The translations under genes and the position numbers were made by a program. Under the pieces are notes generated by a model that saw only the letters and a program-made list of their open reading frames with translations, did not search any database and was not told the origin of the DNA. A stretch of DNA of 64,000 nucleotides, taken from the NCBI GenBank assembly GCA_026745465.1, contig JACYXH010000091.1, positions 527,501 to 591,500 on the forward strand, written 5' to 3'. Below are positions 1-64,000 of this stretch, one piece after another; the stretch's first letter is position 1, and every line of letters begins with the position of its first letter. This stretch comes from Lota lota. Its lineage: Eukaryota > Chordata > Actinopteri > Gadiformes > Lotidae.

Positions 1-570
1 CTTCCAGGGCGACAGAAGCCAACAGAGTGAAGGGAACCAGGGAAGGAGACTTCAGCGCCAGGGGGAGAGACGATGGCCAGGGTAAGAGACCAACGGAAGG
101 GAAGGAGACAAGGGGTAGGGAAGGAGACGAGGGGAAGGAAAGGAGACACTTCCAGGGCGACAGAAGCCAATAGCGTAAAGAGAGTCAGGTCAGGGTAGGA
201 GACTATAAGGCCAAGGTTTGAGAAGTGGATGAGGGAAGGAGGCAAGGGCCAGGGTAGGAGACGAGCAGAAGGAAATGAGACCAGCGGAAGGAAAGGAGTC
301 CCATCTAGGGTGAATATAATTAAGGGAACCAGGGAAGGAGAGGAAGGGAAGAAAAGGAAGACAAGGGAAGGAGACGAGGGGAAGGAGACAAGACAAGGGA
401 AGGAGATGAGGGCAAGGGAATGAGAGGAAGCCATAGAAAGGAGATTAGGCAAAGGAGACAAGACAAGGGAAGGAGATGAGGGCGAGGGAAGGAGAGGAAG
501 CCATAGGAAGGAGATTAGGCAAAGGAGACAAGACAAGGGAAGGAGATGAGGGCCAGGGAAGGAAACAGAG
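1..570. repeat. Purine-rich minisatellite with a 70-bp unit
   Basis: The first 570 bases are almost pure A/G on the plus strand, built from variants of AAGGAGACAAGG and GGAAGGAGATGAGGG. The clearest order is a 70-bp unit: the string GGAGACAAGACAAGGGAAGG recurs near 383, 453 and 523, and the copies between 383 and 523 differ at only a few bases. A longer motif beginning CTTCCAGGGCGACAGAAGCC occurs at 1 and again near 149, so a higher-order repeat of about 150 bp may also exist and may continue left of the window. Open frames here are low-complexity Arg/Glu/Gly strings and are not taken as genes. Confidence 0.8.
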
Positions 571-2795
571 AACTCAGCCAAGATGAAGAAAACATGTTTC
601 TTAGACATCAAGAGCGAGACATTTAAGGAAGGCCTTTGTTTATTTTTTCAAAGCCCTCTTTAATGACGACACTCAAATGATTGCAATGATTGCATCTTTA
701 TCTAATCCTCTCCAAGATATCCCGCTATGGTATACAGAGGGCCAGCCAACAGTCAAAATATGATTCACCAAATGGAAATGCACTTGGGTGAACACATTTA
801 CGTTAAACTCCAATGCCATTCTTTCCAAATGATTCCCGCAAAGAGACACAGCTGATTAAAATGATTTTATTTGTGTTTATCTGGGAGAGAAAGAAGAATC
901 AAGTTGCTCTAGGCAAGAGCCAGATCAGCAGGTTCTGGGTGGGCAGAATATACCCCATAATCACTACCCTCCAGATTCAGACATCATTCAAAATGATTTC
1001 CTTGGAAATACCTTCATGACCTGAGTACTGCAGCCAATCCAAGACAACCACTTTACTCTGTATTTCTTTTACAATAAAGCAAGATAATTGCTAAGGGAGT
1101 CACTAATTATCCACTTCAGGAGAATGTCCTGTGATTTCGGCGGACATGCCCAGAACATATCCGGCCTAAACCAGGTGTTGCTCTTGGGGTGTGTTGTGTT
1201 TTTTCTTTTACGTCCAGAAATGGCACCCTTCCCAAAAGGAGAACTATGATTCCAGCACCCATCCCACGACTCAGCGAAAGAAGATGGACGAAAGAAGTAG
1301 AGCAGACTCAAACCAGACTTCACTCACTGAACTCCCCGGATTCTTTCGCTTCTCTGACATCCAAACCTTCGCTGATGATTTTGACAAATAACCAGACATC
1401 CCAGTCTGACGGTGCTGTGGGGGAGTGTGAAGATGACCAGCCGAACTCAGTGGTGCATTCACATTTCCCATGCACTAATGGGGCTCGGAGGCGTCTTGTT
1501 TCCATCAGGCGGTCGTTTGACACCTCATTGCTCTGGCATCGCCCCACGCCACTAGAGGGTGGAATGAAGGGGAGAGCAAACGAAGACTAATATTTTCATA
1601 CCAGTGATTATGTTGGATTAGTAAACGTGCTGCCTTTAAGAAATGCTTTGTTGGCCATTGCGTTCACGCAAAGCGCTTTACAATGTGTGTCTCCCTTTAA
1701 TCCACTCTGCACACTCTCCCCTACGGACAACGGTGTCCACTATCTAAGGGGGCAACGGCTCATTGAGAGAGGTTTGTGGTTAGATGTGTTGTTCACGGGC
1801 TCTTCAACGCTCTGTGCCGTACCCATCATTAGGTACGGTGTCTCAACGCAGAATGGGAACTCACTGTCCATCTGAGGTCTACCAAGGCGACCGACCAGGA
1901 GTCCAGCGAGAATATCATTTTTTTTTAAAGGTTAGAAAATAAGGTATTTTTCTCCACCACACAAAATCAACAGAAAACAACAAAAGATCACTTTGTTCTT
2001 CTTGTTCAAAAAAAAAAATTTCACCATCTCCATGCCAGTCGAGATGTTTTCTGTCTCATCATCGCCTCTGACTCCGCTAACCGTCGTTCCCACTCCTTTT
2101 CTCTCTGCCCTCCGCATACTTCCCACTCCTCTCTGGCCCCACTGGTTTCCAGGGAGCCCTCCAGCGATTGTTTGACTGTGGGACAGTTGTGTAAACAGTG
2201 GTGCGCCTGAGGTTTGATAGTGCTGTTTATGTGGTTCACATGACCTGACCGATCGCTGCCATGGATCCGTTGCACCCTAGAAAACTCTGTAAACATGGGT
2301 TTCTGGCGCGCCATGTTACTCCCAATTGAACCATTTTCTCTTCATCTTCTTCTTCTTCTCCATATCTCACTCCTTTTTTTATGTTTTTTGTTTTCACTCA
2401 AAGTGAAACATTACACTTTTCCTTGGGGCTTGTAAACACTGTGCTTCATCATCCGCTGACCACACATCCCCAAACATTGAACGGACAGGAAGAAGATAGT
2501 GTTAGATAGTCGGAAAGCTGAGATGTTTTTCTGTAACAGACGTTTTATACGTTTCATTAATCTTTGTTGCTTTCTAACGACTTCCAGATACAGGATACAA
2601 GCTAAACAACCCCTACAATATATCCCATATCTGTCTTCTAACAACAGGATTCAAGATTTCCAATCTACCAAATAATTACAGTACATGTTTTCAAGTCAGT
2701 CTGTTATGGTGATATACTGTTACATACAGATAAGATCAATGGTTGTACATAGTCTTTAGATAAGACAACGGAGAAGACTATGAATGCATAATACA

Positions 2796-2812
2796 CGCAT
2801 GCACACACGCAT

Positions 2813-2859
<47 letters not shown>

Positions 2860-2875
2860 AACACGCACGCACACA
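2796..2875. repeat. (CA)n microsatellite, interrupted
   Basis: Mostly alternating CA with GCATG and AAAC interruptions. Purine-pyrimidine alternation over about 80 bp. Confidence 0.9.
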
Positions 2876-3452
2876 GAGGTCTTGAGTAACAGATGAATAA
2901 AATATTAATTAGGTCAAAGTCCACCCTTGCCAACGGAACATCTGTACAACAGAGCACTACTGAAATGATTCTCATTCACTTTATTATAATCGCCACCAAA
3001 ATAGTTCACCCTGATTTGTGATACATTTTACAGTAACATCAATAATAACAATCGGTATTAAGTCATTTATAAGCCTTTAGTATATTAGGAACGAATCATT
3101 AACAAAACATTAATATAGAAGTTTCTAGATGATTTGCCTTTCGAGCCTGTCCATTGGACTGTACCAACTGATCCATCTATCATACGGGTGGACACTCCCA
3201 CCTCTAGTAATGGCACTAGAGAGTCGATTTTGACATGGCTTGTAATGGCTAATCAACATCACACCTTGTTCTCCTCCTCTTATTCCCTGTCTCCCAACAA
3301 TACAGCGTTTATCCCTCTTTCCCTCCATCCATCCCTGTGATAAATACCTTGCTTTTAAATGCCTGCTAACAGGCATTTAAAAGCCATTCACACCAGGCCT
3401 CTGGTGCTTGAGTTGGCTGCCACTGAGGCCTGCAGTCTCTGATCCAGGCCCT

Positions 3453-3537
<85 letters not shown>

Positions 3538-3760
3538 CCACTCTCTCTTTCTTTACCTCTTTCTTTCTTTCTCTCTCTCTAATTTACTCACTCTCTTCCC
3601 CTCTCTCTGTCTGTCTCTCACCCTCTCATTCTCTCTCTCCCTCCATCCTCCTCTCACTCTCCTTGTCTCTGTCCCTCTTCTCTTTCTCCATTCATCTCGC
3701 TCTCTCTCTCTCAACTTCTCTCTCTCTTCATCTCTCAGTCTCTTTCCCCTTGCTCTAGCT
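3453..3760. repeat. (CT)n microsatellite and degenerate CT-rich tract
   Basis: About 80 bp of nearly pure CT (3453-3533, with single A interruptions) followed by about 220 bp of decayed CT/TTTC. The long Ser/Leu frame across it is a product of the repeat. Confidence 0.9.
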
Positions 3761-3898
3761 CTGTACCCTCAGTCCATTTTGGCCCACTGATAAAACAGAC
3801 ATTTTGCTTCAAGTCCAAAACTCACTCGCTCTCCATGAGGTTCCTTTACCAGATCCAGCTCTAGCCAAGAACAATAACAACTAACTCTCACCCGCACC

Positions 3899-3925
3899 AT
3901 CTGTCTGTCTGTCTGTCTGTCTGTC
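3899..3925. repeat. (CTGT)n tetranucleotide repeat
   Basis: Six consecutive CTGT units within otherwise unique sequence. Confidence 0.85.
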
Positions 3926-5680
3926 AATACTTCTGTCGACCATGCGAGGAGAATTAACAGGAGAACAATCCTGAAATGGGATTGAGGTCTTTTTCTTTTG
4001 CATTTCTTCACTTTTGCAAATTCTTCCTGTGTGATAGGAAATTCCACCACGACCACATGAGTTGAATGTAGGTGGTTTCTTTTAGAATAATCTCATCCAC
4101 TGAACTAAAATAACACAGCCAGCCTATTGTCCTACTTTCGCATTTCTCTGCCGCATGCTCATGCACCACAAGAAGATCTTCTAAAGTATTGATTCATGTT
4201 TGAGTCGTGTTTTATGTTGTTTCCAAGTAACTATTTCGTTTTCAGTTCACCAATAACATCTCAATTCAAGCATGACGGTATTATTCACCAAAACGATGAA
4301 CTCATCCCCAATGGAGATTAATAAAACAAATTAAATCATTGCTTCATTTTTCATGGGCATCTCGCGCCATTGGCTGACTTGGAGTCAAAAACATAATCGA
4401 TTTCACAATCTGTACTTCAGTAAATCTCTCAGCTACAGGGATATGACCACGTAACAACAAGAAGGCAAGTAAGATACATTATGTAATGTGTGTGTGTAAA
4501 ATATACAGCCAGTCTTACACGGATCCAGCCCTGCATGAAAGACTTACGACTGCTTCTATTCCCAGTTTCTCATGCAGGCTTGCTGAATTACACGCTATTT
4601 ATTTTACTGAATGACACTGCCTCTGCTGTGTTGCTTCACTCTAGAAGGAATGCTCTCGTTACACGGCTTAGAAACTGGCCTTGGGTTCACTATCCACGCG
4701 CCTGAAAGTGGATGCAAGTTCAACTGCACAAAACACCACTGAATTGAGTTGAGTTTGATGTAGGATGTAAGATAAATAATGAATGTAATTAATTTGAGTA
4801 AGTCATAAATACGTATATACACATTTTGTCCAAACAGTGACAAGAAACCCTATGAGATTGATGTATTCTGGTTTCTATAATACCCTACTTCTTCGCTTAT
4901 GTATTTTTTGCGAGCACATGTATTCGTTTATCCCTAAACTCTACCTTCAGACATCTGTCTTTCTCAGCGAACCCGCCGATGTTTTCCCCCATATTGGGTG
5001 TTAAAAAGTAAACAGTGGAGCGGACAAGAGGTGGCCATTGCAGATTGGGTGGCACCTTGTTAAAGGCCAAAAACAACTGCGTACGCAGGTGGTCAGCCAA
5101 AACCCTCGCAGCAGCAGCATCAGCATCAGAAACCAATTACTGCATCTGCTCTCCTCGGCCAAGTCAAACTCATATATCTCTACATGCTGCTTGTACATTT
5201 GCTCACCAGTCTTCTCTGGTTTTATTCCCTGTGTTAATGTGTCTCCTAATATGTCTCCTTTTGTTACTACAACTCTGAGTCCTCTGAGTGTCTCCGGGGA
5301 TCCAGGAACGAAGCTCACTCTATGATGTTTGCTCGGTCCCCCTGAGTCAGGCTCAGCTGTGTGCACAATACTGTAGACAACCAACGATGGGAAAAATTAC
5401 AAATTTGACTGTGCGCTATTATACTTTCACACACACTGGTTGTGAGATCCTCCCTTCTCTCTGCTGTTTCCGTCTTTTTCACTGTCTCTCCCTGTTGCCG
5501 TAACTTCACCTCAGGAATGCCCATTTGTGCATTTCATCAACTTCGCTATGCATGCTTTAGAATCGTTTTGCAAATTTCTGTCTTTGATAGACATGGTGGG
5601 GATGTGATTTTCTCATTATCCTTGCACAACTTGTTTTCAAATGTTCTTTGTGAGTGAAAGTGTACGCAGTAAGTCCTTTG

Positions 5681-5737
5681 TTTGTGTGTGTGTGTGTTTT
5701 AGTTGTGTGTATGTGTGTGTGGGGGGGGAGGGGTTTA

Positions 5738-5772
<35 letters not shown>
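5681..5772. repeat. (GT)n microsatellite with a G run
   Basis: Two GT blocks flank a GGGGGGGGAGGGG interruption. Confidence 0.85.
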
Positions 5773-5773
<1 letters not shown>

Positions 5774-6195
5774 GGTTTTGCACACAGAAGCATGAGTTTG
5801 TGGTTTGTGAGATAGTTGTGGTATTTGGCAGGACATATCCACAACCTTATTGCTATTATCTGGGCTGATCCCAGCGAGCGAGCCAGCCGTTAACAGTTAG
5901 TTCAGCCTCTGTAGAGCTATTTGGGCCGGCTGTGTGTTCACATCTCTACCTCTCTACGTTTTAAAATGTTTGAATGTAGTAGTTGAACTCAGTGTAAACA
6001 ACACGTTTCAGATCGTGTGATAGTGTTGTTTGAAGGGATGCCAACAGTCCCGCAATACCTGGGATGCCCCCTTAATAGGGCAACATTGTTTTGGCGCGTG
6101 CAAATATGGATAAACCTGCAAAAACGAAAGATTATGGATATACACTGTTTATTCACACAACACCATACACTTCCCTAGAAAGTTGGTAACCCTAG

Positions 6196-6260
<65 letters not shown>
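6196..6260. repeat. (GT)n microsatellite
   Basis: About 32 uninterrupted TG units. It lies about 200 bp from an oppositely oriented (CA)n array at 6462-6515, so the two can pair as inverted repeats. Confidence 0.9.
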
Positions 6261-6262
<2 letters not shown>

Positions 6263-6458
6263 TGGTTGTCTCATGTTGATGTACACATGTTCATGTATCA
6301 AGCGCAGTTCTGCCTGGCTCTCCCTGTGCGTGTTTGTGCGTGTGCATGTCTGTGTGTGTGCTTATGTTCATGTGTTTAACTGTCTGCTGCCCCACCTGCT
6401 CACCATTAATATAGCTCTTACTCCATAACGCCATTTCCCACAAGGCCCCACATCTGTG

Positions 6459-6461
<3 letters not shown>

Positions 6462-6515
<54 letters not shown>
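6462..6515. repeat. (CA)n microsatellite
   Basis: About 26 uninterrupted CA units, the complement of the array at 6196-6260. Confidence 0.9.
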
Positions 6516-6518
<3 letters not shown>

Positions 6519-6745
6519 TCACCTCTGCAGCCCGGAAGGCCGCCTTGTTTCCCTGCTAATCTGTGACCACAACTCTGCTGTGACCACAGGCCAATCCCAC
6601 AGCATCTCATGACGCACCACTAGGCAGAGACTGACTCAACATAATGGTAGAGAGAGGCAGACGAAAGAGGGGGAGAGAATAAACATTGGAGCTAGGGAGA
6701 GATTATTATATTATCTATATAGTATTGCAGCAACGCAAAAGAGAA

Positions 6746-6800
6746 AGACAGACAGATAGATAAATACTTTGTTCACCCTGAAGGAAATTCATGTTTTCCA
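6746..6800. repeat. Degenerate dispersed-repeat tail (GATA...GGAAATTC type)
   Basis: The segment ACAGATAGATAAATACTTTG, followed by CACCCTGAAGGAAATTC, resembles the common fish repeat tail in which GATA units precede ACTTTATT-ATCCC-GGGAAATTC. Recognition is from memory of the motif; the family is not assigned. Confidence 0.4.
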
Positions 6801-7138
6801 GAAGCAGCGGCAAGGAGACATAAGACAAGAAAATAAAAAATAATTATAAAATGAGCAGTAGATAAGCAAAATAACAGTCACAAACTGAAAATACTGTGCT
6901 ACACATTAAAGGAAGGAAGGAGGAAAGAAGGAAAGAGAAAAAAAGCTTTTTGCCTCCACCGTCATCCTTTCCTCCCGTCTCCTCCACTCCATTTACGTCT
7001 CCAACCCATCTTCCATGGACCCTCGCCTCCTTCTTGGCTTCTTATTATGCTTGTCATTACAGCTGCTCATCATTTAGCCTCCCCCCCGACACACACACAC
7101 AGTGCCCACCATCAGGGGACCACATTCTCAGCAGCTGG

Positions 7139-7149
7139 ACCCCCCCCCC

Positions 7150-7186
<37 letters not shown>
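7139..7186. repeat. Poly-C plus (AC)n compound microsatellite
   Basis: About 13 C residues followed directly by (AC)n. Confidence 0.85.
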
Positions 7187-7683
7187 CACCCCCCACCTAG
7201 AATATGTGATTTCTCCTCTCATTTACCCTCCGCAAACACGGCCATATGTTTGATATTACGCTGTTCCCCGGGAACGCTAAGGCGAGGAGCACGTCCTGGG
7301 AAAGGTGGAGGAAGTGGGCTGGAAAAACTGTTCTGATGAATGACGGGTGAAATTGAGCGAGATGAGTGAGACGACGGGGAAGAAACAACCTTCACCCTCC
7401 CCTTCAAAACCCCCTCTGAAAAGGAGCAGAAGAAGAAGAAGGAGAAAGAGACCTTTCATGGTTGTCTCCTGGTTGATTATTATTATTCTATTGGCACGGG
7501 GAATGCTGCTGAGTGGCAAAAGTGAAAGTGTTTCCTGTGTTATTGAAAGTTTTGTGTTTCTTTCTCTCGATATTGGCCAAAATCACCAACTTCTCATTTC
7601 CCCTCTTTCCTCCATCTCCTCGTGTGCTTCTGTCTCCTCGGTCAACCTGTTTCTTATAATCCCTCCTCCCCCCTCTGTTCCAC

Positions 7684-7838
<155 letters not shown>

Positions 7839-8117
7839 GAGTGTTGGGGGATTGACCTGGTCACATGTCAACAGCAGGGCAGCCAATAGTTGGAATTCAG
7901 TCTCTCTGTCCACCGGCAGATGACAGGACAGGCTAAATACAACAGAGCCCTGTATGTCTCGTCTCGCTGTAATCTCTCGCCCTTTTCCCTCTCAATGTAA
8001 TTATAGAGAAGAAGAAGATGAAAAAAGGAGAAGAAGAAGAAAGAAGAAGAAGATGAAAAATGGTGTTGAGACTCAGAATGTATAGGAAATAGTTTAGGAA
8101 ATGTTTAGTGTCAAAGC

Positions 8118-8150
8118 TTATGACATGAGCATAGAAAGCTCATGTCATAA
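8118..8150. repeat. Perfect 13-bp inverted repeat
   Basis: TTATGACATGAGC (8118-8130) is perfectly inverted at 8138-8150 with a 7-base loop. No U-run follows on either side. Nature unknown. Confidence 0.7.
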
Positions 8151-10227
8151 ACACCTATTTGTGAGCAATGTCTCACCAAACATGACCTAAACCCATCAAC
8201 CTGATTTGGTATTTCCACTCAAATCATCAGCCATGCGTTCATGAGCACAGAGAACAAGCTAAGACTTCGTTCTACCTATCTGACACAGCAGGCCTCTCTG
8301 ACAGCTCACTGCAGCGAAGGTTTTAGTCAAGGTGTGCGCTGCTATAGTGTCTGCAGGTGGGAGGAAGGGGTGGGGGGGTGGATGGAGGAATAGGACAGGG
8401 GTCACCCAGAGGACAGGGGCACAGGGTAACATGCTCTCTCAGACGACAATCCGGCTCAGAGCCCAGCGCTGGGAACAAGAGCTGAAAAGGTGAACCAGGG
8501 GTCTGAATGCTGCAAATTGGCGAAAGCCCCGACGTACATTGCATGGCTGTGTTGGGCTAAAAAGGCATTGCATACACAGAGATTAACACCAGGGGGGAAA
8601 AGAGGGACGGCTCTAAGGAGTGGGGAGGGAAGTGGGTTTAATAAAAGTGAAAGTCTTTGATGGGGGGCCCGGAGGGAGCATTAACCCTTGTGCCAATTAA
8701 GGGTGCGACTTGTTTTGGGTTCTAGTTTTAATCCTCCTGACAACACTGCTGCATTAATCCTTTGACCTTGGCATGGTATTTGAAAAGTAGCCCAACAAAG
8801 CATCACACTCACACACATTAATACATAATACACACATAATATACACAATCGCCTATGCATGTTAACACACAAGCATATTAATATAGGGAGATATTTCACT
8901 TTATTAACTTCCCTATCTTTGGCACCTTAACCGGCATTCTCTCTCCATGTTAGCGTTGTTTTGTTCCATACGCCTGTTATGGGGTCCATCACAGTCTCAT
9001 AGTCAGCCCTCCTCTACGGTGAGAAAGAGCAAGGTGCAGAGATGTCACATCAAATCGCCCTATTTCAAGAGTGGGGAGAGAGCGGAGGAACGAAGGGATT
9101 TATGTGCGCACTCGTAAAGTTTATGAGCTGGGGTCCACGTTTCAGGAACCCTCAACCCTTGGCCGTTTTCACATGGCAGCTAGACCGGGGATGTGGGGAC
9201 TCTCGCTGGGCCTGGTCGTGAAACACGCCCTGGGGGTTGGAATGCTGGGCCTTTTCAGTTCTACTGGGCTCCCCTTTTTGCTAAGCCAGTGGAGCAAAGG
9301 GAAGCGAACCACAAACCTCCCAAAAAGACCGTCAGACCTTTAATGGAAGCGCCTTTAGCAACCGTAGCGGAACAACTGCAGGTTTACGAGCCGGCGCCCG
9401 GAGAAAGGTCCAGCAGAACCGGCTGCAGCTAGGCAGGAGTAAAGTCATGCAGGAACTCTGCACTCACGGGGCTCACCTGGTGCACATCTGCACCTCGACT
9501 TGGGAGGGGTCCACATAATCAGATATGGAACAGGCTGATGAGGTCACTGCCTGCCTGTAAGACGCTGTTGAGAAGGCCAGCGCTGTAAAAACACCCTCAT
9601 TACTCTATGTGCAGCAGGGTGGATGAGAAACCCAGTTTCACCGATGGTCATATCACAGCAAACTACACATGATGAGCACACCACAGGCTATGGACGAGCA
9701 GATCTTTTGAGGTGAAATGTGTGTAAAATATGAGCCATATGGAAAGCGGGGTAACAGTTGAGAAAGAACAGGAATAAACAGGGGGTCGCGGAAAGTTGAA
9801 CTCTTTAGAATAAAAGAAAGGGTTGTCTTTGTGGGGGAAGAAAGAATTCAACAGGGATGTCAATGAGAATGAGAGGTTATCTGGTTACTGTTTGGGGCAG
9901 GGGGTAAAGAACGGTGTGAGGACCAATCGGGGGTGTGTGGGATGGGGTGGAGGGAAATTGGGGTGGGGGGGGTGTGAGTGGAGTTGAAGTGCTACACCGA
10001 GCTCTGTATAACAGGGGAATGGACAAAATATAAGGAGGGGAGGGCAGGGATGGTGGGGGGGAGGGGGGAGTGGAAGACGCATGGGTCTCATCAAAGCAGG
10101 GTTCAATGAAAGGGCTCCACTAATGTGGTCCTAAGCCTTAGCAGGCCCAGTCACGACTGACACTCACACACACATGCACAAGGATATACAAACATGCATA
10201 GTATATCATCATAAATATTTGTGTGTT

Positions 10228-10382
10228 CTGCATATGTGTGTGAGCGAGAGAGAGAAAAAGAGACAGAGACAGAGACAGAGACAGAGATAGAGACAGAGTA
10301 TGTGTGTGTGAGAGAGAGAGAGATCGAAAGAGAGAGGGGGAGAGAAATAGAGGGGGAGAGGAGGGAGAGAGGGAGAGCGATG
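10228..10382. repeat. GT/GA-rich degenerate microsatellite
   Basis: Decayed GAGACA and GAGA units, with a short GTGTGTGT block in the middle. Confidence 0.8.
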
Positions 10383-11165
10383 GAAGGGGTGAACTATCAG
10401 ATGATGTCGATGTCACAGACACGCCAGTCCACTGAGTTCATCTCAAGACACCATGAGAAGAGGAATGCCACAGCATGCTGACTGTGTTTAGTTCAACCTG
10501 CTCTTCAAATAGGAGTGCATGGCAACACAGAGCACATAATATGCACTTATCTGATTGGTGATGCTAATGGTCTCCATATTATTTATGTTAGTATCGTAAT
10601 CTCAGCTATAGCATACCAAAACCATGTGGATACTGCACCAGCCAATAAGTGGTCACCACATGTTTCCATATATTACCAAACAGAACCACAGACTACCACA
10701 CCATCACATCTGATTACAATTCAACACAGAAACTTGGAGATTACGTTTTAAATAATGCATTTATATATCAGATTCCGCAAAATCACCTTGATAACTTGTT
10801 TTCTAGAGTTGGCTTTGATTTGAAAAGCACACAAATAATCTACATATTAAGATTTAATTTACAATACAAAAAACTACTGTATTTATTTTAAAATAATTTT
10901 ATAATAATTATAATTTATAATAAGCATCTGATTACGGAACAGAATAAACGGAACAGAATAAAAATAGAGGAATCAAAGCCTGCTGTTTGCTCCTAGTTTC
11001 TGGTCTCCTATCTAACATGTTGAATGGACATCTGTGGGGTAAACTGGTTGAATACAAGCTGACATCCCAACAGACAAACAACATTCCAGAGGGCGCAAGT
11101 GGGTTTGTGAGGAACCCAGTCAGTCACATTCCTGTCTGTGATCAATCAGCCAATAGCCTGTAGAC

Positions 11166-11270
11166 ACCCTGGAGATAACTCCACCCCTCCCTGGAGCTAC
11201 GCCCTCGAGTTAACCCCACCCGTCCCCGGAGCTACACCCTGGAGTAAATGTCATCCTTCCCGGGATGTAC
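11166..11270. repeat. Three tandem copies of a 35-bp unit
   Basis: Three adjacent 35-bp units begin at 11166, 11201 and 11236. Each starts with a variant of CCCTGGAGTAA and ends with a variant of CCCGGAGCTAC. Units 1 and 2 are clearly alike; unit 3 is more diverged. Confidence 0.7.
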
Positions 11271-11410
11271 CTGGAGACACTGCTGCAGGAACAACCACTA
11301 GCAGTCACTTTGATCTCCACTTGTTGAACACATACACAATACATGGTTCTTCAAACTATATCGCCCTACAGATATTTTAGGCTTGATAAAATATAGGGTC
11401 TGACTGTGTG

Positions 11411-11413
<3 letters not shown>

Positions 11414-11463
<50 letters not shown>

Positions 11464-11525
11464 ATGCGTGCGTGTGAGTGTCTATATGTGTGTGTCTATG
11501 TGTGTGTGTCTATGTGTGTGCATGT
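11414..11525. repeat. (GT)n microsatellite
   Basis: About 48 bp of pure GT followed by degenerate TGTGTCTA units. Confidence 0.9.
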
Positions 11526-12124
11526 CTCCACATTTTATTAAAAGTGAAGTATCCAGGAGGACAATCAACCGGTGAACGATCCCCAGCAATCAGCAAGGCT
11601 GAACCGAACAATCCCTCCAGCATCGCCCCGCCCAGAGGGGAGAGGTGGGCGAGAGAGCAAGGGAACGCAAGGGGGGAGACAGACAAACGATGGTTTTGGC
11701 ATGGGACGTGCTTCGGTATGAAAGTGCACTGAAAGCTGCCCTGCTCATTTACCGTCTCATCATGGCGAGTGGAGCTGCGTGACAATGTGGTGGAGTCATT
11801 ACCCAGGTTGTCCCAGGAGCTCCACCTTCACACACATACCGCTGCGGATCCACAAAGGAGACTAAGAAACAGGCCCATGGTGGAGCAGGAGGGAGCCATG
11901 CGCTCTTCATGGGAAAAGGGAAAAAGGTCATAGAGAGTGGTGTCATTGTTGGATGGTGTGTGATGTGGGACAATTGTAAAGGGTTTAATATGCAGCGGAC
12001 AGACTGCAGCCGCATCAAATAAAACACCCAGCGTCCACGGAATGAAAACCCTCTCCTGTCCCCGGTCAGAGAGCATCTGCCTTCTGAAACCACGCAGTTG
12101 TAACACACACATATTCAACTAACT

Positions 12125-12450
12125 CACACACACACATGCACACCCCCAGCCCATACACGCTCACGCAAATCCCTGCACACACACACATACCCTTATATAC
12201 CCCCCCACAATCCTACACACACACACACACACTCATACACACACGCACACCACCACCCCACAAACACTCACGGAAAACCCCTGCACACACACACATATCC
12301 TCATACAACCCCTCGAGAACTGACAAACACACACACGATAATACACACACACACACACACACCAAGCCCCACACACACTCACTGTCACACATACACACAC
12401 ATTCCCCCACATACACTAACAACCCATCGCTCCCTCCCTCCCTCCCTCTC
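12125..12450. repeat. Degenerate (CA)n tract ending in (CTCC)n
   Basis: About 300 bp of CA-rich sequence with CCC and ACAT interruptions, closing with CTCCCTCCCTCC. Confidence 0.85.
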
Positions 12451-12745
12451 CTCCCCTGAGTGATCCTGCAGTTCGTCTGCAGTGGGCCCTGGCCAGTGCA
12501 TAATTGTCTAAGTGTTTCTGGATGGCAGCGGGCTGTTTGGTCATTAAAGAGGCCTATTAAGTCATTAGTGCAGCAGCAGCCGCAGTAGGCCTGCTGTCTG
12601 CCTGCGGACCCGCCGCTCAGCAGATCCCTGCTGATAGAGATTTCCACATATTTGCGCAGGTTAATTACAGCCTGGATGTGAATCACCCTCTGATGTCACA
12701 CTCAGAGGGAGAGGATTCACATCCCAGCACACATAAAAATGTAAT

Positions 12746-12792
12746 CTCTCTCTCTCTCGTGCTGTCTGTCTCTCTCTCTCTCTCTCTCGTGT

Positions 12793-12823
<31 letters not shown>

Positions 12824-12970
12824 TTCTCCTTATTGGCCACGCCCACTTCCCCACCTTTTTTGCCCTTCCAGTTTGTGTGTGTGTGTGTGTTTGCGTGGGG
12901 GGGGGGGGCTGTCTGTGTTTGAGTGTGTGTGTATGTGTGTTTAAGTGTCTGTGAGAGTGTGTCCATCTGC
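12746..12970. repeat. CT-rich then GT/poly-G compound repeat
   Basis: (CT)n interrupted by CGTGCTGTCTGT units, about 50 bp of unique sequence, then (GT)n and a run of about 11 G. Confidence 0.85.
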
Positions 12971-15239
12971 TTGTGTTTGTTTGCAATCATTGTCCGTGCA
13001 TGTTGGGTCAAATTGTGTGTGTGTGTGCTATTGTCGTTTCTTTGCATGGGGGGGACCATGAGTGTGTGAGCACGTGCATGGAGGAGCAACGGGTTTACAG
13101 TGGAACAAAGGGAGCATCAGGCCTTGGAGGGAGCAACACATAAAGGTGGAGGTAGAGAGTCAAGTAGTGGTGGAGGAGAGATTCATAAAGCTGGAGGGAC
13201 AGATGTACTTCACCGTTGTTTTCCATGCTCAGCCTCCCTGGCAGCCAACACATCGCCCCAAACCCACATGCTACACCCACCATGGAATGTAAATATTTGA
13301 CTATGGGTAAATCACTTAATTCCGCTCCCCTTTTTTACAAATGCCTTGTTTAGGTAAATACATACTGCACTTAGAAAAAACGGTGTTTCGTTCTTGATTT
13401 GATATGACACATGAGAGTCTTATTTTGAAATAATTTGATCTTTGTGGCTTCCCTCTCAAACCCAAGCAGTGAGACAGCTTAAATGCATTACTTATATATT
13501 TTTTGTTATTGCAATATCATATTCTCTCCAAGAACTGTAAATATGCATTAAAGCAGAACAAAACTAAAGTTCTCTCTGCCGTTTTCCCGGCATCTGTACT
13601 TTATTTTGTTAGATTATTTTACTTTATAATTTACTTGATCCCTTGATGAATGTTCAGGAGAAAGAGCAGAACAACACTGATTGTTATTTAAGGATTACCG
13701 TTCAATCATCACGTCACTGTGACTATTGAATTATAGTATTCATTGTAGAAACGAAATACCATGTTATACAATTGTAATGTATTTTAGAGAGAAGATCAAA
13801 TAGAAATCTGAGTATCTGCCTGCAGAAAGAGACAGAGTATCTGTGAGTATTATACCTTGGCTAAAATAAAAATGCAGTATGTTGACTCCAGACATCCTTA
13901 AATTAGTGGCTATCTGGCGGCCATGTGCTTATTTTCATATTTATATCAAGAGAATCGCATGACATCATTTTGATGACTAAAATAAACTGTTATATGATAT
14001 CCTAGCTGTATCACCTGCACCTAACCATGAATAAAGTATAAATTCCCCGCTCTAACCACAGTATGTGTGAGACTTGCGTGCGATGTCAGCAGACTTGGAA
14101 AACCTAACATCTTCACTAGGAAAGTGCTGGGACTTTCTTTCTTTATGTCTGCCTGTCTGTCTATCTTTCTTTTTCCTTTCCTTTGCTTTTTTCATTATAT
14201 GTTTTTTTCTCTTTTGGTCTTCCTTTCCTTGTTACTTTCCCACTATTTATCCTTTGTTCTGTCTCTATTATTGTACCATTCGGTTTAGAACAGGTCACAG
14301 CTAAATGAAAATAGCCCCTTGTCCGAAGAAACAACAGGCCGGATTTTTGATTGGATAAGACCCTAGGCCCTCGCTGATTGGCTGTTGGCCTGCCTCGTGG
14401 GCAGTGCCCAGACTGACCCCGGCTACGCCCTTCAGACTGCCAGTCTCCTAACCGCTCTGCCGCTCTTTGGCTTCACCACCACCTACCGTGACCCTTGACC
14501 CTTGCCAAGGAGACCGGCGCCACCAAAATGATGTAATCTCTCCCCGACACAGGCCAGTAGCCTCCGACAGCAATGCGACCCAGAAAAAATAAATATAGGT
14601 ATTTGTGTTCTTGGAGAGGCCCTGCTGGCAAGGAGTCCCCTTCTGTTGCTCCTCAAAAGTACAATAGGGCTTTATAGAACATCTGCTAGACGCTTTCATC
14701 ATCCATCCATCTAAACAAAAGGCGTATTTCTGGAGATGAATAAGTGCCTTATGGGAAATTAACCCCTTGTGCACAACCAAACCCAAATGCTTGCAGAGAA
14801 AACCTGCTGAGGACCTGATTGAACACTATGAACGGATTATCGACCCCTCCGGAGCAACGGCTTTACGACCTGAAGCCTCTAGCTGGCCTCTGGTTTCCTC
14901 CCTGCCGTTCTCCTCCCAGCGTTTCCAGAGAGAGCAGTAGGTAGAGACTGGCCCACCCAGCTGTCGCCTCCCATCGCCGCTGGAAGAGAACCAGGCACCG
15001 GTGCCACGGGCGCTGAGTTTCTTTCCACCCACCCTTACCTTAACTCTCACTCTGCTCCTACAAAGACTCCTCGTAACTCCTGGCGGGCCTCAGGGACTCT
15101 GTCCAAGGACAGGCTCCTTGCCAAGCTCTTAGTGCCTGGTACAGTACACCTCGTCTCACCGCGTTCACGTTCCTCTCTCTCTACCCTCTCTTTGATTATT
15201 CTTATTCTTTCCAACGGTCTTTCTCGACTATACCTACTG

Positions 15240-15241
<2 letters not shown>

Positions 15242-15293
<52 letters not shown>

Positions 15294-15412
15294 ACACACA
15301 CACACTCACAGACACACACACACACACACACACCTACACACCTAAACACACACACACACACACCTACACACACTCACACTCACACATATATACACACACA
15401 CCTAAACACATG
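15242..15412. repeat. (CA)n microsatellite, about 170 bp
   Basis: Long CA array with occasional CT and CCTA interruptions. Confidence 0.9.
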
Positions 15413-17081
15413 CACATTGTAACCTTATTACAACAATTGCAGCATCACTGCATTAATATGAATGCATATCGGTTTAACTGCTGCTCACCAAAAAAATAGA
15501 GAAAAATGACTTCCTGTTGGGTCGCGGCACTGCTGGCGATGGCGTAACCATGACGCCAGCTGTCTGCACTCTGTGAGAGCGTGGTGGTGTTGCCTCTCCA
15601 GAACCTCTCTGTACTGTATAGTACTCCTTCACCTGGCACCTATACGAACCAGGTGGTTATGAAAGAACCAAAAAACACTGAAACATTTTTTTTATATAAT
15701 AAAATAAAACATGGCAGAAGATGAATCACCATTCATGTTTCTGAAAACCCCTCTGTGTATTTTACAGGATATTGTGAGCAGCTACTTTTATTGGGAACAA
15801 ATAATGTGCACGGCCCCGGCAAGATTTGGGAGATGTTCCAACCTGGGAACTCCCTGTAAGTGGTGCTCATGTTTCAGATTAGACCTAACACTGACATGAT
15901 GCACATCAATCCTGCTGCTTCCTGGGGTTCTCTGCTCTTCCATTCCCCAGTGGAGCTGTGTTCCCCTGCCCTCTCTCTCCCCACGTCATTTCTCTCTCCA
16001 TGTTTGTCTTTTTTGACACAGTGTCTTGTCCCATCCTGTGTAACTGACCGCATCGCAGTTGTAATCAAGCATAGAGGGATCCAATCAACCATAGCGTTCA
16101 GATTATATCGCAAATTATCATAATTGAGAATAATGGTTTCCATGTCAGCTTCGCTTCAGCTCTGAATCGGCTCTCCCCACGGCCTCAGAAATGAGAACCT
16201 CGGAACCTGGTTCTCATACCCTATGAAGGTGGAACCGGAATAATTTAGTATCCACTTTTCTACATTCCCATATGATCTGTACGCAATACCAATGACTGCC
16301 GTTGTGAAAATATTCGTTTTATCTACTTAAGTCAATTTGAGGACATTTCTCCTTGAGAAAAGATTTCAGGTCTGTCTAGTGATTGATGTCAGAGAACCAC
16401 AGCATTTGGTAGGCTTGACACTGTATATAGTAGCTTAGAACCTGTTGCAGTGTAACTTAAAACTGTGTTCATTTGGTAATGGCAACCGCTGTGGCGGTTA
16501 AAAATACAGGTCACATTTACACTTACGATTTGTGTAAGCATTTTCTTCACAACTTAATAAGACGAACAATAAGACGAGGAACGTACTGTAAATGACAAGT
16601 GCACTGGACAAACCCAACAATAATATACATTACATCTCACACCTGGGCTATTAACTAAATTGAGAGGTACAGTGCATGTCTGTGTGCTTATGTGTGCCTG
16701 CTTGCTTTCGTGCATGTGTGCATGCATGTGTGCGTGCAAGTGTGTGTCCACACTTGTGTGTGGACACACACTGCCCTTATTTCCAGGGGCAGGCGGTAGG
16801 GATTTGACAGTGTAGTTAGAAGGTGCTGATGAAAGGGGAGAAGCTGTTTCTTCCTCTCGATTTAGCCCTGGCCGCCTGCTGGAGTGTCACATGGATCTCT
16901 TACCATGATTCCCTAGCTCTTTGCTCACTGCCGCTAACGTACGCTGATTCGGGTTTGCTGAGCCGTCCATATGCCTTTGTGTGTGGCGTGCATGTTATGC
17001 ATATGTGAAGAGTCGATGACATCCGTAAATCTTTTACACACACACTCAGACACAGATATGACGATCGCCCAAGAAGCACAA

Positions 17082-17120
17082 ACACACACACACACACACA
17101 CAATCACACACACACACGCA
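17082..17120. repeat. (CA)n microsatellite
   Basis: About 18 CA units with one ATC interruption. Confidence 0.85.
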
Positions 17121-18093
17121 TGCATATTCTTTGATTACCGATCACATCACTGGCTGAATAAAGGGGCTCACGTATTTCCTGTTCTGTAATAGCGCATCAA
17201 AAAAATTTCAAGGACCTCCCAGGTTTGGAAAAAATTGTTTCCAGCGAGGTGACCCCCACAAGTCCTCAATCTCTGGCCATTCTTTAAACAGACCTGGACT
17301 CACTGAGGCCCGGTGAGAAATCGAAGCTGTCTGAGTCATATTTCCCAGATTTGTATGTTATTTCTTCAGTTAAATGACAAGCAGGTGGAGTTTTCCTCTT
17401 TCCTGGACATCCCCATATGAAACAGCCAAAAGAAACAAAGCTTTTCCTCTTCTCGTAGCCAAAGGTACGGCCAACCGTTGGGTCCTTACCCAAGACTTCC
17501 CTTGTCTCCACTGTGTGCTCCAACAGCACATGAGAACAAGTCACAAAACTGTCCCATAGCTTTGATCAGTCAAACGTATCACTCCCAACTCCTCACCTTT
17601 AGGCTAAAGCATCTTTGTCAAGGGGACTGGAACTTTATGGTCAAGACTCATTCCAGAACTGTACTACAATTGTCTGGTGACCAAAGCGTTAGGGTTACTT
17701 TTTTAAAGTGTTTTAGAACAACATTGGATAGTAAGGCATACGTGCTGTTTGCTAACGTACACTTGTAATAAGAACAATCCAGAATAACACTGGCCCTTGA
17801 GACTCCAATGCTATAGAAGGAGAACCCATGTCAGGCAGTCTGCTTTAATGAAAGAGAACGCGCTCCGCACTTCTCACCTTCTCTCATCCATTCTGCATGT
17901 ATACGGCCTGCCCTGACAACCTCTCCGCACATTCAGCTGTTGTGGCTGTTTGCTTAGTGAGGTAGAGGGACATCTATAACCCTAAAACTGTCTGTAGCCG
18001 ACAGATTTTAATCCGCGTTCGCCTGCCATTGTCTCTACAGTCCCTGTAGGTTTCTATCAAAGGATACAGCTCTCTCCATCTGTCTGCGAAGAC

Positions 18094-18109
18094 AGACACA
18101 CACACAAAT

Positions 18110-18150
<41 letters not shown>

Positions 18151-18195
18151 GACACACATACAGGCACACACGCCCACTTACACACACACACCCAC
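18094..18195. repeat. (CA)n microsatellite
   Basis: CA array with GACA and CCCACTTA interruptions, about 320 bp beyond the 3' end of the second trabd2b exon. Confidence 0.9.
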
Positions 18196-18513
18196 CACAG
18201 CCATTCTCCTTTCTTCAATATTTTCTGCATAACTCTATGAACTATGAGGTTGCTATTGTTTAAAGGTCCCAAAATATGGAATCAGACAAACTGTTTTGGT
18301 TCTGTCGAAAAACGGATGAAAGGCAAGGTTTTGAATGTAGACTGTGGACAAAATATGGCTTATATAGACACACCACATTTATTTGATCAGGGTTGAGTTT
18401 ATTATATTTGGACTTTGACCTTTTCTGCAATGCCAATGTATGTAGTGAACAATCCACTGACATTGGGCCTTAAGAACGGATTACGCGCCATCATGCACTG
18501 TGTCCCCCCCTAC

Positions 18514-21486
18514 CTGAGAGAAGTTGAGTCCGTTGAGGGGGTGACACTGCTCCTCCACCCTCTCCACGGCGCCGGTCCTCTTCCCCATCCTCTCCGCCTC
18601 CTGGGCCAGGTACAGGTCCAGCACCGGCGTGCCCCGCGAGCGCACGTCCCACTCGGTCAGCGAGTTGACCATCAGCATCACCCACACGGGCCTCTTGCGC
18701 TCCCAGTTCCCGGCGATGGCGTTGAACAGGTAGTCGGCGTAGAGGCCGCGGCCGCGCTGGTCGGCCGTCATCCAGGAGGGCATCATGTGCTTGACGTAGT
18801 CCAGGTGCCTCTTGAGGCGGCGGTACAGGTCCCGGGGCAGCAGGGTCTGGAGGCTCCCCCCGTGGGGCAGCAGCTGGCAGCTGGTGAGCTTGGAGATGGT
18901 CAGCGGGTCCGTCAGGTCCAGCTCAAAGTAGACGTTGGGGCTGCCCCGGAAGGCCCGCTTGGACGCGTCCGGGATGAAGTCCCAGACGCGGGTGTAGGGC
19001 ACGTGGATGGTGCCGAACAGGTAGGAGGGCGGGAGGGGAGGCGGGCGCGTCACCGTCCACAGGAAGGAGTTCATGTCGCCTTGCTGCGATGGCGGAAAGG
19101 AGGGGAGAACGGCGGTGGATTAGAGGGGGGATGGGTAAGATCGCCAACAGGAGGGATCGCGTTCGATTCATTCATTTTGGAACTCAAGTGGTACAGTTTC
19201 TCATATGGTGGGTAAGGAAGGAATGTGTTCTGTTCTGTGCTTTGAGTAGTGTGCTGCTGTGTTGAAGGCAGGGGGTTTATAGCGATGCCTTATGGACTTT
19301 AAACAGTCTATAAGGCATTGTAATGGAGCATACCTCGGGTTGACAAAGCCGTTGCTAGCCTGAGAGGGATTTCTAAGGCTCCTGCTGGACCGGAGCTCAT
19401 AAAGTCAAACACTGAGAGTAACTGGGCCTCGCTCTGAACACAGCAGTATTCATGGTTTGGGAGACTGAGTTTTCGACAGAGTTTGGCAAACATACTTTTA
19501 CCTTGACAGATTTATGACACATAAATAAAATATGTTGTCATTTTGATTGTTTATTTGGAGTTGAAAAGTATGTTATTTTTAATTGAATAAGTGACAAATA
19601 TTTTCATTCAAATTAAAAGCATTTGATTAAATGCTGATTTGTGTTATTGTAACTTCTGATTGTCTATTTATTTTTTGTATCTATGAATTATAGTATGAAT
19701 TACAGCATAATGGCATTTTATTAATATTGTTAAATACATAAATAAACTGCGACTGAAGGGCCAACATCAATCATCGAGAAACGTCCATGAACATCATTTA
19801 GATTTGTTTTCATTAAAGACGAGCGTGGTATTTTCTCTATCATCATGCTTTTGCAATAACAATGATTGCAGACTGTTTTAATGGCAAAATACACAGCGGC
19901 ACAGTCATTTTACACGAGCCTATTTTTTTTCATAGGCCTATCCCAAAAAAATCTTACTAGATATTCACTCAGACCGGTAGTAGTTTAGTAGAATACAATT
20001 GCAGCATACAATATTTTGAGGTCACACACACATTAATATTTTTCCTATAGATATATTTCTGGAAAGGGTCAGTGTGTGCATTAGGCCTGAATGCCTGCAT
20101 ATAAAAACTAGGAGGATTTGTCCATTGAGTCTCTGATTTAACTCAAACCTTAAGGGGAGAGCGAGGCAGTCTCCCTGGGCAATGGACTCGTGGAATTCTT
20201 CACTACCAAACTGGAGAGAGCCTGAACACGAATGACTCCCTTTTATGGGAGTAATTACTTTTAACACAAAACAGAACGCGCTATTCTGACGCATTACAAA
20301 TCGCACGGAGTGTAGGAGCATGAAGACCTTCATCCGATGTGTGACAACAGTTGCATAACCCCGCCGCACTCAGTCGTAGGCCTAATGAAACAAAAACCTA
20401 TGATCCATAATTACTCCCCAATGAGCGCCTGCGTGTTTAGGTTAAATATGCAACACGTTTTATTGTAATTTTATAATCTACGTTTTTATTCTGTTGATGT
20501 GGAACAGAAATGTAGCCAGGCGGTGCGTGATAGACGCAGTGCGTGTACGTGTGCGTGTGCGTGTGCGTGTGTCCATGTGTGTGTGTGTGTCTGTGTGTGG
20601 GTATGCAGTCATGATTCTAATCACGATTCTTTTCATCTCCTTCATCGATTATAAATTGTAACTCTCAGAAGACAGACGGCAGCAGGCTGCGACAGCTCCA
20701 GCGGTCTGGTTGAGATTAGAGATGAGTTAGATGAAGTGAACTCCAACGCGTCAGCAATCATTTGTTGATCTCAGGGTAAATTTAAACACGTCGATGACGC
20801 AAATAATTTTATATGAGTGAATTTGATGAACTGTGTCTGAATGTGTGAAATGCAATCACGTCTGATTGGTTAGGGACATTTCCACACATGCAGGCGTCAT
20901 TGAGTCCACTCACTTGTTGTGTTCACCAGTTTCTGTTGTCACATAAACAGCCGTAGAGTTGGCACGCGTACTAGTTGACCAATTAAACCACAATTGGCTA
21001 CCATTGGTTGAAACTTAAGTTATGTTTCATTGTGTCAATGTGTCATTATTAATTATGTATACATTATTTTATTTCTGTATTTATTAATAACAATTCTTAT
21101 TATTGTATTAATAATAATTATAATAATGAAAGAATAATAATAATAAGTATAGCTATTATTATTATTATTATGACATGAATAATAATGAACAACTATTTTA
21201 TTACAAAGCATTAAAATGTGCTGTAATTATTAACCCGTTCAACTTCATCGCTTATATGCTAAAAAATAATAAACGTTAACTTAGTGCGTTTAGACCAGTA
21301 TATTATATTACATAAAACAGTATCAAATGCCCCACATGTAACATGAAGTCGACCACATCATGGACAACTCACCGACTGCGGTGGGTCACACTGCCGCGGT
21401 CTGTCGCGCGTACCTCGGGGAGCCACCGAGTGCAGAAGAGCGCTCCAGAGGAACAAGCGAAATCCCGGCACACAGAGCCTCATCAT
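18514..21486 (-). CDS. trabd2b: Metalloprotease TIKI2-like (TraB domain), exons 1-2, partial
   Basis: TIKI proteins are secreted or GPI-linked proteases that cut the N-terminus of Wnt ligands and so antagonise Wnt signalling. Exon 1 is 21373-21486 (38 codons, ATG at 21486, donor GTGAGT); it encodes a signal peptide with the hydrophobic core [12 protein letters not shown], then a Cys-containing linker ending CDPPQS. Exon 2 is 18514-19083 (190 codons, acceptor CAG, donor GTAGGG), joined in phase 0. It starts [11 protein letters not shown] and carries [14 protein letters not shown] with the first Gly-x-x-His motif, YFELDLTD with the conserved Glu, [20 protein letters not shown] and [14 protein letters not shown]. 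The second Gly-x-x-His half is absent, so only 228 residues of roughly 500 are here. Details such as CQLLPHG and HLDYVK suit TIKI2 (TRABD2B) better than TIKI1, judged from memory. Exon 2 is markedly GC-rich compared with its flanks. A second in-frame ATG directly follows the first. Confidence 0.82.
19084..21372 (-). other. trabd2b intron 1
   Basis: A 2.3-kb intron between the signal-peptide exon and the TraB exon, bounded by GTGAGT and CAG on the minus strand. It is A/T-rich, with an (ATT)n-like patch near 21110-21175 and a short (GTGC/GTGT)n block near 20540-20600. No other exon seen. Confidence 0.75.
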
Positions 21487-21836
21487 CCCGTCCGCAGTGA
21501 GGAGGACACTTCTTGTGATGACAGTTACTCCTCTACACTTCCTATCGATCTCCTCTCCTTCACTGCGCTGTGTCCGTCCGACTTTTGAGACAAACGGAAC
21601 CCCGCCGTGGATCTTCGCTCACATGTGCCGACCGGCGGGAGAAACATTCCGCCTCACCATCGCCTTTTTCACGGTCTTTGTTTATCTACTCGCGCAATTT
21701 TAAAGTGGCCTGACTGACACTGACACTGTCCCGTGGCGGAACTCAAAGTGTAGACAACTCTTGTGGGAGAGAGTTTTCCGCGGTGCGCTCCCGAAGTTTT
21801 GTAGCTTGTTGAGTGGAGTTGAAGGGAGGTGGAACG

Positions 21837-21840
<4 letters not shown>

Positions 21841-21871
<31 letters not shown>
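21841..21871. repeat. (CA)n microsatellite upstream of trabd2b
   Basis: About 15 CA units lying 355 bp upstream of the trabd2b start codon, so in its presumed promoter or 5' UTR. Confidence 0.85.
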
Positions 21872-21874
<3 letters not shown>

Positions 21875-22021
21875 CCTCTCCACTCGTCGATTTTATGGAG
21901 TTGGTGGGTTCGTGGTGGGGTAGAGGGGGTGGGTAGCGCAGGTTTCAGAACGACTGCCTGAAGAGAGAGGAGGGAGACGGTGCAGGTTGGCATTGAAATA
22001 CATCGCTGGTGGTTTGGAGGA

Positions 22022-22045
22022 GGGGGGGGGGGGGGGGGGGGGGGG
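22022..22045. repeat. Poly-G run (24 G)
   Basis: An uninterrupted run of 24 G on the plus strand. Confidence 0.9.
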
Positions 22046-22264
22046 TGATCATTTCAGCATGCAGGAGACTAAATATACGTTTGAACATGTACCAACGAGT
22101 TTCCCTCTGACCTTAACCCTACAATTCAGAAATACACTAATTAATAGACCTACCATTCTAGGTTTTATTTTGCTTTGAATGTCAGTCCTACCGTACGATG
22201 ATTAATACTTATAAACAGATCCATGTAAAGTCAACTGTGAAAATGTGTTTTATTTAGTAGCCTA

Positions 22265-22318
22265 TACATTTACATTTGGTCATTTAGCAGACACTTTTTT
22301 TCCCAAGCAACTTACAAG
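22265..22318. repeat. Fragment of a widespread teleost dispersed repeat
   Basis: TACATTTGGTCATTTAGCAG followed by ACACTTTTTTTCCCAAGCAACTTACA matches the fish motif 'catttagcagacgcttttatccaaagcgacttaca' remembered from many teleost genomes. Only this part is well preserved here. Confidence 0.65.
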
Positions 22319-23129
22319 CTAGGCTGAGCACAATCAAAGGAGTGTTAAGGTCTGGTCTAGCATGTGGGATGTACAGATTTGTAGTTTTGTAACAAATGAT
22401 CATGTTGAGAGAAAGTGACTCCTTTGTGTGTAGAAGGCTCCACTGCTTCACTGTGACCCCGGTTGTTGTCCAAGTGGCTGTCAGTGTGACAGAGTCAAGT
22501 AGTGAGCAATTCATCACGTAGCCCCCCTCCACCCAAACGGGTGCGGCACCCCCTTCCCCACCCCTGCCTCATAGGCCGACGGCAGTGTCACACACACAGG
22601 GGCCCCGGGCCGACAGGCCCCTCTTTGTCCTCCGTCTGCTGCTCTCCTCTCTGCTTTTATCGCTGCCACTCCCGCTCCTCGCTCATTTCTCCTCCGGCTA
22701 GCCCCTGTCACTCACTCACCGACGGTTCTCTTCATTAGCGTTCAGACGAGGGAGGAGAAGATGAAAACAGCGCGAGTGCAATTTGTGCTGAGTGGCTTTG
22801 ATCAGCTCGTCTTTTAACTCACATCCACATTGTAAAAGCGGGACTGTTTCCACTCTCTTTCGCTTTAACCTTTGACCCGATGGGGTTTTCAGGTTTATTT
22901 TTTGTAAAAAATACCGGGCACCATCATCATACTTCTGGTATGAATAAGGGGGGCGAGCCCTACCGGCCTCCTCCTGTTTTGTGTTCGCATTCTGTACAAC
23001 TGCCTCTGTGAATCCACAGATGTTTCCAGGTTTCCACAATTATGCGGCTCATTATTAAATTACATGACAGCAGACATTGATCCACACTAATTATTTATTC
23101 CAACTGGTCTTCTTTTATAGCCTCGCTCC

Positions 23130-23130
<1 letters not shown>

Positions 23131-23171
<41 letters not shown>
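23131..23171. repeat. Poly-C run (41 C)
   Basis: Forty-one consecutive C on the plus strand, the longest mononucleotide run in the window. The Pro-rich frame across it is a product of the run. Confidence 0.9.
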
Positions 23172-23174
<3 letters not shown>

Positions 23175-23508
23175 TCGACAGGTGTATCATTTCCAGAAGC
23201 GGTCTTCATCCTCAAACCGCAGCCACCTGTGGACCCAGGTTCCTGCCTTAAACCACACCTTGTCCAGAACTTTCTCTTTGAAGCTTTTCCACATTCTTGG
23301 CCCCGTTAGAAGATGGGGGCGGTTGGAGGGGTTGGGGGTTATGAGTTGCCTGAGCTGCGGGAGATTCCTGGACAGAGGCCAGAACGCTACAGCAGAGCGC
23401 ACGTATAGCCAGGATGAAGAAGAGGGCTTTAAAGTGAATGTTCTCCTGGGCGGACCACAGAAATGCTCACTTACAGAATGCACCATGTCTGGGGGAGGTG
23501 GGGGAATC

Positions 23509-23526
23509 GGGGGGGGGGGGGGGGGG
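23509..23526. repeat. Poly-G run (18 G)
   Basis: Eighteen G within a wider G-rich patch (about 23490-23560). Confidence 0.85.
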
Positions 23527-23782
23527 TTGAGAGGAATGGGAAGAGGGGGGAGGAGGATATCGAGGGCCGCGGAGAAATGGAAAAGAGAGAAGGGCTGTGA
23601 ATTGGTTTCCATTGAAATCCAAATTATACTTTATCTGGGTGGAAATAAACAAAGAAACGCCACAGCCATCATTACGTTGAGCCGTGTGAAATGAAGAAGA
23701 ATAAAAGTGAAAATGACCCTCTCCTCCTGACGACTTTGATCCAAATAGACGGCGGACCATTTTCCATAACTGTGTGTGTCTG

Positions 23783-23785
<3 letters not shown>

Positions 23786-23816
<31 letters not shown>

Positions 23817-23820
23817 GGGG
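23786..23820. repeat. (GT)n plus poly-G
   Basis: About 14 GT units followed by seven G. Confidence 0.85.
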
Positions 23821-24395
23821 ATTATATGTCTGCTTGTCCTTGTAGATCCACCACTGTCTGTGTGTCTGTCTGTCTATCTGCCTGTCTGTCTGTCTGTCTG
23901 ATATTGTGCAGAAATAACCCCAGAAGGGCCACAGCCACAGATCCCAGCAACAACTGTCAGGCAGAGCTCCCTCGTCCTTGGATCAGTTGCTTTTTCCTAT
24001 CAGCGTGTTATGAAAACGCTCCTGCTGGTACGAGATGTAGTACTACCTCACCACATGAGACATCCTCACACATCTCATTTATTTGCTCCACGGCCTTGAC
24101 GGAGAGAAAAAGGCAGGCGGTCGAGGGTTGAAGTACATCATTGAAAAAAAGGTACGTTTATCATGTTCATAGGGACCCCTAGTGGCCTACCGAGGTAAGA
24201 GAAAAAGAAAAAAGAATGAGTAATGTGCACATAGTTTTACACTTTTGTGAGGAGGACCAAGATAAGGACAAGCAGGGATGCTTTATCCTAAGGGGAGAGG
24301 AGGGAGGCTTCAAAGAGAACGTGAGTAAAGCATGATGGATTTAAAGGAGTGGTCTGTTGCTTCAAGCAGCCCAGTACCCCAGTCAGCCCGGCTCT

Positions 24396-24710
24396 GACTC
24401 TCTCTCTCCCTCTCTCGCTGTCTCTCACTCTGTCTCTCTCTCTCCCTCTCTGTCTCTCCCTCTCCCTCTCTCTCTCCCTCTCTGTCTCTCTGTCTCTCTG
24501 TTTCGCTCTCTCTCTCCCCTACTCTCTGTCTCTAGCTCTCTCTGTCTCTCTCTGTCTCTCTCTCTGTCTCTCTCTCTGTCTCTCTCTCTCCTACTCTCTC
24601 TCTCTCTCTAGCTCTCTCTGTCTCCCCCCCTCACGCTCTCTCTCTCTCTCACCCAGTATTTCTCTCTCTCGCTCGCTCACTCCCACCCCTCTCTCACCCT
24701 CTCTCGCCCC
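24396..24710. repeat. CT-rich degenerate microsatellite
   Basis: About 310 bp of CTCTCTGT and CTCTCCCT variants. Confidence 0.9.
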
Positions 24711-24865
24711 AGCCTCATGTGGTCTCGCTCCAAAATCGTCCCTGTCTGCTTTGAAGACACTGAGGAATAATATTGACTGAGCCATGGATGAAATTATATT
24801 GTGGTTACTTTTCTTGGGGGGGAGAAAGGATGGAGAGTTGTAAGAGAGGGGTGTTTGGGGGATAT

Positions 24866-24883
24866 GGGGGGGGGGGGGGGGGG
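24866..24883. repeat. Poly-G run (18 G)
   Basis: Eighteen consecutive G. Confidence 0.85.
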
Positions 24884-25169
24884 CTGAGTGTATGTGTAAT
24901 CAGGAAAAGCTCTCTGTTGTGTCTGGAAAAGCAGATTCACACAAGCCATAGCAACACAAACATGATGAACATACATGTCCTTTTCGTATGCAGGTTTATC
25001 AGAGAAATGTGCAGTGTGATAATGTTCATTGGTGACTTCCTCTGCTACCCCTCAGTCCATACCCTGTGGCGTATGGCGTACGAACACAGCCAGAGAACAG
25101 CTATCTGTCTATTTCTGTATCGATCTTATCTCGCCGGCCGATCGGAATGTGTGTGGGGAGAAAAAGAGA

Positions 25170-25188
25170 GGGGGGGGGGGGGGGGGGG
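25170..25188. repeat. Poly-G run (about 19 G)
   Basis: About 19 consecutive G following AAAAAGAGA. Confidence 0.85.
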
Positions 25189-25378
25189 ACCAGGAGGTGA
25201 TTGAGGTTATCGCCAGGTGTGTTTTCCTACTGGGTCGGCCATGTTTGTGTTTAGTTTGTTTCTTTTTTACGGTAAGGAGGTTGGAAAAAATGCTTGCGTG
25301 GATGTTGAGTCTATCTACATGCTCATAACACGCACGCAAACTACTCGTTGGGTTGTTTCAATTTCCAAACTTGAGTAT

Positions 25379-25490
25379 ACAAACACAGGCACACACAAAC
25401 ACGCACAGACACACACACACACACTATCACATGCACACACACATGCACACACACATACACATGCAAGCACGCACACACACACCCACACAG
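25379..25490. repeat. Degenerate (CA)n microsatellite
   Basis: CA-rich tract with ATGCACACAC units. Confidence 0.85.
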
Positions 25491-27083
25491 ACTAAAAGCG
25501 TATACTCAGTTTGTCTTCTGAAGATGGAGGCGCTCTCACATCAAAGGCCCCGCTGCCACATTCATCCCATGATGCATTGTGTTGTCTGCCATTGATCATT
25601 GGCGGTGTTAGCAAGTGTATTATCCATATCTAGAGCCCCCTGCAAGCCTCTCTCTTTCTCCCTCTATCTCCCTCTCTCATAGCTCCCTCTCTCTCTATCT
25701 CTCTCTCTACCCCATTTACCCCTCAAAGGAAGAAAAGGAGAACGTGTAGAAAGGCTCTTCGTCTCCCCTGCTGCTAAGCAGATATACCTGTGGCCCATTA
25801 GAATGGTAAAAAGGACCGGATATGGAGGAATAAGAGCCTCCTCCCACACTCATCATTACAACAGTTATTGTGACATGGGCGCCCATGTCTCACCCGCAGC
25901 ACAATGGATGGATGCACATATATCATAATATTAGGGAAATAGCCCGTCTGGGAAGCATCCTTGATGGCTAACAGTGCCGTTAGTATGGATAGTTCATCTA
26001 TTGTGTGGGCCTAATCCCTGCGGGTGTCTTTAGGTAGTTGATGACTTGAGGGTTAGTGTGTATAGGAATAATATATGATGATGAGTATGTACTCTTGAGT
26101 CACCTCAAAAAGTCATGCCATTGAAGTGAAGGCTTCTCTCTGTGGTGAATGGTGGATGCATTCCGTGGTTTTAAGTATCAGTGGAAGCCTTCTTGTAATT
26201 GACATTGAATCAGGATTTGGACTTGAGGATTTGGACTTGACCTTTTGTGTGTTTTTTTCCTCGAAGACGGTCATCTGCTCTAACAGGATTCTTTGAAGAT
26301 TATCTTGAAGGTATAGGAAGATTATTATCCACCAAGGGAGTTTTTATTTTCTCATATGATTTATGCGTATTACCGGCATCAAAGGATACACTTATTTTGA
26401 AGACATGAAGGTTTAAACTGCTTTAGCAATGGGTTGCATTATTATTCGTACGCTACCTTCCTCCCTTTTCCCCCGTACTATAAGTTTACACAGAGCGGCC
26501 CCTGAGATTCCCAGTCTGGGGGCCCCTAGACTAGAGCTTTGTTGGCCCAGCCACACAGAGTTCACTAGGATGGCAGCAGAAACCCTAACTGTGTTTATTC
26601 TCTGTTTATCCAGGGTTTATTTAGTGCGCTTCCAGCACATCTCTTATGGAGCGGAATCAAAGCTTTCCACGCTGCGTTGGTAGGGTGCAATGACTGCTGT
26701 GGCTTATGTTGCGTGTAATTATGTTTGATGGGATGATGCGTAGTCGCAGGCCCAGTCTGGAGTTAATTTATCCACATATGTAATGTCAACTGGTGAAATT
26801 AGCCCTACAAGATTTCATTTGCCTCCATTTTCATTTTCACTGAAGTCTGCAATTGTTTTTTGGAAATGTCTCTTCTAGGAATCTAGCGGTTGTGTTTGAG
26901 CTTTATGTGTGCTGTGAATGTGTATTTTGTGATCTAAGTCTTTGAACAAAGATGTGAAATGGGTCCGTTTGCTGCAATTATAGAATACGAAGATCACTTT
27001 TTCCAATACAACTTCCCTATTCACTTTAGCAGACAGGGAACAGTATTTCAGAATTTGATCTGTATGTCTGTCTGTATGTCTGT

Positions 27084-27114
27084 CAGCTTGTTGTTGTTGT
27101 TGTTGTTGTTGTGT
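27084..27114. repeat. (TTG)n trinucleotide repeat
   Basis: Eight consecutive TTG units. Confidence 0.85.
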
Positions 27115-27244
27115 CTGTATTCGTTTGGTATGACATCACTGTTTGCCATCCTTCTGTAGATCAAAGTGGGCGACAACAGACTCAGCTGGCCTTGGTCAAA
27201 CCACCACACTGCATCCAACTCAGCATGAGACATCGGCTGGGGAG

Positions 27245-27610
27245 AGAGGAGGAGGAACGGGAAGGAAGGAATTAAGGAACGGACACCACAAAAGGAAAGA
27301 CAGAATGAAGGAAGGAAGATAGATAGAAAGGAAGGAAGTAGGTAAGGGAGGAAGTAACACACACCACAAAGGAACAACAGAAGGAATCTTTTGAAAGATG
27401 GAAGGATGGATATAGAAGGAAGGATAGAGGGAAGGAAGGGACTTCACAAAGGATGGAAGAAAGTAAATATTGAAGGAAGGTATTGGGAACGGAGGGAAGG
27501 AAGGAAGAATCCATTGAGGTATGGAAGGAAGGATAAAAGGTAGGAAGGAGGCAAAAATATAAGGTAGCAACGAAGGAAGGAAGGAGGGACAAATTAAGAA
27601 AGAAAAACAA
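27245..27610. repeat. Degenerate (GGAA)n purine tract
   Basis: About 360 bp made of GGAAGGAA variants with short interruptions such as CACCACAAAGGAA. The Phe/Ser/Pro-rich frame on the minus strand comes from the repeat. Confidence 0.85.
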
Positions 27611-27929
27611 GCAGAGGGAGAAGAAGCAACTGAGGGAGCCAAGGTGCTGATAGAGAGCTGTTGTTGTGACGGGAGGCAGAGAGGCTCTGGAGAGGTTGGG
27701 GCATGGGAGAGGGGGGGGTCAAGGCCTGATAAAGTGTGTCATCACGGGTAAACATTTCCTGCAGGAGGAGAGGAGTTAGAGAAGCCTGATCCATCAATTG
27801 ACTTCATGGCTGGCTGACAGGAACATAGGAGAGGACATTCCTAAATACCTTCTCTCTCGAATGCACACGTAAATACACACATTCAAAGACACTAAACGAT
27901 ACAAATCAACTGAGGATAGGCGGGGGGGA

Positions 27930-28050
27930 CCAGAGAGAGAGAGAAAGAGAGAGGGAGAGAGGGAGGGGGAGAGAGAGAGAAAGAGGCAGAGAGAGAGAGA
28001 GAGAGAGGGGGGGGAGAGAGAGAGTAAGAGAGAGAGTGAGAGACAGAGAC
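27930..28050. repeat. (GA)n microsatellite
   Basis: GA array with GGG interruptions. Confidence 0.9.
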
Positions 28051-28212
28051 AGAGAGCTCCAGACAACCCCACTTATCCTGGGCGTAGCTCCTACAGCTAC
28101 TCCTCACTCACACATTGAGCTGTTCTCAGGCCTGACAGGCTGCAGAGGAGCTGTCAACAGGCCCAGGGCCCATCAAGAGGCACAGTGCACTCTACACGCT
28201 ATACACTGCTGC

Positions 28213-28229
28213 ACACACACACTCGCTCG

Positions 28230-28269
<40 letters not shown>

Positions 28270-28850
28270 ACACACGCACACATTCAAACAGACACACACA
28301 CACATACACACACACAGGCTTGATCACACACACACAGGCTTGAACACACAAACACACACAGGCTTCAACAGACACACAAACACACGCACACACATGCACA
28401 CACACAGGCTTGAACACACACGCACACAAACCCCTACATACTCGCAAACACACACAAACGTTTGTGCACAAATTCCCACACACACTCACATGCACAAACA
28501 TGCGCAAACTTACACCTCACATACACACACCAACACAGAATAGCACACATCGCCATCAAACCCAGACAAACACACACACACACACATACACACACACACA
28601 CACATTCACATGCAAAAACGTTTTTGCATGTAAAATGAAACACATTGCACAACGTGGGCTTTATGGCCAAAACTGGGTTACACTCACATACACTACTATT
28701 TATGACCTTTAGCTCCTCCTTTACGACTTACAACGCACATACAGACACACACACATACACACACACACACACACACACAACCACACACACACACAGACTC
28801 ACACACTTACACACACAGACACACACACACACACACACACACAAACAGCC
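28213..28850. repeat. Long composite (CA)n tract
   Basis: CA arrays at 28213-28610 and 28739-28845, separated by about 130 bp of unique sequence. The first contains several copies of CACACACAGGCTTGAACA (near 28310-28420), an early-stage minisatellite within the microsatellite. Confidence 0.85.
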
Positions 28851-31407
28851 CTTCAAGGAAAAGGCTGGAAAGGTTAATGCTGTCCTGCTTCTTCAGTTGA
28901 GTCTGAACATGTGTAAAGGTTTATACTGTAATCGTACATATGAGAGTAAGAAAACAAAATATGCTGACCTGGTTGCTCCATTCATTTCTAGATTTACTTA
29001 ACATTCTGCTCAGGGCCCTGTTGCGACTGCTCCGGGATGTTTTGTAGGTCCCATGCTGTTATGGCACCCGTGTGTGTTCTTTGGTGTGTGTGTCTGTGTG
29101 TGCATGTGTCTTTCTTTGGCATTCATCCTCTAGGTGTGTAAAGCGATCATGACTAACACACTTGTCCTACTTTGGTGAGGGTCAACATGTGCATTCAAGA
29201 GAGAAGCAAGACACGTTTCTTCAAAGCCATCTTTGTATTTTTTTCTCGTTTTTAGGCGTCAAATACACAAAAGAGCCACCAAAGACAAAGGGGTTTGTTT
29301 TTGGGGCAACAACAGCAACCACAACATTTAGAATGCTACTCCATCCAATGTTGCCTCTCAATCCTAATGCTACAGCCCACCCTTGACCCCTGGACGTCCC
29401 CCACACCAGCCTGCTCACGGCTGGATGAAGAGACTGCAGCAGAAAGTCAGAGGGACAGAAGGGTTGATTAATGATCCGGAGTGGAGGCTACTTGAGGTGG
29501 AACCCATTGCAGAGCATCGTGAATTAACAGTCCCATCCAAGCCCAGGAACAGGCTGACAGACCCAGAGAATAGCAGCGTTACTTTCTGGTATTTCAGGGT
29601 TTCCTAATAAAGCCGACTTTGATGAATGAGTACGTTGTATTTTGAGTGTCCCGGAGTCATACGCCGCTCAGGCTGTCTGGCTAGTTCTTGGGTTTAGTCT
29701 CCATCACTTCATCTGTCAGGCCTCAGTTATCCCACCCTATCTTGTGGATCTCCTCCCATTACCCTTGTTTTCTCCTGTCATTTACATCCCCTCGCCTCCT
29801 CTCCTCTCCGCTCTGACACACTCTCTAGCCTGCATGTTTATGTTCTCCTGTCATCACCTGGGGTAGATTGTGATGGATGGCTTGTTGTGGTTGGATAACG
29901 CAGCATGGGGTGGGGGGGAGAGACTTTCCCTGAGCTGGGTCTCTATTGGTGGACGTTGGCGGATGTTCTTATTGGCTGTTCTGTTATTGTTGTTCCTGCT
30001 GCTGCTACTTCCTCCATTTCCTTGCACCCATCTCCCTGTTCCATCCCCTGACATTGACTCCTCTTCTAACACTTTGTGAATAACCTTCGCTCCGTGTCAA
30101 GGCCTCAGCTCACTGCAGGGATAAGATTCCCTGTTAAAAATGTGTTTCTCGTTTCATGCTATTATCATATCATTGGCTGTGTCCACATGCTTGTTTTGAA
30201 GACTGCGGGTTTTGGATGCAAATGAGGCGAAGAGAAGGTAATTTGAGCTCTAGCCCGGATTTAGGCCCCTGAATCAGACCTCAGCGTTTTCTGGTAAAAC
30301 AGTGGAGAAGCTTTAGATAACCGTTGGCCAGTGAAGTGGTGAGGGGAGGAGTTTGATAAAAAACTATATTGACTGAATCCAGAGTTTGTCTCTGATTTGT
30401 TGTTTGTGGATGTGTCCAAAAAGACCGAAATAATGGTATTTTCAAATAATGACATCAGAGAGTGAATTCTTTTTTTTTCTTCCACTTCCAAAACATTTTA
30501 CGTTTCCAGTGTGGGTAAAGCGTATGTATGGGAATTTTGCTTGTGAAAATATTTCACAAGCATATGTCTGAGACCGCTTTAACCATTCTTATCATTACTA
30601 CCTGTGATTGTTGGCCATGAAACCTAATGTTGCAGTATCCACATTACAATATTAAACCTACATCCCATCAAAAACCATGTTGTTTGTCATGCTCCGACTA
30701 CTGCATGCGTTTCCTCCATTTCTTTGTATTTCACTCTGTTGTATTTACAAAGCAATCTAAAGCAATCTAGTTGCAATTCAACAGTTTGGATGAAATAGCT
30801 GAATAATATATATAAAGATTATAAAAAGATATAGTGCTTAGGAAACAGTTATGTTGGTGTATACTTTCAATACCGGGACGATTCATTCCTATTTTTCTAA
30901 ATGTATTACCACTGAGTATACACTCAAATTGTGTATATAATACTTTTCTCACAGCATACTGTACAACGGCTTTAGATTAGTTGCAAGGAAAGGATTTGGG
31001 TGGTTGGATTATAACATTTAGGAAATAATCTTCAACGCTGAAAGCGATGCAAAGTTTAGTGTTACGATGCACTAAATCATTTTAATGCTAAAATAGTAAC
31101 TCCTATTATATCATTGTCCCGTAGCTCCAGAGCAGGACTCTCATTTGGGCTGTGATGGCTTATTAATGGGTTTAGTAGGGGCCGGCTTGTCATAGAAAAG
31201 GACCTGAGAGATTTGTGACTAGAAAAATGGCGGCTGAGGCCTAAGGGCTTGGACGGAGTATACTAATGTGTCCTTCAGCAAGGCAGACTGGATCTTCTCA
31301 GAACCATTTAAATGGATGTTCTGTCAGGCCAAGGTGCTGGAAGGAAAACGTTGCCTGTTAATGAAATTACTGTACGGCTCGGGGGAACCAGCCAGGGCCA
31401 GGTAAAG

Positions 31408-31410
31408 GTT

Positions 31411-31441
<31 letters not shown>

Positions 31442-32266
31442 CTTTCTGTGTTTTTGTGTGTTACCTTTGGTGTTGAGTGTGTATCTGTGATGTGTATGTA
31501 TGTGTTTGTGAGAGTATCTGTGTGAATGTATGGGTATCCATGTATATCTGAGTTATTGTGTGTGTGTTTGTGCATCCATGAATGTGTGTATGTTTGTCCG
31601 CATGCGTGCGTGCGTGCGTGTATGTGTGTGTCTCCATATCTGTGTGTGAATCCGTGTGTGTATCTACGAGTGATTGAGTGTGTGTGTGTGTGTGTGTGTC
31701 CATGAGTGTCCGTGTGTGTGATTGTGTGTGCCTGTGCCTGTGTGTATATGTTGGCCTTCATGTATGTGTGTGTGCCTCCATGTCTGTGTGTGTGTGTGCC
31801 TCCATTTCTGTATGTGTGTGCCTGTGCCTGTGTGTATGTGTTGGCCTTCATGTATGTGTGTGTGCCTCCATGTCTGTGTGTGTGTGTGCCTCCATTTCTG
31901 TATGTGTGTGCTCCATGGCTGTGAGTATGTGTGTGTGTCTCCATGTCTGTGTGTGCCTGTTTGTGTGTGTGTGTCTCCATGTCTGTGTGTGTGCCTGTTT
32001 GTATGTGCGTGTGTGTGTGTGAGAGTGTGTGTGTCTCCATGTACGTGTGTGCGGGCCTCCATGTGTGTGCATGTGTGTCTGCATGTCTGTGTGTGTCTCC
32101 ATGACTGTGTTTGTGCCTCCATGTCTGTGTGTGTATGTGTTTCCATGTATGAGTGTGCCTCTATGTCTGTATGTGTGTGTCTGCATGTGTGTGGGTGTGT
32201 GTGCGTGTGTGTCTCCGTGTGTGTGTGTGTGTGTGTGTCCATGTCTGTGTGTGTGTGTGCATGCTT
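31408..32266. repeat. Composite GT-rich tract with a 90-bp tandem duplication
   Basis: About 860 bp derived from (GT)n with interspersed CTCCATGTCTGTGTGTG units. Within it, 31731-31820 is repeated almost exactly at 31821-31910, both starting CCTGTGCCTGTGTGTAT. All frames are open over long distances because the array rarely makes stop codons; none is taken as a gene. Confidence 0.9.
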
Positions 32267-33026
32267 GTTTGCTGACCAGCTTCCCAGTGTTTTCCATGGC
32301 AGGTCTGCTGGAGGGTTTCAGTGGAAGTTGGCCCCGTGGTCTCCTGGTTGCAGGGGCTGTGATTCATCAAGCAGCCAGCGCTCATCCACTCCCCCCATCC
32401 CCCGACCTCCAAAACCTCAGCAGAAACTCCACAAGCTTGTCTAGACCCAGGAGGCCCTTCACGTTTCAGTCAGCAAGGTCGTAATGTGGCTAACCATCAC
32501 TCCTTAAAGTAAATCTCCTAATGATCCGTGCTGAGGCCGCTGCACAGCCAGTGAATCTGGCCTGGAACCAAATCCCAAGTGGTCCCCCTGTAGTCCCCGG
32601 TCCCTGGCTCAGACACTTAACCCCCCCCTCCCCCCATTCCACACCTCACAGAGGGGTTGGGGGGACAAATACCACCACCCACAGAAGGCTTGTGTAGCTG
32701 TCACAGGCATCGTCAAAGCAGAACAGAACAGTACAGAACAGAACGCTCAAGTCAAGTCCAAAATCTAACCCGAAGAACCCTACAATCCAACAGACCATTG
32801 TTGGATTGGCCCACATCCCGCGGTTGAACCACACGGAGAAGCCCTTAAGACCAGCTCCTAAACCAACATCCTTGAATGGGCAGGCAGCTAGCCAAGTCAT
32901 TAGACGATTACACGCCATTCAAAACACACACTAACAATTCAATTTTACTTTCAACGGTTCCACCGATTGAGCGAAAGGCTTCCCTGGATGTATATCATGG
33001 ATGGACAGGATCAAAACCCAGAGGCC

Positions 33027-33091
33027 CCCCCCCCCCCCCACACACACACACACACATCCACACAAATACACACACACACACACACACACAA
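33027..33091. repeat. Poly-C plus (CA)n
   Basis: About 13 C then CA units with ATCC and AAAT interruptions. Confidence 0.85.
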
Positions 33092-33693
33092 ATTATGAAA
33101 TGAATGGGGAGGATGAGTCCATTAATCATGCTGACACGAAAGGCTTGTGTACAGAAGAAGCTCTGTTACTTGTAAATCTTCCTCCCAATTTGGGCCGGTT
33201 TGGTCATGGCTGGAACACTACAAATTCCCTCAAACCTTCTCAGCGTTTGCGTCTTCGACTGGTCCTCATTTCACGATGTCTTTCAATGTTCGTCTGTGTT
33301 TCTTCTAAGGTCTCATGCTCTCTATGTCTTGCCTGTCTGGCGTGCCTGCCTATCAGTCTGTCTGTCTCTGCATGGTGTATGCTGGTCCAGCAAAGTCTCT
33401 TGGCAGTAGATGAGAGGAAGATGAGGGAGGACGACACAGAGCACAGTAATTGAAGTGGAAGTGTTTTCAAGTTGTTTCGAGATGGTTCCCATGAATCCCT
33501 CTACAGTTCTTCTCTTTCAACCAAAGACTGCGGCCTCACTTGAAAAGGATTGGTCGACATGCAAACATTTCACTAATATTTAGCCAGATTCTTGTTTTAT
33601 GTGTATACCAATGCTAAGAATACCATTTATTGGTTTGTGTTGGTTGATGTGTGTGTGCGTGTGGGGGGAGTTAACTTTTTAGGTCAAAGACTC

Positions 33694-34048
<355 letters not shown>

Positions 34049-35739
34049 AGAGCTGTGCTTAGTGTTCAACGCTCAGGCCAATGTTAACAAAAAGTTATAT
34101 GAGGACATAGCGGTCAGTCATGAATCAGGTGTGATACCTGCAACCAGGTTCAGCTCAGTGCCAAAACAAACACACCCAAAGTGGAGCTAAAGTCAGCTTG
34201 GACAGAGAGCCCGGCGCCATCATCACAACCTCTTGATTCAACTTTCTGTATGGGTACTAGTGTGGAAGCCATTACACAGGTGTCCATGTTGTACCTTCTC
34301 TGTTCCTGTTGGAAACGCATCTACTTTTACGCTGTGATTATAAGCATTTCGGTGTACTCAGACACAGACATACACATACACGCTGACACTAAACTTGGCT
34401 AAACTCTCTGTTACAGTTTCTTTTTTTACACTAAACCCAGTTGTTAATTCATGATGAACTAAAAATGAATTAAGTTCTTCCTCAATGACAAGGAGAACTA
34501 TAGTAACTGGAGCTCTGCGGTGGAAAATAGTTTGTTTTTTTGTATTACGGCTGGCTACAAAGGTTTGTACTTGCCTGAGAGACAATTTTAGCTGCCATGG
34601 CTTTTTGACAGTAGGTGAGGTAATGGAGTTATGTTTTGTGTTCAGAAACAGTCGGCTAATGTCTGCAAGAAACTGATTTACATGCCTTGCCTTCACTGCA
34701 TATCTTTCAACTGTGAGACTGTGAATGTTCTCTCATATATTTACTTCGGGCCAAATGCCGATTTATTTATTGTAATCACAATCACTTTACCAGGACCAAG
34801 ACTTTAAGCTAATCCATTAAATAATAAATATATTAAGAAAGTAGTACTTTAGATTGGGGAAAAAAATGCTAATTCGATTTGGTGAATACGTAAGAACATC
34901 CTGTAACCGTAGGACATATTTATATCTGTACAACAGGCCATTTGATGAATAAAACTGAAGTGGAGATGTGTAATTCTTTTGTAAAGATACAAACATTGTT
35001 ATTCAACTGTTAAGTCAATATTATCTGACTCTGTTGATTTTTGAGGATTTCTGCACCAGATACCATACTCTATGTATAATGTGTCCGGGCATCTTCTCAT
35101 ATCCTCCCCCTCATCCCATCCCTCATCCCAAGTTTCAACATAGTTTGACCGGCGCAAGGATAGCAATCCAATATCAACCATCAAGGACCAATGATATTTC
35201 GCTTTTCAACATTCACAACCAAGTAACTGTAGTACTAGTCAGCCTAGTTACCTATAGTGGCCAAACTAGTCTGTTTGGATTCCTGAATATATGGTTGTGT
35301 TTAGTAATACAGTAATCAGATCCGTATGAGTATTATTGCACCTCACAGTGGTGCAATTTAAAATTGTCAGAGCTGATTTGTAGCTGGGTTTTGCTGCAGC
35401 TGGCAACTCGTTCAGCTTGTGTCTATGTGTGTGTGAGCATGTCAAGTTGTAGTTGGACTGATTAATGAAGCAGACTGGGAAGGAGAGCTCTTTGACAGTT
35501 ATAGGTTTCACTGCTGATATGACCTGCTAGTTTTACAGGGCAAGAGCGGGCCAACCTGAGTGTGGGTGTGACCTCTTTAGCGAGGTTACCTTGTTCTGAT
35601 TAGAAACCCACCTCCCTTCCCCTCTGCTCCCTTTTAGGGGTGTCTGCGCACACGAAGCCACAGCCGTTTCGACGAGGAGTGGGATAAAGTTCTGGACGTT
35701 GGTGTCATGTTGGGGTGAATGCCCCCGATTTTCCAATGC

Positions 35740-35754
35740 CCCCCCCCCCCCCCC
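35740..35754. repeat. Poly-C run
   Basis: About 15 C in a C-rich patch. Confidence 0.8.
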
Positions 35755-36686
35755 ATAACCCCCTTTGTCTCCCTACCTCCCCCAACCCCAGTACCAGCTC
35801 TGTATCTATGCTCACCCCTCACCCCTCACCAGCACTGTAAAGCCCTGACTTCCATGTGGGTGCACATTGCTCATTCCCAGGCCACTTGGACCCTATGTGA
35901 CTGCACTAAATGTCACCTGAGTTGCATTCCATTCACTCTCAACAGTCGCTCCTTTATAGACCAGCCTCTTTAAAAAAGACCCCCGCTCACAGTTCATGTT
36001 TTCTCATTTTTACTACGTGCCAAAGACCCCTTTTCCTCCCATATCCATCCAGCTATCCGATAACAGCTCTGGGTTTCATGTGAGTGCCTTTATTTATTTT
36101 CTACTTATAAGTTATGTTCTTTTTTTGTGGTTTAAAAAGATGCATTGTCAGGTTTTCCGTTAATGAAGTATTTTGGGGAAAGTTAATGTACACTGATCTA
36201 ATAGTTCACTTCCAGGACAACCTGTAATTTCAGCTGTGATACCAACAATTCAAGTCAATTCAATGCAGATTTTCTCCTGTGCAAACATCGCCCCCATAGA
36301 ATTCAATACATGAGAAAGCCATGAAGACCGCATACTAAAGAGGATAAAATGGCGAAAGTACCCGGCTTTGTTTTGCTTTGGTTTTTACATTTTGAGTGAA
36401 ACACGCCAAATTCTACATTTCCAAGGGTTTGCTTGGCAGCAGTATTCACCAGTACTGTCCCTGAGGGAGTTGGTTTGGCAGTGACGACAGAATGATTAAT
36501 GTCTTGTTCCATGCCCTCCTGCAGCTTTTTTAGTGGACGTCCATAAAGTGAAAGAAGAGCGCCTTTCAAAAGCCAACTAAGGGTGCTCATCTGAGTTGAA
36601 AATGTGGACAACTTACAGTAAGGCCATCACCACCTTGTTTATGGATGGGCCGTATATCCATAAATATTGAATAAATACTGGATAAA

Positions 36687-36787
36687 ACGAGGTCTTTAAA
36701 AAGGAATGGGAATAAGACATTTCCACCGTGTGCGCCATGCGAGATGAACGGAAATGTCTTATTCCCATTCTTTTTTAAAGACCTCGT
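36687..36787. repeat. Near-perfect 38-bp inverted repeat (hairpin)
   Basis: The left arm is 36687-36724 and the right arm 36750-36787, with a 25-base loop. The arms match at 37 of 38 positions; the single difference is in the A-run. Flanks on both sides also share a looser match (a TGAATAAA motif). It could be a small non-autonomous element, an inverted duplication or a structured RNA. No gene overlaps it. Confidence 0.75.
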
Positions 36788-37349
36788 CACAGTTCATTTT
36801 ATTCAGTGCTCATTGTATAAAACACTGGTCTTGACTAAGCCAAGTAGGTGTAGTGGTCGTTCTAGGAAGGAGTTTCCCTCGGAAAGCCACTTTGGTTGTT
36901 TTAGTACGCTGATTAATCTTCCGTCAGCTGTTATAAAAGAGCCCAGTGTGGAGTGTCTGTCTTTACCCAACGCATGCCAAGGACCAAATGGTCAGTCTGG
37001 GTAAGAGGAAACCCATCTTGGCACCCCTGAGCTGTGTCCACTCCTGCCAATGTAAGCTATCAGACTGTAACGACAAGCCTCTTGACAAAGCACAGTCAGA
37101 GAATGGGCAGTTTAAAACCCTACCAGAGAATATCATACAAACATGGGAGTTTCCTTACAGGAAAAACTCTGCCCTTTTGTATTATTCTTTCTTCCTTTCT
37201 TCCACTATACAGTTTATAGTGGATATACGATCGTGAGGCGTGAATTCATGTTTAATTACATTTCACTGTTTTGAGCAATCTAATGCAGACAAATGACAAA
37301 ATTCCTTGAATGTCCTTGACTCGATTCCTGGTGTTTTACAGCCATGTGC

Positions 37350-37355
37350 TTTATT
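37350..37355 (-). terminator. Candidate lpxn poly(A) signal AATAAA
   Basis: AATAAA on the minus strand about 300 bases after the lpxn stop codon; this would give a 3' UTR of roughly 320 nt. Confidence 0.5.
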
Positions 37356-37656
37356 ATCCTCAAGGATCACATATTCAATATGCATTAGCATGTTAATAGT
37401 ACATTGAAATGCTGACATGCTGGTGATGTAAACCTCCACATCACCAACACATAGAACAGAAAGCCATTCATGCAAAGCAACCTTTGAAAAACATATATAG
37501 CCTAAGAGTTAAACCTGTTGGGTTCCTAATGAAATCAAAAATCAACATTCAAATTAGATTCAATCTTCCACACGGCGATAAAGCGGCGGGCAAAATACAA
37601 TCAAAACGCCTCAATCCAGTCGACAACGGCCACGCATACGTATCCAACCGCGTCCC

Positions 37657-38621
37657 TCACACAATGAGCTTGGTGTAACAAGGCGAGCAGTAGGCCTTTC
37701 CCTGATGCTCATTGAACCGTCCCTGGCTGAGCGGCTGCAGGCAGAAGGTGCAGATGAAATGCTCGGGGTGGAACTTGCCACCCAGGGCGGAGATGCAGCG
37801 GCCAGTGATGGGCTGGCTGCAGCCCCCGCACAGCATCCCCTGCCGGGAGTGGAAGTGCAGCGAACAGAGGGGGCGGCCTTCCAGCTCCATGAAGCTGCCT
37901 CCAGAGAAGGGCTTCAGGCAGTCCTGTACCAGAAACAGATGCTATTTACTCATTCAGCTGAGAGAGAGACTACTGTGTAAGTCTCTGTTGGAAATGGAAC
38001 TGAAGTCACTGTGAGTCGCTGACTTCAGCTTGAGATTTCCAACAGTAAGTTCAGACAGATGACATTAAGGAACAGGTAAGGGGTTAGGGCATCTTGTTCA
38101 AGGATGCCTAGAGGTAGACTGAGGTCAATGGGGAATCAAACCCAGAACCTTTCAGTTGAGAGTGAAACACTAATGACTATTCTTCCCCTGGTCATGATGT
38201 AGAGAGAGCAGCTATGAAACAGGTTCTTTTTTATAGAACCCTCAAAAGAGGATAATATATATTAAACAAATGTTCCTGTCCCAATCAATTTCTAAAGTGA
38301 TATTTTTTTAATGAAGTTAATTCATTAATTATTACTCCTGTTCATATTAATAATGTTCGACATTAATGGTGTTGTTGTAACGGAAGCAAAAGTGCAAATT
38401 CAGTTAACTGGGACCAGGTGTTAAGGGGTATTCAAGCGTGCCTGTGGACCTCATGTAAAAGATACCTACACTCTTGATTTTAATTGCAACATTTCACAGC
38501 CTGTTCATCGAGCACCAGGATTTCATTAGCCTGGTGGTGGTCAAAACTTGAAGCAAATGAAGAAGGCATGTGACTATCATTTCCCAGTCTGCCCTCCATC
38601 TTGGACCGGAGCCAGAGCAGG

Positions 38622-38679
<58 letters not shown>

Positions 38680-38708
38680 CTGTGTGCGTGTGTGTGTGTG
38701 TGTGTGTG

Positions 38709-38762
<54 letters not shown>

Positions 38763-41700
38763 TGTGTTTGTGTGTGCATGCATGCATGTGTGTGTGTGGG
38801 TGGGTGTGCATGTATGTATGTGGGTGTGCATGCGTGCGTGCATTTGTGTGCATGTGTACCAGTTTGCATATTTGATGCCGTGACCATATGTGCGTGTGCG
38901 TGTGGGTGTGGGTGTGTGTGTGGTCTGTGGTGAAGGACTCACAGCGCAGACAAAGCACTCTGGGTGCCAGGTGCCGTTGGCTGCAGTCAGGTAGTTCTCC
39001 TTCACCGGCTCACTGCAGCCGGAGCACTTGGGAGCAAAGAGGAGGTAGAAGTCTCTGCTACAGTACGGCTTCCCGTCCTTCTCCAGGAAGCCTATTGGAT
39101 AACAGGAGAAACCTCATTGGTTAGCTGGCTGATTGGATGTCTGCACCGTGGGTTAATGATCCACACCCTAGTTTGTGGAAGCTTTCCCAAGACAAAGCAG
39201 AGCTCTCAAAGCCCAGCTGGCAACACACAGTGTGTGATTGCATTACCTCCATCTGTGCCCACATGTAAATATGACTCTTGTGTCAGTAGGGTACAGTGTG
39301 AAATTATACAGTGTACACAAGTTATAAACGTAATACCTGTGGTTAACCATGTGACCAGTGTTTAATACAATTATTATTTTTATTATTCTAACCAATATAT
39401 TCCACCCAGGATAGATGGATGACAGACAGACAGATAACACAAGGTAGATATACAGGGTATCTGACCTTCCGACCCAAACAGGTTTCCACAGTGGGTACAG
39501 AAAAAGTGTTCAGGGTGCCAACTCTGGTCCAGGGCTGTCAGGATTTTCTGCCAAAATCCACAAATGATTGGGAAATCAGGCATCAGTTCATCGTGTTTCT
39601 TTTTAACTCATTAGTAAATAAATGCATCAATATAAGTAGAGGAACCTCCATGATTGGGCCCTTGCAGTATCCACAGCGAGGAGAAAAGAGCCGATGGTAG
39701 TCTTTTCCACAGTAGGGCTGTCCTTCTCTCTCGAAGAACCCTAGGGTGCCCAGCTCCTTGTTGCATGACACACACACAAAGTGCTCAGGGTGCCACACCT
39801 CGCCCAGGGCTTTGATGATCTGGAACAACGTCAGGGAAAGGACATGTAGAGATTTAGAAGGAGATATGGAACCTCCGTCTGTCGTGTTTTCATACCTCTT
39901 AGCCAGCCACACTTAAGCTCAATAAACTCAGTAAACATCTTTAAGCACCAGTCAAAAGCCTGTCTCTTCAATTTGGCTTTTAATTAGCATTTTATAAGAC
40001 ACATGAAAAGCTTTTAAGTAGCATTTTTTTTCTATGCTGCTTTCTCTGCTGATTTTATTGTACTGATCAAATACAAGTATTTACCGTAGTTGTACTGTAG
40101 CCTAACCTTGTACCTATTCTTATGCTTATGCTGCAGCGCAAAGACAGAAATTTCAGAAAGCGAGTTACCTTTCCCAGGATGCTCTTGCCACAGGAAGCGC
40201 AGTTGCCCTTAGCGACGGTACGGACGCCAATTTTCTCCAGGTCAGAGCTCAGCCCTCCCAGGAGGTCATCGATGGCGTCTACTTTCTGATTGGCCGCTGC
40301 GGCCTTCCTGTCTGAACCTGCAGGGGATTCCTTGTTCTCCTGCCTTTCACTTAACGTTTTCCCCTTCAGGGACTTCTTCTGTGAAAGCGGAGGAGGAATT
40401 GAAGGTGGAGAGGACGGAACCTAATTGATGAAAATAGAATACAAATGATCTTCTTTGTTTTATTTGTTGAGTACACAACGACCTGTTAAATGTAATTTAC
40501 ATTTTAGATCCGTCATTGAGGAATGAGGGGTTTTGGCTCCCGGAGGGTACGCCTCTAGGAACCATGTTGAACACTGTGCGAATACTGCCCTCCTCTGTCA
40601 AATCGGGGTAATGTGTCCAAAACGTTTAGCAGTTACAACCATTCAATGATATTCTCTATATTATTACTACAGAAAACAATTGTTGATAATTATTAAATGA
40701 GCTCTTAAAAAAGGGCGTGAATGTGTGTATGTGTGTTTGTGCGTGCATGCGTTTTATTCAGGAAATATTTCTGGATCAACTCAAGCTGTATTTTCTCGTA
40801 TCCCTCGACCTACGCTGAGCAGGTCCTGCATGATGGAGTCCAGCTCTTTACTGGCGGAGTAAGGGCTCGGTGCTGCCACCACAGGGGATGGCAGGAAACT
40901 GCAGAGGCAGAGGCAGAGGCAGAGAGAGCGAAAGAGAGAAATAAAGGGGATGTTAGTGTCAAAATTGTCTTCATTCATCAGCTATCTAAATATTTTTGCT
41001 AATATTACATGTGACATTTTTCCACATAAATGTTAAATCTATAATTAGTCATATTCATAATTAAGGTCCAAATCAATGTGGTTTAATTGCAATGAGCAAC
41101 AGAAGCAAACTCGAGTTTTAAAGGTTAGTCTATTGTTTAGATGCATAACCAGTTAGAGAGTTACAACCTGTACACATTTGAAGCACAGGGTTTTCTGCTT
41201 TTTGCAAGCACACTGGAAGGCTCCATGTAAACGCCAGCTTCTGCACTCTGAGATCATGACACATCATGTCACATGTAGTGAAGTTCAGGACGGTAATCAC
41301 ATGATACATATTTATACAATAAATTGCATTTTTAATCATTAAGAGACTTTGTATTGATGTCTGTACTTCTCCATAGTCGGAACTGCTTGCATTCAGCGGC
41401 ACAGTTTCAGCAAAAGCTGAATTCACAGCCAACTGCTCCAATAGCAAATCTAGAATCCGAAAAGAACGTAGAATATGAGCATCCACACATACATGCTTTT
41501 TTTTTATCCCTCAATCTCTCTCTTTCACTCTCACTGAAAATATTATTTTTAAGGTAAATGTTGTGGTGAAATGGCCCGGATGAGCAATCGCTTGCTTTTG
41601 CAGTTGAGGTTGCTTCCTCAGGAAGTGACACATGTTGATGGTAGAGAAGTGAAACGTTCCAAAATGTTGCATACAAGATTGCACTGCCTCCTTTACACAA

Positions 41701-42065
41701 TCACGTGTGTCACTTATGTTAAAAACTGAGTAGATATTCTTATATTGTGATTGAATTCTTCCAAAGGGGAAGTTACGAGAAAGTGTGTTGTTCTTCTAGA
41801 GGCAAAACCTCAGTCTATAGCTCCGTAAAATACACATGTACAGATACATGTAATTCAGTTATTGCCTTGCCCTGAAATTTGTTTTGTGAAAATGAAAGTG
41901 TTCATAAGGAAAATCCTGAGGTATCCCAACATGGTGAAGTAATAAAAAGCAGTGCCAATTCATTTAAATTGGAATGATGGAATGTATGTACATTTTTGTA
42001 TCAATTCTTAACGAATGCATTGTTAAATAAGTTAAATGCCCATCACATGTATCATTTGTATAAAG

Positions 42066-42108
<43 letters not shown>

Positions 42109-42172
42109 CTTAGTATTTAGAAGTCAGATGTGAAGTAAAACAAAACGTCTTACCCAGTTCATCCAAGTCCAT
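37657..42172 (-). CDS. lpxn: Leupaxin (LD motifs and four LIM domains), complete
   Basis: Leupaxin is a paxillin-family adaptor at focal adhesions and podosomes that binds kinases such as PYK2/FAK. Exons, in coding order: 42154-42172, 41367-41449, 41168-41247, 40814-40898, 40169-40378, 39646-39819, 39466-39547, 38943-39091, 37657-37923. All phases agree, giving 382 aa (human about 386). The tiny first exon (MDLDEL+G) joins exon 2 to form LD motif 1, [11 protein letters not shown] (residues 3-13). LD-like motifs follow at about 78-88 ([11 protein letters not shown]) and 122-138 ([17 protein letters not shown]). LIM1 starts at the CASC near residue 149; all four LIM domains keep the WHPEHF/FHPEHF-type core and Cys/His pairs, and the protein ends YTKLIV. 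The C-terminus and overall length point to leupaxin rather than paxillin or Hic-5. It is head to head with scyl3. Exon 3 (41168-41247) is the least certain, being set by phase and splice sites only. Confidence 0.92.
38074..38180. repeat. Dispersed teleost repeat fragment in an lpxn intron
   Basis: GGGTTAGGGCATCTTGTTCA, then AAGGATGCC, and GGGGAATCAAACCCAGAACC with a following TTTCAGTTGAGAG, match the inner part of a common fish repeat ('gggttaagtgccttgctcaagggcac ... gggattcgaacccagcaacctttcggtta', from memory), the same family as the fragment at 22265. Confidence 0.6.
38625..38870. repeat. (GT)n microsatellite in an lpxn intron
   Basis: About 135 bp of nearly pure GT followed by GTGCATGCATG variants, between the LIM3 and LIM4 exons. 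Confidence 0.9.
42072..42107. repeat. (AT)n microsatellite in lpxn intron 1
   Basis: About 17 AT units. Confidence 0.9.
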
Positions 42173-42224
42173 GTTTGCACTTTGTGTCTTTCTCAATGTA
42201 AGCCTAAATGAGTATCAGCTCAGC

Positions 42225-42356
<132 letters not shown>

Positions 42357-42426
42357 CTGTGAGTTAGTCACAATTTGGTTGCTGACACATTACCTAACCA
42401 TAACCATAACCTGAGAACGTGACGTG

Positions 42427-42541
42427 CACCTACATCACCAAGACAAATTCCTTGAATGTTTAAAAAACGTACTTGGCAATAAAGCTTTTCTGATTCTGAT
42501 CAGAATCAGAATCAGAATCAGAATCAGATTCTGATTCTGAT
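42427..42541. repeat. Dispersed element tail with inverted TTCTGA repeats
   Basis: CAAGACAAATTCCTTGAATG followed by ACTTGGCAATAAAGC and TTCTGATTCTGA matches a repeat tail common in fish genomes (recalled, not searched). Unusually, the TTCTGA units are interrupted by four AGAATC units and then resume, making an inverted arrangement at 42490-42541. Confidence 0.6.
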
Positions 42542-43426
42542 ACGCACTCAAGCACAAACAGGATGATCTGTCAACAGGTCATATTGTGTAACAATGTATG
42601 TATGAATGAATTAATGAATGTTTATATATATACACACACACAAAAAAACATTATGTTATATTATTTAAAAAACACACAAATATATATATATGTTTTTTGT
42701 GTGTGCGCGCGCGCATCCGTGCGTGTGTTAATGTACGTGTGCTTATCTTTGTGTTGCGAAGCAAGTAATTCAGCTCAATGTACTTAACGCGCACCATCCT
42801 GGTTCGAACCATTGCCACATAATGGGGAGGTTCATTTGTTATTTTGCATTGCATTGAATGTTATGCATATTGATAAGCAAATGTATTAATTTTACACTGA
42901 AATTAAGTGATAATATTACTAAACATGTAAACAAATGTAATGTGACTATTATTGTCAACCGTATTAAGTTCCTTTAATGCTTCATTCACCTAGATTTTGG
43001 TTCAGTCGCAGTCGGTTTGACCGGAAGAATTTGTGTTTACAGCTACACATCAGGCTTTGCACCATGTTAGCATTGCGCTCCGTCAGTCACCTGTATGTTG
43101 TTTGAAATAGTAACCTATCGTCTGACACATTAGACGATTTCTTGGAAATATTAACTGTGGCTTATCTACAGCAATTTCCTCCGCTGAAGAGAGACTGACC
43201 ATCATTGCAATGACTTGGTGGCTAACGTAGTAGGGTTAGCCAGCTAAAGCTAGTAACTTCTCGGAGCTAAGGTAGTTTGCATACAGCTTTAACAGGTAAA
43301 TCATGTCATTGTACTATACAGGGCGTGTGTATTTGTTACTGTTCTACTAATCCTCGAGCAGCGTCAACTGTCACTGCTATATGTTGATCGGTCGTGCTTT
43401 TCAGCTTGAACCTGGGGTGAGCGACA

Positions 43427-49409
<5,983 letters not shown>

Positions 49410-49964
49410 TGGTCAGATAAGACTCGCTCATCCAGAAGAACATTAACGAAGATTATGAAAGATGAACCACTGGAATTAAAAATGTCCAGGGTGTGTCTGT
49501 GTCGTCTTCATGCAACACATTGCTCTAATAAGCGAATCGGTGAACAGTAATTTTCTTCCCCATATGAAAGGTGTCTAATCATCATCAGGTTTAGAATGCT
49601 TACATTTTACGACATACCGTGTCACCATCAGGGTACTTCAACCTTTTGTACTGGAAAGAGAGGCTTGGGGTGGGGTGTAACCAGCTAGACTGGTTATACC
49701 CCACTGGTTATATACTTTTTGTTTTTTGCCAAATTGTGATTAGAGCTATAGGATATAAGAAGAATCAAAACTTCATATTGGGTCTAATGTCTTTCTTTTC
49801 CATCTGCCTGGTTTCTAATGTGCCATAAATTACTTGAATTTGGATTAGGATGAACATGAGAAGACATGGGTTGTCCAAGGTTATTTGAAGGGGTGGTAAA
49901 ATGGCACTATGAATGTTGATTACAGAGATGGATTTAATTTATTAGCTTTCTGGATTGCTGGAGA

Positions 49965-49970
49965 AATAAA
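49965..49970 (+). terminator. Candidate scyl3 poly(A) signal AATAAA
   Basis: AATAAA about 555 bases after the scyl3 stop codon, giving a 3' UTR that would end near 49985. Confidence 0.6.
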
Positions 49971-50172
49971 CGTATTGCCTCGTCTGTAACGTGTCTAAAG
50001 TCTTACGTTTTCGTAATCGCAATCTAAATCATTCAAGTTTTATTTTAACAGAATAAAATGTTTCTTAAAGTTTTTATATTACATAATGAATTTAGTATAT
50101 TCATGGATTGAGCACCCACTAGAGAGTTTAAAGTTGAGCTGTGACTCTTCACAGATAGATGGTGGGAAGACG

Positions 50173-50178
50173 TTTATT
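50173..50178 (-). terminator. Candidate firrm poly(A) signal AATAAA
   Basis: AATAAA on the minus strand 225 bases after the firrm stop codon. It lies only about 200 bp from the oppositely oriented scyl3 signal. Confidence 0.6.
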
Positions 50179-50402
50179 AAAGTAAACAACCAAATCAATA
50201 AATTAAAAGGTTTAACAATTCACAAGATGCCATTCAAGACTAACTGTCAAGATATAAGAAAAACAATAGGAAACACATCCTGTAACATGAAAGTCATATA
50301 CCCAGAGGTAGGATGTGAGCTCATTGGATTCATATAGAAGCTCTTTACTTGCCTTATCTGTGTGATTTGAAATGTGGGGGTGGGGGGGGGATGCTAGGTG
50401 CA

Positions 50403-53400
50403 TCATGGCCCTGGGCTGATCTGAGCTATCAAAGTCTGCAGCTCACGTAGTTTGGCCCCAAGCCACTGTGGTGGCAGTGGGGCAGTGGTGTCCTGGCTGC
50501 CCAGAGCCTGCAGGGCCTTCAGAGCACTCTCGGCTGTCTGGATGTAGCGGCTGTACTCCTCTCTGCTGGTCTCCTGTCGAGCTCTCTTAGGACAGGGCTG
50601 AGAGAGAGGACAACCTTATGTGAGGAAGCAGCGACCTCTCCATCTAACATTAGGCAGACAATTTAAATGTCAACTGTATTTAGTCATTATATTTGAGGAA
50701 TAGCCATGGCTAAATGGAATCCCTTTTTTTGCCTATTCAATAATTACTACTACCTATACCCCACTATAAAATAAAAAGTGTGTGACACTCAATGGGTATT
50801 CTTTATTCATCATTCCTTTACACAAACACTTAAACTGTCAATGGGCATGCATGCTTATTAGAGCCTTACAGGAATGATGCAAGGCAAAGCTTGCTGTGAG
50901 TGACTTTACGGTCATTAGTTTGACTTGCAGGGTGAGCAAGATTATCTGGGACAAAATAGAAATTGCTCCCATTATTAGCATCAGCAGAGCCCATTGATGT
51001 TGTGTTGCTTGTTGAACAACAACATGTTAATGCTGTACAAGGTAGCCAGGCAGGAAGCTAGCTGCCAGCCATAAATGTGCTCAGTAACTTAAATGTAAAG
51101 GAGGATACGTCCCCTGGATAACAAATACCATTCACCTCTGAGTCAGCAGGGGCACTCGCGGTTGACCCACTCGATGCACCATCTATTTCCGTCTCCAGCC
51201 TCCTATTGCTTTGCTCAATCACAGTTGACTCCATCTTGAGCCTGTCCAGCCGTCTCTCCCCCGCTTCCTGGGCATTAACAGTCTGACAAAAGAACAGAAG
51301 TAAGAGTCTCCCAGGCAATGCCCTTCTATTGTTCCTCCTATTAACATTGGAAGTCACTCACCTTGCTAAGATAATTCACCACTTTGGCCTTGGTCTCTTC
51401 AACAGACAAGCTGTGGGAGATCACCTCCTCATGATTTGTGATCTAAAAAAAGACAAGCACACATGCTTACACATTGTCAACAAACATGTACACTTTATTA
51501 GTATTTATTTATCTTATCACATAAGCCGATTTAGTTTCCCTCACCTCTGCAAAGTGAGCAAAGGCCTCCAGGGCATGCTGGTGTAACAACCAGGACCTCT
51601 CAGCCAGCAGGGATCCGAAAAGGCTGCTCAGCCGGGGCAGAATCTGGCTCTGTGGGCCAAATAACCACAGGGAGGAGGTTAACATGAGAAATGTCTTTGT
51701 CAAGTGACGCATGCATACTTAAAGGGTATGTAAACCCATAAAATACTTTAAGCCGCTTGAAAATGATTCCGATTGGGTCTCACAAAGTGTCGTGTGAACA
51801 TTTCTGTGTTTTCACAAAAATGTATAGTTAGTAAACAGGGAAAAGTTGCTGCTTTCCAGCAAACAAAAACACTTTTCCAGAGTGATGGTTTTATATTGGC
51901 TAAACTCTGCTCAAGTCAGTGGGACATGGGTTGTGGGGATAACGCCTGTCACACATGTCCTGTGAAACCTAATGTCTGTTTTTTCTAAAACTTTATGACA
52001 GTGATGACTGCTTAGATCGCATTTGTTTAAACTCGTAAACAGGGTTTACTTACCCTTTAAAACACCAACAGTTTAAAATAAAAATATCCTTGAACCAAAG
52101 GCAATCATAATTCCCTTAAACACCATTACAGTTCATGGCAGTACCTATTAAGCACTTATCTGATCACTATCAGTGATCAGATAAAATCGTTTTGCAATTG
52201 ATTTCACACCAGCATGACAATCAAGTGTAGGACTACGAGAAAAGGGCAAATGGTTTCAGTCCACTGTACCTGGCTGTCATGGGAGACAAACACGTTGCCG
52301 AGGGAGGCCAGGAACTCTAGGGCAGCCAGCGCCACCTGGTCCGGACACTTCTGAGAGACCAGCGATGCCACACACTGCAGAGCCTAAGATACACGGGGGT
52401 GTCAACACGCAAGGATTCACACCAGGATGTCTCCTATTGTTACATTTTAAGACTGCTCAAATTTGTCTGTTCACTATTTAGTAATTTAGCAGATGATGAA
52501 GAGAAAGACCTGATGGATGGCGTTGTGATCGATGGTCTTCACCAGGCTGGCTGATATCAACAGCAGCCATCGCAGGGTGCACTGGAGTACAGGATGGGTC
52601 TGGACCTTATGTAAAGCAGACAGCCATCCATGTGTCTTATGGGTGTGTGCATGAACACCATACAACCATACAGAAGTACAAAACAAGTGGCATGACGTGT
52701 GCAAGCATCTTACCTGTGCAGGACACATGCGGGACCACAGCTGTGTGACTATCCTCCCCGCTGCTGCCAACACACTCTCTCCCTCCGAGGATGGCTCCCC
52801 GCGGACCACCACTCTGAGGGCCCTCAGAGCGGTGTTCTGGGAAGGGACACGCTGTTAACATGGAGCTCCTGCTTATTAAAGTTAATCTGAAGTCTCATTA
52901 CCGTAAGGAGGATCTTCTAGGGACTTGGACAAGAAAACACTCCATTATCTATTCCCTCATGTTTTTGTGACAGTGTGTGGAATCGGACCCCTTATAACCA
53001 CCGCCTCCTCCCCCCTTATTATTATTATTATAATAATAATGGTCATCGACTATCCTCACCACTTTCACCACTTGCCCCAGCCGGTACCCTCCATCCCGCC
53101 AGTGATCCAGGGCTTGCTGGGTCAGGGCGGTGATGTCCATCCGGAGCCTCTGGCAGGCGTCAGGGGACAGGGCTCTGAGGAGGACATGGTGCCACACGGG
53201 GAGGTTTTCCACCCGGGACGGCGGGAAGCGCTCCACCAGCTCCATCTGTATGACGTAACGGAACAAGCAGTAAGCACGCTGCCGATCAGACCCATGGCGG
53301 GGGGACGGGGCCGCCATATGTCACCCGGTGTAAGTCTTCCCTGGGGCGGAGGGGAGTTGTAAACAGCACGCGCCATAGGGTGGGAATCAGGCGTGGCGAT

Positions 53401-54554
53401 GGTAGAGACTCTTAGGAAAGTAAATGTCAGAGGGAATGGATTTTCACTGTGAGATCTGTCTTTTATTGTAATAAACAGGATGGTTTTGCTTAAATTGTAT
53501 CTTCATTGTGACTTAGAATGTGACTCTAGCCTATTTATGAACAGATCATTGTTTGTGATGTGATCATGTATACAAAGAAAAAGAAAATCTCGAACTATGA
53601 TGTTGAAAACTGAAGCAGGTAACAGATTCCTGTGGACTGTACAGTGATCAAGGCATGTTTCCCATGGATGTTTAAAGCAAATGTTTGTGTAAAGCATATT
53701 TACATGTTTCTGTTTCCAAGCCGTACCATCTTTTATTAAGCCTTTTTATGACATGTAAAGTGTGTTGGTAACTAGTACTGTCTGGTTCGAGTCTTTGTAT
53801 TGTTTTACCTCTACTACCTTTTGCTAATGTATTTATTATCACTCCTATGTGTGTTCTTCCTACACAGATCACCCTTGACTTGTTTGACGTATTTCACTGT
53901 ACAGAATGATCCTGTTATACCGCACAATAATAATGAACCACTTTGACTTTTTAACCTGGTCGCAGTTGGATCGGGGCGGTAGAGGATGTGAAAGGTTTGT
54001 ACTGGAGTGTTTTTGTTCTGACCTGGTGGTGGGGGGTCATGAGGAAGACCATGCGTCTGAGCAGCTGGCCCAGGTGGGACGACTGGTACACCCAGCTGGC
54101 ACACACCTTCACCTGGGGGAGGGCAGCAGAGGTGAGGGGCCAAGTCAGCGTGTTGGCCCAGCAGTAGAGGAAAACCGGCCATAAAAAGGAGAGGAGATGG
54201 GAGAGGTGTGGGAGGTGTAAATTTGTGAGTTTCAGGCTTATTGTGCTGCACAATGGGCCCCGGTTAAGGGAGAGGTGTCGCCGTACCCCAGGCATAGAGA
54301 CACCAATTGTCGCCTCTGCTGGAGCGCCACACTGAACAAAAGCCCACAGCCTGTTTTTGTTGAGCAGAGGGCAGTGTTTAAAGAGGTTTGGAGGTTCTTG
54401 AGTTGTTCCAAGGGGATAGCAAGACAACTACAATTGAGATACTAGATATGAATACAAGACAGGTAGAAGTGGAATACACATGTCCTAATTCATTTGTATA
54501 TAATGTATACGTCAGCTTAAAGCAATAGATAGTTCTCTATGCCAAATCCCATCC

Positions 54555-54595
<41 letters not shown>

Positions 54596-57500
54596 AAAAA
54601 GGTACACTTTCTGATCAACATGCTGTGTTATAATGTCCACTGTAGGCCTCTACCCACCAGGTGAGCTATGAGCAGGGCGTGTTGCAGACAGAGTTCTGCA
54701 GTTCCGTACCTGAAGACAGAGAGAACTCCATTAGCAGTGGAATAATCCCACTAGTGGAACCTCAAATTGTTTCTTCGCTTTTTTTCTAGTATTTGTACTT
54801 TGTTTAGATACATTCACATTTTCAAAATAACCATTAATAGTCGTCTATTAAAAAGCCCTAAGTGCGAATCGTCCGTAGTTTGCCAGGTAGAAAACCCGTC
54901 GGTTCTCACCGTGCTGTGAAACACCAGACGTCTGCAGCCAGCAGGGCTGTCTGCCAATCAGCCTGCAAGACGGCTTCCATTAAACAATGCTCCTGGGGAG
55001 GACAGGAGAGGAAAAACACACCAATGGAAAGTGAAAGAAAGAGGAAAAACACATCAATGGAAAGTGAAAGAAAGTCCACCAGATTTTAACTAAAAGGCAC
55101 TACCGTTATGAATAGTAGGAAATCCTGTTGGAAACTCCCACAAAATGTTATAAAAACAGTGAAATCCACAAAGCCATTTTACATTCTAGCTATGTCATAG
55201 CACATGTTTACACCAAACTTTATCCAGCAATCTTAAATAAAGCAGCCCAGCCCTTATTTATTCCCTAAGCATCATGGGAGTGAGGGGGTTTCCACACCAG
55301 CACTGGGAGGTAGGATGGTGGGAGTGAGGCGACACTGGCACACAGATGCACACACACGTGGTGATGCAGGCTGACTCTTCCCTGGGCCTGACCCTTCATC
55401 ATCACCCCCGGCAACAGCACGGGTTCCAGCCGCTCGGTGCAGCACACCCGGAAGCTGTTCATGATGGCCTGATAGATGGTGAACCTGGGGAGACAGTGAA
55501 CAGAACGTGCTTTGTGTCATCATAAAGCGCCACAGGGAATGTATTGATCAAGATGGTGTCTAACCCAAAGTTATAATAAATGGTGTGAGACACCACAGCA
55601 TGCAAAGTAACTGAACAGTGCTACAAACGACATTCAACATTTTTTATTAAACTTTAAAAGTTAGCTTTCTGATAAAGAAAAAAAAAAGCCTGTTTCAATA
55701 TGCAAAGCGGTTGATATTCCCTTGACGAGGCCGACGATGTGCGTCTTCATTACATATTGAAAGTGAGACTTTGATCGCAGGCCAGCTTGGACCTTGGGCA
55801 GGACCTGGCTACCTGGGGGTCTCCTCAGGGAAGAAGCTGCCCTGGTGCCAGAGCTGCAGGGTCTCCTCTGGCTGGGAGGCCAGGTGACCCAGTACGCTCA
55901 CCAGCAGCAGACACTGAGGGAGCTGCCGTTCCGCACTCAGCTCTGTGCAAAAACATTCAACACCAAAGGTTCAACAAAAAGCCATTGCAGTTTCATAATC
56001 AAGATCTCATTGCAGTAGAATTGCAAAAGCACACTGTATGTATTAGCACAAACTAGCTTTTTTTTTGGCACGCAAATGCTTTTGAACAATATAGAGGTAA
56101 CTGCAGAATGATAGTTTGTAACTGCACTTTAGGTTCCAAACACATTTTCAAACAAACCCCACCATAGACCAACATATCAGCGATATTAAGTGCAAGCTAA
56201 CTGCTATCTCACTGCATCCCTTTCATAACAAGTGGAAAAGGAAACCACTTGCCGTCAGCAAAAAGACTGATGGCAAAAACAACACCGGAGGGGACACGAG
56301 GACACAGAGCGTTCAAACTCACGCTGGTCCTTCCCGAGAATGACCTCCGCGAAGGGCCGCAGGGGCAACAGCTGGATCAGTAGGGCCTCCATGGGTAGCA
56401 GCGCCGCCGCACTTAGCTCCTCAGACAGCGGTGGAGGCAAGCTTGGGGCACACAGGCTGGGAGGGAACATACTGAGGGGAAGAACACAGCCTGGAGCTCA
56501 GAGGTTGTCTGTATGGTGTCCTGTATATACAACCCAAGTCCCCCTTCCTTAAAGTGTGATCGAGTTATATTAGATCTCTTCTAATATGTAATATATACTA
56601 ATATTTTGTTCAATGTATTCACCTACCTGGTAATATGGAAGTAGAGTTGATGAAAGCGGCTGCAATACTTGGACAGGAAAGAGCTGAATTCCTGTTAGAG
56701 GTAAGAGTTACAAGTTGTGACTTGTAACGCCATCATTGTTTTTCAATACAAAACATGCAAACATTTTAAATTTAGAGAATATCCGTAAGGCTTTGCCAAA
56801 GGCCAAACATCTGTCACCTTTATGTAATGGACTAAAGTGTTGGCAAAGAATCTGCACATCTTCATGTTTTTCTGAAACAGCTTGTATTCCGCACATTGGG
56901 TCATCTCCTGAGATTACATAAAAAAACAATGGTGTCAGTGTGTGTCCTTCACTTCACCTGACGCCTGAACTCAGGTTCAACACCTCTCACCACAATCATT
57001 GTACTCCAGAAAATCAAATGTGCATAGCAAGCACAGAGCAAAGGGTCTAGCAAGGGACGCAATAAATACTCTGACATAAAAAGATGTCACATTGTATGGT
57101 GCAAGGTGTTGAAGTTGAAGAAATAGTGTACAATGTTAATAACACTGCAGTTATTCACATTATAGACATTTTGCTGAACACCATACACTTCTTGGCATCA
57201 AAACATGCTAATTGAAGCAGGTATGGCGTCCCAAATAACAGGGACACAAGCAATGTTCCTGTGGGCATGACAAAAGTGGAACAGAAGCCAGCGTCCAGTC
57301 CTCTCTACCTGCGGTCCGGTGTGTCTGATCTGGTCACCCAGCTCCAAACAGGTACGGAAGGATGCCAGCAGGTTGTCACACAGACAGCTGCTGATGTCCC
57401 CGTGGCGAAGATGCTCTTCCACGTACGATTGGTGCTTCACGCTCTGTCTGACCACAGGGATGTCACTCGTTTCATTACAGCCATTGCTCATCATACGCAC

Positions 57501-59290
57501 ATGTATAACTGAAGCGAGGGGTGATGAGAACGCGATGGTGCTTACTTGACTATGAATTTCCACGTGTTGGCGTGCAGCGCCATGTCCAGGTCTGAGATCA
57601 CATAGCAGAGATCCAGCAGGCTGTGAATGACTGGAATTAAAAAGCAATGGTAAATATCTTCGGAGAAGTAACCTAACACTCACACTCACACACACACACA
57701 CCTGTGACAATGTCAGTAACGTCCTCCTCCGTAGCCTGAGTGTCCAGAGAGATGCGATCCAGCAGCTCCATGAGGCCCTTTTGGAGGGAGTAGGCCTCCT
57801 TGAAGAGTACCTGTAGCAGGTCTGCCACCAGGGACAGGCGGCCACAGTACACCTCCTCACTCTCCTAGGAACCAATCAATCAATGGTGTAAATCACTCAG
57901 TCTTCATTCATATTATCTGTCATTTAGAAACAGCTTGAATGCAGCCAACAAGCGCTGGAGGCTAAATGATGATTGACCAGATTATAAATAGATGGAATGG
58001 ATTAATGATGCAGTACAACATTCAATTATGCATAAAATATGTGCTCATTTAACCAGCATCAATCTCAGTGATGCAATATATGAATTGAGGTTGACGTATA
58101 TATCTTGTTTATACTACCTTACAGTGTTGGAAGGTGTGCTTCAGTACTTTGAGGATACACGATGGTAGAGAGCGGATGGCGTCCAGGACTGGTGCTTCCT
58201 CAAACAAGCAGACATGACGAACACAGGCAGACATCGCTTCGATGATCTGCACCGTTGCCTTGCAATGAAAAGAGAAATGTCTTTAATATATGTATTGATA
58301 TTGGCCCATTTGTTTTTTGATCAATAGTGAAACTTATACTGCTATAGGGCCCTCATTTGGTTCTTCCATACCATACCACCACATAAGATACAAGGGTGTA
58401 GTTAATTACTAATTATTATTATTAATGAAGCACCTGCAGGATGTTTCTCAGTAGGGTACGCAACTCTGTGTTTTGACTGGACAGTCCTCCAACTTGGTTT
58501 GAGATCTCCTTCATCAAATTGTCAAACATGGTGACAGCCTGCAAACAAAGACAACATGTGTGGGATAAAGTAATTGCAAATGTAAATAAACAATCCCCCT
58601 GCAATCAGAGTAAAACTTTAGTCAAGTGGTTAGACATTTTTCCAACTGTGGACACACACCACTGATGTAATCAGATGATATTCACCTTAGGCAAGACTTT
58701 GGAGAAGCACTCCTCCACTTCATTCAAACCAATGTGAGGGAGGAACATTTCTGTGATGATTTTCAGGATACCTGAATGGAAAGACATTGCTATTAATCCT
58801 CCGAGATGTAGGTAAATACAATCACTCTGCTGAAGATGAACAAGCGGCTTACGAATAAAATGAATGCACTTACGAATATGCTCATCCCAGCTCTCAGACT
58901 TGTCATGCAGAGAGTACAAATGGTCAAGGAAGACCTAAATGGTTAACATCTTTTTGACATGTTAGTATTGATTCACAACTCGTGTAGTGTTACATTAGAA
59001 GCATTATTGAGACTTGCAGAACTATTGCATTGGGGAAAGTACACGTTCAGGGTTTCCAGCTCCACAAAGGAAAAGTTGAAATTAGATTCAGTCTATGCTT
59101 GGGTTCAACTGCGATAATGGTCATCTTTTGGACCACACAATTCAAATCCGATCTCAACAGTCAAACCAGTTGTCACAGCGCACTAAACATGGGAGGATAT
59201 GGTAAGTTTAGGCAGGACGGATCTGAGCTCTTTGCGACATGTTTCCTGACTCCAGTGTACCACCTCTTCCAGAAGAGTAGTCTGCGACAT
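50403..59290 (-). CDS. firrm: FIGNL1-interacting regulator of recombination and mitosis (C1orf112 homologue), complete
   Basis: FIRRM partners the AAA-ATPase FIGNL1 to remove RAD51 from DNA and also acts in mitosis. Exons in coding order: 59201-59290, 58874-58913, 58686-58771, 58434-58538, 58118-58258, 57702-57864, 57546-57630, 57309-57447, 56818-56907, 56627-56691, 56323-56471, 55813-55942, 55298-55484, 54910-54992, 54658-54709, 54023-54112, 53060-53245, 52714-52836, 52510-52605, 52270-52383, 51545-51649, 51362-51442, 51136-51282, 50403-50597; all phases agree, 913 aa (human 853). Diagnostic pieces shared with the human protein as remembered: LKIITEMFLPHI, GGLSSQNTELRTLLRNILQ, LFKEAYSLQKGLMELLD, HANTWKFIV, KRARQE near the C-terminus. 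It is an all-helical, repeat-like protein with no catalytic motif seen. All introns but the first are GT-AG and mostly short. It ends tail to tail with scyl3. Confidence 0.93.
50598..51135 (-). other. Last firrm intron
   Basis: A 538-bp intron, unique A/T-rich sequence; nothing else recognised. Confidence 0.7.
52156..52184. repeat. Perfect 13-bp inverted repeat in a firrm intron
   Basis: TTATCTGATCACT (52156-52168) is inverted at 52172-52184 with a 3-base loop. Confidence 0.7.
53246..54022 (-). other. firrm intron with no other feature
   Basis: A 777-bp intron between the exons ending TPHHQ and starting MELVERF; A/T-rich and unique, nothing recognised. Confidence 0.6.
54559..54592. repeat. 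(GA)n microsatellite in a firrm intron
   Basis: About 16 GA units. Confidence 0.9.
58914..59200 (-). other. U12-type AT-AC intron (firrm intron 1)
   Basis: On the minus strand the intron opens ATATCCTCCC at 59200, matching the U12 donor consensus ATATCCTT at its first seven bases. TTCCTTGAC at 58931-58923 matches the U12 branch consensus TTCCTTRAC, and the intron ends GTAC with the last C 10 nt after the branch A. Splicing joins LPKLT to SLHDKSESW in phase 0. The only GT alternative nearby (GTTTAG at 59188) is a poor donor and would insert 11 extra residues. Confidence 0.85.
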
Positions 59291-59421
59291 GTTGGGAGGC
59301 AGGGCTGGTCAGATGAGCTGCACAAACAATGAACATTAACGGAATAAATGCTGAATATGACAAGATTGTAATAGTTTGCTATATGGTGTAAATCGTTATT
59401 TCGCTAATACGTTTTGGCATA

Positions 59422-59447
59422 GACTAACGTTAATGATAACGTTAGTC
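59422..59447. repeat. Perfect 11-bp inverted repeat upstream of firrm
   Basis: GACTAACGTTA (59422-59432) is inverted at 59437-59447 with a 4-base loop, in the probable 5' UTR or promoter of firrm. Confidence 0.65.
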
Positions 59448-59693
59448 ATCGAAACCGCGTCAGATTATCCAACAAAAAATACTTACCATTTAACTATTAC
59501 TTTCCATAAAAGCCAAATATCCTGTATTCCGTAGTTTAAATTATTCGCTAACTCTGTTTTGTAATTACCATTGTATATGGTGTTTATATTACATAAAAGA
59601 ATGTCAACATTTAAACAAAAGTCAAATTGTGGTGCATAGTTTATGTACAACGTTAACTAGTCGCATATTCCAGTGGTCGTAACGCGCGCTGTT

Positions 59694-59711
59694 TTTCACG
59701 GAAGTGACGCT
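59694..59711 (-). promoter_or_regulatory. Candidate ETS/CRE composite site in the firrm promoter
   Basis: TTCACGGAAGTGACGC on the plus strand (minus: GCGTCACTTCCGTGAA) overlaps an ETS core (CGGAAGT) and a CRE half-site (TGACG). Such pairs are common in TATA-less housekeeping promoters. It is about 405 bp upstream of the firrm ATG. Confidence 0.45.
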
Positions 59712-62101
59712 TGGTAACCGGGACGTTTGATTGTACTCTGATTGGCTACAACTATTAATGCTATTGAATAGTTTAAAGTTATTATCATGTAACATGTAAA
59801 TTATTTGATTGGAACGCTAAAAGACAAAAAAAATATCAACAAACAGATAGGTTTGATTAGTTATTGATTAGAAAGCTTTACACATGACTAAATTATAAAT
59901 TGGAGAATCACTTATCATTGTTTGTGTTAAACATTGTTTGTTTTCTGATACTTATAAAGAGTAACAAGCCTACATGTAATATCATGAAAAATGGAAAGAA
60001 CCTGCTCAGGGAATGTTTATTCAAATCGTCACAGAACGTCTGGAACATTACTTTAGACGTCTGGAAATCCCATTGGCTCTCGTCCCGGCGACTTCATCTG
60101 GCCAGTGTATCAAAGGCTATTTTTGCACGGATAAGATCTTCATGGAGTAAACCACCTCCCAAGTTGTCTTTCCTTTGTTCCCGGCAGTCGGAGGTGCTGG
60201 CTGCTGTTGGTTAAGGAAGTGGCCAACTAAGATACAGGAAATTCTAAAGTCAATTACACAGTGACTAGTCCCTGCAGATTTAACTTTGGCGTCTATATGG
60301 CTACGTCTGATAATCAATATAACGCCATATAATAATAATTAAATATATCAAATTTGGTTTACGTAATTAGCCAAAATGTTTAACAATAAATATCTTGTAA
60401 ATGTCTAACCCTGCCTGACCAAATGCCTTGCTGTTTCAGATGAGCTATACAGGACCTCATTTTTATTCAGACTTCAAGCATGTATTTCTTTAATTAACTG
60501 TTGTTATGACATTGGTGATGAAAAACATGAAGTGTAATTATTGCTAAATGAACACAATATGTTTGAGTGAGGGATTAAGCGGATTGTTAGTCACAGATTG
60601 TATCCTCGTTAACTGTCCACAGGGAAATTCTCTTCACATTTGACCCCCGTATTTGACCCCCTACACAGAGGGTGTTAAAGTGATGCCAAAGTTACAAATG
60701 ACTTGCTTCAAAATAATTCTAGCATGGTACATACGCTTTACAAAAATACTCTCACTTCACGTGCTTTACTTAAAAACTCGATGTGCCTCGAATGCGGAAG
60801 GGGTACAATTTGCCGTATTTATTTATTAGTAAAAAAAATTAAATTATATATATATATATTATTATACATAGGTTGCCTTAGATGTGACCATGGGGGGAAA
60901 AACATTTTCTTTATATTTTTAAACAGTATTTCTGAGTCATTCGTATCACAAAATTTATTTTATTTGGCATGAATGTAAAACATCTACTCTATTCCGTGGA
61001 ATATCCTTATTTCTCAGTCAATGGAAAGGTTATCACGAGCAGGAAACAAGCTACAGATCTAGTAGGGAAGGGAGGAAGGTGTATTTTTTTTAATCGTGGT
61101 ACCAAAAGTGTGCTTTTGAAGGTCAAGGTGGAGAGGGCAGCTTTCCATTTGTCTTTGGTTATTTTAACATTGTTCAACATGTCAAATGCTTCAAAACAAA
61201 AACACTACTACACGAATGAGGCTTTTTATTTTAAAGAACCACAATGGAAGGTAATGATAAGAATACATAATGTTTAACTGCAAGAAAATATTTAAATGAA
61301 ACTGAATGAGCACTTCTAATTGTATTTTATTCTAGAATTATCTCCATTAACTCAACTTCAAAATTTAAAATGTGAAATCACTAAAGGAGATGTAAAGTTT
61401 TATTTTACGTGATGTCTGTATGATCAGTGCTCTACAGGCAGTCAATCATGCTTTTTCCTAATGAGCTAATGGTGAGGGATTTATAATTACATTTGAAGTA
61501 GTTAAAGTAACCACTAAGACCTACGTAAACACACACAAATCTCATTTTCTATTTGGTTGCATATCTGATTAAACCTAATTGGTTACATTTCAGGGATTCC
61601 ATGCAATATTTAAATGAAAAGTAGTCCAGTAATCAAGCTTACAAATTGCTTTGACGATTGCAGTATACGTATATAGTATAGGTTTTGGGGAACTGTTTGA
61701 ATTGACCTGATCCCTTCTTTTGAAACATTCACAGAGTCCAAAAAATATATATTGAACATGTATACCTCTTGACTATTCTGCTACTCCGTTTTGAATGGCT
61801 TTCAACTGTGTCATATGATTCTTATTTTTTAATCAAATGGCAACTTTCCCTCAAAGTAACAGGATATGTTTTTGATACTATGTCACGCAACCCTTCCTGT
61901 GTGGATTTTCTGCTTGGCTTATAGCCTGATTCTTTGACCAAATAACCCACCACAGAGTTATGGGCAAGTTGCCTAAACGTAACACAAAGCAATGAGATGA
62001 GTCTATTATTTTGCTTAGAAATGAGACAATACATGCTTGTAGATTTACAAACAGATATGTCATATAAAAGAAAAATCATACAGCAACAAAAGGCCAAGAG
62101 T
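59712..62101. other. Spacer between firrm and phpt1
   Basis: A/T-rich DNA with a short (AT)n patch near 60847-60860. Short frames at 59900-60214 and 60969-61277 resemble nothing known and have no splice or codon support, so no gene is called. Confidence 0.6.
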
Positions 62102-62107
62102 TTTATT
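62102..62107 (-). terminator. Candidate phpt1 poly(A) signal AATAAA
   Basis: AATAAA on the minus strand 170 bases after the phpt1 stop codon. Confidence 0.65.
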
Positions 62108-62276
62108 TGATGAATTTACAGTGTAGGCCACAGGTCTGAAAGGCTTGTGCACAACACCAATAATTGCAAGTGGCAAAAAATGTGTGCTAACATTTGTACT
62201 GCAAATGCAGGAAGTGGCCATCTGTATAGCCTACATTAAGAATAACATAAGAATAGCACAATAATTACTTGTCTGT

Positions 62277-62992
62277 CTATTTCTTGTCATCATACCAGGA
62301 GACCTCATAGTCACCGTAGACGCTCTTCAGCATCTCTACGGCCACAGAATGATCTGCTTTTCCAAAAGCCTATAGAGGGGTAAAAATACAAATAAAAGAC
62401 GATTGCAATTATGTACTGAAACCACGCCCACTTAAAGTAATTGCGAGCCCGTGTGCACACAAAATGAATTAATTATTGAATTGGTCGTGTTTCCCTCTTA
62501 CTCCAGCCATGACTTACAGTTGATTCACCAAACACTCTGAGTTTTCTGTCTGTGCTGTTGTGCTCTATCTTCCCTCCACCAAGACACTGACACACCAATC
62601 CCAAGGATTCCATCGCTGGACTGACCTTCTCAAATATGTGATCTGAAATCAACACCGAGGTAACGTTAGAAAGGTATTAGTTATTACAGGCCAACAAGAC
62701 ACTGGCGTATTCAGAATCGAAGTGCTGAAATTGTCTATCCGGTTTAGACATAAACTGGTCAAAATCAAGACGTAGAGTGAAGCATAAATCTCGTTTGGCG
62801 GCGTTTCTGCGAGCAACGTAGCATGCCTGCAACAGTGAACTTCAACTTACTGTGATATTCAGCACTTTTTGTGCCTCTTATTATATCTTTATGTACGTCT
62901 CCATCTTTTACCTTTACTCTTACTAATATATATTTAAAAGTTCCTTCCGGATCGATCTCTACATTGGACATTTTTGCCAAAGCTTCAGCCAT
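62277..62992 (-). CDS. phpt1: 14-kDa phosphohistidine phosphatase, complete
   Basis: PHPT1 removes phosphate from phosphohistidine in proteins such as ATP-citrate lyase and the channel KCa3.1; it is a small cytosolic enzyme. Exons: 62852 down to 62851 ends exon 1 (62851-62992, 142 nt), then 62518-62642 and 62277-62369; phases agree, 119 aa (human 125). The protein starts MAEALAKMSNVEID. The catalytic His is residue 47, in SAEYHNHIFEKVS, equivalent to human His53 in WAEYHADIYDKVS. FKYILVRV, CQCLGGGKIEH and KLRVFGEST follow the human order, and the end is YEVSWYDDKK. A second ATG at codon 8 could also start translation, but the first gives the usual family length. It lies in the same direction as firrm, with 3 kb between the stop codon here and the firrm start codon. 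Confidence 0.95.
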
Positions 62993-64000
62993 TGCGAATT
63001 GGTGCGATTGGCAAGTGCCACACTACGGATACCAATGACGACCACACATACATGGACATGGTGTTCTTCTTAAAGAGACAGACAATGGACAAGTGCCATA
63101 TTTTTCCAATGGGTAATTTGTATTTAAACATGTATTATAATAGTTGATTGCTCATTTAAGCGTCAATTTAGTTTTGGAAATTGTTAGTATATCATTGCAC
63201 ACTGCCATGGCGCTATTATAGGCATAGTTGACCCATAATTTAGAGTGGCAAACATGTCCATCTCTGGGTTAGTCAGACAGGAAGGATATGATCACTAGTG
63301 GAGACAAGGGCAGGCGCCTCATTAACTGTTTCTAACTTTCTCGGTCACACTTTCCCGGTCACACTTTCCCTCTTCCCAGAAATCCTATTTAAATACCTAA
63401 CTTTGTTAGATGCTATTGTAGGCCTAAGCAAATACCTACATTTATTTATTCTTGTACTGAGTACATACTTAACACCAGATATTATGTTGTTTTCCTTGTG
63501 TTTGCAGAATGCAGGAGCAATGGTCCATATTTCTCCAAATGTCTGCACTAAATTGTCATTTATTATTTATTAGAGAGGCTAAACTGACACATTTGGGATT
63601 TCCCCAGCACAACATTTATGAACACATTTTCCCAAGTTGAAAGAACAAATTGGAGACATGAACAGAACCAATTTATTCTCCCATTATATTTAGTTTATTT
63701 TCTTGCTCACATTCTATTTTCATTGCCATTTCATGTGGTTGTAACCACAATTAAACTAAATTGTCATTCCTATCACTGTTGAAATTCACCGTGACCCTTA
63801 TCACCATATCAACACAAGCAGTCACTCTGACCACCTGTTTCTAACGTTATCACTCAAATGAATATAAACGGGTGACCGAACAGTACTTTCACGTGAATAG
63901 TGGATGTGATTCATGTCAAGATACTCAAAGTGATGTGATCTGTGTATGTCTATTCAGAAAGAAAAGTTATGCCTAAATGTATCAGACACATAAAGTGCTG
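62993..64000. other. Upstream flank of phpt1
   Basis: About 1 kb, A/T-rich. It contains the phpt1 promoter and a short direct repeat (GGTCACACTTTCCC at about 63340 and 63356). No exon recognised. Confidence 0.6.

Follow-up and report, generated by a model that had tools for sequence, protein, structure and literature searches.

The 5′ splice site consensus of U12-type introns is ATATCCTTT and their branch site consensus is TTCCTTRAC, and in vertebrates the genes of voltage-gated sodium channels carry a U12-type intron of the AT-AC form after exon 2. In the part of PMC3584512 drawn on here, the class is defined by its 5′ splice site and branch site, its optimum distance from branch to 3′ splice site is given as 11-13 nt, and its members are described as being without a distinct polypyrimidine tract ahead of the 3′ splice site. 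Among single genes, the closest described system is human C1orf112, one of the 18 human twintron genes in Table 1 of Janice et al. 2013 (PMC3564746), where the U12 variant has 718 aa and the U2 variants have 853 aa (U2-a) and 606 aa. As far as the portion of that paper drawn on goes, the ancestral intron is U12-type in all eighteen twintron genes and the set is highly conserved in vertebrates, and an excerpt of a 2021 review (PMC8329584) places C1orf112 among the cases in which the external intron is U12-type and the internal one U2-type. A U12-type intron in C1orf112, published in 2013, is already known and is not new in kind; our literature search found no paper linking the name FIRRM with the minor spliceosome, and among the matches listed for FIRRM and intron, none was on splicing by title. 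Further afield, AT-AC introns with ATATCCTTTC and TTCCTTAAC are entered for Trichinella spiralis in Table 1 of PMC2846911; these signals are of the same class as those described below, although the genes differ and the animal is distant.

The C1orf112 orthologue firrm lies complete on the minus strand of the 64-kb stretch of Lota lota DNA analysed here (the window). The spliced model, with the last stop base read from the sequence, gives a coding region at 50403..59290 with 24 coding exons that join into a single open frame of 913 aa. In a Pfam search, residues 225-780 matched PF14868 (DUF4487) with an E value of 3.5e-215 and 716.5 bits, covering the whole profile (1-583 of 583), and we take PF14868 to be the C1orf112/FIRRM family. 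A paralogue would have offered independent evidence, but a search of the 575-Mb genome with residues 1-344 of the 913-aa protein found none; 9/9 matches fell at the gene's own locus, so firrm looks single-copy. The domain match starts at residue 225, and the junction of the first coding intron is outside its reach. Sequence searches of the PDB returned no matching chain, either for residues 1-72 (E threshold 0.1) or for the full-length 913-aa protein (E threshold 0.001).

The preliminary description, made from the letters alone, had proposed that the first coding intron of this gene is a U12-type AT-AC intron at 58914..59200, and this proposal was supported by sequence, spliced model, motif scoring and chance simulation. 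The intron is 287 nt long on the minus strand, in phase 0, and lies between coding exon 1 (59201..59290, minus strand; MSQTTLLEEVVHWSQETCRKELRSVLPKLT, from the spliced model and the sequence) and coding exon 2 (58874..58913, minus strand; SLHDKSESWDEHI plus one base in the spliced model, followed by a GT-AG intron). At the exon 1 boundary (...CTTACC/ATATCCTCC) the intron starts at 59200, and at the exon 2 boundary (...TTTGTAC/TCTCTGCATGAC) it ends at 58914. The AT donor ATATCCTCC (59192..59200, minus strand) matches the consensus in 7/9 positions, the first seven exactly, with mismatches at +8 and +9 where it has C and C for consensus T, and scores 6.9 of a possible 16.8 on a U12-type consensus scale of our own setting. 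The branch site TTCCTTGAC (58923..58931, minus strand, branch A at 58924) matches in 9/9 positions and scores 15.8 on this U12-type scale. Judged by these motifs, the candidate donor is moderately good and the branch site is perfect. The terminal AC (58914..58915, minus strand) is the sole AC or AG 8-16 nt after the branch A and stands 10 nt past it, as had been claimed; counted to the first exon base the distance is 11 nt, so the spacing equals or falls slightly short of the lower end of the 11-13 nt optimum that the excerpted text of PMC3584512 gives for U12-type introns. No polypyrimidine tract was found between the branch A and exon 2 (CCATTTGTAC), as expected of the class. Splicing the intron out gives LPKLT-SLHDKSESW within the 913-aa frame, the junction that the preliminary description had named. 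Its human counterpart is presumably the region LPRLL-SMYQRSDSW.

These signals set the intron apart within its own gene, the AT-AC U12 form being present in 1/23 firrm coding introns. The 22 other coding introns are all GT-AG, and scored as U12-type none of their donors rises above 0 (best -2.9). When about the last 40 bases of each were searched for branch-like sequences, the best score was 7.5, in intron 16. In the window, a 9/9 match to TTCCTTRAC with an AC at 8-16 nt has a single occurrence on the minus strand, in intron 1, and none on the plus strand, where a first-order Markov control predicts 0.325 for each strand. The U12-type donor motif taken alone is weak evidence: donors reaching the score of intron 1 number 87 on the plus and 94 on the minus strand of the window, with 57 per strand in the Markov control, and genome-wide counts of ATATCCTCC as a bare word (2094 + 2175, against 1573 + 1504 for the reversed word) are uninformative. 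In simulations, a donor with at most two mismatches fell within 31 positions with a frequency of 0.027, and a 9/9 branch site with AC within 31 positions with a frequency of 0.00018 (36/200,000 runs). The joint chance, divided by three for frame, is about 1.6e-6, or about 1e-7 with ATATCCT exact, both figures assuming independence. The RNA from exon 1 to exon 2 showed no extra fold stability compared with shuffles (z 1.03; 86/100 shuffles fold at least as well), no repeats of at least 12 were found in 58874-59290, and no Rfam family reached its gathering score anywhere in the window.

The sodium channel genes of the same genome were used as a positive control. Eight exon-2 loci were taken as those rows (of 33) that start at or before query residue 8, and we take the exon at these loci to be exon 2, the one preceding the AT-AC intron. 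A complement of eight loci sharing this exon would be in line with a teleost genome. The donor ATATCCTT follows exon 2 in 8/8 loci, and in 5/8 a branch site with 8 or 9 matches and an AC precede an exon-3-like start, the AC standing 9-16 nt past the branch A; at the other three (L025, L027 and L031) the next exon is about 1.7 to 3 kb off, beyond the 1.5 kb examined. The sodium channel introns thus share the donor core with firrm in all eight loci and have a like branch site and AC end in five, whereas +8 of the donor is T in 8/8 sodium channel loci and C in firrm. At one of these loci (L031, on G000:C410), the reverse complement has two ATATCCTT donors 40 bases apart, at 1635 and 1675, each after CATCCATTC, a pair that resembles a tandem duplication of a U12-type donor.

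The genome also encodes the RNAs that such an intron would use. With loci called by Rfam cut-offs, U11 (114 bits), U12 (128 bits), U4atac (two loci, 97 and 78 bits) and U6atac (130 bits) all score above their cut-offs, and the branch-pairing stretch of U12, GATGAGTAAGGAAAATAACG, and the 5′ stretch of U6atac are intact. The weaker of the two U4atac-like loci (L010 and L011) could be either an additional gene or a pseudogene. For pairing with U12, the firrm branch site has a predicted energy of -7.1 kcal/mol and TTCCTTAAC one of -7.4; a reversed sequence gave -5.5 kcal/mol and is a poor control, as it itself contains TTCCTT. The donor is predicted to pair with U11 at -3.1 kcal/mol, more weakly than the consensus (-4.5), and with U6atac at -6.1 kcal/mol, about equal to the consensus (-5.7) in a different register.

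The preliminary description had pointed to the human gene as a check, and C1orf112 is indeed listed in print as having a U12-type intron, intron position aside (Table 1 of PMC3564746 and the excerpt of PMC8329584). The human gene and the fish gene are the same by family, and a U12-type intron is reported for the one in the portion of PMC3564746 drawn on and present as a candidate in the other. Since the human gene has a reported U12-type intron and intron 1 is the sole candidate in the fish, it is simplest to regard the two as one and the same, and we consider it probable that firrm intron 1 is the fish orthologue of the intron reported in human C1orf112. The lengths of the human variants in Table 1 of PMC3564746 (718 versus 853 aa) are not predicted by the position of the fish intron alone, so the human twintron could sit elsewhere in the gene. 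In the human gene, as excerpted from the review, a U2-type intron is nested inside the U12-type one, whereas nested U2-type sites in the fish score very poorly and leave that arrangement unsupported.

Upstream of coding exon 1, a donor at 59486 (ATG/GTAAGT, score 8.6) and an acceptor with first exon base 59317 (TTTGTGCAG/CTC, score 3.3) delimit a probable 5′-UTR intron at 59318..59486 on the minus strand; another acceptor, with first exon base 59350, scores 6.3. Given this donor and acceptor, a non-coding first exon upstream of coding exon 1 is likely, which would probably make the AT-AC intron the second one in the transcript. The name intron 1 used in the preliminary description is right for the coding introns but would probably be one too low for the transcript. 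Use of the acceptor at 59317 would place a tiny upstream reading frame (ATG CTC ATC TGA) across the UTR junction.

Splicing of the same region by the major spliceosome was assessed by scoring GT and AG sites with matrices from firrm's own 22 GT-AG introns, scanning GT from the ATG to 58914 and AG from 59150 to 58880, with frames tested through exon 4. None of the scanned sites formed a GT-AG pair giving the LPKLT-SLHDKSESW junction, so the earlier statement that no reasonable GT donor fits stood for the conserved junction. It did not stand for exon 1 as a whole, inside which a fair donor at 59263 (GAG/GTGGTA) keeps the frame when paired with a weak acceptor at 58898 (GACAAG/TCT). With the acceptor at 59124 this donor forms the highest summed GT-AG pair, which hits a stop and was rejected. 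A joining of 59264 to 58898, removing a rival intron at 58899..59263 (minus strand), is the best pair that stays open, in frame through exon 4, as far as tested; its donor (6.6) lies inside the gene's own range and its acceptor (2.5) near the low end, with only 1/22 lower. The protein would be without 26 residues (VVHWSQETCRKELRSVLPKLTSLHDK) around the junction. This product would, however, lose a stretch that presumably resembles the human N-terminus, and the near-complete set of U12 signals would become a coincidence of about 1.6e-6; we regard its formation by the major spliceosome as very unlikely, be it the principal product or an alternative in the manner of a twintron.

A twintron in which a U12-type intron encloses a U2-type one, as described for human C1orf112, would have the order of nesting given in the excerpted part of PMC8329584, and the GT-AG intron that it calls for, at 58935..59188 (minus strand), is in frame and would insert 11 residues. 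The preliminary description had itself raised this joining of 59189 to 58934 as a competing outcome. Scored by sequence, both of its sites (donor -4.0, acceptor -7.5) nevertheless fall below every leave-one-out value of the 22 GT-AG introns (minima: donor -0.4, acceptor 2.2), and use of the nested intron appears extremely improbable. We give almost no credence to the usual first coding exon being another one upstream, joined by GT-AG splicing to exon 2 or 3. A good donor is present for it at 59486, but an upstream exon joined to the acceptor at 59317 runs into exon 1, where an in-frame TGA beginning 21 nt upstream of the firrm ATG, as read from the sequence, stands ahead of the coding frame. 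In addition, exon 2 starts without an AG, so a GT-AG route would have to extend it, cut into it or skip it.

We therefore favour, with high confidence, the reading that firrm has a true U12-type intron of the AT-AC form between its first two coding exons and that functional firrm mRNA would depend on the minor spliceosome. The predicted intron belongs to a known class, of which it is an ordinary and well-formed example. In the sequence of events that we propose, the intron 1 donor would base-pair with U11 and the branch site TTCCTTGAC with U12, U6atac would then displace U11 at the donor, and the AC ten bases beyond the branch A would serve as the 3′ splice site, so that LPKLT would be joined to SLHDKSESW in phase 0. 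If splicing failed, intron 1 would be retained; translation of the retained form runs into a stop after 35 residues, and such a transcript may be subject to decay. Because of this stop, making functional firrm mRNA should require the minor spliceosome, in keeping with the dependence suggested by the preliminary description, and normal firrm protein should need this machinery, or else an N-terminally altered isoform would be made. A regulatory extension of this reading, in which firrm dosage is throttled by the minor spliceosome, appears unlikely to us: the weak donor (C at +8 and +9) would slow intron 1, the route from 59264 to 58898 would yield an N-terminally shortened protein, and removal of RAD51 from DNA would thereby be tuned.

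The gain from placing this intron is a correct reading of the N-terminus, which a gene finder limited to GT-AG introns would likely miss or truncate, and a recombination regulator is thereby putatively linked to the minor spliceosome. The part of PMC3584512 drawn on here counts DNA replication and repair among the functions in which U12-type introns are enriched, and a link for firrm is thus to be expected and no surprise.

Two further features were seen in the window. A long open stretch on the plus strand (48194-49132) converges on the 3′ end of firrm and resembles what we take to be the C-terminal part of SCYL3, presumably the neighbour of C1orf112 in human. On the minus strand, at 38577-39113, a cysteine-rich exon that is LIM domain-like by eye runs into a long CA-type repeat.
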